This document shows, piece after piece, positions 1 to 64,000 of a stretch of DNA of 64,000 bases. The notes beneath the pieces were generated by a model. The model had not been told where the DNA came from and made no database searches. It saw nothing but the letters and a program-made list of their open reading frames with translations. The DNA lies in contig AP018280.1 of NCBI GenBank assembly GCA_004296455.1, forward strand, positions 5,270,001-5,334,000, given 5' to 3'. Origin of the DNA: Calothrix sp. NIES-4101. Lineage in GTDB: Bacteria > Cyanobacteriota > Cyanobacteriia > Cyanobacteriales > Nostocaceae. The position numbers were made by a program, and so were the translations under genes. Every line of letters starts with the position of its first letter. Within the stretch, counting starts at the first letter, position 1.

Positions 1-1
1 G

Positions 2-100
2 GCAAACATGGTGATGTGTCAGGGTGTATATATCACCAATAATCAAATTTCCCATACAGTATTTCCCAGAGAAGAGCCGCAGCAAAACTATCATCATTAA
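2..100 (+). CDS. C-terminal end of an unidentified protein (5' end outside window)
   Basis: Frame 2 is open from the window edge for 32 codons and stops at 98-100, 29 bp before the next gene on the same strand. The tail is polar and ends in QQNYHH. It is too short to recognise a family. Confidence is low because 32 open codons can occur by chance. Confidence 0.3.
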   Translation, partial: ANMVMCQGVYITNNQISHTVFPREEPQQNYHH

Positions 101-129
101 CAACATCATCACAAACAAGAATTTACAAA

Positions 130-1206
130 ATGCGGATATATTCAAATCAATCTCGCTTATTTTGTCTTGATTTTCTCAAAGCTGTGAGTATTCTTGCAAT
201 TGTTTCCTATAATTCGATATTTTTTCCAGTCTCTACATACCAACGTCACGCAGATTTTCTAGAAATTTTATTTACACCTTTTAGATTTTGTATCCCCGTA
301 TTTTTTACAATTACATTTTTCTTTTTGGTGCGACAGTTAGAACAACCAGGAAATACTCATAAATTAACATTATTATTTCAGCAATTACGGGGGATTTTGA
401 TTCCTACTATATTTTGGTTTGCAATTGCTGCGATTTTAAAAGTTGTCGGTGGTGCTTCCATGATTGAAATTTATCGTGCAATCTATCAAGGAAAAATTTT
501 CCCTGACTCTTATTATTTATTAGTGATTTTACAATTATTACCTATTTACTATTTACTGCGACGATGGCTGAATTCAAGTTACAGCTTGATTATTTTAGTT
601 GTACTACAATGGGTAATATTTTTGTCGCTGTATACAATCTTAACAAGTACTTCTACACAAGGAATCACGGAGCAATTAAAAAATCTGAATCGTCCTTTAA
701 TTATTTACTGGCTGGTGTATGTAGGGCTGGGTTTATTACTATACAGGAAATTTAATGCCATCGAATCCATCTCAACCTGGACTACATTATCAAGTAAAGT
801 ATTTTTATTATGTTTGATGTCGATTATTTTTATGTTTGACTATCAGTGGTTGCTGCAAATTACAAATGGCATACTTCAACCCTTTGATTACGCGACTATA
901 TCTTGTCTTATCAGTGTATTAGTAATGTTCTTATGTTTTTCATCTATACAAGAGACTCAATTTTCGGTACCAATAGAATTTTTAATTAAGTTAATATCAA
1001 AATATAGCCTGGGAATATTTTGCATAAATGGCATATTCTCGCAACTATTTTCCTCTGTTGGCAGAAAATTATTTGAAGGGTTAAGCTTTAGTTTAATTGA
1101 AATATTACTCATCAAAATCATAACTTGGATATTATTGCTGATGCTATCCCTTGGTGTGTCAGTTTTATTAGCACGATTTGGTTTGAAAAGGATGGTTTGT
1201 GAATAG
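130..1206 (+). CDS. Acyltransferase 3 family integral membrane protein
   Basis: The 358-residue protein is very hydrophobic, with about ten predicted membrane segments and a short polar N-terminus leading into LDFLKAVSILAIVSYN. That opening resembles the first helix of acyltransferase-3 (OafA/ExoZ-like) proteins, which transfer acetyl or other acyl groups to sugars of surface polysaccharides. The usual catalytic His of the first helix region is not obvious: the position where RxxAxxxVxxxH is expected reads SYN. It may therefore be a divergent or inactive member. It is convergent with thiS, 39 bp away. Membrane location is seen in the sequence; the acyl transfer role is family inference. Confidence 0.75.
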   Translation: MRIYSNQSRLFCLDFLKAVSILAIVSYNSIFFPVSTYQRHADFLEILFTPFRFCIPVFFTITFFFLVRQLEQPGNTHKLTLLFQQLRGILIPTIFWFAIAAILKVVGGASMIEIYRAIYQGKIFPDSYYLLVILQLLPIYYLLRRWLNSSYSLIILVVLQWVIFLSLYTILTSTSTQGITEQLKNLNRPLIIYWLVYVGLGLLLYRKFNAIESISTWTTLSSKVFLLCLMSIIFMFDYQWLLQITNGILQPFDYATISCLISVLVMFLCFSSIQETQFSVPIEFLIKLISKYSLGIFCINGIFSQLFSSVGRKLFEGLSFSLIEILLIKIITWILLLMLSLGVSVLLARFGLKRMVCE

Positions 1207-1245
1207 GGAAAATGCGGGTATGTATAGTATGCAAACCCATCACTT

Positions 1246-1458
1246 CTACCCCCCTCCCACAATAGTGACAACCTCCAACCTATCTCCCTCTTGAACTTGA
1301 GTAGATTCCCAAAATTGACGGTGTAAAATTTCGCCATTATATTCCACCGCCACAAGACGGGGATTAAAACCTAACTGCTGGAGTAATTCAGGTAAAGGAG
1401 TTTGCGCCGCACAATTGCGGGTTTCGCCATTTACCTGAAGATGAATTTGACTAAACAT
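1246..1458 (-). CDS. thiS: Sulfur carrier protein ThiS
   Basis: This is a 70-residue ubiquitin-fold protein ending in VTIVGGG. The C-terminal Gly-Gly is the site that is adenylated and thiocarboxylated so that ThiS can donate sulfur for the thiazole ring of thiamine. The N-terminal pattern (I.LQVNGE) and the length match ThiS. Its ATG lies inside the last codons of thiE with an 8-nt overlap, so the two are probably translationally coupled in one leftward operon. ThiG, ThiF and ThiO are not in the window. Confidence 0.93.
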   Translation of the reverse strand: MFSQIHLQVNGETRNCAAQTPLPELLQQLGFNPRLVAVEYNGEILHRQFWESTQVQEGDRLEVVTIVGGG

Positions 1459-2521
1459 GGGAATGATTAATTTCGGGTTGAATGCGATGTAACTGAGAAA
1501 TTAAATATTGTGTCACCAAAGTGGGTTGCTCTGCCTGCATTAAACTTCGCACTACAGCGACACGACTTGCACCAGCATCAATGACATCATTGATATTACT
1601 GGTATCAATGCCACCAATTGCAAACCAGGGTACTGAACTATTTTGACTGGCGTAACTAACGTATTCCAATCCAGCAGCAGCTTTCCCTTCTTTAGTCGGA
1701 GTCTCATATACTGGCCCAACACCGATATAATCGGCACCTTCGGTAATTGCCCGTTGCATCTCCTCAGAATTTGTGGTAGAACAACCTATCAAGCGCTGTG
1801 GCCCAAGTAGCTGTCTGGCTGTCGCAATCGGCATATCTTGCTGTCCTAAATGCACGCCATCAGCATCCACTGCTAATGCTAAATCGACGCGATCGTTAAT
1901 TATCAATAATGCCCCATAGCGGTGACAAAGTTCGCGCAGTTGTTTAGCATTTTCAAGACGCAAGCTATCATCAGCGTTTTTGTCGCGATACTGAACTAGA
2001 GTGAGTCCACCTTTGAGTGCAGATTCCACAATTGCCAGTAGATTTTCGGCGGGGGAGGTGACAAGATAGAGATGCGATCGCAATAGTAGTTGATGACGCT
2101 CATAACCCATTAAATTGCTTTCCAGGGTATAAACGCGATAGCGCATCTGTTTGCAGGCTTTTCCCATATCTGGGTTATAAAGTTTGCTATATTCCTCCAA
2201 TACTCGTAAAGCTTCTTGAACACGGCAAAAATTCGCCAACAGTAGGGCTTTAATTCCTGAACGCTGTTCCTCATTTGGATGGGAAAGTTCGGTTCCAGTA
2301 TCCCCTTGGGTATCGCGTGCAGCACGCAAGTCCGCAGAATGCCAAGTTGCTATATCCTGTCGCAATTGTTTACATTCATTCGCCATGGGCGCGTTATTTA
2401 AACCAAAGCGACACCATTCTTCCAAGATTCGCAAGCCTTCACGCGCACGGTCTAAATTTGCATCTAAAATGCGGTAAACAACTTGCTGGATTTGCTCTTT
2501 TTGGCTGTATGGGTTCACCAT
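1451..2521 (-). CDS. thiE: Thiamine-phosphate synthase with cyanobacterial N-terminal extension
   Basis: The C-terminal ~210 residues are the ThiE TIM barrel, which joins hydroxymethylpyrimidine-PP and thiazole-P to give thiamine phosphate. Visible motifs are YLVTSP, LVQYRDK, IINDRVDLALAVDADGVHLGQ and GADYIGVGPVYETPTK, then WFAIGGI. The N-terminal ~130 residues (ILDANLDRAREGLRILEEWCRFGL, with a similar LEEYSKL unit) form the helical extension typical of cyanobacterial ThiE. I chose the ATG at 2521 because cyanobacterial homologues start close to the VYRILDANLDRA block; an in-frame ATG at 2569 would add 16 residues. Neither start has a clear ribosome binding site. The gene overlaps thiS by 8 nt. 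Confidence 0.93.
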   Translation of the reverse strand: MVNPYSQKEQIQQVVYRILDANLDRAREGLRILEEWCRFGLNNAPMANECKQLRQDIATWHSADLRAARDTQGDTGTELSHPNEEQRSGIKALLLANFCRVQEALRVLEEYSKLYNPDMGKACKQMRYRVYTLESNLMGYERHQLLLRSHLYLVTSPAENLLAIVESALKGGLTLVQYRDKNADDSLRLENAKQLRELCHRYGALLIINDRVDLALAVDADGVHLGQQDMPIATARQLLGPQRLIGCSTTNSEEMQRAITEGADYIGVGPVYETPTKEGKAAAGLEYVSYASQNSSVPWFAIGGIDTSNINDVIDAGASRVAVVRSLMQAEQPTLVTQYLISQLHRIQPEINHSHV

Positions 2522-2776
2522 TACAACAATCCCATTAGTGCTTCTATCGTACCAGCCCGTCTGTTTCATATTGGCAGTATATTTTGCATTAGTTTTGACT
2601 AAATTTGCTCGGTAAGATTAACAACATCGATTTTTCTCTGTTAAGATTTTTCTCTATGTTCGCTTACCCACTTTGTATTAAAAATAGCCGATAGGTAAAT
2701 ATTGCGATCGGTTAATATCGACATATCCGCGAGAAAGGTATAAAAAAGTCTTGTTGCCTTCAGGAGTGCAGATAAA

Positions 2777-4672
2777 TTGAATTACCCCTATTTTGTTCTT
2801 AATATGTATCGGACAGACGTAAAATCAGCCCATCCGGTGATAAAAAGTCACCATTCATACCGTTTCCTCAAGATTAAATTTTTAAAATCGTTTTGCCATT
2901 TTTCCGTATTATTACTGAGTTTTAGCATTGGTGTCATTGGGACGACGTTTGTACACGCTTCCCTAGAATCAGCCATGGCTCAAACACCCGATCGCATACC
3001 AAAATTGCCAATGCAAGTGGATGGGGGTGAAAAAACAATCTCTCAGGTTAATGTCCTGTTTGTCAACCCAAGTGTCGGAGATGACAAAGCAGGAAATGGC
3101 AGCGATGGTGCTCCTTTTCGGACAATTAGTCGAGCAATTGAGGCTGCTGTTCCAAATAGCACGATAATTCTGGCTAAAGGTACTTATAGTGACGCTACAG
3201 GTGAAGTATTTCCCTTGATACTCAAACCGGGAGTCACAATTCAGGGAGATGTGGCAAGCAAGGGACGCGGTACTGTGATTCAAGGTGGCGATGATTACCT
3301 AAGTCGCAGTTTTGGTAAACAAAATACCGCGATTGTGGCGGTGAATGACTCGAAGGTGACGGGTGTAACGGTGACAAACCCGAATCGACGTGGTTACGGA
3401 ATATTAATTGAATCGGCAAATGCCATTATTAGTGAAAATATACTTGCTGGTTGTACTCAAGATGGCATTTCCATCACGGGTGATGGAACAGCAACAATTA
3501 GCAAAAATTATTTTTATCAGAATAAAGCTAATGGTTTGACGGTTTCTGGGAATGCACGCCCGGAAATTAGAGAAAATATTTTTCAACAAACGGGATTTGG
3601 CATCAATATTACTCAAAATGCCGAACCAGTAGTCATTGGGAATCAAATTCAATACAATCGAACTGGAATTGTTGTGCAGGCAAATGCCCGTCCCAAATTA
3701 CGCAACAACCAAATCTTGGGTAGTCGTGAAGATGGATTGGTAGTTATCGCCCAAGCGATGCCTGATTTGGGCAATGCTGCCGAGAAGGGTGAAAACGAAT
3801 TCCGCAATAATGCCCGTTATGATATCAATGCCAATGCTGCCAAACAGTTATTCTCGGTTTTTGGTAATAACATTGCCAGCAACCGGATTGCAGGTAAAGT
3901 TGATTTGAGTGGTAATACCAGCGCTGTTGCTCCCAGCTTGCTAGCATCGCCACCACAACCACAAACCACCCAAGTCACCACATTACCTAACGAGATTACT
4001 TTTACTGCCCCCAATGCCCCAGCAGAGGCTAATAGTAACCCTTCTCGCATTAACCGCAGGAATCTTTTGCCTCTTCCCAAATCACCAGTATTGGCAAATC
4101 CTAGTGTGAATGGTGTGAATAGTCAATTAATGCCCTTACAAGCTGCGAGTTCGATGTTAAATACAGCGACATCTACATCTACATCGATTCGTACACCTGA
4201 AAGCCGCGTTAATTTACAAAACTCCCTCCCTACTTCTTCGAGTTTGTCTGCATTCCCACAACCCACAGGCAATCAAAGAGCCACATCAGATACTGCCCAA
4301 ATTAACTATGTGCGGATTAACCCAGGAACTATAGAGTTTTCAGCACCGGAAGCAGGAATGAATCAAGTTGCATCGGCAACAACACAATCCCTGCAAACCA
4401 TCCAGACAATACCTGCCGCACCAATGCCATATAGCCAATCCTCCCCAGTGGCTGCCGCCCCTACAGGGTTACGATATCGAGTTATAGTACCCGTAACTGG
4501 GGAGAGAGACGAAGAAGTCGTGCGCTTCCTCGCTCCTGGTGCATTCCGTATCAACAGACAAGGGCAAGCATTAATTCAAGTGGGAGTATTCAGTAATACT
4601 TTCAATGCGGAACAAATGTTAAGAGTTTTGAATAACAATGGTTTGAGAGGGGCGATCGAACCGTTAAATTAA
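2777..4672 (+). CDS. Secreted DUF1565 parallel beta-helix protein with SPOR-like C-terminus
   Basis: The start is a TTG at 2777 preceded by AGGAG at 2762-2766; an in-frame ATG at 2804 is the alternative. A basic region and a hydrophobic stretch (VLLLSFSIGVIG) followed by AMAQ form a long signal peptide. From about residue 95 the DUF1565 signature appears (FVNPSVGDDKAGNGSDGAPF), followed by repeated beta-helix turns of the type GI.I..NA...I..N. A low-complexity Pro/Ser/Thr/Gln linker leads to a final ~70 residues with IQVGVFSNTFNAEQML, which resembles a SPOR peptidoglycan-binding domain. It is probably exported and held at the cell wall. A paralogous beta-helix protein is at 5701-7776. The ligand is unknown. 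Confidence 0.85.
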   Translation: MNYPYFVLNMYRTDVKSAHPVIKSHHSYRFLKIKFLKSFCHFSVLLLSFSIGVIGTTFVHASLESAMAQTPDRIPKLPMQVDGGEKTISQVNVLFVNPSVGDDKAGNGSDGAPFRTISRAIEAAVPNSTIILAKGTYSDATGEVFPLILKPGVTIQGDVASKGRGTVIQGGDDYLSRSFGKQNTAIVAVNDSKVTGVTVTNPNRRGYGILIESANAIISENILAGCTQDGISITGDGTATISKNYFYQNKANGLTVSGNARPEIRENIFQQTGFGINITQNAEPVVIGNQIQYNRTGIVVQANARPKLRNNQILGSREDGLVVIAQAMPDLGNAAEKGENEFRNNARYDINANAAKQLFSVFGNNIASNRIAGKVDLSGNTSAVAPSLLASPPQPQTTQVTTLPNEITFTAPNAPAEANSNPSRINRRNLLPLPKSPVLANPSVNGVNSQLMPLQAASSMLNTATSTSTSIRTPESRVNLQNSLPTSSSLSAFPQPTGNQRATSDTAQINYVRINPGTIEFSAPEAGMNQVASATTQSLQTIQTIPAAPMPYSQSSPVAAAPTGLRYRVIVPVTGERDEEVVRFLAPGAFRINRQGQALIQVGVFSNTFNAEQMLRVLNNNGLRGAIEPLN

Positions 4673-4689
4673 TTAAATTTAATTAAAGC

Positions 4690-4717
4690 ATTGGGCATTA
4701 TTTCCCTAATGTCCAAT
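4690..4717 (+). terminator. Possible stem-loop terminator after the DUF1565 gene
   Basis: An 11-bp stem (4690-4700 with 4707-4717, one G-T wobble) and a 6-nt loop lie 18 nt after the stop codon. Only a short T run follows, so termination is uncertain. Confidence 0.35.
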
Positions 4718-4852
4718 TTGCTTAACCTGAGTTCGGGATAAGCTGAGATAGAGGTTGTGATGCTAATTTTTTTTTGCAAACAAATAACTCATATGAAGTT
4801 CGGCTAACTTTAGTTTAGTTATCATTAATTTTTTCCCCGTCCCCCCATCTCT

Positions 4853-5647
4853 TTAGGCAAAGCTGATATCACTCTCTTCTACTTCCACGATCGCTTTCAT
4901 TTTAGATGCAAATAACTCATCAGTGCGATCGCTCTTTTCGGGACTAAATTGTTCGATTGGGGTATGATGGCTTGCTGGCGGTAAAGCTGCTGGTAAAAAC
5001 TTGACCATTTGCGTTGCCACATGAGATTGATTGTCTGCATCCACCACTTGTAGATTCGGGATTGGAGGTTTGCGAATTACCGCCCATTCCGGCATGATTT
5101 CTTGTTGTTCCTCTTTATACTTGTTTTCAATATAGCTATCAATAGTTCTCGCAGTATGATTCGATGCTGGGGTTGAGCTAGATACTGGGATTAATTGAGG
5201 ATTATCTAAATTACTGGAATTATTTCCATGATTACTAGTTGGGGAAACAGATGGTAATACTGGCATCGCACTCAAACTTTCGGGGAATTTGCTGCAAATC
5301 AAGCGTTCAAATTCCATATTGAAGTGAAATGTCGCCTGTTCCCGTCGCTGCCAAATTGTGAGAATTTGTTGGACAGAAAAGGCTTTGTATCTACCCTGAT
5401 ACAATGCTTCGACAACGGCTAAATGCAGCCAATTGACAGGAAATTGGCTTTCCCAATGCAGAACTAAATCACTGGCTTGATAGCCACTGAGGTCGAAACT
5501 ATAATGTGTTAGTAAGGCGATCGCTAAGTCGATGTAGGTGTCCGAGGTTGGTGCGAACACTTGATTTTCGACTTGAGGTAGTAAACAGAGATTTGGCTCC
5601 CGTCGCATATAGCTTATTGTGCTTTTTGCTACAGTTGTATATACCAA
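4853..5647 (-). CDS. Conserved hypothetical cyanobacterial protein
   Basis: The 264-residue soluble protein has a compact N-terminal half (about residues 25-115) containing HWESQFPVNWLHLAVVEALYQGRY and ILTIWQRREQATFHFNMEFERLI. I recall this block from cyanobacterial proteins of unknown function. The C-terminal half is low-complexity, rich in Ser, Pro and Asn, and probably disordered. There is no signal peptide or membrane segment. The gene lies 53 bp downstream of the SLH/DUF1565 gene on the same strand, so the two may be co-transcribed. No function is assigned. Confidence 0.78.
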   Translation of the reverse strand: MVYTTVAKSTISYMRREPNLCLLPQVENQVFAPTSDTYIDLAIALLTHYSFDLSGYQASDLVLHWESQFPVNWLHLAVVEALYQGRYKAFSVQQILTIWQRREQATFHFNMEFERLICSKFPESLSAMPVLPSVSPTSNHGNNSSNLDNPQLIPVSSSTPASNHTARTIDSYIENKYKEEQQEIMPEWAVIRKPPIPNLQVVDADNQSHVATQMVKFLPAALPPASHHTPIEQFSPEKSDRTDELFASKMKAIVEVEESDISFA

Positions 5648-5700
5648 GTGTTTCTTTATCTAAAAAAGAAGTGTTCTTAATTCTACTGGTAAGGAGCCAT

Positions 5701-7776
5701 TTAGGAAACGATATATGGTGAATTTCTTTTTGGCACTCGTCCAATTGCGACTAATGCTTGATACACCATAGCTGCGACTTCGCCGCGTGTGGCATCCCGG
5801 CTCGGTTGAATTTGCTGAATATCTGGATAATTAACGATGATATTTTGAATTGTAGCTGAGATAACTGCTGCCCGCGCTGACTGGGGAATTAAGTTGAAAT
5901 CGCTATATTTTTCTAAGTTATTAGGTTTAGTTTTGGCTACAGATAATCCGAGTCCACTCACTAAGGAAACTATTACCTGCAATCGTTGTACATTTTGATG
6001 GGGGCGAAAAGTGCGATCGCTAAATCCGCCGACAAATCCGCCACTAGCTGCTAGTCTGACTGCTTGATATGTTGGAGATTCCGGGGGAATATCCACAAAG
6101 TCGGCAATCCCGCGTTTGGCTGCTGGATGAAATGCTGCTGCAACTAATTCTGCATATTCTGCCCTTGTCATCGGTTGATTGGGTTGATAGGAACTATCCG
6201 CAAAACCGTTACTTAAGTTGAGGCTTGCTAGAGAACGAATGAAAATTTCTGCCCAGTGCCCTGCCACATCTGTGAATGAAACTATATCCGCAGGCGGAGT
6301 CACAATGTAGGGCGAAATTATTGGTTTTAAAATTCCTTGTGTCACCAAACCTTGATAAATCAGGGTTGCGACTTCGGCACAGGTAATATCTCTTAATGGT
6401 TCGAGTTGTTCTTTCTGGGGGTGATTGACAACTAATAGATTTTGTGTAGCAATAGCGATCGCCTGAATTGTATCCTTGGGAATTTGGGCGCGATCGCTGT
6501 AAATTGAAATTACATCGGGATTATTGCCGCGTAATTTCAACCCATTAGCGATGGCAGATATGGCTTGACACTTAGTTACATTTAGATTGGGGCGAAAAGT
6601 CTCATCAGGGAAACCATTGAGGAAACCCGCGCTTACAGTCGCAGCGATGGCAGGTGCAGCCCAAAAGTCTTTGGCAATATCACGAAAATTCGGAATTTGA
6701 TTTTTTGTCTGTACCTGAAAAGCCTGGGCAATCACAGTCGCAAATTGGGCGCGATTAATGGGTGCATTCGGGGCAAATGTCCCATCCTCTAAACCAGTCA
6801 TCCAACCTTTTTTGACTAAGGTTTCGGTAAATTCAGCCGCCCAATGTCCATTAATATCCGGAAAAATCCGGCTGTTTTCGACTTTCTCATCAGCAGTCGC
6901 AACAAATTCAATTAAACCTCTCACCCGAACCGGATTCACCAAGTTACCTGCGGAGAGCAACTTATTGGTAGTAATATTTTGAATATCAAAATCGCCATTA
7001 TCTCGAAAGGTATTCCCCGCCGGATGTTGGGAGTTACCTAAATCGGGAATCGCATTGCCGTTGATTAATAAACCACCCAGAGGATTGTTTTCGACAAGAT
7101 TATTTCGTAGGATCGGACGAGTCTCGCGAGATAATGCGATCGCAATTTGATTATGATTAAGTTGATTATTTGCGACTAATGGGGCTGCGGTATCGCTGAT
7201 AGCCAAGCCCAAGCCATTTTTTTGAAAAGTATTTCGTAAAATTTCGCCCTTGCTATTCCGGGAAAATACAATTCCACCAGCATTATTTTGGATAATGAGA
7301 TTATCGATAATTGCCGGTTTCGCATTCCCGCTTACAAACAAGCCTTCTCTACCACAATTAGTAAAAGTATTATTTGCCAAAGTTGGATTCGTAGACTCAA
7401 TCCAAACCCCAGTGCCTTTAACAATGCTATTTATCACCGTCGTTCCCAACAAACTGGTATCTTCGAGCAGCAACAAAGTAATATTTTGCCAGCCAAAAGT
7501 GGGACTGTTATATTCGCCACTTCCAGAAATAACAATTTCTTGCCCCTGATTTGACTCATTTCCCACCAAACTTACCCCCTGGGGAATAATCAACGGGAAT
7601 TTTTCGCCACTCGCAGCACTATAAGTACCAGGTGCAAGTTGAATTGTTGCTGGATGCTTTGATTTTACACCTTGAACAGCACGAGTAATCGTTTTCAAGG
7701 GCGCTAACCGTGACCCAGCATTGGCATCATTTCCAGTCACGGGATTGACGTAGATTGTGGCAACGAGGGAGTTCAT
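5701..7776 (-). CDS. DUF1565 beta-helix protein with SLH repeats
   Basis: Residues about 1-290 are a DUF1565 parallel beta-helix (IYVNPVTGNDANAGS near the N-terminus, then turns of the form NAKPAIIDN and GNAIPDLGN). From about 305 there are at least four S-layer-homology-like motifs: FPDINGHWAAEF, FRDIAKDFWAAPAI, FTDVAGHWAEIF and FVDIPPESPTYQAV. They alternate with GFPDETFRPN-type segments. SLH domains normally attach proteins to cell-wall polymers. No signal peptide is visible at the chosen ATG, which is odd for an SLH protein and may mean that the start or the export route is different. The beta-helix is related to the one at 2777-4672. Confidence 0.88.
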   Translation of the reverse strand: MNSLVATIYVNPVTGNDANAGSRLAPLKTITRAVQGVKSKHPATIQLAPGTYSAASGEKFPLIIPQGVSLVGNESNQGQEIVISGSGEYNSPTFGWQNITLLLLEDTSLLGTTVINSIVKGTGVWIESTNPTLANNTFTNCGREGLFVSGNAKPAIIDNLIIQNNAGGIVFSRNSKGEILRNTFQKNGLGLAISDTAAPLVANNQLNHNQIAIALSRETRPILRNNLVENNPLGGLLINGNAIPDLGNSQHPAGNTFRDNGDFDIQNITTNKLLSAGNLVNPVRVRGLIEFVATADEKVENSRIFPDINGHWAAEFTETLVKKGWMTGLEDGTFAPNAPINRAQFATVIAQAFQVQTKNQIPNFRDIAKDFWAAPAIAATVSAGFLNGFPDETFRPNLNVTKCQAISAIANGLKLRGNNPDVISIYSDRAQIPKDTIQAIAIATQNLLVVNHPQKEQLEPLRDITCAEVATLIYQGLVTQGILKPIISPYIVTPPADIVSFTDVAGHWAEIFIRSLASLNLSNGFADSSYQPNQPMTRAEYAELVAAAFHPAAKRGIADFVDIPPESPTYQAVRLAASGGFVGGFSDRTFRPHQNVQRLQVIVSLVSGLGLSVAKTKPNNLEKYSDFNLIPQSARAAVISATIQNIIVNYPDIQQIQPSRDATRGEVAAMVYQALVAIGRVPKRNSPYIVS

Positions 7777-8045
7777 AAGGAATGGGGGCAGGGGAAACAG
7801 GGAAACAATTTAAAGATTCACAGGAAAGGATACAGGTACAAGGATAAATTATAAATACTAAAAAAGTTGATGTTTATACTTCCCAAAAGTACTAGCCCAT
7901 AAAAAAATGCTTAAGTATATTAAGTGATATTAATAATCACTTGAGTGGTCAGTCAGCCTCATCCATGTACTCTGTTGTGTGATAGTTTCATGATGTGGGC
8001 ATTTGTCATCTCGTTATAAATTAGCGATATTCCGTTGATTTACCC

Positions 8046-10430
8046 ATGAATAAATTGGTTTTAGCCGAAGAAGCTTTTTTCTTTGAAGGGATGCTGGATT
8101 TGCTTTCAGTCATTGGTTTGGATGGCTACTTTAAGCGGATCAATCCGGCGTTTACTCAAACTCTTGGCTACTCAGAAGCAGAATACTTAGCTAGTCATTT
8201 TTTAGACTTCGTACATCCAGACGACCACTCTGCCACATTAGCAGAAATGGAGAAGTTAAAGGCAGGCGCACCTCTCGTCACATTCGATAACCGTTATCGA
8301 ACTCTTGCTGGTGGCTATCGATGGCTAGAATGGAGAGCATCATCGCAGATTGATAGGGTAGTGATATACTGCGTCGCTCGCGATATGACTCAGCACAAAG
8401 ATACAGAAGCCGCCCTAAAACGTGCTAACGAGGAGCTAGAACGACACACTGTTCAGTTAGAGCAGGTAAATGCATCACTGCAAGAAAGCGAAGAACGCAA
8501 CCAGTTGGCAATGAAAATTGCCCGGATGTATACCTTTGCATGGGATGTAGCCACCGATTATGTCAAGCGATCGCCCCATTGTGCTGACATTTTGGGTTTA
8601 AATTTGCCATCAGCAAAACGGGAAAAGTCTACCACTTTTTTTCAACGCATCCATCCTGATGATCGCGATCGCTTTATCGCAGAATTACAAGCACTCACAC
8701 CAGAAAACAACACTTACAGAACTACCTATCGAGTTGTACGCCCAGATGGACAGCTAATCATATTAGAGGAAATTGGCAGCGCCCTGTTTAACCAGCAAGG
8801 ACAGTTAACTCGACTAATTGGTATAACTGCCGATCTGACAGAACGTCAGCGACTGGAAGTTGAATTAGAAGAAAACCGGGCAATTTTACACAGACAATTA
8901 GCCGAAATTGAAACTATTTACCAGTCGGCTCCCATCGGCTTGAGTTTTCTGAATCAAGAACTGCGTTTTCTGCGGATTAACCAGCGTTTAGCAGAAATAA
9001 ATGGATTTTCCGTAGAGGAACACATTGGACGCACAATTCGGGAACTACTACCTGAACTCGCGGATACAGCCGAATCCTTGTTGTTGCCAATCTTAGAAAC
9101 GGGACAACCGCTATTAAATGTGGAAATTCGGGGTGAAACTCCCGCGCAACCAGGAGTTGAGCGGACATGGTTAGAGAACTTTTTGCCCTTGAAAGATGGC
9201 GATCGCGTCATTGGCATTAACACCGTTTGTCAAGAAATCACCGAGCGCAAACAGGCAGAAGCTCAACTAGAAAATTTACTCCAGCAAGAGCAAGCAGCAC
9301 GGGAAGCGGCAGAACGTGCCAACCGGACGAAAGATGAATTTCTGGCTATGCTCTCCCATGAACTGCGAACACCGCTTAACCCAATTTTAGGCTGGACAAA
9401 GATACTGCAATCACCACAAATCAGTGCCGACAAGCTCCAGGTGGGGTTAAGCACAATCGAACGTAACGTCAAACAGCAGGCGCAACTGATCGAGGATCTC
9501 CTTGATATCTCTCAAATTATTCATGGCAAACTCTCCCTTCACTTTACAACTATCAATTTAGCTGAGCAGATGATGTCGGCTCTGGAAACTGTTCGTTTAG
9601 CAGCGCAAGCAAAAGCTATTGAGATTGAAGTCATACTTGACCCTTCTGTGGAACATGTCAGGGGGGACGCTGTTAGATTGCAACAGGTGGTTTGGAATTT
9701 ACTGTCGAATGCGATTAAATTCACCCCTAAAGGGGGACAAGTGACGGTGCAGCTCACCTATGTTGATGACCATGCTCAAATTCAGGTAAGTGATACCGGA
9801 CAAGGTATTCAACCTGAATTTTTACCCCATGTGTTTGAGTTATTCCAACAACAGGATAGTTCTAGCACTCGCTTTTTTGGTGGATTGGGCTTAGGGCTGG
9901 CAATCACTCGTCAGCTAGTCGAAGCACATGGGGGTACTATCACTGTCGCTAGTGCTGGAGAAGGTCAGGGGTCTAAATTTACGGTACAGTTACCGTTGAT
10001 ACCTGCATCAAATCCTCATACTCCTGATGCTTGCAACAATCAAACAGTGAATTTAAAGAATCTAAGGGTGATTGTAGTCGATGATCACATAGATTCCCTA
10101 GAACTGATTAAGCTTTTACTGGAACAGGAAGGCGCAGTGGTTCAAGTCGCCTCTTCTGCTATCGAAGCCCTACCGATGCTGCTCCAAGCTGAATTCGATT
10201 TGCTCATCAGTGATATTGGGATGCCCGAAATGGACGGCTATACCTTTATGCGTCAGATTTGCGCTCTGCCACCTCAATTCAATGGCGAGATTTTGGCGAT
10301 CGCTCTGACTGCCTATGCCGGGGAGATTAATCAACGTCAAACCTTTGCTGCTGGATTTCAAGTGCATCTAGCCAAACCAATTGAACTCCAGCCCCTGCTA
10401 GATGCGATCGCCAAAATTATTAACCGATAA
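8046..10430 (+). CDS. Hybrid sensor histidine kinase with PAS domains and C-terminal receiver
   Basis: The 794-residue protein lacks membrane segments. The order is PAS (about 10-120), a short coiled coil, PAS (about 155-275), PAS (about 290-405), a second coiled coil, HisKA with SHELRTPLNPILGW (phospho-acceptor His438), and HATPase with N box (WNLLSNAIKFTPKGG), G1 (DTGQGI) and G2 (GGLGLGLAI). A receiver domain follows with VVDDHIDS and acceptor Asp723 in ISDIGMPEMDG. It is a cytoplasmic sensor that would autophosphorylate and pass phosphate to its own receiver. The signal is unknown; no PAS cofactor residue can be assigned. No partner regulator is adjacent. Confidence 0.93.
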   Translation: MNKLVLAEEAFFFEGMLDLLSVIGLDGYFKRINPAFTQTLGYSEAEYLASHFLDFVHPDDHSATLAEMEKLKAGAPLVTFDNRYRTLAGGYRWLEWRASSQIDRVVIYCVARDMTQHKDTEAALKRANEELERHTVQLEQVNASLQESEERNQLAMKIARMYTFAWDVATDYVKRSPHCADILGLNLPSAKREKSTTFFQRIHPDDRDRFIAELQALTPENNTYRTTYRVVRPDGQLIILEEIGSALFNQQGQLTRLIGITADLTERQRLEVELEENRAILHRQLAEIETIYQSAPIGLSFLNQELRFLRINQRLAEINGFSVEEHIGRTIRELLPELADTAESLLLPILETGQPLLNVEIRGETPAQPGVERTWLENFLPLKDGDRVIGINTVCQEITERKQAEAQLENLLQQEQAAREAAERANRTKDEFLAMLSHELRTPLNPILGWTKILQSPQISADKLQVGLSTIERNVKQQAQLIEDLLDISQIIHGKLSLHFTTINLAEQMMSALETVRLAAQAKAIEIEVILDPSVEHVRGDAVRLQQVVWNLLSNAIKFTPKGGQVTVQLTYVDDHAQIQVSDTGQGIQPEFLPHVFELFQQQDSSSTRFFGGLGLGLAITRQLVEAHGGTITVASAGEGQGSKFTVQLPLIPASNPHTPDACNNQTVNLKNLRVIVVDDHIDSLELIKLLLEQEGAVVQVASSAIEALPMLLQAEFDLLISDIGMPEMDGYTFMRQICALPPQFNGEILAIALTAYAGEINQRQTFAAGFQVHLAKPIELQPLLDAIAKIINR

Positions 10431-10624
10431 CTTTTTTACTTACTATTCAAGCTAAATCTCTTGGTGCAACTGTATTTTTTTGTGCGGCGATGAAAGCGAA
10501 ATATACCAACGTGCCGACTCCAGCAGTGAGGCGCTTTTTTGTCAATTTTGTAATAACGATGGTAACTTAATATGTCAGGCAGTCTCACAAACTAGCAAAT
10601 TTACTAGCAAAATCACCCAAGCTG

Positions 10625-11653
10625 ATGATTGAAGTCGAGCATTTAAGTAAAATATACGGCTCTACCGCAGCCATTACCGACGTGACATTTAACGTCGAGG
10701 AAGGCGAAATCTTGGGATTTTTAGGCCCCAATGGTGCGGGTAAAACCACAACTATGCGGATTTTATCTGGATACCTACCAGCTACACATGGTACAGCTAA
10801 GATTGCTGGTTTTGATGTCCATGAAAATTCTCTCTCAGTACGTCAACGTATTGGTTATTTACCAGAAAACCCTCCTTTATATCCCGAAATGACCATAGAA
10901 GGGTTTTTGTATTTCGTCGCCAGAATCAAAGGAGTTCCCGCAGGCGATCGCGCAGAAAAAGTTAAAATAGCTCTGGAAAAGTGTAATTTGAGCGATCGTC
11001 GTCACACAATTATTCGCAAACTTTCCAAAGGCTACAAACAACGAGTCGGTATCGCCCAAGCGATCGTTCATGATCCCCCAGCTATCATTCTCGATGAACC
11101 CACCGTCGGACTTGATCCCCGACAAATCATCGATGTGCGGAATTTAATCAAAAGTTTAGCCGGAAGCCACACAATCGTACTTTCGACGCATATTTTGCCG
11201 GAAGTCAGTATGACTTGCAACCGTATTGCCATTATTAACAAAGGTAAAGTCGTCGCCACAAACACTCCCGAAAACCTGATGAACCAACTCACGGGAGGTT
11301 CTGGGTACGAATTAGAAATTAGTGGAGAGGCAAATTTAGCCAAACAGGTATTGCAGCAATTGGTGGACGTGATTTTGGTAGAATCAATTCCGACTGTGGG
11401 AGCCAACGGAATACCACTGCCGCAAAATCGCACTTGTTTGCGAGTCATCACACAACCGGGAAGTGAACCTGGAAGTGATATTGCAGCTATATTATTGCAA
11501 GCAGGTTTTCAGTTATATGAAATGCGGCGTGTTAGCGCTACCCTGGAAGATGTGTTTTTGCAGCTAACGACTGAAGAGAAAACTCTAGAAACCAGAGAAT
11601 CAGAAGAATCTCCAGTCGAATCAACCGAAACCGAAGAAGGAGAAGTCGAATAA
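10625..11653 (+). CDS. ABC transporter ATP-binding protein (GldA-like)
   Basis: The nucleotide-binding subunit has Walker A GPNGAGKTTT (about 34-43), Q-loop region YLPENPPLYPEMT, signature LSKGYKQR, Walker B IILDEPTVGLDP and switch His in STHILPE. The ~100-residue C-terminal extension with a very acidic tail resembles drug/gliding-type exporters. The stop codon abuts the ATG of the permease gene, and the GldG-like and DUF4340 genes follow, so this is the motor of a four-gene ABC-2 exporter. Substrate is unknown. GldAFG names come from Bacteroidetes gliding proteins; function in cyanobacteria is inference. Confidence 0.93.
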   Translation: MIEVEHLSKIYGSTAAITDVTFNVEEGEILGFLGPNGAGKTTTMRILSGYLPATHGTAKIAGFDVHENSLSVRQRIGYLPENPPLYPEMTIEGFLYFVARIKGVPAGDRAEKVKIALEKCNLSDRRHTIIRKLSKGYKQRVGIAQAIVHDPPAIILDEPTVGLDPRQIIDVRNLIKSLAGSHTIVLSTHILPEVSMTCNRIAIINKGKVVATNTPENLMNQLTGGSGYELEISGEANLAKQVLQQLVDVILVESIPTVGANGIPLPQNRTCLRVITQPGSEPGSDIAAILLQAGFQLYEMRRVSATLEDVFLQLTTEEKTLETRESEESPVESTETEEGEVE

Positions 11654-12457
11654 ATGGGTATCATATTCAGTAATATTATTGCCATTTATCGGCGGGAATT
11701 ACAAAGCTACTTTGTGTCACCATTAGCATATGCGATCGCGGGAATTTTTTGGTTTTTGGCGGGTTTATTTTTTGTCATTATTCTCCAAGATATCCTTCAG
11801 TTTGTAAATAAGTTGGATATCCAAGGACAGCAATTTCCTGGCTCGGTTCCTCCATTGGATGTCCCTTACGAATTTTTGCGAGCATTCCTTGACAGAATGG
11901 GTTGGTTACTGTTGTTTATATTGCCAGTTTTATCAATGGGTTTATATGCTGAAGAGCGCAAACGCGGAACCCTAGAATTACTGGCGACATCACCAATCAC
12001 GAATTGGGCTGTTGCTGTTGGTAAGTTATTGGGAGTGTTAACGTTTTTCATTGCGATGGTAGTACCAATGATGATATTTGAAGCTATTGTTTTGAGTGCA
12101 GCTACTCCGTCAATATCACCGGGAATAATTTTTCTGGGTCATTTAGCGTTAATTTTGCTAGCAGGAGCAATTCTATCTATCGGGATGTTTATTTCTTCTT
12201 TGACTGATAGTACAATCCTTTCGGCAGTTTTGACTTTTGCAGTGATTTTATTACTATTATTTGTCGATTTAATTGCCACAAACCTCAGTGGATTTGTAGG
12301 AGATGCCCTCGGTTATTTATCCCTATTGAAGCATTACAATAATCTCATTCAAGGTATCTTCGATACGAGTAGTTTAATCTTATTTTTCAGCTATATTATT
12401 TTAGGAATTTTTCTCACAGCACAATCAATAGATGCCTTACGTTTCCAAAGACAATAA
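11654..12457 (+). CDS. ABC-2 type permease (GldF-like)
   Basis: This 267-residue protein has about six membrane helices and the ABC-2 hallmark around EERKRGTLELLATSPITNW in the first cytoplasmic loop. The ATG directly follows the stop of the ATPase gene, indicating translational coupling. The two proteins would form an exporter core in the cytoplasmic membrane with the GldG-like protein encoded next. Confidence 0.92.
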   Translation: MGIIFSNIIAIYRRELQSYFVSPLAYAIAGIFWFLAGLFFVIILQDILQFVNKLDIQGQQFPGSVPPLDVPYEFLRAFLDRMGWLLLFILPVLSMGLYAEERKRGTLELLATSPITNWAVAVGKLLGVLTFFIAMVVPMMIFEAIVLSAATPSISPGIIFLGHLALILLAGAILSIGMFISSLTDSTILSAVLTFAVILLLLFVDLIATNLSGFVGDALGYLSLLKHYNNLIQGIFDTSSLILFFSYIILGIFLTAQSIDALRFQRQ

Positions 12458-12608
12458 TTATTTTTTGAAATTTTTGGCGTTTGGTAACTAAAAAATAGGC
12501 ATTAGTAGGTATTGATTTGCCATTAATAATAAATAAAATACCTATATACCTATGATTATCCTTTCTTTAATAACTCAATAAATAGTAACGAATCAACATA
12601 GCTCAATA

Positions 12609-14144
12609 ATGAAACAAATAAGACCTAAAAAAACTTGGAAACTATTATTTTTACTCGGCCCCTTCCTAGTAAGCACGGGTTTAGTTGTCGGTTTAATTGG
12701 TGGGCAATGGGGAATTATTCCACTGTTATTCTTAATACCTGGAATTGTAATTATCATTACTTGGTTTATCTGGCAAAGTCAGACCACTAAGTGGTGGGCA
12801 AAACGTTCTACCCAAGCGGGAACAAACGCATTATTAGCAACACTAGCCGTATTAGCAATATTAGGATTAATTAATTTTTTGGGAAGTCGCTACCACTTCC
12901 GCACAGATTTAACCGAAGCAAAATTATTTAGCCTCGCTCCACAAACCCTTGAACTAGTCAAAACATTATCTCAACCAGTCAAAGTATCCATATTTGATGC
13001 TACTCAAAATCCTCAAGACCGCGACTTACTCGAAAACTACCGTCGCCAAAATGATAAATTTCAATTTGAGTATATTGATCCTCAAGCAAGACCTGTTCTC
13101 GCCCGCCAATTTGGTGTTAAACAACCAGGTGAAGTTTATCTAGAGGGTAATCAAAAACGTAAACTAGTACAAGTAGTTAATCAAAGCGATCGCCTTTCGG
13201 AAATTCTCCTGACTAACCGCTTAGAACAGGTTATCTCCGGTAAAGTCAACAAAGCTTACTTTCTCCAAGGACATGGAGAATATCAACTGACACCGGGCGA
13301 AAATGGCATTTCCTTTGCAGTTCAAGCTCTAAACAATAAAAACTTCATCACCGAGCCGCTAAATCTAGCAGAACAAGGTAAAGTTCCCGAAGATGCCAAC
13401 GTCATTATTATTGCAGGTACAAAACGTGCCCTCTTCGACAACGAAGCCCAAGCAATACAAGAATACCTCAAGCGTGGTGGTAACGTCTTTCTGATGATTG
13501 ACCCCGATGCTAACCCCAAACTCGACCCCTTACTGAATGAATGGGGCATAAAACTGGATAATCGCTTGGCGGTACAACCCGCAAGTGATTATGGCCCAGT
13601 CGTTATCATTGTCACCCAATACGGCAACCATCCGATCACCAAAGACTTTGGTAACAACATCTCTTACTATGATTTGGCCCGCCCGATCGCCACAACCCCC
13701 GTCAACGGAGTCCAAAGCACTCCCTTACTACTGACAAAATCCTTCCCCGATAGCTGGGCTGAAAGTGACCAAAAAAGCGAAAAACTAGAATTTAACGAAG
13801 GTAAAGATATTAAGGGGCCACTTAATTTAGGTATCGCTTTGACTAGAAAAGTCAGTAATGCACCCACACCTAATCAAGAATCCCGTCTAGTCGTAATCGG
13901 CAACTCCAACTTTGTGACTGATCGTTTATTTGAGAAACAAATCAATGGAGATGTATTCCTCAACTCTGTCACTTGGCTAAGTCAACAAGACCAACAACCC
14001 CTTTCGATTCGACCAAAAGAAGCCAAAAACCGGCGCATTAATTTATCCACAGCACAGGCAATACTTCTGCAACTCTCATCATTATTAGTTCTACCTTTTC
14101 TGGGTTTTCTCAGCGCAGGTTTATTGTGGTGGCAAAGAAGGTAA
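12609..14144 (+). CDS. GldG-family ABC exporter auxiliary protein
   Basis: The 511-residue protein has three N-terminal hydrophobic helices (about 10-105), a large extracytoplasmic domain beginning FRTDLTEAKLFSLAPQT, and a C-terminal helix ending in WWQRR. The TEAKLFSLAPQT block and a later NVFLMIDPDANP segment are typical of the GldG/IFT-associated domain found beside ABC-2 exporters. It is separated from the permease gene by 151 bp without an obvious terminator. It likely works in the same membrane complex; the substrate cannot be read from sequence. Confidence 0.87.
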   Translation: MKQIRPKKTWKLLFLLGPFLVSTGLVVGLIGGQWGIIPLLFLIPGIVIIITWFIWQSQTTKWWAKRSTQAGTNALLATLAVLAILGLINFLGSRYHFRTDLTEAKLFSLAPQTLELVKTLSQPVKVSIFDATQNPQDRDLLENYRRQNDKFQFEYIDPQARPVLARQFGVKQPGEVYLEGNQKRKLVQVVNQSDRLSEILLTNRLEQVISGKVNKAYFLQGHGEYQLTPGENGISFAVQALNNKNFITEPLNLAEQGKVPEDANVIIIAGTKRALFDNEAQAIQEYLKRGGNVFLMIDPDANPKLDPLLNEWGIKLDNRLAVQPASDYGPVVIIVTQYGNHPITKDFGNNISYYDLARPIATTPVNGVQSTPLLLTKSFPDSWAESDQKSEKLEFNEGKDIKGPLNLGIALTRKVSNAPTPNQESRLVVIGNSNFVTDRLFEKQINGDVFLNSVTWLSQQDQQPLSIRPKEAKNRRINLSTAQAILLQLSSLLVLPFLGFLSAGLLWWQRR

Positions 14145-14254
14145 TTTCGCGGAGATGGGGAGATGGGGGAGAGAGAAATAGTACAAGCTACGTAACTTTA
14201 TAGCTTGTGTTTACTAATTGATTAAACATCTAATTAAATACCCATTAACTATTC

Positions 14255-14905
14255 ATGAAACTACAACGAACAACTTTAATATTGCTATTGCTGGCGTTGG
14301 GTTTGGGTAGCGTTGTCTACTTTTTGGAAAGTCAAGGGTTGACACAACGCCAGGAGTCACAAGAAAACAAACAGCAGATTTTTACCTTTACTGCTGATGA
14401 TGTGCGATCGCTAAATATCAATCAAAATAATCTCAATATTACTATTGAACGCAGCACCAGCCCCAATCCTCCAAAATGGATTTTGAAATCGCCGGTATCT
14501 TCACCAGCAAGCGATGCATCCGTATCTTTTTTAATGAATCTGTTAGTCCAAGGCAAAGTTGAGCGTGTGATTAATGCTGAGAGTAACCAATTAAAAGAAT
14601 TTGGTTTAGATCAGCCCATGGCAACTATTGCAATTAACCTCAGAAACCAGCAAAATTATCAATTAATTTTGGGTAAGTCTGATTTTAACGACCGTTTTTT
14701 ATATGCTCAAACCAAAAATAGCAATCAACCCGATGGCAAAATAAATGTATTATTAGTTTCCAAAGATTTCAGTAATGCTGTAAATCGGCAATTATCAGAA
14801 TGGCAACAAACAGGCAATACTCCAGCCAATAATCAAATCCAAGATTCTACACCTTTACCTAATTCCACACCTTTACCTGTACCGACTTTCACACCATCAC
14901 CCTAA
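14255..14905 (+). CDS. DUF4340 domain protein
   Basis: The protein has one N-terminal membrane helix (TLILLLLALGLGSVVYFLE), then a periplasmic DUF4340 domain with VRSLNINQNNLNITIER and a LKEFGLDQPMATIAI segment. The C-terminus is a Pro/Thr-rich tail with repeated TPLP units. DUF4340 proteins commonly follow GldG-like genes, which matches the order here. It is probably an anchored accessory protein of the exporter. No enzymatic motif is seen. Confidence 0.85.
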   Translation: MKLQRTTLILLLLALGLGSVVYFLESQGLTQRQESQENKQQIFTFTADDVRSLNINQNNLNITIERSTSPNPPKWILKSPVSSPASDASVSFLMNLLVQGKVERVINAESNQLKEFGLDQPMATIAINLRNQQNYQLILGKSDFNDRFLYAQTKNSNQPDGKINVLLVSKDFSNAVNRQLSEWQQTGNTPANNQIQDSTPLPNSTPLPVPTFTPSP

Positions 14906-15226
14906 AAAATCAACAACTTTAAATTCTGGCATTGCTGAATCAGGGAATGATATCGTGTCCGGTTGAATACTTATTATTAAGACTGACACGGAGACTTAGA
15001 GACGCAGGGACGCGGAGAAATTTTAATTGTAAGTGATGAGCCGAACATGATATGAAATTTGATGTATTGAAATCTCAAACTCTTTATCCTCTCTGCCCCT
15101 CTGTGTGAAAGAAATTATCCCGCGTTTATACAAGCCTAAATTCTTAATTTCGGTTCTCATCACAGTTTGTAAGTCAATACAGCACTTGAATGACTCATGG
15201 ACTGTCAAAAAATAGGAATGTAAATT
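14906..15226 (+). other. Intergenic region with cyanobacterial-type repeat
   Basis: There is no gene here. The stretch around 14985-15020 (gacacggagacttagagacg, then cagggacgcgg) is the kind of short dispersed repeat common between Nostocales genes. The segment at 15085-15110 (CTCTGCCCCTCTGTGTG) is roughly its reverse complement, so the two could form a long imperfect hairpin. Confidence 0.4.
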
Positions 15227-15517
15227 TTAAGATTCAGTTATCTTTTCTTGAAAATACCTATGATTCTCAATGATTTTTGCATTAGGTAAAGAGATCAGCA
15301 AGTCGATGATAGGTTTATGTTTTTTGTGGAACTTCAATAATTCTAAATAAGCAAGCGGCACAATCAGAGGCCAGAAAATAGTTGCGATCGCCAATATCAC
15401 ACCAGAAATGTAGCGCGTTTTTACACTCATCTCTGGATCATTTATAAAAAAAAAGAACCATTCCTTAAAGAATAAGGCAGCTAACAAAGTATAAAAACCT
15501 AACAACAGATACATCAT
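15227..15517 (-). CDS. Small hypothetical membrane protein
   Basis: The 96-residue protein has two hydrophobic helices (about 3-28 and 37-62). A short loop with NDPEMSVKTRYISG separates them, and the cytoplasm-like tail is polar and basic. I do not recognise a family. It stands alone on the minus strand between two long intergenic stretches. The codon use looks normal for the genome and the hydrophobic pattern is protein-like, which is why it is kept. Confidence 0.62.
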   Translation of the reverse strand: MMYLLLGFYTLLAALFFKEWFFFFINDPEMSVKTRYISGVILAIATIFWPLIVPLAYLELLKFHKKHKPIIDLLISLPNAKIIENHRYFQEKITES

Positions 15518-16097
15518 AATTCACAATACTGCAATAATTAAACTGTGGCAGAAGCAGCACCTATTGAGTTACTCATCTACTGGTATCCAATCTTTAAACC
15601 CCAAACCTCAAGTAGCTGAAAAACAAACTCGGTTTACGTATCAAAATCTTATTGTGATGTTGCGAACAACCCGTTGGTCGAGCATAAGCTTTTATTCCTC
15701 TCCCAAGCACTCAGCAAAATAAGTTACATATTATACAAAATTTTAATCAGAACATTTTGATTTAGTTGTTGTCTCAATTGTAAACCTATTTTTCAAAATT
15801 AACATGAGATTATCTACGTAAAGATGTTACATTGCTGTCACAATATATCTAGTTAAAACAATTACTTTTACCAAGTTTTATTGAGCTTTTGATCATGGTT
15901 TAATTCTTTTTTCAGTAAAAATAACTACATAAGCAGTATTAATGATGTTGTATTTTTGCCTGGAAGTGTAAATTTGTAAAAGTGATACTTTTTACTGGTA
16001 TGTAAATATATGGAATAAATTGCATTCAAGAAATGTTGTGCAAACAGCTTATATAGTAGAGAAATTAGGCAAATAATCGGCAAATAAATGTAATTTG
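15518..16097 (+). other. 580-bp intergenic region
   Basis: The region is AT-rich and has no convincing open frame, RNA gene or repeat. It separates a minus-strand gene from purU and presumably holds both promoters. I see nothing else in it. Confidence 0.4.
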
Positions 16098-16973
16098 ATG
16101 ACAATTCCAACAGCTACTCTATTAATTTCCTGTCCTGATCACAAAGGGCTAGTTGCGAAAATCGCCAATTTTATTTATGCAAATGGAGGTAATATAATTC
16201 ACGCCGATCAACATACAGATTTTGCGGCTGGATTGTTCTTAACTCGCTTGGAATGGCAATTAGAGGGATTTAACTTACCCCGTGATTTGATTGCATCTGC
16301 ATTTAATGAGTTCGCGAAGCATCACGAAGTGTTCGCTCAACCGTTAAAAGCTAAATGGGAACTGCATTTTTCTGATACTGTCCCCCGAATTGCCATCTGG
16401 GTGAGTAAACAAGACCATTGTCTCTACGATTTAATTTGGCGACATCGGGCACGAGAGTTTGCGGCGGAAATACCTCTAATTATCAGCAATCATCCGAATT
16501 TAAAATTTGTGGCAGACCAATTTGGAATTGATTACCATCATATTCCCGTCACAAAAGAGAACAAAGTCGAACAAGAAGTCCAACAACTCGAAGTATTGCG
16601 GCAATACAACATCGACTTAGTCATATTGGCAAAGTACATGCAGATTTTAAGTGCAGATTTCGTGGCTAAGTTCCCCCAAGTAATTAATATCCATCATTCA
16701 TTTTTACCCGCTTTTGTCGGTGCAAACCCTTACCATAAAGCCTTTGAACGTGGTGTCAAAATTATTGGGGCGACAGCACATTATGTCACATCCGATTTGG
16801 ATGCTGGGCCAATTATTGAGCAAGATGTGGTGCGGGTTAGCCATCGTGACGAAGTTGCAGATTTGATTCGCAAAGGTAAGGATTTGGAACGAATTGTCTT
16901 GGCAAGGGCTGTGCGATCGCATTTGCAAAATCGTGTCTTAGTATATGGTAATCGCACAGTAGTATTTGAGTAG
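16098..16973 (+). CDS. purU: Formyltetrahydrofolate deformylase
   Basis: The enzyme hydrolyses 10-formyltetrahydrofolate to formate and tetrahydrofolate, balancing one-carbon units. Residues about 5-80 are an ACT domain (LLISCPDHKGLVAKIANFIY). The rest is the formyltransferase fold with the catalytic block INIHHSFLPAFVGANPYH and TSDLDAGPIIEQ, where the Asn-His-Asp set of hydrolases can be seen. The ATG at 16098 is preferred over a TTG one codon upstream. The length of 291 residues is normal. The gene stands alone. Confidence 0.95.
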   Translation: MTIPTATLLISCPDHKGLVAKIANFIYANGGNIIHADQHTDFAAGLFLTRLEWQLEGFNLPRDLIASAFNEFAKHHEVFAQPLKAKWELHFSDTVPRIAIWVSKQDHCLYDLIWRHRAREFAAEIPLIISNHPNLKFVADQFGIDYHHIPVTKENKVEQEVQQLEVLRQYNIDLVILAKYMQILSADFVAKFPQVINIHHSFLPAFVGANPYHKAFERGVKIIGATAHYVTSDLDAGPIIEQDVVRVSHRDEVADLIRKGKDLERIVLARAVRSHLQNRVLVYGNRTVVFE

Positions 16974-17048
16974 AGTCAGAAAACCTGAACTGAATGCATA
17001 ATTAAGAAAGATTAAGACACACTCATAAATTCCCAATCTCAGACATCA

Positions 17049-17726
17049 ATGAGTCAAACAGCTTTAAATTTAGTTGCTATATCTATTTTCTTAATGACCG
17101 TATCCACTCTACTCGGACCATTAATCAACTTATCACCAGCAGTCCCAGCCGTTGCCACTTTTACCATTCTAGGTATTGCCACCCTCGATAGTTTTGCACT
17201 TCAAGGTAAAGGTGGAAATGTATTTATTGATTGGGTTGCGGGATTTTCACCAGCACATCGAGAACGTATTGCCCATCATGAAGCGGGGCATTTTTTGGTA
17301 GCTTACAAGTTAGGCATTCCCATTACTGGCTACACTCTCAGCGCTTGGGAAGCTTTAAAACAAGGACAAACTGGACAAGGCGGTGTGAGTTTTAATGATG
17401 CTGAGTTAGCAACACAACTTCAGCAGGGAAAAATTACCGCCCAAATGTTGGATCGATATTGTACGGTATGGATGGCAGGTATTGCCGCAGAAACAATAGT
17501 TTATAGTAATGCCGAAGGGGGTAAGGATGATAAAACCAAGCTGGCAGGAGTCTTGAAGAGTTTAGGTTTTGTGGAATCTACTTGCGAGCAAAAACAAAGA
17601 TTTTCTGCCCTGCAAGCAAAAACTATCATCGAAGAAAATTGGTTAGCCTATCAAAACTTAGTCACAAGTATGCAGCAACGTGCATCGGTTGAGGAATGTA
17701 TGAGTTTATTGAGTGCTGAATCATAA
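17049..17726 (+). CDS. M41 (FtsH-like) zinc peptidase domain protein without AAA domain
   Basis: The 225-residue protein has two N-terminal hydrophobic helices (about 3-50), then the zinc-protease motif HEAGH at 77-81 within RIAHHEAGHFLVAY. The downstream GIAAETIVYSNAEGGKDD provides the acidic third-ligand region seen in FtsH peptidase domains. The AAA ATPase domain of true FtsH is absent, and nothing upstream encodes one. It is probably an ATP-independent membrane peptidase or a partner of a separate ATPase. It is convergent with the GGDEF gene, 37 bp away. Confidence 0.85.
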   Translation: MSQTALNLVAISIFLMTVSTLLGPLINLSPAVPAVATFTILGIATLDSFALQGKGGNVFIDWVAGFSPAHRERIAHHEAGHFLVAYKLGIPITGYTLSAWEALKQGQTGQGGVSFNDAELATQLQQGKITAQMLDRYCTVWMAGIAAETIVYSNAEGGKDDKTKLAGVLKSLGFVESTCEQKQRFSALQAKTIIEENWLAYQNLVTSMQQRASVEECMSLLSAES

Positions 17727-17763
17727 TCTTGATCTCAATATCTTTTCTCCAATTCCCATGACT

Positions 17764-18792
17764 TTAAGATGAAACAGCTCGCAAATGCGATCGATGGGAT
17801 ACATGGGCATCACAACCGATAACGCGATCGCGTCCTGATGCTTTTGCTTCTAATAAATACTCGTCAGCACGGTGCAACAAACTAATACCTTTGGCATCGT
17901 CGTCATCGCACAAACAAACTGTTCCCAAGCTGATGGTGACTTTAATTGCCAGGGTATTATTGATCGCAAATGGCTGTTCACTAACGATACGGTTTAGGCG
18001 CTTGGCGACCACTAGTGCTTCTTTACAAGTTGTATTATCTAAAATAATGACAAATTCCTCTCCCCCATAGCGGAAAGGTGTTTCATGAAAGCGCAAATTT
18101 TTCTTCAACCGCATACACAACAGTTGTAGTAGCCTGTCACCAACTAAATGTCCGTAGGTATCATTAACCTTTTTAAAGTAATCTACGTCAAGAATAATTA
18201 AACTCAAAGGTGAATTTTGAGTCCGTGCTTTGTTAATTTGCCTGGGTAAATCCCATTCCAAAGCACGACGATTATTTAGTTCTGTCAGCGCATCTGATAA
18301 GGCGATGGCGCTTAATAAATCGTTTGTGCGAATCAGATCGCGATATTTGTGTGCTTTTCGTAAGCCTACCGTCAATTGAGCAAGCAGTAAGTTTCCTCTA
18401 GCAGTGGATTCTACCAACGAATCGCTATTTGCATGTTCTGGAAGCCACCATATATAAGCATCAGCACCTTGACGTAATGCTGCGGAAACCATTTCGGATT
18501 CCCAGGAATAACCACGATGACTACGTTCTGCTAGTACATGGCTGCGATCTTCTAGAAGGATGCAATGGATCCACGATAGCTTTGTCTGTTCTTTGAGCCA
18601 ACAGCACAATCCCATGCTGCCATCCAAGCTAGCTTGCACAATGATGACATCAGGTGGCGCATTTTGAATGCGAGCTACAGCCTGATTCAAATTGGCGATA
18701 ATTTCAATGTTAAAAGCGCTATGATCGCGACTCCGATCCGGAAGTGTTGCGAAAAAGCGATCGCTTCCAAAGACCAGAATGGATATGTTCAT
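17764..18792 (-). CDS. Diguanylate cyclase with N-terminal receiver-like domain
   Basis: Residues about 1-130 resemble a response-regulator fold (ISILVFGSDRF, then DVIIVQASLDG), but the acidic pocket of real receivers is not clear, so this may be a pseudo-receiver. Residues about 165-330 form a GGDEF domain with DALTELNNRRAL, LDVDYFKKVNDTYGH and the active-site GGEEF, which should make cyclic di-GMP from two GTP. The inhibitory RxxD site reads RFHE, so product inhibition may be weak. No EAL domain follows. There is no membrane segment. Confidence 0.91.
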   Translation of the reverse strand: MNISILVFGSDRFFATLPDRSRDHSAFNIEIIANLNQAVARIQNAPPDVIIVQASLDGSMGLCCWLKEQTKLSWIHCILLEDRSHVLAERSHRGYSWESEMVSAALRQGADAYIWWLPEHANSDSLVESTARGNLLLAQLTVGLRKAHKYRDLIRTNDLLSAIALSDALTELNNRRALEWDLPRQINKARTQNSPLSLIILDVDYFKKVNDTYGHLVGDRLLQLLCMRLKKNLRFHETPFRYGGEEFVIILDNTTCKEALVVAKRLNRIVSEQPFAINNTLAIKVTISLGTVCLCDDDDAKGISLLHRADEYLLEAKASGRDRVIGCDAHVSHRSHLRAVSS

Positions 18793-19202
18793 GCTTTGCT
18801 TTCTACCCTGTTTCTACTTAATCAGAATAAACACTGTCAAATCTACTAGTACTCCTTGTAATTACTGAATACAAACGGGTTTTTGCTGAGGGGTAATACC
18901 CCATATTCTCAGTTATTACCGCTAGTACCCTGAGCTATTTTCAATTGTTGTCACCTGTTTATAATCTAATATCTCCTCTAACTATCGGGGTTAATTCTTA
19001 TGCTACCTACTGTCGGCTTTTACTTATTTTTTTTAAACAGTAAAAATACTGAATAATCTTACAAAGTATAAATATACTACTGTATTTTCCTTGTAATACT
19101 CATTCTTACTTAATCAGCACGTAAATAATATCTTGGACAAACACAATAGACAATTCAAAGATGTTTTCAAAAATTGTAGTTTAGATAACTATTGCTCAAC
19201 AT
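18793..19202 (+). other. 410-bp intergenic region with a hairpin
   Basis: There is no gene. At about 18876-18904 an inverted repeat (CTGAG, then GGGG and CCCC arms, then CTCAG) can fold into a two-part hairpin. The rest is AT-rich without recognisable signals. Confidence 0.35.
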
Positions 19203-19406
19203 CTATTGCTCACCATCTATGGTATAACCAGCTGCAACAATTGCCTGTCTAATCGACTCTGCCGATGCTGACGATTCTACAGTCACAATTTTTGCATTCA
19301 CATCTATATTTATCTTCGCATTCGGCTCTACAACCTGAATTGATTCAGTAATTGTCTCAGCACAATGGTTGCAAGAAATATCGGGAACATTTAATTTTAG
19401 TGCCAT
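19203..19406 (-). CDS. Heavy-metal-associated (HMA) domain copper chaperone-like protein
   Basis: The 67-residue ferredoxin-like protein is a single HMA domain. The metal-binding CxxC motif is in DISCNHCAETI, and the C-terminal IVAAGYTIDGEQ is typical of copper chaperones. It probably binds Cu(I) through the two cysteines and hands it to a P-type ATPase, which is not in this window. I chose the ATG at 19406 (MALKLNVPDIS), which has GAGG about 12 nt upstream. A longer frame to 19457 would add a hydrophobic, atypical N-terminus. Confidence 0.9.
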   Translation of the reverse strand: MALKLNVPDISCNHCAETITESIQVVEPNAKINIDVNAKIVTVESSASAESIRQAIVAAGYTIDGEQ

Positions 19407-19938
19407 AAAAGAAAACAACCTCAGTAAAAATTTGGGTAAAAATTTAAGTAAATGCAACCAGTCTACGGGTAATTGCGGAAATAGAAATATAAATCTACTA
19501 GTTATGTGCTCAGCGATCGCTAAGTAATGACTCAGAACTGTATTATCTTAATGAAGCTAACGTAACCGCTACATCACCCGAAAGTGGGAAGACTGTGCAA
19601 CTTCCTTAGTGTCACAATACCCTTGATTATTGACACATATATGGTTACAACTTCCCTAAAAATGTCAAGATATAGCAAAGTCCCGATAAAATCACCGAGT
19701 CGGCAAATGACTAGAAAATAATTTTATTGATTTTATGGCATCAAGAGGCTTCTCTACGGCATACTTTGTCATAAATTAGGATATTGGGAATAGGACATGG
19801 GTGTAGTTTTTCCATCGGAGATAACTAAACGATATTAGTCTCGGAGTCAATTAACTATTCCATGCCCAATCACGGTAGTTGTCATAACCGACTCCCTTCC
19901 CAATGCTTAATGCCCATTCCCTAGTTAATAAAAGTCCC
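19407..19938 (+). other. Intergenic region upstream of alaS
   Basis: This 532-bp stretch separates divergent genes. One HIP1 octamer is at about 19514. No RNA gene or ORF is convincing. A frame upstream of alaS from 19903 is open, but its 12 residues do not look like alanyl-tRNA synthetase. Confidence 0.4.
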
Positions 19939-22584
19939 ATGTCTTCCAACTCACAGTACCTAAGTGGTAGCGACATTCGCCAAAAATTCCTTGACTTCTT
20001 TGCACAACGCGGACACCAAGTGCTACCAAGTGCCTCTCTCGTGCCAGAAGACCCCACGGTACTGCTGACGATCGCGGGGATGCTACCATTTAAACCAATA
20101 TTCTTAGGACAGCGCACTCCGGAATTTAAACGCGCGACGACTTCGCAAAAATGCATCCGCACCAACGATATTGAAAATGTTGGTGTGACTAAGCGTCACC
20201 ACACATTTTTTGAAATGTTGGGTAACTTTAGTTTTGGTGATTATTTTAAAGAACAAGCGATCGCTTGGGGTTGGGAAATTTCTACGCAAGTATTTGGTTT
20301 ACCTAAAGAACGTTTGGTAGTCAGCGTTTTTGAAGAAGACGACGAAGCTTTTGCAATTTGGCGCGATCAAATAGGTGTCACTGAAAAGCGGATTCAACGC
20401 ATGGGCAAAAAAGATAACTTTTGGGAATCTGGCCCCACTGGCCCCTGCGGTCCTTGTTCTGAGATATACTACGACTTTCATCCCGAACTTGGCGACGACA
20501 ATATCGACTTAGAAGACGACACCCGGTTTATCGAGTTTTATAACCTGGTGTTCATGCAATATAACAAAGATGCAGCCGGAAATTTAACCCCACTTACCAA
20601 TAAGAATATAGATACGGGGATGGGTTTAGAGAGAATGGCACAAATTCTCCAACAAGTCCCCAACAACTACGAAACTGATTTAATATTCCCCATCATCAAA
20701 ACTGCGGCGGATATTGCCGGGATTGAATACACCAAAGCTGACGAGAAAACCAAAATATCATTAAAAGTCATCGGCGACCATATTCGCTCAGTTGTCCACA
20801 TGATAGCTGATGAAATCCGCGCCTCCAATACGGGACGGGGTTATATTTTACGCCGTTTGATTCGCCGTGTCGTTCGTCACGGTAGATTAATTGGCATTTC
20901 CGGGGAATTTACTACCCAAGTTGCCGAAACCGCTATTCAACTTTCCGAATCTGCTTATCCTGGAGTCAGGAAGCGGGAAAATGCCATCAAAGCAGAATTA
21001 CAACGGGAAGAAAGCAACTTTCTCAAAACCTTGGAACGGGGTGAAAAATTACTCGAAGACATCATTAATAAGGCCAAGCAGGAAAATCAAACCACAATTA
21101 GCGGCGTTGATGTCTTCAAACTCTACGACACCTACGGTTTTCCCCAAGAACTTACCGCCGAAATTGCGACAGAAAATGGTTTTGCGATCGATGAAACTGG
21201 CTTTGTTGAGGAGATGGAAAAACAAAAACAAATGGGACGAGATGCCCATGAAACCATTGATTTAACCGTCCAGGGAACCCTCGACAAATTAGCTGAACAT
21301 ATTACAGTCACTGATTTTGTTGGCTATACTCAACCCGTCGCCACTTCCAAAGTTGAAGCCATTTTAATCAATGGAGTTGCCGAAGAAGAAGCCGAAGCCG
21401 GAACCGAAATCCAAATTCTCCTTGACAAAACCCCCTTCTACGCAGAATCAGGGGGACAAATCGGGGACAGAGGTTACATTTCCGGTGACGGAATCGTTAT
21501 CCGCATCGAAGATGTGAAAAAAGAATCCGACTTTTTTGTGCATTTTGGACGAGTGGAACGGGGAACAATCCGAATTGGAGACACTGTAACGGCTCAAATC
21601 GATCGCGCCTGTCGTCGTCGTGCCCAAGCAAACCATACCGCAACGCACCTATTACAAGCAGCATTGAAGAAAATTGTCGATGACGGCATTTCTCAAGCGG
21701 GTTCATTGGTAAATTTCGATCGCTTGCGATTTGACTTTAATTGTCCTCGCGCACTTACACTCGAAGAAGTCCAGCAAGTCGAAGAACAAGTAAACACCTG
21801 GATTGCCGAGGCATATCCCGCCAAAATAGAAGTCTTACCCCTAGCAGAAGCAAAAGCAAAAGGCGCTACCGCCATGTTTGGGGAAAAATACGGCGATGAA
21901 GTCCGGGTAATAGATTTTGCAGGCGTTTCCATGGAATTGTGTGGAGGAACCCACGTCAGTAATACTGCGGAGATTGGTGTATTTAAAATTATCTCAGAAA
22001 CCGGAATTTCCTCCGGTGTTCGTCGAATTGAAGCGGTTTCCGGTAGTGCAATTTTAGATTACCTAAATGTCCGGGATAAAGTTGTTAAAGATTTGAGCGA
22101 TCGCTTTAAAGTCAAACCCGAAGAAATTTCCGAAAGAATCACCGGATTGCAAAACGAAGTTCGCAATTTGCAAAAAGAAGTTGGTAGCTTGAAAGGAGAA
22201 CTTGCGATCGCCAAATCCGACAGTTTGTTAGCAAATGCGGAAACCATCGGCGCATTTAAAATACTTGTAGCCCGCATAGATAACGTTGACGCAGCATCAT
22301 TACAAACCGCAGGGGAAAGATTGCAACAAAAACTCGGTACAAATGCTGCTGTCATTCTCGGTTCAGTTCCGGAAGAAGGAAAAGTTAGCTTAGTTGCTGC
22401 CTTCGGTGCAGATGTGAATAAAAAAGGACTTCTTGCAGGTAAATTTATTGGGGGAATTGCCAAAATTTGCGGTGGTGGAGGTGGTGGAAAACCAAATTTA
22501 GCCCAAGCAGGGGGACGAGATGCCAGTAAATTGGATAGTGCGATCGCACAAGCTAAGAATGATTTGATTTCTGGATTGGGTTAG
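19939..22584 (+). CDS. alaS: Alanyl-tRNA synthetase
   Basis: The 881-residue enzyme charges tRNA-Ala. Seen in order are the class II aminoacylation core (IRQKFLDFFAQRGHQVLPSA near the start; ESGPTGPCGPCSEIYYD), the editing domain with HTATHLLQAAL and CGGTHVSNTAEIG, a coiled-coil linker (about 720-760), and the C-terminal DHHA1 domain with the Gly-rich ICGGGGGGKPNLAQAGG. The start MSSNSQYLSG at 19939 is preferred over 19903 because it begins a few residues before the conserved core. It is full length. Confidence 0.97.
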   Translation: MSSNSQYLSGSDIRQKFLDFFAQRGHQVLPSASLVPEDPTVLLTIAGMLPFKPIFLGQRTPEFKRATTSQKCIRTNDIENVGVTKRHHTFFEMLGNFSFGDYFKEQAIAWGWEISTQVFGLPKERLVVSVFEEDDEAFAIWRDQIGVTEKRIQRMGKKDNFWESGPTGPCGPCSEIYYDFHPELGDDNIDLEDDTRFIEFYNLVFMQYNKDAAGNLTPLTNKNIDTGMGLERMAQILQQVPNNYETDLIFPIIKTAADIAGIEYTKADEKTKISLKVIGDHIRSVVHMIADEIRASNTGRGYILRRLIRRVVRHGRLIGISGEFTTQVAETAIQLSESAYPGVRKRENAIKAELQREESNFLKTLERGEKLLEDIINKAKQENQTTISGVDVFKLYDTYGFPQELTAEIATENGFAIDETGFVEEMEKQKQMGRDAHETIDLTVQGTLDKLAEHITVTDFVGYTQPVATSKVEAILINGVAEEEAEAGTEIQILLDKTPFYAESGGQIGDRGYISGDGIVIRIEDVKKESDFFVHFGRVERGTIRIGDTVTAQIDRACRRRAQANHTATHLLQAALKKIVDDGISQAGSLVNFDRLRFDFNCPRALTLEEVQQVEEQVNTWIAEAYPAKIEVLPLAEAKAKGATAMFGEKYGDEVRVIDFAGVSMELCGGTHVSNTAEIGVFKIISETGISSGVRRIEAVSGSAILDYLNVRDKVVKDLSDRFKVKPEEISERITGLQNEVRNLQKEVGSLKGELAIAKSDSLLANAETIGAFKILVARIDNVDAASLQTAGERLQQKLGTNAAVILGSVPEEGKVSLVAAFGADVNKKGLLAGKFIGGIAKICGGGGGGKPNLAQAGGRDASKLDSAIAQAKNDLISGLG

Positions 22585-22714
22585 TTTTTGTAGTGCGGGC
22601 AAGTATCGCATCAGCTTGCTAAATATTAAAAAATTGTTTAGTGGATTAAGTGTAGGCTTAATCCATTTATTATGTATACAACAATTCAGTACATTAGAAC
22701 TACAATTCCAAGAT

Positions 22715-24247
22715 ATGTGGATTTCCGAAATTAAATTGAACAATTTTAGAAGTTATTCAGACGCAGAAATTCTGCTATCCAAAAATATGAATTTGATAGT
22801 AGGTTCTAATAATTCTGGAAAATCAACATTATTGAAATCTGTATTATGGCTTCAACAAGGATTTGATTTAGCAATTAAAGATTTACGAATATTTCAAGAT
22901 ATTGGATATGTTCAACTAGAAATAAATGATTTAAATCAGAAGATTTTGGGCGTTTATGTAGGAGAAAAATCTAGTGTGTTAATATCTATCAGAAGAAAAG
23001 ATGGTCCTTCGATACAGATATCCGATATCGGTATCGGTAGTATAAGAACTTCTCAATCATTGGGTGGTAATTATAGCTGTCAGATTCCTAGTCAAGAGCC
23101 TGATAATTTTATATATCCTTATCTCTCGAAGCGAAAAGTAAGTAGCTTTCAAGAAATAATCAATTCAAGCACGGCTCAATCTGTAACAGGTAATTTAGTA
23201 AATCTTTATGCAAAAATTGACCGTATATCGAATACTAATATGCCAGCTAATGAGCAGTATGTTAAAGCCTGCCAAGACATACTAGGTTTTCCAATATCCG
23301 CAGTACCGTCAGCACATGGGAAGCAAGCGGCTTACATAGTTGGTAATTTTGATTATATACCACTAGATTCTATGGGGGAGGGAGTTGCTCATTTACTTGG
23401 GCTAATTGTAGATTTATGCATAGCAGAAAATAAAATATTTGTAATTGAAGAGCCAGAAAATGATGTACATCCAAAAGCATTGAAAAGCCTTCTTGCTCTT
23501 ATTGCAGAAAAATCCAAAAATAATCAATTTATTATTACAACCCATTCAAATATAGTCACCAAATATTTAGGCGCACAAAGTGATGCTAAGATTTTTAATG
23601 TCACTATGGAGTTTCAGGATAGATTACCGAAATCACAAGTTGAGCCAATTGAAAATACAGCTAAAGCAAGACAGCGTATTCTTGAGGAATTAGGCTATGA
23701 GTTTTTCGACTTTGATTTGTGGTCTGCTTGGTTAATCCTTGAAGAATCTTCCGCAGAAAGAATTATTAGAGAGTATCTGATACCTTGGTTTGTTCCAGAA
23801 CTGAAAGGTAGACTTCGTACTTTTTCAGCACGCTCATTAGATGAAGTAGAATCAAAATTTGAAGATTTTAATAATTTATTTGTGTTTTTACACCTACAAC
23901 CCACCTATAAAAATAAAGCTTGGGTTGCAGTTGATGGAGGAGAGAGAGAACGCAAAATCGTTGAAAAACTGAAGACTCGTTATGTTCAAGCCGGATGGAA
24001 TGAGGGCAATTTTATACAATTTACAGAGCATGATTTCGAGCAATATTATCCGTCGGTATTTAAAACACAAGTGGATTCCGTCTTAGAAATGTCTAGTGGA
24101 AAGCATAAACAACAGAAGAAAAAAGCTCTTCTTGAAGAATTAATAACCTGGATTACAGATAATAATGAAACAGCAAAACTTGAATTTGAAATATCTGCTT
24201 TGCAAGTAATTGAGATACTTCGACAGATAGAAACTGCTCTAAGGTAG
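22715..24247 (+). CDS. OLD-like AAA ATPase with TOPRIM-like C-terminal domain
   Basis: The 510-residue protein opens with IKLNNFRSYSDAEI, the RecF/SMC-type N-terminus, followed by Walker A GSNNSGKST (about 30-38). Further on come Walker B VIEEPENDVHPKAL and the H-loop IITTHSNIV. The C-terminal ~180 residues look TOPRIM-like: ILEESSAERII supplies the Glu and VAVDGGE the Asp motif, so a metal-dependent nuclease activity is possible as in OLD-family proteins. Orphan OLD proteins are often linked to phage defence. The start at 22715 fits the domain; an upstream in-frame TTG at 22616 would add 33 residues. An IS lies 83 bp downstream. Confidence 0.83.
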   Translation: MWISEIKLNNFRSYSDAEILLSKNMNLIVGSNNSGKSTLLKSVLWLQQGFDLAIKDLRIFQDIGYVQLEINDLNQKILGVYVGEKSSVLISIRRKDGPSIQISDIGIGSIRTSQSLGGNYSCQIPSQEPDNFIYPYLSKRKVSSFQEIINSSTAQSVTGNLVNLYAKIDRISNTNMPANEQYVKACQDILGFPISAVPSAHGKQAAYIVGNFDYIPLDSMGEGVAHLLGLIVDLCIAENKIFVIEEPENDVHPKALKSLLALIAEKSKNNQFIITTHSNIVTKYLGAQSDAKIFNVTMEFQDRLPKSQVEPIENTAKARQRILEELGYEFFDFDLWSAWLILEESSAERIIREYLIPWFVPELKGRLRTFSARSLDEVESKFEDFNNLFVFLHLQPTYKNKAWVAVDGGERERKIVEKLKTRYVQAGWNEGNFIQFTEHDFEQYYPSVFKTQVDSVLEMSSGKHKQQKKKALLEELITWITDNNETAKLEFEISALQVIEILRQIETALR

Positions 24248-24329
24248 GTAATTAATGTGTCGTTTTACCATAATTCTTCCATAGCTTGAGCGAAACAACA
24301 TGAAATCTAACATTAAATCTTCTCACTAA

Positions 24330-24355
24330 GGATCGTGGATTAAATAAAGTGTAAT
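24330..24355 (+). repeat. Left terminal inverted repeat of the ISAzo13-type IS
   Basis: It begins GGATCGTGGATTAAATAA and matches the reverse complement of 25602-25627 at 25 of 26 positions. Confidence 0.92.
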
Positions 24356-25553
24356 TCTGGTTTAGCGGTGTAATTCCATTGGGGCAAAAATTCATCAAAA
24401 ACAATCTTCATGTTTGATTTGAAATCTTCAGCCACTTTTCGACCCGTTTGATAGGTTTTATCGAGAATCGTTGTAAAAACTTTGAGTCCTGTGCGAGTGG
24501 TTGCCTTTGCCATTAAGTCTTTTACAGTCTGGATACTCTCAAAAATCATCCCCTGACAAACGCGAGAGATATGAGGAAACAAACGATGCTCAATCGGATT
24601 ATACTTGGAGGTGTAGGGCGGATAATGAGCGATACGAATTTCGATGCCCAGTTCATTAACTAATGCCTGTAAGTCCTGTTTGAAGATGTAATAGCGAGAG
24701 CTATTGCTACCGCCACCATCACATAACAGCAAAATTGAATTTGCCAAAGAATAACGCGTCTTACCATAGGTGTTCCACCAGTAGCGAATTGAGTCACAGG
24801 CTAATTCACTGGTATCGTGGCTGATGCCAATCTGGATATAACCCACATTGTCTGTTATATCGTACAGCCCATGGGGAATGGCAACTCCAGTCGCAAGCGT
24901 TGGCCAATCATGGTCAAACACCTCTATCGTTTCTTGAGTGTATAGTTGTCCCTCCCGGTATAACTGCCCAATTAATTCTTTTTTTTGGTGTCCATACTCA
25001 TGACCGGATTACCTGCCGTTTGATAAGAGTGCTTAAGTTGGTCAATCGTCTCAAATTGCTCGTTGCGATATTGATTCTCTCCTGTTGCCAGGGTCTTTAC
25101 TGCTTTACGTTTACGAAAGTTATATTTCTCCAACAACTGGTCTACCACTGTCACACTCACTTCGATTCCTTCATTTCCCAGCAATCCTGCAATCTCATGA
25201 CGCTTGAGATTGGTCCACTTGACACTTTCATCCATCGGCGAACCTGCTGTGTGCCTCTCCAACACTCGCAAAAACGCCTCGTCTAATCCAACAATTGTCT
25301 CGAAGGCTGATTTCCGTCCACCTCCGGGTTGGCGAATCCTCTCCTGCCCAAGCGCCGTTTCGTCCTCAAGTTCTCGCAAGCCTAATTGTAAGGTTTCGTG
25401 ATGGCATCCCAGCAAGCGACGGATGTATGCCTGTCCCCCGTACCCTAATTTTACTGCTTCAATTGCTGCATATCGGCGGCAATCCTTCTCCGACAACGAT
25501 TCATAATATCGTTGCATTTGAACTTCAATTTCACCAGGGTAAGGGTGCATCAT
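24340..25553 (-). CDS. ISAzo13-family transposase in two overlapping frames
   Basis: The first frame (25553 down to 24972) gives 193 residues with an N-terminal DNA-binding part (YAAIEAVKLGYGGQAYIRRLL and RQPGGGRK), and ends at TAA just after a run of eight A (plus-strand T run 24979-24986). The second frame continues directly from this run as ELIGQLY and contains LLLCDGGGSNSSRYY and HYPPYTSKYNPIEHRLF, the catalytic DDE part. The slip site reads A-AAA-AAG, a classical -1 frameshift heptamer. So either programmed slippage yields a ~400-residue transposase, or the gene is broken by a one-base deletion. Confidence 0.82.
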
Positions 25554-25601
25554 TTACCAGTTCTCAATTTACCCTTCTAGTGTACTGATATTATTGGCAG
25601 T

Positions 25602-25627
25602 ATTACACCTTATTTAATCCACGATCC
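25602..25627 (-). repeat. Right terminal inverted repeat of the ISAzo13-type IS
   Basis: It is the reverse complement of the left end, with one mismatch (G for A) at position 19, and is followed by TAA. Confidence 0.92.
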
Positions 25628-26044
25628 TAACCCAAAATCTTGTGTTGGGTTACAAGGCAAAATAGATTATTCGTAAAAATTAAATCTTCTTCCTGCATCT
25701 GTACTCAACCTCAGTTAAGAAGAAATGTCTAGTCTCAGCCCAGACTACGTAAACTAATGAATATGGCGTTTATTAGAATTGAAGGAAGTGCGATCGCAAA
25801 TCTAGCAATGTTCCCATAGCTATACCAGTAAATATTAGTCTTCACTTATCTTCACTTTATTTCATATAGATTTTTGTTTGATTAATGTCTGCTGGTATCT
25901 ATTAATATGAAACAAGGTTGCACAGAAAATACTCTCCTAATTTAGATATTTTCCCTACACCTAGTTAACCAATTTTTCCAACTTGTCTAGTAGAAGCCAA
26001 ACACGACTTACCCATCCTACAAATTTTAAATTTGAGGTGACTAA
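25628..26044 (+). other. Intergenic region upstream of hoxU
   Basis: This 417-bp stretch lies between the IS and hoxU. It contains the right half of the hairpin split by the IS (TTGGGTT near 25646) and one HIP1 site at about 25792. No gene is visible and no remnant of hoxE or hoxF is seen. Confidence 0.4.
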
Positions 26045-26761
26045 ATGGCGGTAAAAACTTTAATAATCAATGACCAATTAATCAGCGCCCGTGAGGAAGA
26101 AACTATTCTCCAAGCAGCACAGGATGCAGGTATTCATATTCCAACACTTTGCCATTTAGAAGGTGTTTCTGATGTTGGTGCTTGTCGGTTATGCTTGGTA
26201 GAGATTGTAGGCAGTAATAAGCTTTCACCAGCTTGTGTGACGCAAGTGGCTGAAGGGATGGAAGTAAAAACCAATACAGAAAGATTGCAGAAATACCGAC
26301 GCACAATTGTGGAAATGTTATTTGCAGAAGGAAATCACATTTGCTCAGTCTGTGTTGCCAATGGAAATTGTGAATTACAAGATTTAGCAATTGAAATGGG
26401 GATGAATCATGTCCGTTTAGAATACCAATTTCCTCAACGTCAGGTAGATATTTCTCACGATCGCTTTGGTGTTGACCATAACCGATGTGTACTTTGTACG
26501 CGCTGTGTACGTGTGTGTGATGAAATTGAAGGGGCACATACTTGGGATATGGCAGGCAGGGGGAAAAACTCCCACGTTATCACTGATGTCAACCAACCTT
26601 GGGGAACTTCCCTAAGTTGTACATCCTGCGGTAAATGCGTTAATGCTTGTCCAACAGGTGCGATTTTTGACAAAGGCTCTAGTGTCGGCGAAATGGTACA
26701 TCAGCGCGATCGCATTCAATTTATTGTGACAGCAAGGGAGAAAAAACAGTGGTTTTCGTAA
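26045..26761 (+). CDS. hoxU: HoxU, diaphorase iron-sulfur subunit of bidirectional NAD(P)-hydrogenase
   Basis: The 238-residue protein matches HoxU, which carries electrons between the HoxEF diaphorase and the HoxYH hydrogenase. All cluster sites are present: the 2Fe-2S cysteines in [15 protein letters not shown], the His-Cys3 motif [12 protein letters not shown], and two 4Fe-4S motifs [11 protein letters not shown] and [19 protein letters not shown] lies 4 nt before the ATG. The gene is alone: hoxE, hoxF, hoxY and hoxH are not in the neighbourhood, and an unrelated gene follows. Intact motifs argue that the orphan is under selection. Confidence 0.92.
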
Positions 26762-26868
26762 AATTAGCAATAGTTTCCCAATAGTATAGTTGTCATCTTC
26801 TCCAAAACTTCCGGAACGCATTCAAAAGACTATGGGGTAGTAAATAAAAATGCATGGAGGTAAAAATT

Positions 26869-27342
26869 ATGGCAGCAGAAATTTCCGGTAGTTTCCCCAC
26901 CTTAAAAATCGGTTCGGAGGGCGAAAAAGTCAAAGAACTACAAAAATTATTAAACCCCAGACTTCCAGGAGTCGATAGATTTCCGGTAAGTGGCATTTTT
27001 GGCTCGGAAACTGAACATGCAGTCGAAACTGTACAATATCAATTTTTTCTCAAACAAACTGGTATTGCCGATGAAATGGTTTGGAAGTCGCTCCATGCCA
27101 AAGCACCTGTAGGTAAACCTTTATTGCGTCGCGGTATTAAAAGCGAATTAGTCGCGATGGTTCAGGAAGTTCTCAAAGATGATGGTTTGTACGGTGGCGC
27201 GGTTGATGGGGATTTTGGCATCAATACAGAAAATGCAATTAAAAACATTCAACGCACCCGAAAGTTAGCAGTTGATGGAATAATTGGGAATCAAACTTGG
27301 AAAGTTTTATGTGATATTGCGACTTTTGTAACTGTTGATTAA
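26869..27342 (+). CDS. Peptidoglycan-binding domain protein
   Basis: The 157-residue protein has two peptidoglycan-binding-1 repeats, about 8-75 (LKIGSEGEKVKELQKLL then FGSETEHAVETVQ) and about 82-150 (LRRGIKSELVAMVQEVL then DFGINTENAIKNIQR). There is no catalytic domain and no clear signal peptide. The ATG at 26869 is chosen because GGAGG sits 8 nt before it; an ATG at 26854 would overlap that ribosome binding site. Its role is presumably cell-wall binding, but the export route is unclear. Confidence 0.85.
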   Translation: MAAEISGSFPTLKIGSEGEKVKELQKLLNPRLPGVDRFPVSGIFGSETEHAVETVQYQFFLKQTGIADEMVWKSLHAKAPVGKPLLRRGIKSELVAMVQEVLKDDGLYGGAVDGDFGINTENAIKNIQRTRKLAVDGIIGNQTWKVLCDIATFVTVD

Positions 27343-27467
27343 GAGATTGCAATACAAAACTTGGGAGTTGAGGTATGTTCTTTTTGGGTAGGTAAATTTG
27401 GTAAATTATTGAGAGAATTACCGATTATGAGGATGAGATAATTGACGTTTACGGTTACTGCCCTTTT

Positions 27468-28577
27468 TTATTTACCCCTACTCTTTCTCTCTCTTCTCAA
27501 GGATTTTAATGCATCATTAAGCAATACCAAAACAAATTCTGTCGAATCAAAACTCTTTACCCGCAAAATATCACAAAAGGCAGTCAAGCCAGAGATAACT
27601 TGTTCTAGTTCCACAATAGATAATTTACTGGCTTTTTCTTGAATATTCAAAGCAATAATACCCAAGTTTAATGCTGCATTCACACAAACTTGATTATCCT
27701 CGCTCTCAAATACATCCATCAAAATACCCATACTCGCGGGAATTTTCAAACCCATTTTAATTAATGCTTTTGCAGTATTAATACGAACATAAACATTACT
27801 ATCTTCTAAAGCAGAAACTAAAACACAAGCAGCAATTTTACCTTCCTCGCCAAAAGAACCTAAAGCATCAGCCACATCTGCACGCACCCGTGCATCTTGA
27901 TCTGAAAAAAGAGCAACTAAAGCGGGAATTACTTCATTGGGTTTGCCAATATTTGCTAATGCTAAAGCAGCTTTACTCCGAACTCGGGGATAACTATCTT
28001 GTAAAGCAAGAATTAAAGCCGGAATCGCAATTTTGGCATCTTTAATTCGACTCAAAGCTTCAGCAGCATTTGTTCTAACCCAATCATCTCGATCCTGTAA
28101 AGTGAGAATTAGAGGCTCGACAGCAGCTTTCGCTTTTTGATGAAAACAACCCAACGCAAAAGCAGCACTAGCACGCACTTCTGGAGATGTATCCTCTAAA
28201 GCTAAAATTAATGAAGGAATTGTTTTTGTTAAACCAATCTTACAAAGTGATTCAATCACAGTGACACGAATAGTAACGCTTTCATCTTGCAAAGCATTTA
28301 GCAAAGCTGGAACAGAGGCTTCTGCTGCAATACCAATGTTTCCCAATGCAATCACAGCGCTGTAGCGTAATTCTGGTTCGTCCAAAGCAGCAATTAAAGC
28401 AGATACTGCATTTTGAGCTTCATTTTCCATTGGCAATAAAATAGTAACAGTATCCGAACTAAGATGTGAATCTTGGTCTTGTGAATTTTGGGCTTGTAAA
28501 TCTTCATTTTGTGACTGTTTAATGCGTAATTTTCTGAAAAATAGCGATCGCAACGGTTGCACAATATTTTTCATCAA
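27468..28577 (-). CDS. HEAT-repeat protein
   Basis: This 369-residue protein has a basic N-terminus, a polar linker (about 20-45) and then about eight HEAT/PBS-lyase-type repeats of ~31 residues (for example AVIALGNIG, AAFALGCF, AAEALSRI, AALALANIG and ADALGSFG). Such alpha-solenoids bind proteins; in cyanobacteria they occur in bilin lyases such as CpcE/CpcF and in unrelated scaffold proteins. No specific lyase signature is visible. It stands alone, about 7 kb from the cpc operon. Confidence 0.87.
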   Translation of the reverse strand: MMKNIVQPLRSLFFRKLRIKQSQNEDLQAQNSQDQDSHLSSDTVTILLPMENEAQNAVSALIAALDEPELRYSAVIALGNIGIAAEASVPALLNALQDESVTIRVTVIESLCKIGLTKTIPSLILALEDTSPEVRASAAFALGCFHQKAKAAVEPLILTLQDRDDWVRTNAAEALSRIKDAKIAIPALILALQDSYPRVRSKAALALANIGKPNEVIPALVALFSDQDARVRADVADALGSFGEEGKIAACVLVSALEDSNVYVRINTAKALIKMGLKIPASMGILMDVFESEDNQVCVNAALNLGIIALNIQEKASKLSIVELEQVISGLTAFCDILRVKSFDSTEFVLVLLNDALKSLRRERKSRGK

Positions 28578-29610
28578 GTTTGTTGCTCCCTGACGCTTTA
28601 ATTTTCATATTCCCGTATCTGGCTAAAACTAGTTCCAATTTCAAATTAATCTCACTAATTAATCACTAATAACGAAGATCGAGATTTTTTAGTTGAGTCT
28701 TTTCTGTTATAAGTCCTGTTTCTTTTGGTATGCAGCTTGTATCAAATTTAGAACACTTTTCTGGCAATAAATCTCAGTAAACAAGAATCAAGTAAGTATA
28801 AAAGCTCAGAAAATCGTGATTGCTTTCTACTAAGTAAAATTATCTCTGACGATAGAAAATAGAACCTTTGATAATAATACAGTTCCAAAATTTAAATTAC
28901 GGAAAATTTCCTCAAAATAATCAAAAAATAATTGGTATTTTAAATACTTTTATATTCTGTAATCGTTAATACAATTTGATAAATATATGAGTATTTAAAC
29001 CTGTCTATTAGAGGCTATTTATCAACTAAATCTGAAGTTCAAAAAAACCTGCTTTCTTTAATTTAAGCATTTAGCATAGTCCTAATTGTTTAGCGAGAAA
29101 GGCGAACTCCCTCAATGCCAATATATTTATAGTACATTTGTACTGCAGTGTCAAATTTGCTCAAGAAATCACTCTCAGGATGAAGACTCGGAGAAATGCG
29201 CTTGCTCCAAAGTTGTACTACTTATATGGACATACAGTACTTAGGAATTAGTTTTAAATTAGCCCTGTAGGTGATGTTTTTTTAAATCTGGCGAAACTAT
29301 AGTTCTGGTGTTTGGAGGCGATCGCTGTCACAAAAAACTCACAAAAAAATAATCTCGGCTGAAATGAAGCATCCATTGCTCATCTTACCTAAAAGCCTTT
29401 CAGCCCAAGGATTAGTAATTCTGTGTTCTTGTACTAGCAATTCTCAGCAACAAATCTCAGTGATCAAATTTAAGCAAAAAGGTATCGTGATTGACAGCTT
29501 TTTTCTGGCGGTCTGTCACAATCCGTAAAAACTGTGATGTAAATTGTAACCGTTAATTGCGGTTATCAATATCAACTGTACAGTTATCCAATACAAAAGG
29601 AGAACAAGTT
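28578..29610 (+). other. 1-kb intergenic region with a palindrome before a small gene
   Basis: The region is mostly AT-rich without genes, apart from a possible gene remnant on the minus strand at 29090-29221. Just upstream of the 66-residue gene lie a TAACCG/CGGTTA inverted repeat (about 29548-29566) and a perfect 12-bp palindrome AACTGTACAGTT (29574-29585). These are plausible operator sites, but I cannot name the regulator. Confidence 0.4.
29090..29221 (-). pseudogene. Possible 3' remnant of a degraded gene
   Basis: A 43-codon open stretch on the minus strand ends in KYIGIEGVRLSR and a stop. It has no start codon in the expected place, and an in-frame stop lies just upstream. The composition looks protein-like, but I cannot name a parent family. 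Chance is a real alternative. Confidence 0.2.
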
Positions 29611-29811
29611 ATGAACAACGAGACCCCTGGTCAAATGACATGGAAATTACCAGGTTCTAGCAACTGCGCCTTGCACCTCCGGCATAATTCATCAGAACCT
29701 TGGCGACCTTATCAAGAATTTCCAGAATATCTTATCCCAGACCCACCTGGATTTTCTCAGGGTTATGCAACTTTTACAGCTCTGTTGAAGAAAAACTGGC
29801 AGTCGATGTAA
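29611..29811 (+). CDS. Small hypothetical protein
   Basis: The 66-residue soluble protein is rich in Pro, Trp and aromatic residues (for example WRPYQEFPEYLIPDPPGF) and has no membrane segment. The ATG at 29611 has AGGAG 7 nt upstream, which rules out the longer frame from 29557. A palindromic operator candidate lies just upstream. No family is recognised. It is followed at about 200 bp by a bilin lyase gene on the same strand, but there is no evidence of a shared function. Confidence 0.58.
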   Translation: MNNETPGQMTWKLPGSSNCALHLRHNSSEPWRPYQEFPEYLIPDPPGFSQGYATFTALLKKNWQSM

Positions 29812-30008
29812 GTACACCTTCGAGACGTTAAATAGGTATTCCAACCATACATAGACTGCAAGTTCTAGTTAACAAAATATAGCTCCCACTAGTCGATTTT
29901 GAACAAACTAAACATTTTTTAATGTTAAGATTTGTAAGTATCTGAGTGAGGAGCTTGACTGAATCCAAGCTTCGTGAATGTGTCATAGTGAAAGAGGTAC
30001 TAGACTTC

Positions 30009-30554
30009 ATGACAACCCCCGTACAGATTGCACAGTACGACCTAGAATCGTTGGTAGAGAGTTTTTTTCGGGAAACAGAGGGTAATTGGCGTTCTGAGCG
30101 ACGCTATTACACGCTCAAGAGTGGCGAGGTTGAAGAAGTAATTAGTGATATTGCGATCGCATTTTTAGAAAGAGGGAGCACAGAACTAGTTCAACTAGCG
30201 CAAAAGCATGAGTTAGCTGATACAAATGCTTTGGTTTGCGGTTCCCAAGTGAGTTGGGTAAGTAACTATTCTAAACCCGGTAGAAAACCTGCGACGGGCT
30301 CAACAGTATTTGGAATTCGGGAAAATATTTTGTTTCGAGATAGAGGGTTTGCAACCTCTAAACCCGTAGCTGCGGAATATTTTATGCGTGAATTAAAAAC
30401 TATGCATTTGCATACCGAATATGGTGGTTCGACGTATGAGGAAGAGATTAAATTGATTGGTACGAATTACCGCACCCGTCAGACGATTATTTCCCGTGCA
30501 GGTGAAGAGATTATGATTGGACAGTATTTAGAAAGACGGGTGATGTCCCCATAG
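30009..30554 (+). CDS. CpcS/CpeS-type phycobiliprotein lyase
   Basis: The 181-residue protein matches the lipocalin-like CpcS/CpeS lyases that attach bilins to cysteines (usually Cys82-type sites) of phycobiliproteins. Visible features are ESFFRETEGNWRSERRYYTL at the start, a central VSWVSNY strand, and IKLIGTNYRTRQTIISRAGEE near the end. I chose ATG 30009; a GTG at 29946 would add 21 atypical residues. Which subfamily it belongs to (CpcS, CpcU or CpcV-like) cannot be settled by eye. It is about 5 kb upstream of the cpc operon, which supports a phycobilisome role. Confidence 0.82.
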   Translation: MTTPVQIAQYDLESLVESFFRETEGNWRSERRYYTLKSGEVEEVISDIAIAFLERGSTELVQLAQKHELADTNALVCGSQVSWVSNYSKPGRKPATGSTVFGIRENILFRDRGFATSKPVAAEYFMRELKTMHLHTEYGGSTYEEEIKLIGTNYRTRQTIISRAGEEIMIGQYLERRVMSP

Positions 30555-31242
30555 CAATATTGAACCCAAAATTATTTGACTCTTAATAGAGTTTGGAAGT
30601 TTGGATAAACAAGAAGATGGAAGAATATTCTCGGTTGTCAATATTCTTTTTACGTTTTTTCGCTGTTTACTTCAACTAAACTGTATTACCCCATACCCCA
30701 AACCCTTCTCGCAACTTGCGGGGAGGGTAATTTTTATTGCAAGTAGCTTATCTAAAAAAATCAGGGTATTTATTGATGTAGACATAGTAAATCACCTTAC
30801 TATACTGAGGAAGTAATTAAGTGTAATTTCATGCATAAACTTTAAAAATACGTAGAAATTTGTCATGTAATATATACTTTTTATAAAGTAGTTGCCAGCA
30901 AAAAGCCGTATTCTTCGTGTAGCAAAATAAAGAAATAATGAATGGTTTTTATTCTTGAGACGAAATAATTTGGCTCTTCGGCAAGTTTTATGGAGCTTGA
31001 GGTTTTTTTGCAGTAAAACCCTTACAAAACAATGATTACAAGCAACTATGATACTTTTTGAGGCTAAATTCCTATGTAATAAGACTTTCAAGGATTTTTA
31101 GCTAAGTTTTCCATAAAAAGAACTGAAGAGCCATAATTTGAGAGAGATATAATTCGAATCAACGTAATAAATAACACCTTATTTTGGCTGTCATTTGAAT
31201 TCGTGATGTCAGAATAATCTTCCATTTTGCTCAACACAATAT
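30555..31242 (+). other. 690-bp intergenic region
   Basis: The region is AT-rich. A frame at 30601-30816 is open but has no ribosome binding site, and its protein has mixed, unstructured composition. No RNA gene is recognisable. It presumably contains the promoter for the following four-gene set. Confidence 0.35.
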
Positions 31243-32226
31243 ATGAACAATCGACAGATTCAAGTATTAGGTAAGCCGATTAAAGCAAAAAATCGAATTG
31301 TTGCACATATTAATGCCTTACGCCCGCGCCAGTGGACGAAGAATTTAATTGTTTTCGCTGCACCTTTATTTGCTTTTAGCATTAATTTTTCATCTTTTGC
31401 TGGTAGTGCTTTTGCTTTTCTTGTCTTTTGTGCTGCATCAAGTGGATTTTATTTAATTAACGATATTGCAGATGTGGAATCTGATCGTCAGCATCCAGTC
31501 AAGTGTAAACGTCCAATTGCAGCAGGTTTAGTAAGTATTCCGATCGCGATTTTCATGGCTGTACTGTTATTGGGTGGTGCAGTTACTTGCAGTTGGATAT
31601 CTTCTCCCACATTAGGTGCTGTCATTAGCGGCTATGCAATTTTACAAGTTGCCTATAACCTTTGTCTCAAGCGGATGGTGATCTTAGATATCTGTGCGAT
31701 CGCAACTGGTTTTGTCTTACGTGCCAGTGCAGGAGCAGCAGCAACCCAAATCATAGTTTCACCTTGGTTTATATTATGTACGGCAATGCTAGCGCTATTT
31801 TTAGCAATTGAAAAACGTAAAGCAGAATTGCGATTAGCAAAACTCAAAGGTAGTAAACCCCGTGCCGTTCTCCAACAATATTCACTACCACTACTACAAC
31901 GGATGGAAAGCATTGTTACTACCGGAGCCGTAGTTTCCTATGCACTATGGAGTTCTGGTCCTGTAGTACGTGGTGCATCAACTTCTTGGATGCTGGTGAC
32001 TCTACCGTTTGTACTTTATGGGATTTTCCGCTACCAACTTTTGAGCGACCCTCAGGAAATTGAGAAAGATATTCATAATGAAATTGAACGAGGTGGACGT
32101 AGCGAACGACCAGAGGAAGTTTTACTTAAAGACTTACCAATTTTAATTACAGTTATGAGTTGGATTTTGACTTGCTTTGTAGTTCTATGGTTAAAACATC
32201 AAGGTTTAATTCAAACAGGGTTATAA
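31243..32226 (+). CDS. UbiA-family decaprenyl-phosphate phosphoribosyltransferase-like enzyme
   Basis: The 327-residue membrane prenyltransferase begins LRPRQWTKNLIVFAAPLF and has the first Asp-rich motif in INDIADVESDRQHPVK, then KRPIAAG, as in DPPR synthases. These use PRPP to phosphoribosylate polyprenyl phosphate, the first step to lipid-linked pentoses (the mycobacterial Rv3806c reaction). About eight or nine helices are visible. It begins a co-directional set with a HAD phosphatase (14 bp downstream), an SMR-type transporter and a GT-C-like protein. The polyprenol length and the final sugar are unknown. Confidence 0.9.
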   Translation: MNNRQIQVLGKPIKAKNRIVAHINALRPRQWTKNLIVFAAPLFAFSINFSSFAGSAFAFLVFCAASSGFYLINDIADVESDRQHPVKCKRPIAAGLVSIPIAIFMAVLLLGGAVTCSWISSPTLGAVISGYAILQVAYNLCLKRMVILDICAIATGFVLRASAGAAATQIIVSPWFILCTAMLALFLAIEKRKAELRLAKLKGSKPRAVLQQYSLPLLQRMESIVTTGAVVSYALWSSGPVVRGASTSWMLVTLPFVLYGIFRYQLLSDPQEIEKDIHNEIERGGRSERPEEVLLKDLPILITVMSWILTCFVVLWLKHQGLIQTGL

Positions 32227-32240
32227 AGGAAAATTTCTTG

Positions 32241-32804
32241 ATGTTGTCATTTACAAAAAGCTTATCCCGGTTATTTTTCAAGAGATGCGATCGCAAACCC
32301 CAAAAACCATATCGCTATTCAGTAGAGATACTTGCTGATATTGATATCGATTGGTTAGTTCATTGTGGGTGTAAAGGCATTATTTTAGACTTAGATAACA
32401 CAATTGTCTCTGAAGACGACAGATATTTATCTCCGGGTGCAGAAGAATGGATTAGTAAAGCTAAATTTGCAGGATTAGTATTTTTTATTCTCTCAAATGG
32501 CAAACGTCAACATCGCGTTCTCTATTGGTCAAAGCGTCTGGGTATTCCAGCATTAAGCCCTGCAAAAAAGCCTTTTCCAAAAGCATTGAGACATGCTATT
32601 TCTTATATGCGATCGTATCCTTCTCAAGTCTTCGTAATTGGCGATTCATTTCACACTGATGTGATGGGTGCAAAAATAACTGGGTGTCATTGCATTCAGG
32701 TTGCAACTCTTCCTCATCCTCCTCGGTGGTGGGAAATAATAGCAGGTAGATACTTACAAAAACCATATCCACAACAGCGTGAAATCTGGAATTTTCAAGA
32801 ATAA
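32241..32804 (+). CDS. YqeG-family HAD (IIIA) phosphatase
   Basis: The 187-residue HAD enzyme has motif I LDLDNTIV (nucleophile and acid Asp), motif II LSNGK, a Lys in PAKKPFPKA, and motif III VIGDSFHTDVMGA. YqeG/Gep4 relatives dephosphorylate phosphatidylglycerophosphate. Here, directly behind a DPPR-synthase-like gene, removal of the 5-phosphate from polyprenyl-phosphoryl-ribose phosphate is an attractive alternative, since mycobacteria need such a phosphatase. The ATG at 32241 has AAAGGA 10 nt upstream. Soluble; substrate is inferred from context only. Confidence 0.88.
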   Translation: MLSFTKSLSRLFFKRCDRKPQKPYRYSVEILADIDIDWLVHCGCKGIILDLDNTIVSEDDRYLSPGAEEWISKAKFAGLVFFILSNGKRQHRVLYWSKRLGIPALSPAKKPFPKALRHAISYMRSYPSQVFVIGDSFHTDVMGAKITGCHCIQVATLPHPPRWWEIIAGRYLQKPYPQQREIWNFQE

Positions 32805-32887
32805 AAGTAGAGATGAAAAGACTCTATTTAATCAGATTTATTTAGTCAAATAATCGTTTTATCGCTGAAAACAATACTTAACATATC

Positions 32888-33226
32888 ATGCAACAACTTC
32901 TAATTGGGGGATTAATCATCCTCACTGTTATCTTAAATACGGGAGCGCAAACCCTACTCAAAATAGGTTCAGGTCAAACTCTACTAAATTTATACTTATT
33001 TGGTGGTATTTGTTTATATGGAATTAGCACCATTTTTTATATTTTAGTTCTAGGTAAATTTAATTTATCTGTAGCCTATCCACTAGTAATTGGCTTAACC
33101 ATAGTTGCCACAACAATCGCTAGTAGTACTATTTTGCGAGAAAAAATAGTCACTTCTCAATGGATTGGTGTGGGATTACTAATTAGTGGAATTTGGGCGA
33201 TTACAATCAATAAATCAGCTTCATGA
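32888..33226 (+). CDS. Small multidrug-resistance (SMR/EamA-like) four-helix transporter
   Basis: The 112-residue protein has four membrane helices and the SMR-like first-helix motif LNTGAQTLLKIGSG. The usual EmrE Glu14 equivalent is not in place, so drug/proton exchange is less likely. Two-gene members of this fold (ArnE/ArnF) flip undecaprenyl-phosphate sugars. Between a phosphoribosyltransferase/phosphatase pair and a GT-C-like protein, a flippase for a lipid-linked pentose is a reasonable inference. It lies 83 bp after the HAD gene. Confidence 0.84.
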   Translation: MQQLLIGGLIILTVILNTGAQTLLKIGSGQTLLNLYLFGGICLYGISTIFYILVLGKFNLSVAYPLVIGLTIVATTIASSTILREKIVTSQWIGVGLLISGIWAITINKSAS

Positions 33227-33324
33227 AGTTAGTTTTGTATCTACTTATTTACAATTTTGCGATTTTCAAATTTGTTTTTTGTTGAAACTGATTCAAGTTT
33301 TCAAATTAGGAGGTTTATTAGCCA

Positions 33325-34890
33325 ATGAATAAAATTTATAAAAGTATTAGTCATCTGTACAAAAAATATAGCTTATACCTTAGCGTTTTTATTTTTTTCT
33401 GGGCAATATTTGCATTGACAAACAGTGGTGTTGACTCCTCTGAAGGGTTATTTCATTACGAAGTGGCAGTCCAAATCGTCAAACATGGACAACTTGGATT
33501 TGCAACCCAACCAGAAGGAATTTTCCAAGTTGCACCCAATGGTAGATTTTATGCAGGGCATGAAATAGGGAATACTCTATTTATGCTACCTGTAGCATTT
33601 GTAAATGTCATGTTAGAAAATTTCGCATCAAAATTCGTCAGTTTAGAAACTATTGGAAAAGCTCAACAATTTCTCTTATCATTTCAAGCTGGCATCTACT
33701 CATCCATCACTGCAACTCTATTCTTTGCTTTATTGAGAGTGGGTTTTAATCAACCAGTTAAACTCAGCTTTATTGCCACAATACTTCTTACCCTCACAAC
33801 CTTTTTCTGGACATATTCACGTAACCTATTTGATGGAGTTTTATGCACAACATTATTAACGTTTTCCTTCTTTTCTTTAGTTCGTTATCGTCAAACAAAA
33901 AAAGATGTATTTATTATTAGCTGCTTTCTCGCCTTAGGTTTTGCATTTATTACCCGCATCTCAATGATATTAGCGATTCTAGTCGCATTTACATACTTAC
34001 TCATTTACCGTAGAGCCTCAATTGCTAAAAAACTCAGTGAATTTATGCTTGGAGGAATAACACTTATCCCATTTATTATCTGGCAACTGTGGTATAACTT
34101 CTTACGAACGGGAATTATCTATAAATCTCCTGTACAAACCAGCGTTTATGCGGGGAACAATGCCCTTGATGGTAATATCCTTATCGGTTTATCTGGTTTA
34201 CTTTTTAGTCCTGGTAAAAGTATTTTTATTTACGCACCACTACTCCTAATTTCAATCTTTATATTTCATCGATTTTATCGTCAATATCCTAAAGAAGGCA
34301 TTTATATTGCCGCATTAACAATAATTTGGTTTTTGCTTCATGCTCGTTTACGTAGTTGGTATGGTGCTGCTGGATGGGGACCACGACACTTAATTACAAT
34401 TCTGCCAATTATGTTTATACCTTGTGGCGTTAGTCTGGGGTATATTTGGCAGCAGATTTCACTTAGAATTACAACTATTTGTCTTGCTGGATTTGGATTT
34501 ATTTTAGGCTTGTGTTCAATAATTTCTAATTGGCACTTCCGAATGATGTACGCAGTTGAAAAAAATATTGCTGATGATAAGAATTTCATTTGGGAATTGT
34601 CTAACAGCCAAGCAATTGATATGTTACATGCTGGTGCAGAAAATATCATCAGAATGATAACGAAAGCACCTATTATCGTCATTAAAAATACCTACTCTGA
34701 AGCAAATGAATATGCTAGCAGTACCCTCAATCTCTGGTCTAATTCATTCATTTATGCTGGTATACCCTGGTTTGCAGTTGTAATTTTGTTAATTCCTCTA
34801 TTTGTTCTAATATACTTATCTGCACGTAATATTTTGATTTTTTCAGAACAATCGAATACTTTTGAAGGAAGAAAAAGAGTAATTATCTAA
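33325..34890 (+). CDS. Polytopic membrane protein, likely GT-C glycosyltransferase
   Basis: The 521-residue protein has about twelve hydrophobic helices. The first outer loop contains VDSSEGLFHYEVA, which fits the modified acidic (DxE-type) motif that GT-C enzymes place there; such enzymes transfer sugars from polyprenyl-phosphate donors on the outer membrane face. A large loop before the last helix completes the layout. AGGAGG lies before the ATG. It closes the four-gene set starting at 31243 and would be the consumer of a lipid-linked pentose. The fold assignment is inferred from topology and one motif. Confidence 0.72.
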   Translation: MNKIYKSISHLYKKYSLYLSVFIFFWAIFALTNSGVDSSEGLFHYEVAVQIVKHGQLGFATQPEGIFQVAPNGRFYAGHEIGNTLFMLPVAFVNVMLENFASKFVSLETIGKAQQFLLSFQAGIYSSITATLFFALLRVGFNQPVKLSFIATILLTLTTFFWTYSRNLFDGVLCTTLLTFSFFSLVRYRQTKKDVFIISCFLALGFAFITRISMILAILVAFTYLLIYRRASIAKKLSEFMLGGITLIPFIIWQLWYNFLRTGIIYKSPVQTSVYAGNNALDGNILIGLSGLLFSPGKSIFIYAPLLLISIFIFHRFYRQYPKEGIYIAALTIIWFLLHARLRSWYGAAGWGPRHLITILPIMFIPCGVSLGYIWQQISLRITTICLAGFGFILGLCSIISNWHFRMMYAVEKNIADDKNFIWELSNSQAIDMLHAGAENIIRMITKAPIIVIKNTYSEANEYASSTLNLWSNSFIYAGIPWFAVVILLIPLFVLIYLSARNILIFSEQSNTFEGRKRVII

Positions 34891-35675
34891 AGCAATGACA
34901 AAGCGATCTCATTAAGCCTCTTCTATCACGTTTGTTAAGCTATCATCCTCGCAAGAAAATCAAATAGAGTTCTTAATGAAGCAAAAATATTGATTTCAGT
35001 CATTTTGTTCAACAATAAACGCTCAATCAAATTCGCGTTCTGTCTAAAAGTTGATTTCGAGAATTTTTAAGCATAGCGCGATCGCTATACGTAATTGATT
35101 TATGTTCCATCAAAAAAGCACAGCCACGATATCTGCGTGAAAGAGTCGAAAAACAGTATGGGCTATGTTCAAACGTTTCTATGGAAAAGAGTGGACTGAG
35201 GAATACATAACGTGATTGTCTGCTCGACTTAGAGCGGAAGTTAACGAACAGTTAAGTTGTTAACATTCTCTGGAAAGATGAGAACAGGCGTAAATATAAG
35301 CAATAATACTTATTTTTTTCTCCTGTTCCATACTCCTGAGACCAATTGTAAAGTTTTGTAAGCAATTGAAACTACGTCACAATAATTTTTAATAAAACGA
35401 AGGGCAAAGGTATTGTATAAACTTATTTTGGAAGGTAAAAACACAAATTGGGGTTGACCAAAGTGTTGCTTGCTCGGCTTTCCAGTATTTACAACTAAAG
35501 TTTAAGTTTTGTTAAAAACTTTTAATTTAGAACCCTGGATGCCATTAAACTGTATCGTAGATGTCTGTTTATACCTTTCATACTGCTGTTACAGCCTGAC
35601 ATCAGTAGAAAACTTTTTAGTTTTCATTTTGGAAGCAGAACAAATCTAAAATCAAGCAGATAGGAGATAAGACCG
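34891..35675 (+). promoter_or_regulatory. Long region and probable leader upstream of cpcB
   Basis: 785 bp without a gene precede the cpc operon. A TATAAA-like -10 candidate lies near 35415 (tattgtataaac), leaving a ~250-nt leader rich in T and A with a small AAAACT/AGTTTT hairpin near 35610. Long leaders are usual for cpc operons. AGGAG sits 10 nt before the cpcB ATG. The exact start sites cannot be read from sequence. Confidence 0.4.
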
Positions 35676-36194
35676 ATGTTAGATGCGTTTGCCAAAGTAG
35701 TTTCCCAAGCAGATGCTCGTGGTGAATACCTCAGCACCGCTCAATTAGATGCTTTGTTGAACATGGTTCGTGATGGTAACAAGCGGATGGATGCAGTAAA
35801 CCGGATTACCGGAAATGCATCTGCGATCGTTGCTAACGCAGCTCGTTCTTTGTTTGCAGAACAGTCCCAGTTGATTGCACCTGGTGGAAATGCTTACACC
35901 AACCGTCGTATGGCAGCTTGCTTGCGCGACATGGAAATCATTTTGCGCTATGTTACCTACGCAACCTTCTCTGGTGATGCTAGTGTTCTCGACGACCGTT
36001 GCTTAAACGGATTGCGTGAAACCTACTTGGCATTGGGAGTTCCTGGAGCATCCGTTGCTGTTGCAGTTCAAAAAATGAAAGAAGCTGCATTGGCTATTGC
36101 TGGCGACCCAAATGGTGTTACCAAAGGTGATTGCAGTGCTCTTATGTCTGAAATCGCTAGCTATTTTGATCGCGCAGCTGCTGCTGTTGCATAA
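35676..36194 (+). CDS. cpcB: C-phycocyanin beta subunit
   Basis: The 172-residue globin-like antenna protein carries two phycocyanobilins: Cys82 in MAACLRDME and Cys153 in GDCSAL. Asn72, the methylated residue of beta subunits, is present in GGNAYTNRR. The sequence follows phycocyanin, not phycoerythrocyanin, at [20 protein letters not shown]. It is the first gene of cpcB-A-C-C-D-E-F and carries a good ribosome binding site. With CpcA it forms the hexameric rods of the phycobilisome. Confidence 0.97.
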
Positions 36195-36279
36195 TTTCTC
36201 AAAATCAATTAGCTGACATTGAGTCAGTTACACAAAACCACTTTCAAACAAAATTTTGTAAAAGGGAGATACCGGATCA

Positions 36280-36768
36280 ATGAAAACTCCTCTTACCGAA
36301 GCTGTAGCAGCTGCAGATTCACAAGGACGTTTCTTAAGCAGCACCGAAGTTCAAGTTGCTTTTGGTCGTTTTCGTCAAGCTAGCGCTAGCTTAGAAGCAG
36401 CTAAAACTTTAACTTCAAAAGCTCAAAGCTTAGCAGATGGAGCAGCAAACGCTGTATACCAAAAATTCCCCTACACAACCCAAATGCAAGGCAACAACTT
36501 TGCTTCTACCTCCACTGGTAAAGCTAAGTGTGCTCGTGACATCGGCTACTACTTGCGGATGATCACCTACTGCTTGGTTGTTGGTGGTACTGGTCCAATG
36601 GATGATTACCTCATCGCTGGTTTAGCTGAAATCAACAAGACCTTCGACTTGTCTCCTAGCTGGTATGTTGAAGCTTTGAAATATATCAAAGCTAATCACG
36701 GCTTGAGCGGCGACCCTGCTGTTGAAGCTAACTCCTACATCGATTACGCAATCAATACCCTAAGCTAA
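36280..36768 (+). CDS. cpcA: C-phycocyanin alpha subunit
   Basis: This is a 162-residue phycobiliprotein with a single bilin attachment site, Cys84 in [34 protein letters not shown] and the C-terminal [11 protein letters not shown] are phycocyanin alpha signatures. The Cys84 bilin is normally attached by the CpcE/CpcF lyase encoded downstream. A strong hairpin follows the gene, which fits the known excess of cpcBA transcript over the full operon message. Confidence 0.97.
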
Positions 36769-36780
36769 TTTCGGGTTTTT

Positions 36781-36850
36781 GCCCGGAAAGTTGAGCGGCG
36801 AACTGGCAGATTAGCTAGAAGTTGTTTACCTTTCCGGGCATGTTTTATTT
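36781..36850 (+). terminator. Strong stem-loop between cpcA and the linker genes
   Basis: Perfect 10-bp arms GCCCGGAAAG (36781-36790) and CTTTCCGGGC (36830-36839) enclose a 39-nt loop and are followed by ATGTTTTATTTT. It starts 12 nt after the cpcA stop. It probably acts as a partial terminator or 3' stabiliser giving abundant cpcBA mRNA and less read-through into the linkers. Confidence 0.8.
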
Positions 36851-37276
36851 TAAGAAAATTGAGTTAATCAAGTAATACTGAATCCGCTTTCTAATTTCTC
36901 ATAAGTTCTGTTGGCGAGAAATCGAAATCTAACTAAAATACTAACTCGCTATTTTCCTAGAAATCGGGTTTGTTAAGTTTGGGTTTGTTGAACGTGGGTC
37001 TGTTTTTCAAATTTCAATTCTGGTTTTCAAAAGTCGATTTCTTGGTATCGAGTTAAATAACTGAATTGGTGTTGTAGATATCGAAATAAACTTATAGAAA
37101 TTATAGAAAGGAAAAAATGCCTGTAACAAATATCGATGATTAAATCGAGTGCGTTTTAGGCATGATTTGGTGTGAAAGTCGATAAAATAGCAGTTAGTCA
37201 ATTGTTGATGGTTAACTGTTAGTCAAAACTCAGAATTTTCTCAACCGAGCTCATCTTCGTTGGAGAAAGTAATTAA
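36851..37276 (+). other. Intergenic region between cpcA and the first linker gene
   Basis: The 426 bp hold no gene. Short direct repeats occur (gggtttgttaag, then gggtttgttgaac, near 36964-36990). A secondary promoter for the linker genes is possible. GGAGAAAG lies just before the next ATG. Confidence 0.4.
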
Positions 37277-38038
37277 ATGGAAACTTTAGAACTACGCTCA
37301 GATCGGACAGATGAAGACATCGAAGTAGTGATTCGTGCAGTTTACCGTCAGATTTTGGGTAACTCTTACTTGATGGAATCGGAGCGGCTATCAAGTGCTG
37401 AATCTTTGTTACGCCAAGGAAAGCTTTCAGTTCGAGAATTTGTCAGAGCGATCGCACAATCTGAACTGTACCGTGAGAAATTCTTCCAAAATAACTCACA
37501 AGTTCGCTTCATCGAACTGAATTATAAGCACTTCCTAGGACGCGCCCCTGAAGACGAGTCAGAAATAGCATACCATGTAGACCTCTACAACAGCCAAGGT
37601 TATGATGCTGAGATCGACTCATACATCGACTCAGTTGAATACCAGCAGAATTTCGGCGAGAATATTGTTCCCAACTATCGTGGATTTACGAGCCAAGTTG
37701 GACAAAAGAACGTTGGTTATAGCCGCATATTCCAATTGTATCGAGGTCCTGCAAGTAGCGACATTAGCTCGGGATACAAACAAGGTAAGTTAACTTGGGA
37801 ATTAGCCAAAAATGTCGCATCACCCATTCACGCAGCGTCGTCATCTGCTTTAGCAGGTGCAACAAGCGGAAATCGTGGTGACATCTACCGACTGCGGGTA
37901 ATGCAAGCAGCTTCCTCGAAAACAGCAACAATACGTCGGATTACCACAGAAATCCTGGTACCGTTTGAGCAGCTTTCGAGTAAATTGCAACAATTAAACC
38001 GCAAAGGTAACAAGGTAATGAGCATTACTTTGGCGTAA
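37277..38038 (+). CDS. cpcC: Phycocyanin rod linker polypeptide, shorter paralogue
   Basis: Of 253 residues, the N-terminal ~170 form a PBS linker domain ([20 protein letters not shown], then [15 protein letters not shown] and NIVPNYRGF), and the C-terminal ~60 form a CpcD-like domain ([11 protein letters not shown] to [10 protein letters not shown]). It joins phycocyanin hexamers in the rod. It is a paralogue of the next gene, about 36 residues shorter, missing the Gly-rich hinge. By analogy with Synechocystis this pair corresponds to the two CpcC linkers; which is core-proximal cannot be told. Confidence 0.92.
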
Positions 38039-38141
38039 AGATGGGAAAGGGAAAGGGAAAAGGAAAAACAGAGAAATGAATAATTTCCAATTTCTAATTC
38101 TCAACTTCCCATTCCCAATAAATATAAGGAGAACCACATAA

Positions 38142-39011
38142 ATGGCAATTACAACAGCTTCATCGCGTCTGGGAACTGAGGCTTTTCTTAATGCATCTCC
38201 AGTTGAACTACGCAACCGGGCGACAAAGGAAGAAATTGCAATCGTGATTTCAGCTGTTTATCGTCAACTTTTGGGCAACGACTACTTAATGCAGTCAGAG
38301 CGTCTCATTAGTGCCGAATCGCTTTTACGTGACGGTAAAATTACAGTGCGCGATTTTGTTCGTCAAGTTGCTAAATCGGAACTGTACAAAAACAAGTTCT
38401 TTTATAACAGTTTCCAAACTCGCGTGATTGAACTCAATTACAAACATTTCCTAGGACGCGCCCCCTACGACGAGTCAGAAGTAATTTATCACCTCGACTT
38501 GTATCAAGAACAAGGTTACGAAGCAGATATTGACTCGTACATTGATTCTCCAGAGTACGAAGCAAACTTTGGTGAAAATATTGTTCCTTACTATCGTGGC
38601 TTCCAAACCCAGACTGGACAAAAAACAGTCGGATTTAGCCGTATGTTCCAACTTTATCGCGGTTATGCCAATAGCGATCGCGCTCAACTCAAAGGCACAT
38701 CACCGCACCTCGCTGGCGAACTTGGACGTAATGGTGCATCTGCTGTAGTTTCTCCTTCTGGTGGTGGTGAAGGTTTTGCTTACCTTGCGCCCCAAAGAGG
38801 TGTCACCCCCAACAGTACTTTTGGTGGGGCAGCAACTTTCGGTAAAGAAGGTAGACTTTTCCGCGTTGAGGTAGCAGGAGTTTTTGGAGCAGGTTATCCT
38901 AGCACTCGCAAAGTTAACCAAGCTGTAGTAATTCCTTACGCAGAACTATCACCCTATATGCAAAGAGTGCAAAAACAAGGTGGTAGAATCGCTAGTATTA
39001 CCCCTCTTTAG
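38142..39011 (+). CDS. cpcC: Phycocyanin rod linker polypeptide, longer paralogue
   Basis: The 289-residue linker has the same layout as the previous gene: N-terminal extension [18 protein letters not shown] linker domain ([44 protein letters not shown]), a Gly/Ser/Pro-rich hinge (about 190-230) and a CpcD-like end ([10 protein letters not shown] to [10 protein letters not shown]). The N-terminus matches the classical CpcC sequence. AAGGAG precedes the ATG. The two linkers allow a third disc to be added to the rods. Confidence 0.93.
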
Positions 39012-39199
39012 TGAATAGGTAGTCATTAAATAGGTAATGGTTGTGGGTTAATGGGTAATGGTTATGAGTGATTAGTTGATTGGTAAAAGGTAATTTTTAT
39101 TTCTCACTCTACTCAATCACAACCTTATTTTTTAGCCCCCAACCACTAGCTATTAACTATCAACAATCACGAAATAACAACAAATATTAAATTGAAACT

Positions 39200-39472
39200 A
39201 TGCTAGGTCAAATCGCAAATAATACCGCATCTACTAATCGCTATTTCCGCTATGAAGTTGTCGGATTGCGACAAAACGAAGAAACCGATAAGACAGATTA
39301 TCAGCTGCGTTCGAGTGCGAGTACCTTTGTTACCGTTCCTTACAATCGAATGAATGCAGAAATGCAACGAATTACCCGTATGGGTGGCAAAATAGTAGGG
39401 ATTGAGCCTTTGCACGCAGGGGCAACATCAGGTGATAACGCAGGCAATCCTTTTACTAATGAATTCGAGTAG
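39200..39472 (+). CDS. cpcD: Small rod-capping linker CpcD
   Basis: The 90-residue protein is a single CpcD domain (YFRYEVVGLRQNEETDKTDY, then VPYNRMNAEMQRITRMGGK and IVGIEPL) that caps the distal end of phycocyanin rods. A ~16-residue acidic tail follows. Its last 14 nt overlap the start of cpcE, which suggests coupled translation. Confidence 0.92.
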   Translation: MLGQIANNTASTNRYFRYEVVGLRQNEETDKTDYQLRSSASTFVTVPYNRMNAEMQRITRMGGKIVGIEPLHAGATSGDNAGNPFTNEFE

Positions 39473-40313
39473 TCCAGACAATTTGGAATCATTACCACCA
39501 ACAGATGTACCTGTTGGTGGCGAATCTTTGACTGTAGCTCAAGCTATAGCAAACCTAGAAGGCGCAGATTTAGGACTGCGCTTTTATGCTGCTTGGTGGT
39601 TGGGAAGGTTTCGAGTCAACGAACCCCCAGCAGTAGCGCTGCTGATTCAAGCACTTGCTGATGAAGATGACAGAACTCCCGAAGGTGGTTATCCATTACG
39701 ACGTAATGCGGCACGCGCACTTGGTAAATTAGCTGATATTAGTGCCGTACCCGGATTAATCACATGCTTGGAATGCAGCGACTATTATGTCCGTGAGGCT
39801 GCCGCCGAATCCTTGGGGATGTTGGGAGATGCAAGGGCAATTTCACCATTAAATAAGTTACTGTTAACAGGACTCGACGCTGGTGAAGTGATATCCCAGG
39901 AAGGCGATCGCAAAGAACCATATGATGCTATTTTAGAAGCTCTAGGCAGCTTAGATGCTCAAGATTCGATACCCTACATTCAACCCTTTTTAAAACATCC
40001 CATTGAATTAGTCCAATATTCCGCAGCACGAGCAATGTACCAACTTACTCAAGAAGCAATATATGGTGAAAGGTTGGTAAAAGCATTAGCAGGGGACAAC
40101 TTACAATTGCGAAGGGCAGCATTGGGAGATTTAGGTGCTATTGGCTACTTACCAGCCGCAGATGCAATTGCCGAAACCCTAGCAGAAAATAGCTTGAAAA
40201 TAATTTCTCTACGGGGATTACTAGAGCATGAGGTCAGGCAGATGACACCCCCCACCCCCAGTTTGTCAGACAGTGCTATAAAAGTCATGAAATTGATGGA
40301 TTCGTTACTTTGA
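39459..40313 (+). CDS. cpcE: Phycocyanobilin lyase alpha subunit CpcE
   Basis: The 284-residue HEAT-repeat protein works with CpcF to attach phycocyanobilin to Cys84 of CpcA. It begins with LTVAQAIANLEGADLGLRFY and WWLGRFRV, a CpcE signature, followed by about six HEAT units. The ATG at 39459 overlaps cpcD by 14 nt; a longer frame from 39402 would add 19 residues translated from cpcD in another frame. It is full length. Confidence 0.95.
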   Translation: MNSSSPDNLESLPPTDVPVGGESLTVAQAIANLEGADLGLRFYAAWWLGRFRVNEPPAVALLIQALADEDDRTPEGGYPLRRNAARALGKLADISAVPGLITCLECSDYYVREAAAESLGMLGDARAISPLNKLLLTGLDAGEVISQEGDRKEPYDAILEALGSLDAQDSIPYIQPFLKHPIELVQYSAARAMYQLTQEAIYGERLVKALAGDNLQLRRAALGDLGAIGYLPAADAIAETLAENSLKIISLRGLLEHEVRQMTPPTPSLSDSAIKVMKLMDSLL

Positions 40314-40603
40314 AATAGTTATGAGTTAGGAGTTAGGAATTAGGAATAACAACTAAAAGAGAAGAGGCGATTTATAAACTAAACCTTAAGACCAAAGAAA
40401 CTTGCTTGCTTGGATTCAAACATCTAGGAGAATCCTATTTCTTGGGTACGAAGCTGGCTTCTCCGTGGGAGATTCAGCTTAATAATGACTTTATAAATAG
40501 TTCCTCAAGCTCAATATGAAAATGTCATTCAAGACTTCTTAATTTCAATTCCTAGCGATTATTAACTCTTAGTTATTAACTATTAACTCCTCACAAAAAA
40601 ATT

Positions 40604-41323
40604 ATGACTAATAATAGTGTTGCCCAACAATTAATTCGCGCTGTTGAAGAAGCCGATTCTTCTCCTAAATTACTCGAAGCTGTCCAAAATTTAGCCGCAG
40701 CAGGTTTAGAAGAAACAGTACCAACACTAGTTGCAGCTCTGGGTTATAACAATCCAGGGGCTGCCGTAGCTGCGGTTGACGGATTGATTCAAATTGGTGA
40801 GCCAGCAGTTCAACCATTACTGCAACTAATTGATAACTTTAACTATGGTGCCAGAGCTTGGGCAGTGCGAGCATTAGCTGGAATTGGAGATCCTCGAGGA
40901 CTTGATACCTTACTTGATGCTGCCAAAAACGACTTTGCCCTCAGTGTGCGTAGGGCTGCTGCTCGTGGTTTAGGAACAGTACGCTGGCAAGAACTCCCTC
41001 CCGAAGAAGTGCAAACATCGCAACAGCAGGCATTAGCAGTTTTGATGCAAGTTTGCCAAGATACCGAATGGGTAGTGCGTTATGCAGCCGTAACTGGTTT
41101 AGAAGCGCTGGCTGTTGCAGTGAATAGCACCCAATCGGCGCTAATACCCTCAGTCACCCAGCAATTAGAACAGATGGCAAACATGGATTTAGAAGTGGCG
41201 ATTCGTGCCCGTGCTTGGATGGCTTTACATCAATTGCAAGTTGAAGTCGGAAATTATCCAACTTTACAATCAACTTTGGAAGATGCAGAAGTGCCGAGTC
41301 GGGGTAGTGGTAGAAGGATTTAA
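40604..41323 (+). CDS. cpcF: Phycocyanobilin lyase beta subunit CpcF
   Basis: The 239-residue HEAT-repeat protein (YNNPGAAVAAVDGLIQIGEP, NFNYGARAWAVRALAGIGDP, SVRRAAARGLGTVRW) is the partner of CpcE. It lacks the NHCQGN isomerase motif of PecF, so it should attach phycocyanobilin without isomerising it. It is separated from cpcE by 290 bp containing short TTAGGAATTAGGAATAAC-type repeats common between Nostocales genes. It is convergent with the broken prxQ gene, 29 bp away. Confidence 0.94.
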   Translation: MTNNSVAQQLIRAVEEADSSPKLLEAVQNLAAAGLEETVPTLVAALGYNNPGAAVAAVDGLIQIGEPAVQPLLQLIDNFNYGARAWAVRALAGIGDPRGLDTLLDAAKNDFALSVRRAAARGLGTVRWQELPPEEVQTSQQQALAVLMQVCQDTEWVVRYAAVTGLEALAVAVNSTQSALIPSVTQQLEQMANMDLEVAIRARAWMALHQLQVEVGNYPTLQSTLEDAEVPSRGSGRRI

Positions 41324-41876
41324 CTCCTTCCCCTTTCACTTGAGAGTATTGACTAGGCTGCTTGTAATTCAGTCAACCTAGCCAATACTTCTTGACTATG
41401 AATGTTCGGGTTAACTTTTACGAATGTCTCCCGTAGAGTTCCTTCGGGATCAATAATAAAAGTATGACGTGACGAGATAAAATTCATCCACGAACCGTAG
41501 GCTTTACTCACTGTTCCCTTTGTATCCGCAAGTAAGGGGAACTTCAAACCTTCCGAATCGCAAAATTCAGCATGTGAATCCACATCATCCGCACTCACAC
41601 CGATAACTTGGGCATTTTTTTCGATGTATTGGGGTAAATCTTGTTGAAAACGCCGGGCTTCGATGGTGCATCCAGATGTAAAATCTTTGGGATAAAAATA
41701 AAGTACAACCCACTTTCCCCGGAAATCCGAAAGTGCAACTTCACCATCACCGATATTTGTCGGTAAACTAAATTCGGGCGCTGCTTGATTAATGGCAGGT
41801 AGTTTCCCACCTAATGCATAGGTAGGTAGTGCGCTGTTTAACCAAGCACAGAATGTTAAACAAAGGGTGAGGAATA

Positions 41877-43017
41877 GACATCTCCAAAATATAAATATTT
41901 TGTGGTAAAAGAATATAATAGGGTCTTTTTAGCACAAAAAAATGAGCGATATACTGAATTACATCGAAGAGCATCCTCAAGAGACAAAACGATTAATTGG
42001 TTTAAATTATACTGAACTAGAAAATCTGATTAAAAATGCAGAAATCTTGCATAACGAGAAACAAGTTTTACTAGAAAATAAAAAAGTGAGACTAATTGAA
42101 AAAGGTGGTGGAAGACAGCCAATATTATCGACTAAAGAACAAGTGATATTGACTTTAGTTTATCTCCGGCATCTGATGACGTTTCAAGTGATTGGTATTC
42201 AATTTGGAGTCAGCGAATCAACAGCAAATTCGACTTTTCACTATTGGTTGCCATTGTTAAGAGATTTATTACCTTCTAGTTTGCTTGAACAAGTAAAAAA
42301 AAATGATACTGACTACGAAACAGTTCAAGAAATTTTAACCGACTACGAATTAATTATAGATAGCTATGAGCAAGTCAGGGAAAGACCTGGACACAATAAA
42401 GAGCAGGAAAAATATTACTCTGGAAAGGCATGTAAACATACATTTAAAACTCAAATGGCTATCCTGCCAAATTCTCGTGATATTGTTGATGTCGTGGCTG
42501 GTGAGCCTGGACCGAAACATGACATAACTTTGTTTCGAGAAAATAGGGATAATTTCCATCCAAAGCAAAGATTTAAAGGTGACTTAGCTTATCAAGGAGA
42601 AGATTTAATTGACACTCCAATTAAAAAACCAAAAAATGGGAAGTTAACAGTTGAACAAAAACAACAAAATAAGAAATTTTCATCTAAAAGGGTATTGGTA
42701 GAACACCGAATCCGTTCGGTAAAGATATTCCGAGTTGTCCAAGAAAGATTTAGACTTAAACCTCAAAAATATGAGCAAGTAATTCTGACTGTTTGTGGAT
42801 TAGTAAGATTGAGAATTAAAGCGCTGATATTACCAAATGTAATAAATCTTTCGGCATCTGGCTAAAATTCGTGCAGAATTTTACATATTTTTGCCCTATT
42901 ACTATCATCAAATATATCAAATCCCTATTTTATCGTATCTAATTGCGAAAAAATCATAGTTGCATTTACAGACTGAAAGCTTTTGATAGCAGGGGTTTGG
43001 TATTTATTGGAGATGTC
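41877..43017 (+). mobile_element. IS5-family insertion sequence (1141 bp) inside prxQ
   Basis: Inverted ends GACATCTCCAA (41877-41887) and TTGGAGATGTC (43007-43017) bound one transposase gene. TA at 41875-41876 and 43018-43019 is the target duplication; this is confirmed because removing the IS and one TA restores the prxQ reading frame. A TA duplication fits the IS427-like subgroup. About 150 bp after the transposase are non-coding. Confidence 0.93.
41942..42865 (+). CDS. IS5-family transposase
   Basis: The 307-residue protein has an N-terminal helix-turn-helix (VYLRHLMTFQVIGIQFGVSE) and a DDE catalytic domain: first Asp in LIIDSYEQV, second in KGDLAYQGEDLI and Glu in VEHRIRSVK. It appears intact and full length, so the element may still be active. 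The ATG follows the left end by 65 bp. Confidence 0.92.
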   Translation: MSDILNYIEEHPQETKRLIGLNYTELENLIKNAEILHNEKQVLLENKKVRLIEKGGGRQPILSTKEQVILTLVYLRHLMTFQVIGIQFGVSESTANSTFHYWLPLLRDLLPSSLLEQVKKNDTDYETVQEILTDYELIIDSYEQVRERPGHNKEQEKYYSGKACKHTFKTQMAILPNSRDIVDVVAGEPGPKHDITLFRENRDNFHPKQRFKGDLAYQGEDLIDTPIKKPKNGKLTVEQKQQNKKFSSKRVLVEHRIRSVKIFRVVQERFRLKPQKYEQVILTVCGLVRLRIKALILPNVINLSASG

Positions 43018-43141
43018 TAATACGCTAATAAAATTGCGACGAGAAATCATGGTTACAAATCCAGAATTACTTCTTCATATAAGTTTACAATTCTGGGGGT
43101 TAACAGTGATAAGTAGCCATTAAAGAATTGAACAATGGAAA

Positions 43142-43387
43142 TTAAGAACTGATTTCAGATTCTGGGTTAGGTTCAACTGATTCAATATATTGACTATCGA
43201 TGAGAAATGCACCTCGTGAGAAGCGGATGCCCCAATATCCGCCAGGGCGACGGTCAAGTACGATACCTTCTTCACCGATTTGGATAATATCAGGAGGTCG
43301 TAACATCGGCATCGGGTCTGCGGTTTTTACGTATGGTGGCAGGGAAACGACGCGAACTTTGCTACCAATAATAAATTCTTGGGACAT
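43142..43387 (-). CDS. sipA: Regulatory protein SipA (NblS-interacting, DUF3148)
   Basis: The 81-residue SH3-like protein contains VRVVSLPPYVKTADPMPMLR and RRPGGYWGIRFSRGAFL, both characteristic of SipA. SipA binds the sensor kinase NblS, which controls high-light and nutrient-stress responses including phycobilisome turnover. The ATG at 43387 (MSQEFIIGSKV) is chosen; an upstream frame to 43483 adds unrelated residues. The kinase itself is not in the window. Confidence 0.92.
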   Translation of the reverse strand: MSQEFIIGSKVRVVSLPPYVKTADPMPMLRPPDIIQIGEEGIVLDRRPGGYWGIRFSRGAFLIDSQYIESVEPNPESEISS

Positions 43388-43576
43388 TGTGATTAATCGG
43401 GTGACAAGGGAAAGGAGACAAAGAGAAGAGTAAGAACCAAGATTCGTAGCTTCTCCATAGAACATGCTAGTACAAGAACTCAAAATACAGATTATTCCTT
43501 TTCCAGAATTAACGATTCTTGTAATGATGCCTATACATAGACTATGGTGACAAAACCTGCGTGAAAGTTGAAAAAC

Positions 43577-44857
43577 ATGACTTTATCGGAAACAAAAAAT
43601 CGTCCTTGGTGGCAAAAAATTCCCCTGACGGTACAAATATTGATAGCATTGACATTGGCGATCGCCTGTGGAATTGCATTAGGTGCGGGAACCCCTAGCC
43701 CTGCGAATGCTGCTCTGATCGAGAATTTAGCTAGACCTGCTGAATTAATTCTAAAAGCCCTCCGCACCCTCGCACCACCTTTGGTATTGGTGGCAGTTTT
43801 ACATACTTTTATGACTGCGGAGATACCGGGGACGGCGGGACGGAAACTAGCAGTATTATTATTTACCAATACTAACGTTGCAATTTTGATTGGGCTGTTG
43901 GTAGCAAATACGGTACGCCCCGGTACTTGGGGGAAGTTAGCAGCCCCAGAGGGTACGGAAGGGACGACAACAAAATTTGATCCGTGGGGATTAGTTCAAG
44001 ATGCAATTCCGAAAGCTATTCTCGAGCCTTTGGTCAATAATAACGTTATCCAGCTAATAGTAATTGCACTGTCGTTGGGAATTGTGCTGCGGGCAATCAA
44101 ATCAGAGATGGTTGTACAGAACAAAAATGCGTATCAACCAATTGAAGATATCATTTCGATTTTGTTTGAAGCTGTAGTTCGCATCCTCAACTGGGTAATT
44201 GCTTTAGTCCCTTTGGCTGTATTCGGTATCGTTAGTAAAACTGTAGCCAAAGAAGGTTTTGCCCCATTTATCTCCCTAGGTGCATTTATTGTCGCCGTAA
44301 TTTTGGCATTAATATTACAAGCTTGCTATTACCTATTTATGGTAAAGAGCTTTTCTTGGGTTCAGCCATTGAATTTTTTACGCGGTGGTACGGATGCGTT
44401 TTTGATGGCATTTTCGACATCTTCATCGGGTGCGACAATGCCCGTTACCTTTGAAGTCTTGCAAAAAAAAGTCGGTTTGCGGGAATCTTCGGCAGCTTTA
44501 GGGGCTTTGGTGGGAGCAAACTTCAATAACGACGGTACGGCACTTTATGAGGCAATGTCTGCATTATTTATTTCCCAAGTTTTGGGACAACACTTAAATT
44601 TAGGGCAGCAATTTGTCGTCATTCTCACCTCTATTTTCGCTTCTGTTGGTGCTGCTAATATTCCCAATGCTGGCTTGGTGACAATGACGCTTGTATTTCA
44701 ATCAGTGGGTTTACCAACTCAGTATATTGCCGTTTTAGTGACTGTAGACTGGTTTTTAGACCGTTGTCGGACTGCTATTAATGTTATGGGTGATATGACA
44801 GTCAGCACAATACTTGATGGTAAACACCCTTCTACATTAGACATCTCCAAAAATTAA
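43577..44857 (+). CDS. Dicarboxylate/amino acid:cation symporter (DAACS family)
   Basis: The 426-residue membrane protein is a GltP/DctA-like secondary transporter driven by H+ or Na+. It shows the serine-rich re-entrant loop AFSTSSSGATMPV and the substrate/cation motif FNNDGTALYEAM, with the last loop CRTAINVMGD carrying the conserved Arg and Asp. About eight helices are visible. The ATG at 43577 is preferred to a TTG nine bases upstream. A strong hairpin follows. Confidence 0.92.
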   Translation: MTLSETKNRPWWQKIPLTVQILIALTLAIACGIALGAGTPSPANAALIENLARPAELILKALRTLAPPLVLVAVLHTFMTAEIPGTAGRKLAVLLFTNTNVAILIGLLVANTVRPGTWGKLAAPEGTEGTTTKFDPWGLVQDAIPKAILEPLVNNNVIQLIVIALSLGIVLRAIKSEMVVQNKNAYQPIEDIISILFEAVVRILNWVIALVPLAVFGIVSKTVAKEGFAPFISLGAFIVAVILALILQACYYLFMVKSFSWVQPLNFLRGGTDAFLMAFSTSSSGATMPVTFEVLQKKVGLRESSAALGALVGANFNNDGTALYEAMSALFISQVLGQHLNLGQQFVVILTSIFASVGAANIPNAGLVTMTLVFQSVGLPTQYIAVLVTVDWFLDRCRTAINVMGDMTVSTILDGKHPSTLDISKN

Positions 44858-44903
44858 TAGGCGTGATTGGAAACTTTGAGTTTATGACAAATGATTTATT
44901 TAA

Positions 44904-44938
44904 TGATGTAAATGCGATCGCATTTACATCACTTTTTT
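44904..44938 (+). terminator. Terminator hairpin with HIP1 at its apex
   Basis: A perfect 28-bp palindrome at 44904-44931 (arm TGATGTAAATGC, centre GATC) is followed by CTTTTTT. The centre is a HIP1 octamer. Position, symmetry and T run indicate a Rho-independent terminator for the symporter gene. Confidence 0.78.
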
Positions 44939-45329
44939 GGCTTATACTCATAAAATGATATGTATTATTAGGAACTATTAGTATCTAGATGTAAATATAA
45001 AAATTACTCCAGACAAAATGACTGTAGTATATATTTTTCTACAACCACATAAATACTATTAAACCTGGATTTCTAGATTAAAGAGACCAAATAATTGTCA
45101 ATATCCGTCTTTTGGTGGCTGTGATATTGAGTCGAATTAAACTTATATATAATTTCCAAACTTATTTAACTCATGTGCTTTTAAAAACTATTTACTAGTA
45201 ATTAATACGTATAAAGTCAGGTGAAATTATGATTCTGACACCTGTAGCTTGCTTCTGAGTTTGATATATTTTGAATAAATGTAAAGCTATAATTACCAAA
45301 CTGTTCTCTAAACCTGGCGATAAAGGATT
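44939..45329 (+). other. Intergenic region upstream of the DUF3146 gene
   Basis: This is 391 bp of AT-rich DNA without a gene or repeat that I can support. AAAGGA lies just before the GTG start of the next gene. Confidence 0.35.
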
Positions 45330-45593
45330 GTGAGTGCCAAACGTCTACCCGAAACAACTGCCCATGTTAGGATTATCCGCCAATCCTGGCAGCACGGCTT
45401 ACTCGAAGGCGAAGTCCGTGCAGGTGATTTTGAATGGCAGTTCCAATGGGATTTCCGCCAAGCAGAACTGACGGTTCAACCATCCCAGGGGCGCGCTTTA
45501 ATCAAAGAACCGCTTGGACGTTTCTTGGAGCAAAAAGATTATCAACTCGAACCGGGTGGAGATTATGCATTTACGATTCGAGCAGAACTATAA
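45330..45593 (+). CDS. DUF3146-like conserved cyanobacterial protein
   Basis: This 87-residue soluble protein (VRIIRQSWQHGLLEGEVRAG, then FEWQFQWDFRQAELTVQPS) looks like the small DUF3146 family found across cyanobacteria. No function is known to me. It starts with GTG at 45330 behind an AAAGGA site with short spacing. It stands convergent to the dehydrogenase gene, 44 bp away. Confidence 0.75.
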   Translation: MSAKRLPETTAHVRIIRQSWQHGLLEGEVRAGDFEWQFQWDFRQAELTVQPSQGRALIKEPLGRFLEQKDYQLEPGGDYAFTIRAEL

Positions 45594-45637
45594 CGGTGCT
45601 GAGTCATAAGTTAGTAATTGCCAATTACAATTACAAA

Positions 45638-46510
45638 TTAGCCAGCATCATTTGGTGAACTTAAAGCTGCAAAAAGTGACGAATAATCAGCCTGCGCTAA
45701 CGACATTCGCATTGCTGTGTCGAGTATGGCTCGTACACCTTCGATGCTATTAACATTCAAACCAGCATTTTTTGCTTCATCGATGAATAAATCTGTATCT
45801 TTGAGTAAATGCTTTGTAGGGAAATTGGGATTGTCGTAATTATTATCGAGCATTCTTGGCAATTTCTTGTCGAATGTCGGCGCATACAAGACACTTTCCC
45901 GCAAAATTTGCATAAAGATATCAACATCAACACCTTGACGCTGGACAAACTTCAAACTAAGTGCGAATGATGTTGTCAACGAAGCAATTAATTGGTTCAG
46001 TGCTAATTTTAACCCTGATGCAGTTCCCACTTGTCCTATATAGACTGGTTCTGACCCAAAATACTTAAGTATTTCTAGATTCCTTTGATACTGCTCTCGA
46101 TGTGCTCCCACCATCACCGTTAAATTTCCAGCTTGAGCTTCGGGAATGCTGCCTAAAACGGGGGCTTCGATGTATTCTCCACCCGCAGCAACCACAGCAT
46201 TGCGAATTTCTTTGCTTTCAGTTGGGGTAATAGTTCCCATTTGGATAACAGTTCTCCCAGCAAGCGATCGCCACGAAGTATCGGATAATAAAACACTGTA
46301 AATAGCGGGAGCATTTGTCAACATCAAAACCACATAATCCGCAGCACGAATAGCGTGACGGGGATGAGCCGCAATTTCTGCTCCTGCGGCTTGAAGTGGT
46401 GCTAATTTCTCTGGGGTGCGGTTGTAGGCAATTAGCTGTACCTCAGCCTCCAACAACCTCTGCGCCATTGGCAGCCCCATTAATCCAGTCCCCAGAAATG
46501 CCACCTTCAT
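45638..46510 (-). CDS. NAD(P)-dependent beta-hydroxyacid dehydrogenase family protein
   Basis: The 290-residue enzyme has a Rossmann fold with GTGLMGLPMA at the N-terminus, a substrate loop (GTITPTESKEI, then EAPVLGSIPEAQAG) and the catalytic-lysine helix in GTASGLKLALNQLIAS. These place it with 3-hydroxyisobutyrate dehydrogenase and succinic-semialdehyde/glyoxylate reductases. The exact substrate cannot be told. It is full length, and its neighbours give no pathway clue. Confidence 0.92.
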   Translation of the reverse strand: MKVAFLGTGLMGLPMAQRLLEAEVQLIAYNRTPEKLAPLQAAGAEIAAHPRHAIRAADYVVLMLTNAPAIYSVLLSDTSWRSLAGRTVIQMGTITPTESKEIRNAVVAAGGEYIEAPVLGSIPEAQAGNLTVMVGAHREQYQRNLEILKYFGSEPVYIGQVGTASGLKLALNQLIASLTTSFALSLKFVQRQGVDVDIFMQILRESVLYAPTFDKKLPRMLDNNYDNPNFPTKHLLKDTDLFIDEAKNAGLNVNSIEGVRAILDTAMRMSLAQADYSSLFAALSSPNDAG

Positions 46511-46737
46511 GCTTTGCTTTCCTAATACTGATTCTTGCTGAATTTATATCTATCCTACCTAATTGGTTATTAATAATAGCTAAAATCGACATTTCATCGT
46601 GAATTAGTAATTCGTAAATAGTAAATATAGTCAATATACTGAGTAAAGCATCAAATATTTGATTTAACTGTTACCGCTAAACAATTCTTTTGGCGATCGC
46701 AGCGTTAAAAGTGCGATCGCATGTAATAAAATTAAAA

Positions 46738-46833
46738 TTAACCTCCAGCTGCAAATGTACTTAAAATTAGTACCGAAAGCAGAATTCCAGGAGTGAGTAA
46801 TCCAACTAACATTAATAAGTCGTGAGTAGTCAT
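46738..46833 (-). CDS. 31-residue single-helix membrane protein
   Basis: A short frame encodes MTTHDLLMLVGLLTPGILLS followed by a hydrophobic continuation and TFAAGG. One membrane helix with a polar start and a Gly-rich end resembles small photosystem or cytochrome b6f subunits. AAGGTG lies about 10 nt upstream of the ATG. I cannot match it to PetG, PetN, PsbM, PsbX or PsaM by eye. The frame is clean and isolated by 227 bp and 263 bp of non-coding DNA, which is why it is kept. Confidence 0.6.
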   Translation of the reverse strand: MTTHDLLMLVGLLTPGILLSVLILSTFAAGG

Positions 46834-47096
46834 TGTTTTTACACCTTTACATCTTTTCTTTCTAGACTGTAATCATTACAACACCTAACTGACTAATATT
46901 TTAGCCAAGATTAATGATGTTTTAATTTTTGCTAGTTAATAATTAAGTACGTGATGATAGTCAAAACCAATCAGGAGAGTATGCTGCCTCCTGTCTGGGC
47001 ATCAAATATACTATCTTTGGATATATAATCAAATCTACCTGCTGAGTGGTTAATAGTTAAGCTTTGTTGGGATGGGATGGATGAGAAGAACATGAA

Positions 47097-48263
47097 TTAT
47101 TCTGGTATCGCTAGTCCTTTTAATACTTGTGTTGCTTCTCTATTATTTAATCCTTTACTTTGTAACAGTACGCCAAAATTTCCCACCCCCAAAGGGTCTA
47201 ATAATTGATGTAATGAGTCGCGACGACGTAACATCTCAAGTAGGGGAAGTTGAGAAGCTGAAAGGGAAGAAATTCTCTCACCTAATCCTAAAGCCATCAA
47301 AAATAATCCTTGCTGCGTAAATCCAACTTTATTTAAACCACAGCTTTCTCCCCATAGTTCCAAGGCAGTAAAATCAACGTGGGCTGTAATATCTTGTTGT
47401 CCGACTAAAATATAAGGATTATCGTGACGTTTGTGTTGGTAATAGCATTGCAACGTCCCCTGATTTCTTCGAGGATTATAGTAACGACTCGCTGAATAGC
47501 CATAATCAATTGTCAAAACATATCCTTTTTGTAGTTTTTCTCCTATTAAATTTAACCAATCAAGTGCAGCTAAATTGACTTCACTACGATATCCATCTGC
47601 ATAATAACTAATATCAATTTTGTCTAATTCCAAATATTGACTTAGTTTCGGTGTTGACGGTTCATCAATAATTTCAATAAAATTCGGATATTCTCCTAAT
47701 CCTACATAAATTTCCCTTAACTTTCCAGATTCCAAAGTAAACTGATGCACAGGAAAAGCATCAACCAATTCATTAGAAAAAAAGCAGCCGACGATTGAAT
47801 TATTTTCTATATCCTCCCAATTACACCACTTAAGAGTAATTTCTTGTTCAAAATCTTGCAGCTTTTCTTTTTGTACTTTCCTTAATCCTGGAGATTTTTC
47901 AATAATAATATATTCCAAAACTGCAAATAAATCTGGATATTGTTGCTGACAATAGCTTAAAATATCTACTGCCAAATAACCTTGTCCAGCACCCATTTCC
48001 AGCAAAACAAAAGGTGTCGGTTTGCCTAAAATTTCCCAGATTTGAGCAAATTGTACAGCCAACATTTCGCCAAAATCAGTCCCAAGATGAACCGAAGTAA
48101 AAAAATCTCCTTCCCTACCAATATTCAATGCTTGGGTGGAATAATAACCATATGTAGGATGATATAGCACCATATCCATATACTCAGCAAAAGTAATACG
48201 CTGCTTGGTATTTGCTTTTATCTGCTCAACAATTGCGTCAATTAGGGATGAATTAGATTGCAT
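47097..48263 (-). CDS. MidA/NDUFAF7-family SAM-dependent methyltransferase
   Basis: The 388-residue class I methyltransferase has ITFAEYMDMVLYHPTYGYYS near the N-terminus, SAM motif I LLEMGAGQGYLA, and GCFFSNELVDAFPVHQF. These are marks of the MidA family. In mitochondria the family member NDUFAF7 dimethylates an arginine of a complex I subunit. In cyanobacteria the NDH-1 complex is a plausible but unproven target. It is full length and soluble. Confidence 0.92.
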   Translation of the reverse strand: MQSNSSLIDAIVEQIKANTKQRITFAEYMDMVLYHPTYGYYSTQALNIGREGDFFTSVHLGTDFGEMLAVQFAQIWEILGKPTPFVLLEMGAGQGYLAVDILSYCQQQYPDLFAVLEYIIIEKSPGLRKVQKEKLQDFEQEITLKWCNWEDIENNSIVGCFFSNELVDAFPVHQFTLESGKLREIYVGLGEYPNFIEIIDEPSTPKLSQYLELDKIDISYYADGYRSEVNLAALDWLNLIGEKLQKGYVLTIDYGYSASRYYNPRRNQGTLQCYYQHKRHDNPYILVGQQDITAHVDFTALELWGESCGLNKVGFTQQGLFLMALGLGERISSLSASQLPLLEMLRRRDSLHQLLDPLGVGNFGVLLQSKGLNNREATQVLKGLAIPE

Positions 48264-48480
48264 TGATAGTGATAATTCCAGAGTTAATAATTTTAGGCAT
48301 CAAGTAAAAATAAGTAGTGCGTTTTGAAGTATATTTTAAGTAAAAACTAACTTTAATAATGTCAGTATTAAAGCACATATCTAGCAAATAAGTAGGATTA
48401 TACTATATGCTTAAAATACATTAAATCGTCTTTTTTTAGTTTTTAACTTTTGTTTACTGAGTATTTATAAACAAACTCTT

Positions 48481-48897
48481 ATGATATTGAACAATTGGCT
48501 CGTCTATACATTATTATCAATATTTTTATACGGTGTCTGGGGATTTTTGAGCAAATTAGCGACAAATCATATAGAGCCAAAAACTGCTTTAGTCTATGAC
48601 ATAATTGGTAGCATTGTAGTTGCTCTAGTATTAGTCACCACTACGGAAATACAATGGCAAAGTGATATTCGTGGTATTTTTTACGCTACTTTGATTGGGA
48701 TTGCAGGTGCTAGCGCCACATTATTTTTTTTAATAGCTGTCAGCAAAAGCTCTGTCGCGATTGTATTACCTTTAACTTCCTTATATCCAGGCGTAACAGT
48801 TATTTTAGCATTTTTAATACTACAAGAGCCAATTTCTTTACGTCAGGGATTTGGGATTTGTCTAGCGATCGCATCTCTCATATTACTCTGTGCTTAA
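48481..48897 (+). CDS. EamA-family half-size transporter
   Basis: The 138-residue protein has four or five membrane helices with EamA-type features (WLVYTLLSIFLYGVWGFLSK and PLTSLYPGVTVILAFLILQE). It is half the size of typical DMT proteins, so it would act as a dimer. The substrate is unknown. It ends 17 bp from the convergent GAF gene. Confidence 0.85.
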   Translation: MILNNWLVYTLLSIFLYGVWGFLSKLATNHIEPKTALVYDIIGSIVVALVLVTTTEIQWQSDIRGIFYATLIGIAGASATLFFLIAVSKSSVAIVLPLTSLYPGVTVILAFLILQEPISLRQGFGICLAIASLILLCA

Positions 48898-48913
48898 AAA
48901 TATTCCAAAATAT

Positions 48914-49459
48914 TTACGAGTTGAAAATACAAGGTGCTGTGACTAAAGTATTTGCCGCCTGTTGCATCAATTCTACATGCGATCGCAACCAAACACGGGG
49001 TTCCTCACAATGATGGGCGACTAATAAACCCCATAATCCTTTGGGAATTAGAACAGGGACAACGAGATTAGCACGAACTCGCAAATCCCGGAGAAAATTT
49101 CGGTGACAATCTGTGATCGACTCCGTTTCAATATCGTTAATAGCTCGTACCCGTCCAGCTAAATATAGTCTCGCATACTCATCATTAAAACAATTATCTG
49201 CACCTGTAGAACCCAAAATCGAATACTCTGGCGAACTTAATGCCTCAAAGGTCACTTGTCCATGCCAGCGATCGTAAAAATAGTACAAAACTACACGATT
49301 TACTTGGAGCGAATCGCGCAAATCATTGACTGTTTTCCAAACGAAGCGATCGCGTTCGATTGTCCGATACAAGCGATAAAGCACCGATTGTAATCCGCTC
49401 TCGAAGTAATCTCTACTTGAATTAGAGTTATTAAATTCTGACGATGAATTTATTTGCAC
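48914..49459 (-). CDS. Stand-alone GAF domain protein with DXCF cyanobacteriochrome motifs
   Basis: The 181-residue protein is one phytochrome-type GAF domain with no output module. It carries the Cys-His chromophore motif (Cys118-His119 in TDCHRNFLRDLRVRANL) and the second-cysteine motif D-N-C-F at 88-91, followed by YARLYLAGRVRAINDI. In DXCF cyanobacteriochromes these two cysteines bind phycocyanobilin or phycoviolobilin and give violet/blue to green switching. LWGLLVAHHC is also typical. It may be a minimal bilin photoreceptor that signals by protein contact. Binding is inferred from motifs, and a chromophore-free GAF is the alternative. Confidence 0.9.
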   Translation of the reverse strand: MQINSSSEFNNSNSSRDYFESGLQSVLYRLYRTIERDRFVWKTVNDLRDSLQVNRVVLYYFYDRWHGQVTFEALSSPEYSILGSTGADNCFNDEYARLYLAGRVRAINDIETESITDCHRNFLRDLRVRANLVVPVLIPKGLWGLLVAHHCEEPRVWLRSHVELMQQAANTLVTAPCIFNS

Positions 49460-50541
49460 GACTCAAATAATGGATGCTGACAGACTATAAATTGGAAAAT
49501 TACAATGTAAGCACATACTTGCTATTATCGCCACATTTATCTCATTTGGTGATTAATTTTACCTTAACTTTTTCACCATTCTCACAGTTATATTATTGGG
49601 AATGATTGGGCAATTTCGATATTCATCTAATTTACATTTGAATAATAGAAGCTGATGGAAATCATGAAATCAAAACTTGATTTTTTGATATTCGAGATAA
49701 TTTTGCCCTAAAAAACAAGCATTTGCAACCATCAACTCCTTAATATTATTTAGTATTTTTTTGCAAAGTGAAACTTTTCTTTACTTAAGTCAAGGGTTAA
49801 GCTGCTGAGGCACTTTTCACTAGGTGTGTAGTTCCAATCACAACTCATCAAGATGGGCACTATAATCTTTTCGAGTTTTATTTTTTACTAAATCTCGCTA
49901 ATATAACTAGCTTGAAAAAGCCAGAAACATAATTAAATTTTGATTTAATTTAAAATTATTTTTTATCTGTAAATAAATTAGAATTAATTCTTGGTCAAAA
50001 TGTTTCTAGCTAACATTTTGCCAAATTCAATTGTTATTGATAAGTAACATTATTTCACCAATTTAATTTGGATTAAGGAAATATAAAGCTATAATCAAAT
50101 AAATAGTTTTGCAATGTCATCTACTCATGGAGTTATTTACCATGACTTGCTCAACAAAGGTGATCGGATGACAAAAAGACTATATAGGTAGAAAAGACAA
50201 ACAATTACAGTACTTTGCTATTAAATGAATTATAGTATCTAGCTTTGAAAGCCAAGCTATCAAGCATTTTTACTACTTAACTCTGACCCTGACTGTTAGT
50301 AACTGATAACTGTATTCTGCTATATCCAGGATAATTGACTCGGCGTTGCTATGAGCAATTGCTAAATTTGCGATGACAATAAATTTAAATAAATGCTCCA
50401 CCAAAATATATCGCATCAATCAATACCAAAAAATCATAAAAGTTGCAATTTAAACTTTTTAAATTATCCAAGTCCTTAAAATTTGAAATAAGGAACTTGT
50501 AAAGTTTTATTTCCTTCAGGAGATGCACCCAGGAGAACACT
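49460..50541 (+). other. 1.08-kb non-coding region upstream of the oxidase cluster
   Basis: No gene or RNA is recognisable in this AT-rich stretch. It must contain the promoter of the DUF2231-coxBA operon. I searched by eye for an NtcA-type GTA-N8-TAC site and found only imperfect forms (for example GTA-N6-TAC at about 49508), so no regulator is assigned. CCAGGAG precedes the first ATG. Confidence 0.4.
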
Positions 50542-51039
50542 ATGCTTGAGCTGATTCCCAAGTTAAACGACCACAACTTACCATATCCAGATACCATCCA
50601 TCCAATCGTGGTTCACTTTGTAATTGCGATGGTATTGTTTTCCTTTACCTGCGATGTTATTGGCTACTTTACCAAAAACGCGCGTTTATTTGAGGTAAGT
50701 TGGTGGAATATGTGTCTGGCGACAGTAGCGATTTTCGTCGCCATTATTTTTGGACAATTTGAAGCCGGATTAGCAAAACCCTATGATGTGGTGCAACCAA
50801 TATTGAGTATGCACACACTAATTGGTTGGTCTTTGTCAGGAGTGATTGCAGCGATTACAGCTTGGCGTTATGTAATTCGCTTAAAAACCCCAAATGATCT
50901 ACCGATTCCCTATCTTGGTTTAGGATTAGTGCTGGCTTGCTTAGTATTTTTGCAAGTTTATCTCGGTGACGAACTGGTTTGGGTATATGGCTTACATACA
51001 GTACCAGTAGTTGAAGCAGTCAAAGAAGGAGTACTGTAA
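50542..51039 (+). CDS. DUF2231 membrane protein, first of pair
   Basis: The 165-residue protein has four membrane helices and the DUF2231 start motif TIHPIVVHFVIAMVLF. Paired His residues (HP..VH) and MHTLIGW are conserved in this family and could bind heme or a metal, but this is not shown. AGGAG lies before the ATG. Its stop overlaps the next ATG (TAATG), and a paralogous gene follows, then coxB and coxA, so the pair is part of the oxidase operon. Confidence 0.9.
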   Translation: MLELIPKLNDHNLPYPDTIHPIVVHFVIAMVLFSFTCDVIGYFTKNARLFEVSWWNMCLATVAIFVAIIFGQFEAGLAKPYDVVQPILSMHTLIGWSLSGVIAAITAWRYVIRLKTPNDLPIPYLGLGLVLACLVFLQVYLGDELVWVYGLHTVPVVEAVKEGVL

Positions 51040-51644
51040 TGGAAACAGGATTAATTGAACAATTGCGATCGCAACTCGGTACAAACGGTCTTCCTTATGT
51101 TTTCCCAATTCATCCCAACTTAGTTCACCTAACACTGGGCTTATTCATCATTGGTATTACCTTTGATTTTGTTGGGGTACTTTTTCCGCTACAGCAACCC
51201 ATCTTCAAATTTTTAGCCCTTCCAGCAGCACGTTCCAACTTTTTTGATGTTGGTTGGTATAACATGCTGGGTTCTGCAATCATCACATTTTTCACTTTAG
51301 CTGCTGGTTTCTACGAAATGATGCTGGCAGAACCCTCAGTAGAAGTGAAAAGTGCCTGGGGATTAAAAGCAATGGAAACAATGCTCTGGCACGGAGTTGG
51401 CGGAGTTTTCTTACTGGCTATCATCGTCGGCATGACAGTTTGGCGAGGTTTACAGCGCTTTGTTTGGCGTAAAGAAGAAGACCGTCAAGTGCAGTGGACT
51501 TATTTAATAGCAGGTATGGCTGTCATGTTTCTGCTGTATGTACATGGTACCTTAGGCGCACAACTGGCAGCAGAATTTGGAGTCCACAACACAGCCGATT
51601 ATCTCCTCCGTGCAGGTGAAAATCCCAACGCATTTTTAAAGTAG
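51039..51644 (+). CDS. DUF2231 membrane protein, second of pair
   Basis: The 201-residue paralogue of the preceding gene has four helices and FPIHPNLVHLTLGLFIIGI near the N-terminus. Extra charged residues between helices three and four (RKEEDRQ) differ from the first copy. Later histidines (LWHGVGG, YVHGTLG) sit in helices. It is coupled to the first gene through TAATG. Known Anabaena cox3-type loci have similar small membrane genes before coxB, which supports a role in this oxidase. Confidence 0.9.
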   Translation: METGLIEQLRSQLGTNGLPYVFPIHPNLVHLTLGLFIIGITFDFVGVLFPLQQPIFKFLALPAARSNFFDVGWYNMLGSAIITFFTLAAGFYEMMLAEPSVEVKSAWGLKAMETMLWHGVGGVFLLAIIVGMTVWRGLQRFVWRKEEDRQVQWTYLIAGMAVMFLLYVHGTLGAQLAAEFGVHNTADYLLRAGENPNAFLK

Positions 51645-51702
51645 TTATTGGTTAATAGTTATTGGTTAATTACCCAATATCCAATTCCCCATTCCCCACA
51701 CC

Positions 51703-52632
51703 ATGATGATCCGAAACATTTTTGTACTCATCGTCAGTGCGATCGCGATAACTGCGGCAAGTCTTTGGTTGGGACAACAATCCTATTCTTGGTTCCCAGT
51801 TCAAGCCGCAGCCGAATCACGTCTAATTGATGACTTATTCAGTTTTCTAGTCGTTATCGCATCGTTTATTTTCCTGGGTGTGACAGCCACCCTACTGTAT
51901 TCAATTGCCTTTCACCGTGCAGCACCAAACGACACCAGCGATGGCCCCCCGATAGAAGGAAATATTGCTCTGGAAGTCGTTTGGACAGCAATACCCATTG
52001 TTCTAGTAATTTGGATTGCAACTTACAGTTACCAAGTCTATGAACAAATGGCAATTCGCGGGCCAATGGAAGTTATGCATTTGCATCTGCCTAAAGCAAT
52101 AGAATCAGCATATGCATTCCCTTGGGATAAAAAACCAGCTGTCGAACCAGAATCTGAAGCGATCGGCAACGGAACCATTAATGTTATTGCCAAACAATGG
52201 GCTTGGGAATTTCATTATCCTTACAAGAATGTCTCCAGTACTGAATTACATTTACCTGTAAATCAGCGAGTTCATCTAGCATTACAGTCGGAAGATGTTC
52301 TTCACGGCTTTTATGTACCTGCATTCCGAGTCAAACAAGATATCATTCCCAAACACACAATAGACTTTGAATTTACTCCGACTCGCGAAGGTACATACCG
52401 TTTGATGGACTCGCAATTTAGCGGTACATATTTCGCCGCCATGGAAGCCAATGTTGTCGTCGATTCATCAGCAGACTACGAACATTGGTTACAGGAAGCA
52501 GCAAATAAAAAACCAGCCCCAGCCAAAAATCAAGCTGCCCAAGAATACGCAGTCAACCAATCAAAACCCTTCCAAAACGGTTGGAAAACAGTAGTACCCG
52601 CAGCACCTCCCATAGTCAATTATTCAGGCTGA
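51703..52632 (+). CDS. coxB: Terminal oxidase subunit II lacking CuA ligands
   Basis: The 309-residue protein has two N-terminal membrane helices (about 5-25 and 43-68, with another near 92-110) and a cupredoxin domain (DVLHGFYVPAFRVKQDIIPK). The CuA site is lost: with the canonical spacing C-x-E-x-C-x3-H-x2-M the residues here are Asp236, Gln238, Ser240, Phe244 and Met247; only His201 and the Met remain. So cytochrome c is unlikely to be the donor. Quinol is probable, as in the ARTO/cox3 oxidases of cyanobacteria. The Pro/Ala/Lys-rich tail is unusual. coxA follows at 91 bp. Confidence 0.93.
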   Translation: MMIRNIFVLIVSAIAITAASLWLGQQSYSWFPVQAAAESRLIDDLFSFLVVIASFIFLGVTATLLYSIAFHRAAPNDTSDGPPIEGNIALEVVWTAIPIVLVIWIATYSYQVYEQMAIRGPMEVMHLHLPKAIESAYAFPWDKKPAVEPESEAIGNGTINVIAKQWAWEFHYPYKNVSSTELHLPVNQRVHLALQSEDVLHGFYVPAFRVKQDIIPKHTIDFEFTPTREGTYRLMDSQFSGTYFAAMEANVVVDSSADYEHWLQEAANKKPAPAKNQAAQEYAVNQSKPFQNGWKTVVPAAPPIVNYSG

Positions 52633-52722
52633 TATCTTAGTTACGAGTTATGAGTTATTAACACAGAACCAATAACCATTACCAATAACTAATAACTAAT
52701 ACCCCATAGCAATTAACCAAAC

Positions 52723-53058
52723 ATGACCAACACCAACGTTGAAAGAGTCTCCAGCGTTGTCTTAGAGAAACATCACCATCTACCCCCGACAACCTGGAAA
52801 ACTTACTTTAGCTTTAGTCACGACCACAAGGTAATTGGTATTCAATATCTTGTGACTTCATTCTTTTTCCTTCTAGTTGGCGGTATCTTCGCCATGATTA
52901 TGCGGGGTGAACTCCTGACCCCAGAAGCTGATTTAGTAGATAGAACCGTTTACAATGGCTTGTTCACCATGCATGGAACAGTCATGTTATTTGGTTGGAC
53001 ATTCCCTTCACTAGATGGTTATACAAGGGTCATATTTTGTGGTATCTTACCCTGTTAA
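52723..53058 (+). pseudogene. coxA: coxA (oxidase subunit I), N-terminal fragment interrupted by an element
   Basis: The first ~97 residues are a good subunit I start: YFSFSHDHKVIGIQYLVTSF in helix I and NGLFTMHGTVMLFGWTFPSL in helix II, where His84 is the low-spin heme ligand. After FPSL homology stops, and the frame runs 14 further codons into foreign DNA before TAA at 53056-53058. Full subunit I has about 550 residues. The remainder is not in the window and should lie beyond the right edge. The gene is either a reversible interruption, repaired by excision, or a dead gene. Confidence 0.93.
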
Positions 53059-53099
53059 GAATTCTAGGGGAATTATGAGGGTAGGGTATACAAGGGTCA
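53020..53099 (+). repeat. 13-bp direct repeat at the coxA break and in the recombinase start
   Basis: TATACAAGGGTCA occurs at 53020-53032, where coxA homology ends, and again at 53087-53099, in the first codons of the recombinase. Extending left gives 15 matches of 16. Both copies are in the same frame phase and read GYTRV in coxA and in the recombinase. It may include the crossover core or be a trace of a duplication. Confidence 0.6.
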
Positions 53100-54451
53100 G
53101 CAAATTTGAGCAAGAAGATGCACTGGTACAACAAACTGCAAGAATTGAAAAAGCAGGGTGTAGTTTGATTTTTAGCGATATCGAATCAGGTAGAAGCGAT
53201 CGCCGTAAAAATTTTAATAAGATGCTGGCAATGTGTCGAGAAGGTGACATTACAGAAGTAGTTATTACCAGGATTGATAGACTCGCTCGATCTGTAATGA
53301 CGATTGCGAAAACAGTATCTTTGTTGGAGAGTTTAAATATTAAACTTGTTATTTTGGATGCCCCAGTTGAAGACAGTTCTAGCCCGTTTGGCTGGTTTTC
53401 CCTTAATCAAATGGCAGGGTTAGCCGAGTTTGAATCCAGGTTGTTACAAAGTCGGGTTAATCATGGTTTGGCACATTTTCGCGATCAAAATAAAGCTTGT
53501 CAACCACCTTTTGGTTATGCGAAAGAAGACGGGAAATATATACCTGATACGTCTGTCCACGAAGGCAGTGGTAAAACCCATTGGTTGATCGCATCTGAAA
53601 TTATTGATTATTTTTTAATTCCAAAAGCATCATTAAGGAATACTATTCAATTCTTTATTGAAAAATACAATATTAAATTCTCCCCTCCAGGACTACGTGC
53701 ATGGTTGAGAAATCCTGTATTACAGGGTCATACTCGTTACAATGTTAAATTCAACCGGGTCAATCCTGACAAATGGGATATTAGAGAAAATACACATCAA
53801 CCTTTAATATCAAAAGAAGTTTATCAACAAATTGAAACTAGATTATCTGAGAATAGGCGGTTATGGGGACGCAATTTTGATGGAGCCACATCAAATACTG
53901 TCGGCTTACATTTGTTGTCAGGTCAACTTATTTGCGGTTGCTGTGGAAGTAAATGTTATGTTCATGACAAGAAAAAAGCAATGGGGGTAAGGTGCAAGAA
54001 ACGCAGAATATACGGTAACTCTGTGTGTACAAATAAAACAGCAGTACCTTTACTTAAAATAATTGATGCAGTTGATCAAGCGTTGTGTAAAAAGGCTTTT
54101 GAACTAAATAATTACGTTGTCACTAGTCAACCGGATAGAGAAGATACACCGGAAATTATTGAATTAAAATCACGACTTGACGTACTGCGATCGCTTCCCC
54201 AAGATTCGATCATTCTGGATGCTATTGAAAAAACAATACTCAAAATACAACAACTTCAACAGCAAAATACCCATGCTGCTAGTTTAGGTTTGCGGCTGCA
54301 AAAGGAACTTGTCAAGACCTTTGGGGACAGTGAATTTCTTCAAGTTGTCCCCGAAACAACCAAAAGAGAATTGTATAAGAAGTTTGTCAAGGAGGTGACT
54401 GTGTTAAATGGCGTGGTCGTCAATGTTTTGTTGGTCGATGTATTGCGGTAG
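53075..54451 (+). CDS. Large serine recombinase (XisF-like)
   Basis: The 458-residue enzyme has an N-terminal resolvase domain with nucleophile Ser9 in YTRVSKFEQ, catalytic arginines in SGRSDRR and ITRIDRLARSV, then a recombinase domain (QSRVNHGLAHFRDQ, PPFGYA). A zinc-ribbon follows (CGCCGSKC, later VRCKKRRIYGNSVC), and the C-terminus has a coiled coil. The ATG at 53075 with AGGGG 4 nt upstream is chosen; an upstream ATG at 53018 would start inside coxA. The type resembles XisF of the fdxN element, which excises DNA during heterocyst formation. Expected role: excise this element and rejoin coxA. Confidence 0.95.
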   Translation: MRVGYTRVSKFEQEDALVQQTARIEKAGCSLIFSDIESGRSDRRKNFNKMLAMCREGDITEVVITRIDRLARSVMTIAKTVSLLESLNIKLVILDAPVEDSSSPFGWFSLNQMAGLAEFESRLLQSRVNHGLAHFRDQNKACQPPFGYAKEDGKYIPDTSVHEGSGKTHWLIASEIIDYFLIPKASLRNTIQFFIEKYNIKFSPPGLRAWLRNPVLQGHTRYNVKFNRVNPDKWDIRENTHQPLISKEVYQQIETRLSENRRLWGRNFDGATSNTVGLHLLSGQLICGCCGSKCYVHDKKKAMGVRCKKRRIYGNSVCTNKTAVPLLKIIDAVDQALCKKAFELNNYVVTSQPDREDTPEIIELKSRLDVLRSLPQDSIILDAIEKTILKIQQLQQQNTHAASLGLRLQKELVKTFGDSEFLQVVPETTKRELYKKFVKEVTVLNGVVVNVLLVDVLR

Positions 54452-54610
54452 CAATTCGGGGTTAGCCATTATTGATTTTTTAGTCTCTATATCTACATTT
54501 AGTGGTTTTACATGCTGGAATAACAAAGCTAGTCTTAGTAAAGCTTCTGGTAATGTTTCGTTCTTTTTTGCAATGTATCGGGTAATATCAAGCTCTTTCA
54601 TCTGAGTCAT
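54404..54610 (-). CDS. Possible small protein at the 3' side of the recombinase
   Basis: The frame codes for 68 residues (ITRYIAKKNETLPEALLRLALLF and a polar tail) and overlaps the recombinase 3' end by 48 bp in antisense. Composition is protein-like, but no ribosome binding site is seen and no family is recognised. It could be the last gene of the leftward operon or a chance frame. Confidence 0.4.
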   Translation of the reverse strand: MTQMKELDITRYIAKKNETLPEALLRLALLFQHVKPLNVDIETKKSIMANPELLPQYIDQQNIDDHAI

Positions 54611-54658
54611 AGTGAAGCGTCATTTTAAGGTTAGACAAAATTTGAGTTATTTCTGTTA

Positions 54659-54700
54659 GTGCGATCGCATTCTGATTAATCAATCATGGCGCGATCGCAC
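54659..54700 (+). repeat. Inverted pair of HIP1-containing 10-mers
   Basis: GTGCGATCGC (54659-54668) and GCGATCGCAC (54691-54700) can pair over 10 bp with a 22-nt loop, between the rightward recombinase and the leftward small genes. Repeats of ATTAATCA surround it. It may act as a terminator, but the T run is only three bases. Any two HIP1 sites pair over 8 bp, so the excess is 2 bp. Confidence 0.4.
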
Positions 54701-54715
54701 TTTGATTAATCGTGA

Positions 54716-54928
54716 TTAATCAGGGATATGGAATAAATCAATCGCCCTATTTACGTGATTGATTTGTTCCGTGGGGATTTTTCCCTCTGCAATAAGTTGA
54801 CGGATTGCGTATATCTCACCCAATGTTGGGGCTGGGGATAATTCACCACGTTGTATCCGTTGCAGTAATTTGCTTTTGCAGAGGGGCATTAAATCAAATC
54901 TGCTGTTCTTTGGAGGGTAATAAGTCAT
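54716..54928 (-). CDS. Small hypothetical protein of the element's leftward operon
   Basis: The 70-residue soluble protein starts MTYYPPKNSRFDLMPLCKSK and ends in a helical part (LGEIYAIRQLIAEGKIPTEQ). The ATG at 54926-54928 overlaps the stop of the preceding gene as TAATG, and GGAGG lies 10 nt before it, so it is translated from the operon. An upstream start at 54967 is less likely. No family is recognised. Confidence 0.65.
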   Translation of the reverse strand: MTYYPPKNSRFDLMPLCKSKLLQRIQRGELSPAPTLGEIYAIRQLIAEGKIPTEQINHVNRAIDLFHIPD

Positions 54929-55095
54929 TAGTTTATAACCTCCCGCAGGTTTCTGTGCGGAACCCATTTACTCCAATCATGCCCTGCGACCTGACAGTCA
55001 CACCCAGCAACTTTCACCACCACTCCGACTTTGCCGTGGTATGAGAGCAAATTATCGTTAACCCTTACGTGATCGCCTATTTTGAATTCCTTCAT
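54928..55095 (-). CDS. Small KOW/SH3-like protein
   Basis: The 55-residue protein MKEFKIGDHVRVNDNLLSYH followed by GKVGVVVKV has the pattern of a small SH3/KOW barrel, often a nucleic-acid or protein binding fold. GGAAG lies just before the ATG at 55095. Stop and next start overlap (TAATG). It lies 56 bp after the primase-helicase gene in the same direction. Its role in the element is unknown. Confidence 0.65.
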   Translation of the reverse strand: MKEFKIGDHVRVNDNLLSYHGKVGVVVKVAGCDCQVAGHDWSKWVPHRNLREVIN

Positions 55096-55151
55096 CTTTC
55101 TTCCTTCTTTGACGTTTATTGATTCCCGGTTCGGGTGAACTGGGATGTGGT

Positions 55152-58100
55152 TTAAATGACTTGCAATTCCTGTGGTAAGTGGTGATGCGGCGTTTCTACA
55201 CCTTCCCATTGGATTTTTAACGTAGCAACGTTAACGCTTAGAACATTTCCAATGACTACGCTAGAAGGGAAATCTTTCAATCGCTCTGGTTTGATGCGAT
55301 CGCGATTCAAACTAACTCGTTGACCTTCTGTGAAGGCATCGATTGATAACGCTGGCTTTGAATTGCGGAAAATCTTCAAAAGTTGCCCAACCAAACGTTG
55401 ATCATCCTGATTCATCAAGTTTTTAATTTGATTTATTTGATCTTCAGGGAGTGGTTTGAGGATTACATCAATTTTTTCACCTTGATCAAATCGCGATAAC
55501 TTTTGATCAATTAATACTTGATTGATTTGTTGTGCGATCGCACTTAGGCTAGTTTTTTCAGTCTCACCCGCACCACTTTCAGGTTCACCCGCACCACTCC
55601 CGCACCACTCTTTTTTCTGGATGTCTTGTGTGGTAAGGGTTTCACAGCCACCCGCACCACACGCACCGTTTTCGGAGAACTTTATATATATTTCTTTTTG
55701 CGGGGGTAGTAATAAAGCGTTTTCTTCTGTTTTTGGTTTATTTTCTTCATTTTTTTCTTCCTTATATAAAGTGGTGCGGATGGTTCGGGTGGTGCGGGTA
55801 TCGGCTCCCTGTAAGGGTTCTAGATTTTCAAGTGGTGCGGGTAGTGGTGCGGGTGGTTCGAAAAGTGGTGCGGGTGTTGGTTCAAAATTCGGTTGAACGA
55901 CTTTGAGGTTGGATACAAAACCAATGCCCATTAGTACAGGAATACTCCTTTTTGCGATGGGATGATACTGTGTCGATTTTTTCGCTTTTGGGAATAGTTG
56001 ATGTATTCGCTCGATGACTTGATTAATCCCTTTGACGTTCTTATCGCTCGGTCGGACTTGATCAACCCATGTCCGCAGTTCTTTACCACTATCCGATCGC
56101 TCGATGGTTAGCGTGCCATTGTTGCAATACCAATCCTCTAGAAGGCTCCATAATTCCTTATTTGTCATAAACCCGTCTGGCACGTATCCAAGACCGATAT
56201 CCTCAATGAACTGGAATAAGTGGCTGTTTTGCTTCTGCACATCCTCTAAAGCTTCCTTAGTGCATGAAAAGTCAATCCCGTTCGCCATCAAGTCAACTAG
56301 TGAAGCTAATAGCTTATTGATAAAACTTGGCGCAACTTGATGAGTGATGAATACTGGATCGTAAGCAAATCGTGAATCTGCTTGCATTTCATCTGGATTT
56401 GATGGATCGGGGTTGTCCTTGAATGTTTTTGAAAACTTTAGGATTGCATATCTATCGGTGATAGCTTGCATCACACCCTTAACGATGGGAGTATCGTTTA
56501 GATTGAATAATTGAACAGCAACAGGATTGAATTCTTGATGGTCTTTACCTTTTTTCTCCGAGTGAAGTTTATTCCCTGTTATTGCCGACTTGAGCGATTG
56601 GATTTTGTCGAGTGCTGCTGTTTGGGGATTTTCACTCGCCCAATTAACTCTGGAAAATTGCAACGGTGCGACCGAGAATTTACGACCTTCATCGTATGAG
56701 GCGAAGTCCGCCAAACTTATGCTAGTTAAGCCCTCGTGTCCCAAGATGGTACTCACAACTTCTCTCAGGGTATCCTTACCATTGCTACCTTGCCCGCACA
56801 GTAAAAGGGCTTTTATCATCCGTCCCTTAAATTTGCGAACTGTTTGCAAGTCTAAGGAAGCTGCAATAGTTTTTAGAAAGATATCGCGCTGCGGCGCGTC
56901 CAAACAACCCAATAAGCGATCGCACTGTGTTGGGTCAGCGTCTGGGTCGTAGTTTACCAGTGGTTCGTAGATGTAAAAATGTTTGTCCGGGTCGTGAGTT
57001 TCAAAGGTGAATTTTGGCGTTGAACCTTCCCAGGATGTGGACAGAACACCGTTTTTGCAGTTTAGTCCACATGGGTTGACTTCATCAGGATCAATTAGTG
57101 TTTGCATCTGCACCCATTCCCACAATTCCCTAGCCTTTCTGGGATTAGCAAAAGGGTAATCTATCTCAATATCTCCATTGGGCAGTTCTTTTTGCCTTGC
57201 GTAAGTATTGCAGTATCTAGCTATCTTTCCTTTCTCTATAGCTTCCGGCTGTAATTTATAATGATTGGTCTCCCACTTATAAAGGATGCCGTTAACACTG
57301 ATGAATTGTCCTTTTGATTGATATAGTTCATGGAAAGCAATCTGCAAGAATGTTTCCCGTGGGTTGCCATCCTCTAGCCGTTGTTCTTTTTTGGCTTGTT
57401 TTTCTTGCTGGGTAAGGATTTTATGGGCGGCTAAGAACTCATCAAAAGTCATATCCGAGACATGTTCCCGCCAATTCTCATTGTTGACGCATAGATCATC
57501 AATCCCTTTTCCAAGTGCTGCATCCCATATTTTGACAATAGGAATACAGCCACGATTACGCAGTTGAGTGCCTAGCTTCACCAACTGCGATCGCACGTTC
57601 CAGTTGGTTTTCCAGTCGGCATCATAATAAATACTGAATTTTCTACCCGGCTTGATTAGTTTCTCTAATGTTGGGTAAAGTTTGGGTTCATTTTCTGCTT
57701 CATGCCATCTATTCACGCCAAACAAGATAAGTGCCGGAACACTTTCTGTCTCTAACTTTGCGCCTTTTTTACTGCCCTCTGTGATTCCAACTTCTACAGT
57801 ATGATCATCAACTATTCTTTGCCATTCTGCCTCACTCCGAACTGGTAGTATGGCGCAATCTTGCACCCCATTAGTTTGGGCGCTGGGAGTTAAATATTTT
57901 GAAGGTTTCTTACTAAGAACCTTTTTCTTATCCTTTTTGAATATCTTTTGATCGGCTTTGAATTGTCCAAAATTGGAAATGATCTTCCCTGCAAAATCAC
58001 TCTGAAAACATATCCATCCTGATAAATCAGTTACTTCGCATCCATTCTCATCAAAGAATTTTTGCTTACCCAGCAACTTTATTATCGAGCTAAAATCAGA

Positions 58101-58277
58101 CGTACTTTTTAAACACTTCCGCGCAATTTCCGGTGAAATTCCCGATTCTACAATCCACTCATCCCAATGTTTTTGGTCAATCCAGTCGGGACGCTTGAGG
58201 TTATCTACCAATCCATAGGGAGCATGATCGTCCCCGACGATTTGTAAAGGAGGATTCTGTGTAAATTCCGCAACCAT
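55152..58277 (-). CDS. DUF3854/P4-type primase-helicase
   Basis: The 1041-residue protein has an N-terminal DUF3854/TOPRIM-like primase part (VEVGITEGSKKGAKL near 165 and IYYDADWKTNW near 217), a D5-N-like region, then a superfamily-3 helicase core with Walker A LLLCGQGSNGKDT (about 490-502) and a downstream VNWASENPQ strand. A low-complexity Pro/Thr/Gly part (about 830-920) and a C-terminal small domain follow. Such proteins start replication of P4-like satellites and plasmids. AGGAGGTG lies 5 nt before the ATG at 58277, whose A overlaps the stop of the upstream gene (TGATG), so the two are coupled. Confidence 0.92.
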   Translation of the reverse strand: MVAEFTQNPPLQIVGDDHAPYGLVDNLKRPDWIDQKHWDEWIVESGISPEIARKCLKSTSDFSSIIKLLGKQKFFDENGCEVTDLSGWICFQSDFAGKIISNFGQFKADQKIFKKDKKKVLSKKPSKYLTPSAQTNGVQDCAILPVRSEAEWQRIVDDHTVEVGITEGSKKGAKLETESVPALILFGVNRWHEAENEPKLYPTLEKLIKPGRKFSIYYDADWKTNWNVRSQLVKLGTQLRNRGCIPIVKIWDAALGKGIDDLCVNNENWREHVSDMTFDEFLAAHKILTQQEKQAKKEQRLEDGNPRETFLQIAFHELYQSKGQFISVNGILYKWETNHYKLQPEAIEKGKIARYCNTYARQKELPNGDIEIDYPFANPRKARELWEWVQMQTLIDPDEVNPCGLNCKNGVLSTSWEGSTPKFTFETHDPDKHFYIYEPLVNYDPDADPTQCDRLLGCLDAPQRDIFLKTIAASLDLQTVRKFKGRMIKALLLCGQGSNGKDTLREVVSTILGHEGLTSISLADFASYDEGRKFSVAPLQFSRVNWASENPQTAALDKIQSLKSAITGNKLHSEKKGKDHQEFNPVAVQLFNLNDTPIVKGVMQAITDRYAILKFSKTFKDNPDPSNPDEMQADSRFAYDPVFITHQVAPSFINKLLASLVDLMANGIDFSCTKEALEDVQKQNSHLFQFIEDIGLGYVPDGFMTNKELWSLLEDWYCNNGTLTIERSDSGKELRTWVDQVRPSDKNVKGINQVIERIHQLFPKAKKSTQYHPIAKRSIPVLMGIGFVSNLKVVQPNFEPTPAPLFEPPAPLPAPLENLEPLQGADTRTTRTIRTTLYKEEKNEENKPKTEENALLLPPQKEIYIKFSENGACGAGGCETLTTQDIQKKEWCGSGAGEPESGAGETEKTSLSAIAQQINQVLIDQKLSRFDQGEKIDVILKPLPEDQINQIKNLMNQDDQRLVGQLLKIFRNSKPALSIDAFTEGQRVSLNRDRIKPERLKDFPSSVVIGNVLSVNVATLKIQWEGVETPHHHLPQELQVI

Positions 58278-58672
58278 CACCGCACCTCCTGAACGCCACC
58301 AGCAATCGAAACAAGAAACCAGACAAGCTCGCACTCATCACGATTCCATAATTGCTTGCGCTTCAAGTGCTTGGGAATCCTCACATTTATATACTCAGCG
58401 ATGCCTCGAACGATATGAGTCAGGACGTGCAGACCAATAGGGCATTTCTTCCCCCTCAAAAGGTACATCTTTTCCCCATCCAGCGAAAAAGCATCACCAA
58501 GAAAATTAGGGCTTTCTGATTCAATTACTTGGTATTTTGGGTAGAGGCAGCTATTGCAGCGAACTATTTTGGAATGCTCATGTATCCACATGGCTTGTGC
58601 TTCGTGCCAACTGCCGCAAATTGGGCAAGGGTCTTCCCCTCGGTTAGGGGAACGTGATACACTATTACTCAT
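58277..58672 (-). CDS. Zinc-ribbon protein coupled to the primase
   Basis: The 131-residue protein has CPICGSWH and CNSCLYP, four cysteines that should form a zinc ribbon like those in primases, followed by a mixed alpha/beta part (GLHVLTHIVRGIAEY). It ends at TGATG, overlapping the primase-helicase start. It probably supplies the DNA-binding zinc module missing from the large protein. This is inferred from gene order; the family is not recognised. Confidence 0.75.
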   Translation of the reverse strand: MSNSVSRSPNRGEDPCPICGSWHEAQAMWIHEHSKIVRCNSCLYPKYQVIESESPNFLGDAFSLDGEKMYLLRGKKCPIGLHVLTHIVRGIAEYINVRIPKHLKRKQLWNRDECELVWFLVSIAGGVQEVR

Positions 58673-58740
58673 ATATGAATACCTCCTAGGTATTTGTACT
58701 CAAAAGCATATTTACTCTTTAAAAACTGATGATTGATTTC

Positions 58741-58764
58741 CCCGCTTGCCGAGCGGGTATTTTT
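58741..58764 (+). terminator. Rho-independent terminator reading rightward, antisense to the operon
   Basis: CCCGCT and AGCGGG (58741-58746 and 58752-58757) form a 6-bp GC-rich stem with a 5-nt loop, followed by TATTTTT. The T run is only on the plus strand, while the neighbouring genes are on the minus strand. It could end a short antisense RNA opposite the leader of the zinc-ribbon gene. Confidence 0.5.
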
Positions 58765-58768
58765 ATGG

Positions 58769-58909
58769 CTATTTTTTGACATATTTATCCTTTACCGTTT
58801 TGAGGATTAGTTTTGAGATTGTCGTTTTTTGCAAATACGCTTGCAGCCGTAAATGCTCATAAAGTTCTTCCGGCAGCCGGAAGGAAGCTGTCGCCAATTC
58901 TTTTTTCAT
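58769..58909 (-). CDS. Ribbon-helix-helix protein, 46 residues
   Basis: The frame encodes MKKELATASFRLPEELYEHL and goes on with a second helix (TTISKLILKTVKDKY). The pattern of a short beta strand followed by two helices is that of Arc/CopG-type DNA-binding proteins. It is probably a copy-number or operon repressor of the element. It lies between two other minus-strand genes. The ribosome binding site is weak. Confidence 0.68.
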   Translation of the reverse strand: MKKELATASFRLPEELYEHLRLQAYLQKTTISKLILKTVKDKYVKK

Positions 58910-59036
58910 TTTTGGAAAATGGTAAATCTTGGAGTTATCGAAATTTTCGATAAGGTATATTCACGCTGCTTTTGCAGGTATTAAATATACAATTTTAATT
59001 TTTTGGATAACATTAAATACTAATCTACAGGTAAAA

Positions 59037-59079
59037 AGCGATCGCACCCTTGCCTTATCGTTGCTGTGGTGCGATCGCT
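59037..59079 (-). terminator. Terminator built from two inverted HIP1 copies
   Basis: AGCGATCGCACC (59037-59048) and GGTGCGATCGCT (59068-59079) form a perfect 12-bp stem with a 19-nt loop. Read on the minus strand it directly follows the stop of the gene at 59081 and is followed by a TTTTTA run, the form of a Rho-independent terminator. Confidence 0.75.
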
Positions 59080-59080
59080 G

Positions 59081-59260
59081 TTAGCCTTTGTTGTCTTGAT
59101 TTTTTGCCCATTCCAGCAGCAAGGCTCTCACCAGATGAGATATTGCTATATTCTGTTCTATCGCTAATCTCTTAATGTGTTCCTTCTCTTGTTCCAAGAG
59201 AAAAGCCCTTATTTCTGTTGCGTTTTTTTGGCGGGCGGTAACTTGGGGTAACTGTGCCAT
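59081..59260 (-). CDS. Ribbon-helix-helix-like small protein
   Basis: The 59-residue protein MAQLPQVTARQKNATEIRAF continues with EKEHIKRLAIEQNIAISHLVRALL, a two-helix pattern typical of CopG-like DNA-binding proteins. I use the ATG at 59260; a GTG at 59320 would add 20 residues that do not look like the fold. A strong terminator follows. It is the second of three similar small regulators on this strand. Confidence 0.62.
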   Translation of the reverse strand: MAQLPQVTARQKNATEIRAFLLEQEKEHIKRLAIEQNIAISHLVRALLLEWAKNQDNKG

Positions 59261-59340
59261 GTCTTTTGGTAATGTGTTTAACACATTTAAGGTAGCACAG
59301 TTTTCCTCGATGTCTAACACATGGTCAGAAATATTTTTGA

Positions 59341-59538
59341 CTAAGTTTTGCGATCGCTCGTAATTTTCTGCTTTCCCAGTAGTCCCTCTTCGTTTGCTAA
59401 GTCTCTCACCAGTTTATTAAATATTGATGCCGCAAAGGTAGCGGTGGGTAAAGAATGCTTTTGTGCCAACTGTTTCACCAGTTCGGCTACATCTTCCTCT
59501 ATCACCAGTGTTATCCTTGGTCGTGCATACTTTGGCAT
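59341..59538 (-). CDS. Ribbon-helix-helix-like small protein, operon-proximal
   Basis: The 65-residue protein MPKYARPRITLVIEEDVAEL continues with a helix and SLPTATFAASIFNKLVRDL. The beta strand RITLVIEE followed by two helices fits a CopG/Arc-type repressor. GAGG lies about 10 nt before the ATG. It faces the divergent ParM gene across a 395-bp repeat-rich region and so may bind operators there. Confidence 0.7.
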   Translation of the reverse strand: MPKYARPRITLVIEEDVAELVKQLAQKHSLPTATFAASIFNKLVRDLANEEGLLGKQKITSDRKT

Positions 59539-59933
59539 ATTTTTTTTAACCTCTAAAACCCTTATGATAGCTGGTTTTGCCCGTTATTACCAGTAATATT
59601 CTCTGAGAAAAGCATGTAATTAATGGTATTACCTGTTGACAGTGCCATTAGTTACCAGTTATATTCATTGTGTAAGCAGACAGCAAACAAACTGAATGCA
59701 GACAGCTTACACAATGCAGACATTAATTTAATCTCACCCAGCGAGTGAGAGACATATCAACCCAATCCGTGAGAACCAATCCGAGGGCACGTTTGACGGG
59801 AGTTCGTGAAAGTCGAACAAAGCATTTTCTAGCCAATTGCGGCTAACTACAGTTATGCAAACTGAATGCAAATTGTATTCAATCTGTAAACAAGTTGTAT
59901 AACTGCACTAGCTAAAATTATTTAGGTTGCGAA
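59539..59933 (+). promoter_or_regulatory. Divergent region with repeats, candidate parC/origin
   Basis: The region between the regulators and ParM contains a perfect 12-bp inverted repeat (59666-59677 with 59705-59716), a direct repeat GCAGACAGC at 59676-59684 and 59698-59706 with a third partial copy at 59716-59722, and a 13-bp direct repeat CAAACTGAATGCA at 59688-59700 and 59858-59870. Iteron-like repeats just upstream of an actin-type segregation gene are the layout of parC centromeres or of replication origins. The assignment is inference. Confidence 0.5.
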
Positions 59934-60887
59934 ATGCTTCAAACACTTACAAATCAATGCGTCCGTCCAATTGTGGCGTGTGACGCTGGAAATAGATATA
60001 TCAAATGGGTCAATCCTGCAAAGCAAGTAAAATCAATACTTTCATGTGTTGCGGAGTTAGATAAGTATGACTCTTACGACATGAATGCAAATTGCCCGCA
60101 CACTGTCTACATCGAAACCGATAACGGAAAACGCTATCTAATCGGTAAGGATGCCAGTCAATTTGGTGGTCAGATGGTCTTTGATGGGGATAAGTGCGAA
60201 CTAGCTGAAATCCTTGTCCTAGCTGCATTACAGCCGTTACAAGGGGAAACAAACTTAGTCGTTAATGATTTACGTTTATGTCTGCCTGATAGCCGTATTG
60301 ATGCATCCAGGGAAGCTTTACAGCGACTCACCGGACAACGGGTTTTTACACGAAACAATCTACTGATTCATGTAGACGTTAAAAGTGTTCGAGCCATTGA
60401 CGAAACCATTGGGTCTTTCCGTAGAGCAAAAACAGAGGGACTATTCAGTTATCCCGATGTACTGAATGGCATTATCTCACTTGGCGGCAAAGATGGAATC
60501 GCCCGTCTTTATACGGGCGATGGGCAAATTAATCGCAGTGCTGATGTGAAGATATCAGGTACTTTAGCACTGACAAACCTTGTAAATAAAGCCCTTGCGG
60601 TCGAACTGGGACGAACCATAAAGCCTCATATCATCATGAATGCGATTGAATCCGGCAATTACACTATCGCAGACTTTAACTTTTCAAAGATATTCTTTGA
60701 TTGCCGTGAAAAATGGTGGTCTGAAATCCGTTCCGCAGTCGGCAAGCAATGGCAACCTTTTGCAGATGAAATTGGTGAAGTTTTAGTTGTTGGTGGGTCT
60801 GCCAATATAGTGCGATCGCACTTACCCAATGACCGTTATAAGGTTCCATCTGAACCACAATTTTTTGATTTACTCGGATTAATTTAG
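59934..60887 (+). CDS. ParM/StbA-like actin-family plasmid segregation protein
   Basis: The 317-residue protein shows actin-fold signs: phosphate-1 motif VACDAGNRYIKW, a second Gly-rich strand GIISLGGKDG and the adenosine motif VLVVGGSANIV near the C-terminus. ParM-type ATPases polymerise into filaments that push plasmid copies apart. A small candidate ParR follows at 12 bp, and repeats lie upstream, giving a parC-parM-parR order. Sequence identity to known ParM is probably low, so the class is uncertain. Confidence 0.85.
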   Translation: MLQTLTNQCVRPIVACDAGNRYIKWVNPAKQVKSILSCVAELDKYDSYDMNANCPHTVYIETDNGKRYLIGKDASQFGGQMVFDGDKCELAEILVLAALQPLQGETNLVVNDLRLCLPDSRIDASREALQRLTGQRVFTRNNLLIHVDVKSVRAIDETIGSFRRAKTEGLFSYPDVLNGIISLGGKDGIARLYTGDGQINRSADVKISGTLALTNLVNKALAVELGRTIKPHIIMNAIESGNYTIADFNFSKIFFDCREKWWSEIRSAVGKQWQPFADEIGEVLVVGGSANIVRSHLPNDRYKVPSEPQFFDLLGLI

Positions 60888-60899
60888 GGGAACAAACGA

Positions 60900-61169
60900 A
60901 TGACTAAAAAGATAGAACGCTTATCAGTAATGATTCCTAGAGATTGTAAATCGGATATTGACTACATCATGTCGGCAACGGGCATCAAATCAAATGGTGA
61001 ACTATTTAAATTGATGCTGGCAAGATATCGTGAAGATTTTATCCTTGCCTACAATCAATTTTTCACCCCCGCAACGACGCTGGAACAAACAGTAGAGGTT
61101 ATTCCAACAGCTAACCAAACTAAGTCTACCTCTGCACCAAAACCATTAACTAGCGCAATGGATTTTTGA
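60900..61169 (+). CDS. Candidate ParR-like adaptor
   Basis: The 89-residue protein has a ribbon-helix-helix-like start (IERLSVMIPRDCKSDIDYIM, then ATGIKSNGELFKLMLARY) and a polar, probably disordered tail ending TSAMDF. DNA-binding RHH fold followed by a flexible C-terminal tail is the known ParR layout, in which the tail binds ParM. The gene follows ParM by 12 bp. The assignment is by fold and position. Confidence 0.65.
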   Translation: MTKKIERLSVMIPRDCKSDIDYIMSATGIKSNGELFKLMLARYREDFILAYNQFFTPATTLEQTVEVIPTANQTKSTSAPKPLTSAMDF

Positions 61170-61171
61170 AA

Positions 61172-61417
61172 ATGAGCAACAACCAACCGAACCCAACCCA
61201 GCCCTACCGCTACAGCGATCGCATGAAAGAACTTATTGGGCAAGCCTGCGATGCCTTGTACGAGGCACGACGCAGTAACCCAAAAGAATGGGAGCTTTTG
61301 CAAAAGCAATCTTTATTGTGGTGCGAAGATGGTGGGATTTTCGATGCAATCAGCATAGTTCGCGAGTGCTGCGACATTGTGAACACAGATAATTTAATGG
61401 ATGACAACGATGATTAA
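61172..61417 (+). CDS. Small hypothetical protein, first of an overlapping array
   Basis: The 81-residue acidic, helical protein contains QACDALYEARRSNPKEWELL and GGIFDAISIVRECC. It begins 2 nt after the candidate parR stop. The next protein shares a similar plan (a -L-.E... block, then DAI-I), suggesting old duplication. Function is unknown. Confidence 0.6.
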   Translation: MSNNQPNPTQPYRYSDRMKELIGQACDALYEARRSNPKEWELLQKQSLLWCEDGGIFDAISIVRECCDIVNTDNLMDDNDD

Positions 61418-61604
61418 ATTTAGCCCGTATAACAATCTCAAACAATGCGATCGCCTTCTATTTGAGATTTACTTGCATGATGAGGAAGCATGGCATATGT
61501 ACAACGAACACCTACAAAACCATTGCGATCACGGCACTCTAGCCGATGCGATCGCGATTTTGCAAACATTAATCAATGCAATTGACGAGGATACTAATGA
61601 CTGA
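61410..61604 (+). CDS. Small hypothetical protein of the array
   Basis: The 64-residue protein (MIKFSPYNNLKQCDRLLFEI, then GTLADAIAILQTLINAID) starts at an ATG overlapping the previous gene by 8 nt; an ATG at 61401 would add three residues. The ADAIAILQ segment aligns with FDAISIVR of the previous gene. There is no membrane segment or known domain. Confidence 0.55.
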   Translation: MIKFSPYNNLKQCDRLLFEIYLHDEEAWHMYNEHLQNHCDHGTLADAIAILQTLINAIDEDTND

Positions 61605-61872
61605 TCACGAAATGATTGATTTACTTTTCAAATACGTTCTAGTTTGTGCTGAAAAAGAAAATATCGACCCCGATTTAGCTGAAAGATTATTAGCGGGGAC
61701 AATTAACGCCGACATAGAGGAATGGACGGAAGTGCAATCCTGCAACTGGATTGAGGAAACACAAAAACTATTCCCGCAATATCAAATCTTTGAGATATTG
61801 CGATCGCACTCTAGAATTATCTGCTTTTTCAATAATTTCCTGCGAATTTCTGAATCTTGGGAGAGAAATTAA
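61597..61872 (+). CDS. Small hypothetical protein of the array
   Basis: The 91-residue protein MTDHEMIDLLFKYVLVCAEK is helical and acidic. Its ATG overlaps the previous frame by 8 nt, and its stop overlaps the next ATG (TAATG). No family is recognised. Confidence 0.55.
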   Translation: MTDHEMIDLLFKYVLVCAEKENIDPDLAERLLAGTINADIEEWTEVQSCNWIEETQKLFPQYQIFEILRSHSRIICFFNNFLRISESWERN

Positions 61873-62030
61873 TGATGCATCAAGATGATTTGATTCAATT
61901 GATGAATGATTATTTACACCCTTGCGGGTTAGGCGTGATTGATTTTGATTCATTGCAAGATGCTGCACGATTCATCAATCAAAATATTCCTTGGGCGCAA
62001 ATGATTGATATTGATGGGGAGTTTGATTAA
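61872..62030 (+). CDS. 52-residue hypothetical protein of the array
   Basis: The frame encodes MMHQDDLIQLMNDYLHPCGL and ends GEFD. It starts at TAATG, overlapping the preceding stop by one base, and ends 2 nt before the next ATG. The tight packing supports translation by coupling. Acidic and soluble; function unknown. Confidence 0.5.
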   Translation: MMHQDDLIQLMNDYLHPCGLGVIDFDSLQDAARFINQNIPWAQMIDIDGEFD

Positions 62031-62032
62031 TC

Positions 62033-62245
62033 ATGCAAAATCAACAAATCAATCAAAAATCAATCAAAGCCGCACGAATTGTCTCAAAGATGATTGATTT
62101 ATTTATTCAATTGCGGGCTGAATATCCTGATACATATCAGCAAATAAATCAATCAATGCAGATGATGGGTCAAAAGGATTTGACGCATTGCTGGAACTTA
62201 CTACTGCTGGCTTTTACGTTGATCGAGGGAGGAAAAAGAGAATGA
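62033..62245 (+). CDS. Small hypothetical protein of the array
   Basis: The 70-residue protein has a Gln/Asn-rich start and a helical body (AARIVSKMIDLFIQLRAEYP, later CWNLLLLAFTLIE) similar in plan to the first two array proteins. It is linked to the next gene by an ATGA overlap at 62242-62245. Confidence 0.55.
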   Translation: MQNQQINQKSIKAARIVSKMIDLFIQLRAEYPDTYQQINQSMQMMGQKDLTHCWNLLLLAFTLIEGGKRE

Positions 62246-62403
62246 GTGATTTTGATTTAATCCAGCATCTAATGAGTATAAATACTCACTTGCAGATATT
62301 ACAATCAGCCAGACCAAGCGATCGCATATTATTTGAGATTAGTCAACAAGTGCGATCGCGGCTACAGGAACTATTAAATGTGGGGGAAGTATGCCGGAAA
62401 TAG
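62242..62403 (+). CDS. 53-residue hypothetical protein of the array
   Basis: MSDFDLIQHLMSINTHLQIL begins at an ATGA overlap with the previous stop. The protein is all-helical in appearance and contains two HIP1-encoded RSR/SDR spots. Function is unknown. Confidence 0.5.
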   Translation: MSDFDLIQHLMSINTHLQILQSARPSDRILFEISQQVRSRLQELLNVGEVCRK

Positions 62404-62666
62404 CCAGAATTTACCAACCCGACCAACTTTCAAAGCATCGAATTTACGATTATCGAGGCACAAAATACAGGTTTATCTGTAAATGTCCTTATGCCCAACT
62501 AAATCATCCTCAATGGAATTTTGACCCATTACCGGGACAAAGAAGTAAGAAAAGTTTGAGGCTTAACCTCAACAAAATTCGATCTGGATGCTTAGTTGAG
62601 TTACCCGACGTTATTACCAAGCCTCAATCACAGGTTCCCGAAGCAGTACAACAAAGTTTATTTTAA
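62391..62666 (+). CDS. Small basic hypothetical protein
   Basis: The 91-residue protein (YRGTKYRFICKCPYAQLNHP, then SKKSLRLNLNKI) is basic with two close cysteines (CKC) and may bind nucleic acid. It overlaps the previous gene by 13 nt and closes the array; a HIP1 inverted pair (62667-62676 and 62697-62706) starts right after its stop, without a T run. Confidence 0.6.
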   Translation: MPEIARIYQPDQLSKHRIYDYRGTKYRFICKCPYAQLNHPQWNFDPLPGQRSKKSLRLNLNKIRSGCLVELPDVITKPQSQVPEAVQQSLF

Positions 62667-62757
62667 GTGCGATCGCATAACCGATCAAAGCTAAACGCGA
62701 TCGCACTGGGTGCAATCTACCACAAGTAAAAAATACACACCATACAAGGATTTTACC

Positions 62758-63276
62758 ATGAGTAAGCCAATAGGATTTTGGGGAGTTAATTACAGCCTCG
62801 AATTAATCAAAGATATAGCTGAGTGCTGGGGCGATCACTTGCAATTACTCTCAGATTCGGATAGGTTCTGGCTTTTAGGACAAATAGCAGATGTAATTTG
62901 GCTAGAAAATGCCCCGGACAGTATGGAAACTTCCCCAGAATCAGAAGAATTAAAAATGAGATTACCAGAATTAGGGAAAGCTGGCATTGGATCATTTATC
63001 CAAGCTTTAGTGAATAAGAGCTACTGCCAGCCCCTAGAATACTGGGGTATGCCACACAATTGCTTGCTAACGGATGATATCCGCGAAAGTTGGGGCGATG
63101 ATTTAAGCGGATTATCGGAGCTAGAAAGCTACTACTTGTTAGGTCGATGCGGTTTGCACATGTGGTTGAGGTACTGCGATTCTGCACCTAGCAATGAAGC
63201 TCAGGAAGTTTTTGACCGATTGGATGAGCTACCAACAAATCAGTGGATAGCGCTATGCCAAGCATTGGGGAATTAA
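62758..63276 (+). CDS. Hypothetical protein with an internal duplication
   Basis: The 172-residue protein contains two related units: LIKDIAECWGDHLQLLSDSD with FWLLGQIADVIWL, and LTDDIRESWGDDLSGLSELE with YYLLGRCGLHMWL. Each combines an acidic WGD segment and a hydrophobic helix. AAGGA precedes the ATG at 62758. The fold is unknown; a repeated WGD-L-L-S-E/D-x-(F/Y) motif defines it. It is soluble. Confidence 0.65.
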   Translation: MSKPIGFWGVNYSLELIKDIAECWGDHLQLLSDSDRFWLLGQIADVIWLENAPDSMETSPESEELKMRLPELGKAGIGSFIQALVNKSYCQPLEYWGMPHNCLLTDDIRESWGDDLSGLSELESYYLLGRCGLHMWLRYCDSAPSNEAQEVFDRLDELPTNQWIALCQALGN

Positions 63277-63278
63277 TT

Positions 63279-63395
63279 GTGAAAGTATTAATCACAGCAA
63301 TCCTCATACTGTTAGCGACAGCAGAACCAGCGATAGCACAAAATCAATCATCAAATGACCCACCTCCACAACGTGGAGTAGGACGCAGGGAGTAA
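63279..63395 (+). CDS. 38-residue putative secreted peptide
   Basis: A GTG-started frame gives MKVLITAILILLATAEPAIA followed by QNQSSNDPPPQRGVGRRE. This is a typical signal peptide with an AIA-Q cleavage site and an 18-residue Pro/Arg-rich mature end. It lies 2 nt after the preceding stop and is followed by a strong terminator. Confidence 0.5.
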   Translation: MKVLITAILILLATAEPAIAQNQSSNDPPPQRGVGRRE

Positions 63396-63406
63396 TTAGT
63401 TAAGTA

Positions 63407-63433
63407 AATGCCTAGAGGAATCTAGGCATTTTT
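63407..63433 (+). terminator. Rho-independent terminator
   Basis: ATGCCTAGA (63408-63416) and TCTAGGCAT (63421-63429) form a perfect 9-bp stem with a GGAA loop, followed by a run of five T. It closes the rightward small-gene operon. Confidence 0.85.
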
Positions 63434-63444
63434 GTTCAACAAAA

Positions 63445-63666
63445 ATGAAAAAAATAATTACCAGACAATACTCAGAAATCCGCCCAGACGGCACACATAT
63501 CACAAAGAACGAAACTATCGAAGAAGAGTACAACAACGGATTAGCCGATATAGCGATCGCGTTTATTGTCTTCTTTGGTTTATTCCTTGGTAGTTGTTAT
63601 TTCTTCAAATTGATATTTGTCCCATCGCCACAAAACCCCAATACATATATAGGAGAGAGAATATGA
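63445..63666 (+). CDS. Small single-helix membrane protein
   Basis: The 73-residue protein has a charged N-terminal half (ITRQYSEIRPDGTHITKNET) and one membrane helix (IAIAFIVFFGLFLGSCYFF). It is coupled to the next membrane protein gene by an ATGA overlap at 63663-63666. No family is recognised. The pair may act together in the cell envelope. Confidence 0.6.
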   Translation: MKKIITRQYSEIRPDGTHITKNETIEEEYNNGLADIAIAFIVFFGLFLGSCYFFKLIFVPSPQNPNTYIGERI

Positions 63667-64000
63667 TTTTTGGCAGAACTTCCGAAGTAGACAAAACTTT
63701 TGCACAAGTAGCCAAGTTACTGGCTTATGGAATGATTGCAAGTAATTGCTTCTTCACATTTGGATATCTACAAAGTAGGTTGGGAATTGGGAATAACGAT
63801 TTACGATTCATTGCCAGTATTACCGTATCTGTACTAGTTTCAATCGTCGAGGCTGCGACCTTTAGCGCTATCTTCAATCCTGAATTACTACCAAAATTAC
63901 TTGGACGTAGCGCCGAGACGATGAGACATCCAGATAAAGATGTCGTGGGAATCAGTCGATTAGCTCAGAATGCAGCCCTAGTAATGCTTTGCGCCATCAG
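63663..64000 (+). CDS. Membrane protein, 5' part (continues past window)
   Basis: The frame is open for 112 codons to the window edge. Two hydrophobic helices (KLLAYGMIASNCFFTFGYL and FIASITVSVLVSIVEAATF) are followed by a polar stretch (LGRSAETMRHPDKDVVG) and the start of another helix. The upstream stop overlaps its ATG. The family cannot be named from the part seen. Confidence 0.65.
   Translation, partial: MIFGRTSEVDKTFAQVAKLLAYGMIASNCFFTFGYLQSRLGIGNNDLRFIASITVSVLVSIVEAATFSAIFNPELLPKLLGRSAETMRHPDKDVVGISRLAQNAALVMLCAI

Follow-up and report, generated by a model that had tools for sequence, protein, structure and literature searches.

The recombinases of the nifD and hupL elements, XisA and XisC, are tyrosine recombinases. 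Large serine integrases combine Resolvase, Recombinase and zinc ribbon domains, act at attP and attB sites and have a short crossover. The nifD and hupL elements are named, together with the fdxN element and its XisF, in the 2016 survey of Hilton et al. (PMC4874684), whose main text also describes an element in coxA3 and one of ~1 Mb in coxA in Calothrix PCC 6303. Exact repeats serve as markers there, connections within a site are put down to evolution inside the lineage and inside genomes, and the origin of such elements is left open, a question on which the comparison made here bears; the words "horizontal", "palindrom" and "plasmid" do not occur in this main text. Restoration of a gene through developmental excision is also described for the sigK skin element and for SP-beta in spsM (PMC5025042, PMC4191935), but those elements are phage-derived, belong to other hosts and are excised in the sporulation mother cell.

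Interrupted oxidase genes are in themselves not new, as the original prediction had suspected when it allowed that coxA might already be catalogued; what is new here is the evidence on ends, mobility and trigger. We analysed a window, i.e. the whole stretch of 64,000 nucleotides, together with the rest of the genome and found three elements, E1 and E2 in coxA3 and E3 in coxA2. As far as they are described in the main text of PMC4874684, the published coxA elements share with ours the coxA2 or coxA3 host gene, a recombinase at the border, short repeats and the serine type of recombinase, and the coxA element of Calothrix PCC 6303 sits at the E3 codon in our genome set; in contrast to that survey, both coxA2 and coxA3 are split here in one genome, coxA3 even twice. 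The nifD and hupL elements likewise split a gene with a heterocyst role by recombinase-bearing DNA, whereas E1-E3 carry serine recombinases. With the large serine integrases our elements have in common the domain set, a dyad attP-like site beside the gene and a short crossover, but their targets lie within conserved coding DNA of a gene specific to one cell type. The features of the locus are as follows (positions beyond 64,000 are window-equivalent and lie outside the window).

50542-51039, + strand: DUF2231 membrane protein, gene 1 of the cox3/qox operon (145.7 bits)
51039-51644, + strand: DUF2231 membrane protein, gene 2 of the operon (132.5 bits)
51703-52632, + strand: coxB3, open reading frame with COX2 domains, cysteine absent
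52723-53012, + strand: coxA3 piece 1, codons 1-97 (COX1 search and splice)
53008-53012, + strand: E1 left core TCACT, codons 96-97 of 556, where coxA homology stops
53008-64000: part of E1 within the window; E1 extends to 70,320
53022-53029, + strand: left arm of the putative palindromic attP-like site of E1, TACAAGGG
53075-54451, + strand: 458-aa large serine recombinase encoded by E1, adjacent gene downstream of truncated coxA3
55152-58334, - strand: plasmid-type primase-helicase of E1 (DUF3854, DUF5906; P4-type primase C-terminal domain under the cut-off)
59934-60887, + strand: actin-like (ParM-like) protein of E1 (ALP_N 27.5 bits, barely above the cut-off of 26.3)
60900-61169, + strand: small protein directly after the actin-like gene
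70,321: E1 right core
about 70,321-70,801, same strand and contig: coxA3 piece 2 (COX1 search)
about 78,849-79,773, same strand and contig: coxA3 piece 3 (COX1 search)

The original prediction had described a coxA that is normal for ~97 residues and then breaks, followed within ~60 bp by a large serine recombinase, in a CuA-less oxidase with an intact coxB and two DUF2231 genes upstream. The locus agrees with this description throughout: coxA homology ends at codons 96-97, the recombinase starts 64 bp past the crossover, the coxB frame is open and both DUF2231 genes scored well over 100 bits. CoxB3 has no cysteine and therefore no CuA site. The gene order matches the alr2729-alr2730-coxB3-coxA3-coxC3 operon described in PMC6616624, on the basis of which we assign the split gene as the heterocyst-type Qox/Cox3 coxA3. 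More generally, the heterocyst role of the split host genes is read from homology, operon order and CuA status. It had also been proposed that the remainder of coxA should be present in frame in the replicon. Searching the entire genome for COX1 recovered the coxA3 pieces in order on one 7.2-Mb contig, with coxC after the last piece; joining the flanks in silico gave an open CoxA3 frame of 556 aa, and the predicted excision-element plan in a heterocyst-type oxidase gene gains support from this remainder and from the operon order. As there are three pieces, two elements must split coxA3. The earlier reading had overlooked E2 as well as the parallel split in coxA2. The COX1 search also showed coxA2 to be split and found the third copy, coxA1, intact.

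All three elements have direct repeats at their borders, though very short ones, and an intact recombinase frame at one border. E1 measures 17,313 bp, so that the window ends inside it, and its crossover is probably CT (53011-53012) in codon 97; in genome G001 one of the five bases differs between the two E1 repeats. The E1 recombinase matched the Pfam families Resolvase (103.6 bits), Recombinase (40.1) and zinc ribbon (31.3). E2 (8,067 bp) is bordered by a 20-bp repeat with two mismatches around codons 249-255, and its recombinase lies at the far end on the opposite strand. This recombinase groups with those of nifK, fdxN and one further recombinase of its own genome, but E2 differs from the fdxN element in carrying an IS66 transposase, a manganese catalase and a pirin; the genome has three XisH-family matches, none of them within E1, E2 or E3. 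E3 (33.5 kb) splits coxA2 and has only TT as its border repeat. When eight genomes are compared and the symmetry centre is taken into account, the E3 crossover falls at TT within the Phe codon of IMIFLW; the alternative core TGGAT, which would put Thr at a conserved Leu, was rejected on the same evidence.

We scanned 11 complete elements against the E1 and E3 proteins and ran Pfam on chosen ORFs. Replication and partition genes of the integrative-plasmid type occur in E1 and in E3, which encodes CyRepA1 (295 bits, cut-off 200) and an actin-like protein, but neither was found among the E2 ORFs scanned. The small protein at 60900-61169 found no match in an NCBIfam search and may, judging by its position, be the second component of a partition pair. 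Pfam on the chosen ORFs of E1-E3 revealed no directionality factor. As for a free form, megablast of 53008-64000 returned no match. The 5000 best plasmid records for the E1 recombinase include none with at least 60% identity, and neither do the 237 records for the E3 recombinase, searched with its first 98 aa. No free viral form came up within the scope of these searches.

The two break points recur. Among 145 sampled family genomes, at least seven have coxA3 interrupted at the E1 codon and at least eight have coxA2 interrupted at that of E3. The coxA3 count is a minimum, which considers the best-matching copy in the 130 genomes where that match reached E = 0, and the coxA2 count is a minimum among the matches listed. 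Other genera are also split at these codons, and close relatives carry empty, uninterrupted sites. Several candidate coxA3 splits were discarded: in G142 the stretch is masked and frame-shifted and the E1 site is whole, G009 and G111 have only full-length copies of 70-72% identity, the N-terminus is degraded in G082, and G025, G044 and G108 have no close coxA3. At all 15 E1/E3 junctions, from 13 genomes, the splice leads in frame to the same conserved peptides. In Calothrix PCC 6303 (G050, identified by a 100% plasmid match) coxA2 is split at the E3 codon with the pieces 985 kb apart, a distance that taken alone is odd enough to raise the question of misassembly. We consider an assembly artefact extremely improbable, as an element of nearly 1 Mb in coxA is published for this very strain (PMC4874684), the coxA3 pieces are ordered on a single contig, and related recombinases sit at the same split codon in six other genomes for coxA3 and seven for coxA2.

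We think it probable that E1 is a heterocyst-type interruption element which is excised by its own large serine recombinase and thereby restores coxA3, that E2 and E3 likewise have to be removed, and that read-through serves as the trigger for E1 and E3. The E1 recombinase would cut out E1 and the flanks would rejoin at the 2-bp CT crossover in codon 97, so that coxA3 could be read through; coxA3 would need a second excision, that of E2, and coxA2 one, that of E3. Excision presumably takes place in heterocysts, with the cox promoter as the likely trigger for E1 and E3. In both elements the recombinase gene directly follows the truncated part of the cox operon, at a distance of 56-64 bp from the break, and switching on the broken operon should therefore make the repairing enzyme. 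This arrangement suggests a simple and testable trigger. Of the 15 cases across genomes, 14 have the recombinase co-oriented and next in line in the cox operon; in 13 of these the distance from the crossover to its start is 49-64 bp, and in G002 it is 186 bp. A coxA3 insertion mutant is described as keeping the heterocyst-specific 5' mRNA (PMC11500504), which is what read-through into the recombinase would need. For E1, no terminator-like site was found between 52600 and 53300 (0.5 expected). Two points weigh against the proposal. There was no exact NtcA box (GTAN8TAC) near the operon, and the window holds 14 exact matches with 9.25 expected. Read-through is also no option for E2, where the recombinase points the opposite way, or for the G114 element.

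The genes could instead be dead, i.e. mobile elements would have disabled coxA3 and coxA2 permanently and respiration would run on coxA1. The intact coxA1 fits this account, as does the fact that the joined junctions are in silico constructs from sequence. We regard it as unlikely, however, because the joined frames are open in 15/15 E1/E3 cases and the coxA3 and coxA2 genes of congeners show strong constraint (dN/dS 0.025-0.060), much like intact copies (0.074 for the intact pair). The recombinases are intact as well, with dN/dS of 0.09-0.16 where synonymous sites are unsaturated. Furthermore, Cox2 and Qox are described as heterocyst-only in Anabaena and as essential for its diazotrophic growth (PMC6616624). 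As evidence that the split genes function, the constraint on coxA loses weight: in several pairs the elements seem to be more recent than the host split, so that part of the constraint may predate the insertions.

The joined element ends, which we interpret as attP-like sites, are palindromic at 14-20 of 26 pairs, compared to a mean of 10.6 for shuffles and 10.0 for mismatched E1 x E3 arms. Four of the 15 scores equal 14, a value that falls in the top 3.4% of the shuffles and that the best mismatched arm pair also reached, and in our genome (G000) the right arm of E1 is imperfect. Such palindromes beside an integrase-type gene, the plasmid-type replication genes of E1 and E3 and the evidence of transfer between species would also be expected of ordinary integrative elements, excised randomly or in response to stress, whatever the cell, and with no developmental timing. 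This explanation appears improbable to us: both heterocyst oxidase genes are hit and coxA1 is spared, nifD, nifK, nifH and hupL are also in pieces in the same genome, the recombinase comes next in the cox operon in nearly all cases, and random loss would strip the element from the vegetative line. If developmental excision works as proposed, the strain, in which both oxidases expected to shield nitrogenase from oxygen are split, would need two DNA excisions for Qox and one for Cox2 and would be well suited to testing oxygen protection under the control of DNA rearrangement.

With regard to origin, the recombinases cluster by target site, and in several pairs synonymous divergence is lower in the elements than in the host genes, which indicates transfer between species. 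For coxA2, a clade of the two congeners' recombinases was rejected (AU test, p 2.2e-7). In the three E1-site congeners the recombinase pS is 0.77-0.80 (saturated) versus 0.32-0.50 for coxA3; an independent E1 origin in these three was not retained, as a single recombinase clade was not rejected by the AU test (p 0.127). The elements look horizontally mobile, partly plasmid-derived and returning to the same codon: matched palindromic ends, target-specific recombinases, the lower synonymous divergence and replication genes of plasmid type all speak for integrative elements that move horizontally. We tentatively extend this to a model that we hold to be possible, at somewhat less than even chances. 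The coxA elements would be horizontally spreading, site-specific integrative elements, some of them plasmid-derived, and not old vertical relics. Each recombinase lineage would be dedicated to one heterocyst-oxidase codon, with its expression tied to the host's heterocyst operon by its place as the gene next in line. When the broken operon is transcribed in the proheterocyst, the repair enzyme would be made, and the vegetative line would keep the element at almost no cost to the host.

Breaks at further positions were also encountered. In G034 a split falls near residue 314, with an intervening ORF that matches no Pfam family; in G009 coxA2 may be split near residue 188, where the assignment is uncertain and the pieces lie at contig ends.

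A COX1 search of the source genome (G000, 7.59 Mb in 6 contigs, with the window at G000:C1:5270001-5334000) returned six matches: one intact coxA1, three pieces of coxA3 and two of coxA2. The coxA3 pieces are collinear on one strand and are separated by two elements, E1 at codon 97 and E2 around codons 249-255; coxA2 is split at a Phe codon by a third element, E3. The features and borders are as follows.

window 50542 (start): operon DUF2231, DUF2231, coxB3, coxA3
window 53008-53012: end of coxA3 homology
window 53075 (start): serine recombinase gene of E1
E1: in coxA3, 17,313 bp, core TCACT
E2: in coxA3, 8,067 bp, repeat TGGAGGAAAyCyTGTTTTAT
E3: in coxA2, 33,453 bp, crossover TT

When joined in silico, CoxA3 (556 aa) and CoxA2 (557 aa) were both free of stops, and coxC3 lies downstream of coxA3. 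Cysteine is absent from coxB3; the C-A-E-L-C motif is kept in this genome's coxB2 and coxB1. Related genomes provide empty sites: Calothrix sp. FI2-JRJ7 has an uninterrupted coxA3 (93% identical), the congener G001 carries no insertion at the E2 site, and G002, also a congener, has an unbroken coxA2. Judging from the sequences, excision of E1, E2 and E3 would be the likely means of restoring the cox genes. For coxA in the congeners, dN/dS values of 0.025-0.060 indicate constraint; part of the period they cover may predate the insertions. Elements in coxA2 and coxA3 have already been published in a 2016 survey (PMC4874684); we recognised no further paper describing coxA elements in literature searches on such elements, plasmid origin and horizontal transfer, where subscription journals were thinly covered.

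We then considered 145 genomes sampled from the family. In 130 of them coxA3 was matched at E = 0, and the remaining 15 were checked piece by piece. At the E1 codon coxA3 was broken in at least seven genomes (G000, G001, G002, G057, G107, G114 and G121) and at the E3 codon coxA2 was broken in at least eight (G000, G001, G014, G033, G050, G076, G083 and G096). All 15 of these junctions join to FTMHGTVMLF[G/L]WTFPSLVGFANYLVP or NHGTIMIF[L/M]WIVPSAIGGFGNYLV. Among the sampled genomes the E2 site was broken in G000 and G002 only, and coxA2 was broken near residue 188 in G114 and, less surely, in G009. The pieces of coxA3 in the drafts G001, G057 and G121, and those of coxA2 in G001 and G014, lie on separate contigs and thus give no element size. 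G050 is Calothrix PCC 6303 (100% plasmid match), and the 985 kb between its coxA2 pieces agree with the nearly 1-Mb coxA element that the survey gives for this strain (PMC4874684). In G034 (L135) coxA3 is broken near residue 314; its pieces are ∼2.2 kb apart, and the one ORF in this gap, of 474 aa, matches no Pfam family.

For the E1 and E3 sets the inner ends of an element, once joined, form a palindrome centred on the crossover. It reads CCCTTGTA...CT...TACAAGGG for E1, where the relatives show it most clearly and the G000 copy is imperfect, and CCACGGTA-N∼15-TT-N∼15-TACCGTGG for E3. Across the 15 cases 14-20 of 26 pairs were symmetrical, whereas 7,500 shuffles averaged 10.6 (sd 1.5), peaked at 19 and reached at least 14 in 3.4% of cases, and 112 mismatched E1 x E3 pairs averaged 10.0 (maximum 14). 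As the low scores overlap with the controls, single low values are not decisive and the whole set is. A 13-bp TATACAAGGGTCA with the E1 att arm (window 53020-53032) is repeated 67 bp on (53087-53099), in the first codons of the E1 recombinase (Y-T-R-V).

Of 14 co-oriented recombinases, 13 start 49-64 bp past the crossover and that of G002 starts 186 bp past it. The G114 element (L128 / L192), inserted at the same coxA3 codon, has a related recombinase at its opposite end, reversed and 64 bp from the crossover, so the near-palindromic coxA3 site may have served in both orientations. The coxA sites, 15 non-independent cases, thus lean towards co-orientation, unlike the 23 co-oriented and 70 opposite recombinases reported in the survey (PMC4874684). 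We scanned the E1 border (window 52600-53300) and found no terminator-like sites (0.5 expected) and two promoter-like sites (1.6 expected), both on the opposite strand. In Anabaena, Cox2 and Qox are reported to be restricted to heterocysts (PMC6616624, PMC11500504) and the 5' cox3 signal persists in heterocysts of a coxA3 insertion mutant (PMC11500504). Given these observations and the recombinase position, it is plausible for E1 and E3 that transcription from the cox promoter would read through the truncated gene into the recombinase; for E2 this is not plausible.

Each target site corresponds to one recombinase group. Support was 100/100 for both the coxA3 site (with the nearest nifD recombinases of the genome as comparison) and the coxA2 site in small trees, and 92/78 and 90/97, respectively, in a large tree. 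Within these groups the recombinases do not follow the host phylogeny. We compared dS values, of which those above ∼1 are rough and for which one to three host genes make a thin yardstick: among G057, G107 and G121 we observed 0.09-0.19 for the recombinase against 0.56-0.77 for coxA3 and 0.63-0.97 for coxA2, for G001-G050 0.51 against 1.59 (coxA2) and 1.88 (coxA3), for G033-G096 0.60 against 1.23 and 1.55 for host genes, and for E2 of G000-G002 0.43 against 0.82 (coxA3) and 1.05 (coxA2). By these divergences the shared elements seem to postdate the separation of their hosts. The congeners G000, G001 and G002 showed the opposite pattern, with coxA3 dS of 0.43-0.82 and E1 recombinases only 59-71% identical and saturated at synonymous sites. 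A single clade of the congeners' recombinases was rejected for E3 (p 2.2e-7) and not for E1 (p 0.127).

Outside the window, at about 4.13-4.50 Mb of G000:C1, nifH, nifD, nifK and hupL are also fragmented, and serine recombinases adjoin the nif pieces. The nifH pieces share a strand in the order 3-1-2, and part of nifB is on the strand opposite to that of the nifB end/fdxN (identified by eye); simple excision alone may therefore not restore those genes.

Replication genes were found in at least 3 (E1, E3 and the G076 coxA2 element) of 11 complete elements, which were searched with the E1 and E3 proteins and, for chosen ORFs, with Pfam. The middle half of the E1 primase-helicase resembles Nostocales plasmid proteins (57 matching records, all below 60% identity); the best 14 of the 57 are on plasmids of 16-64 kb, with 47-58% identity over about half of the query. 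The E1 actin-like protein is barely above the Pfam cut-off and its NTPase-like protein has a weak Pfam match only. E3 carries a CyRepA1 plasmid replication protein and an actin-like protein, the G076 element a D5-type protein, an actin-like protein and a relative of the E1 NTPase-like protein, and E2 an IS66 transposase, a manganese catalase and a pirin. The coxA2 element of G083 (L151) is a minimal element: it spans 1.9 kb and the recombinase is its sole ORF of at least 80 aa. The coxA3 element of G107 (L189:4945-16611, L190:2171-3622) contains a nitrogenase-component-1 type gene as well as Cas1 and a Cas3-like helicase, whose neighbours look like a CRISPR-Cas operon.
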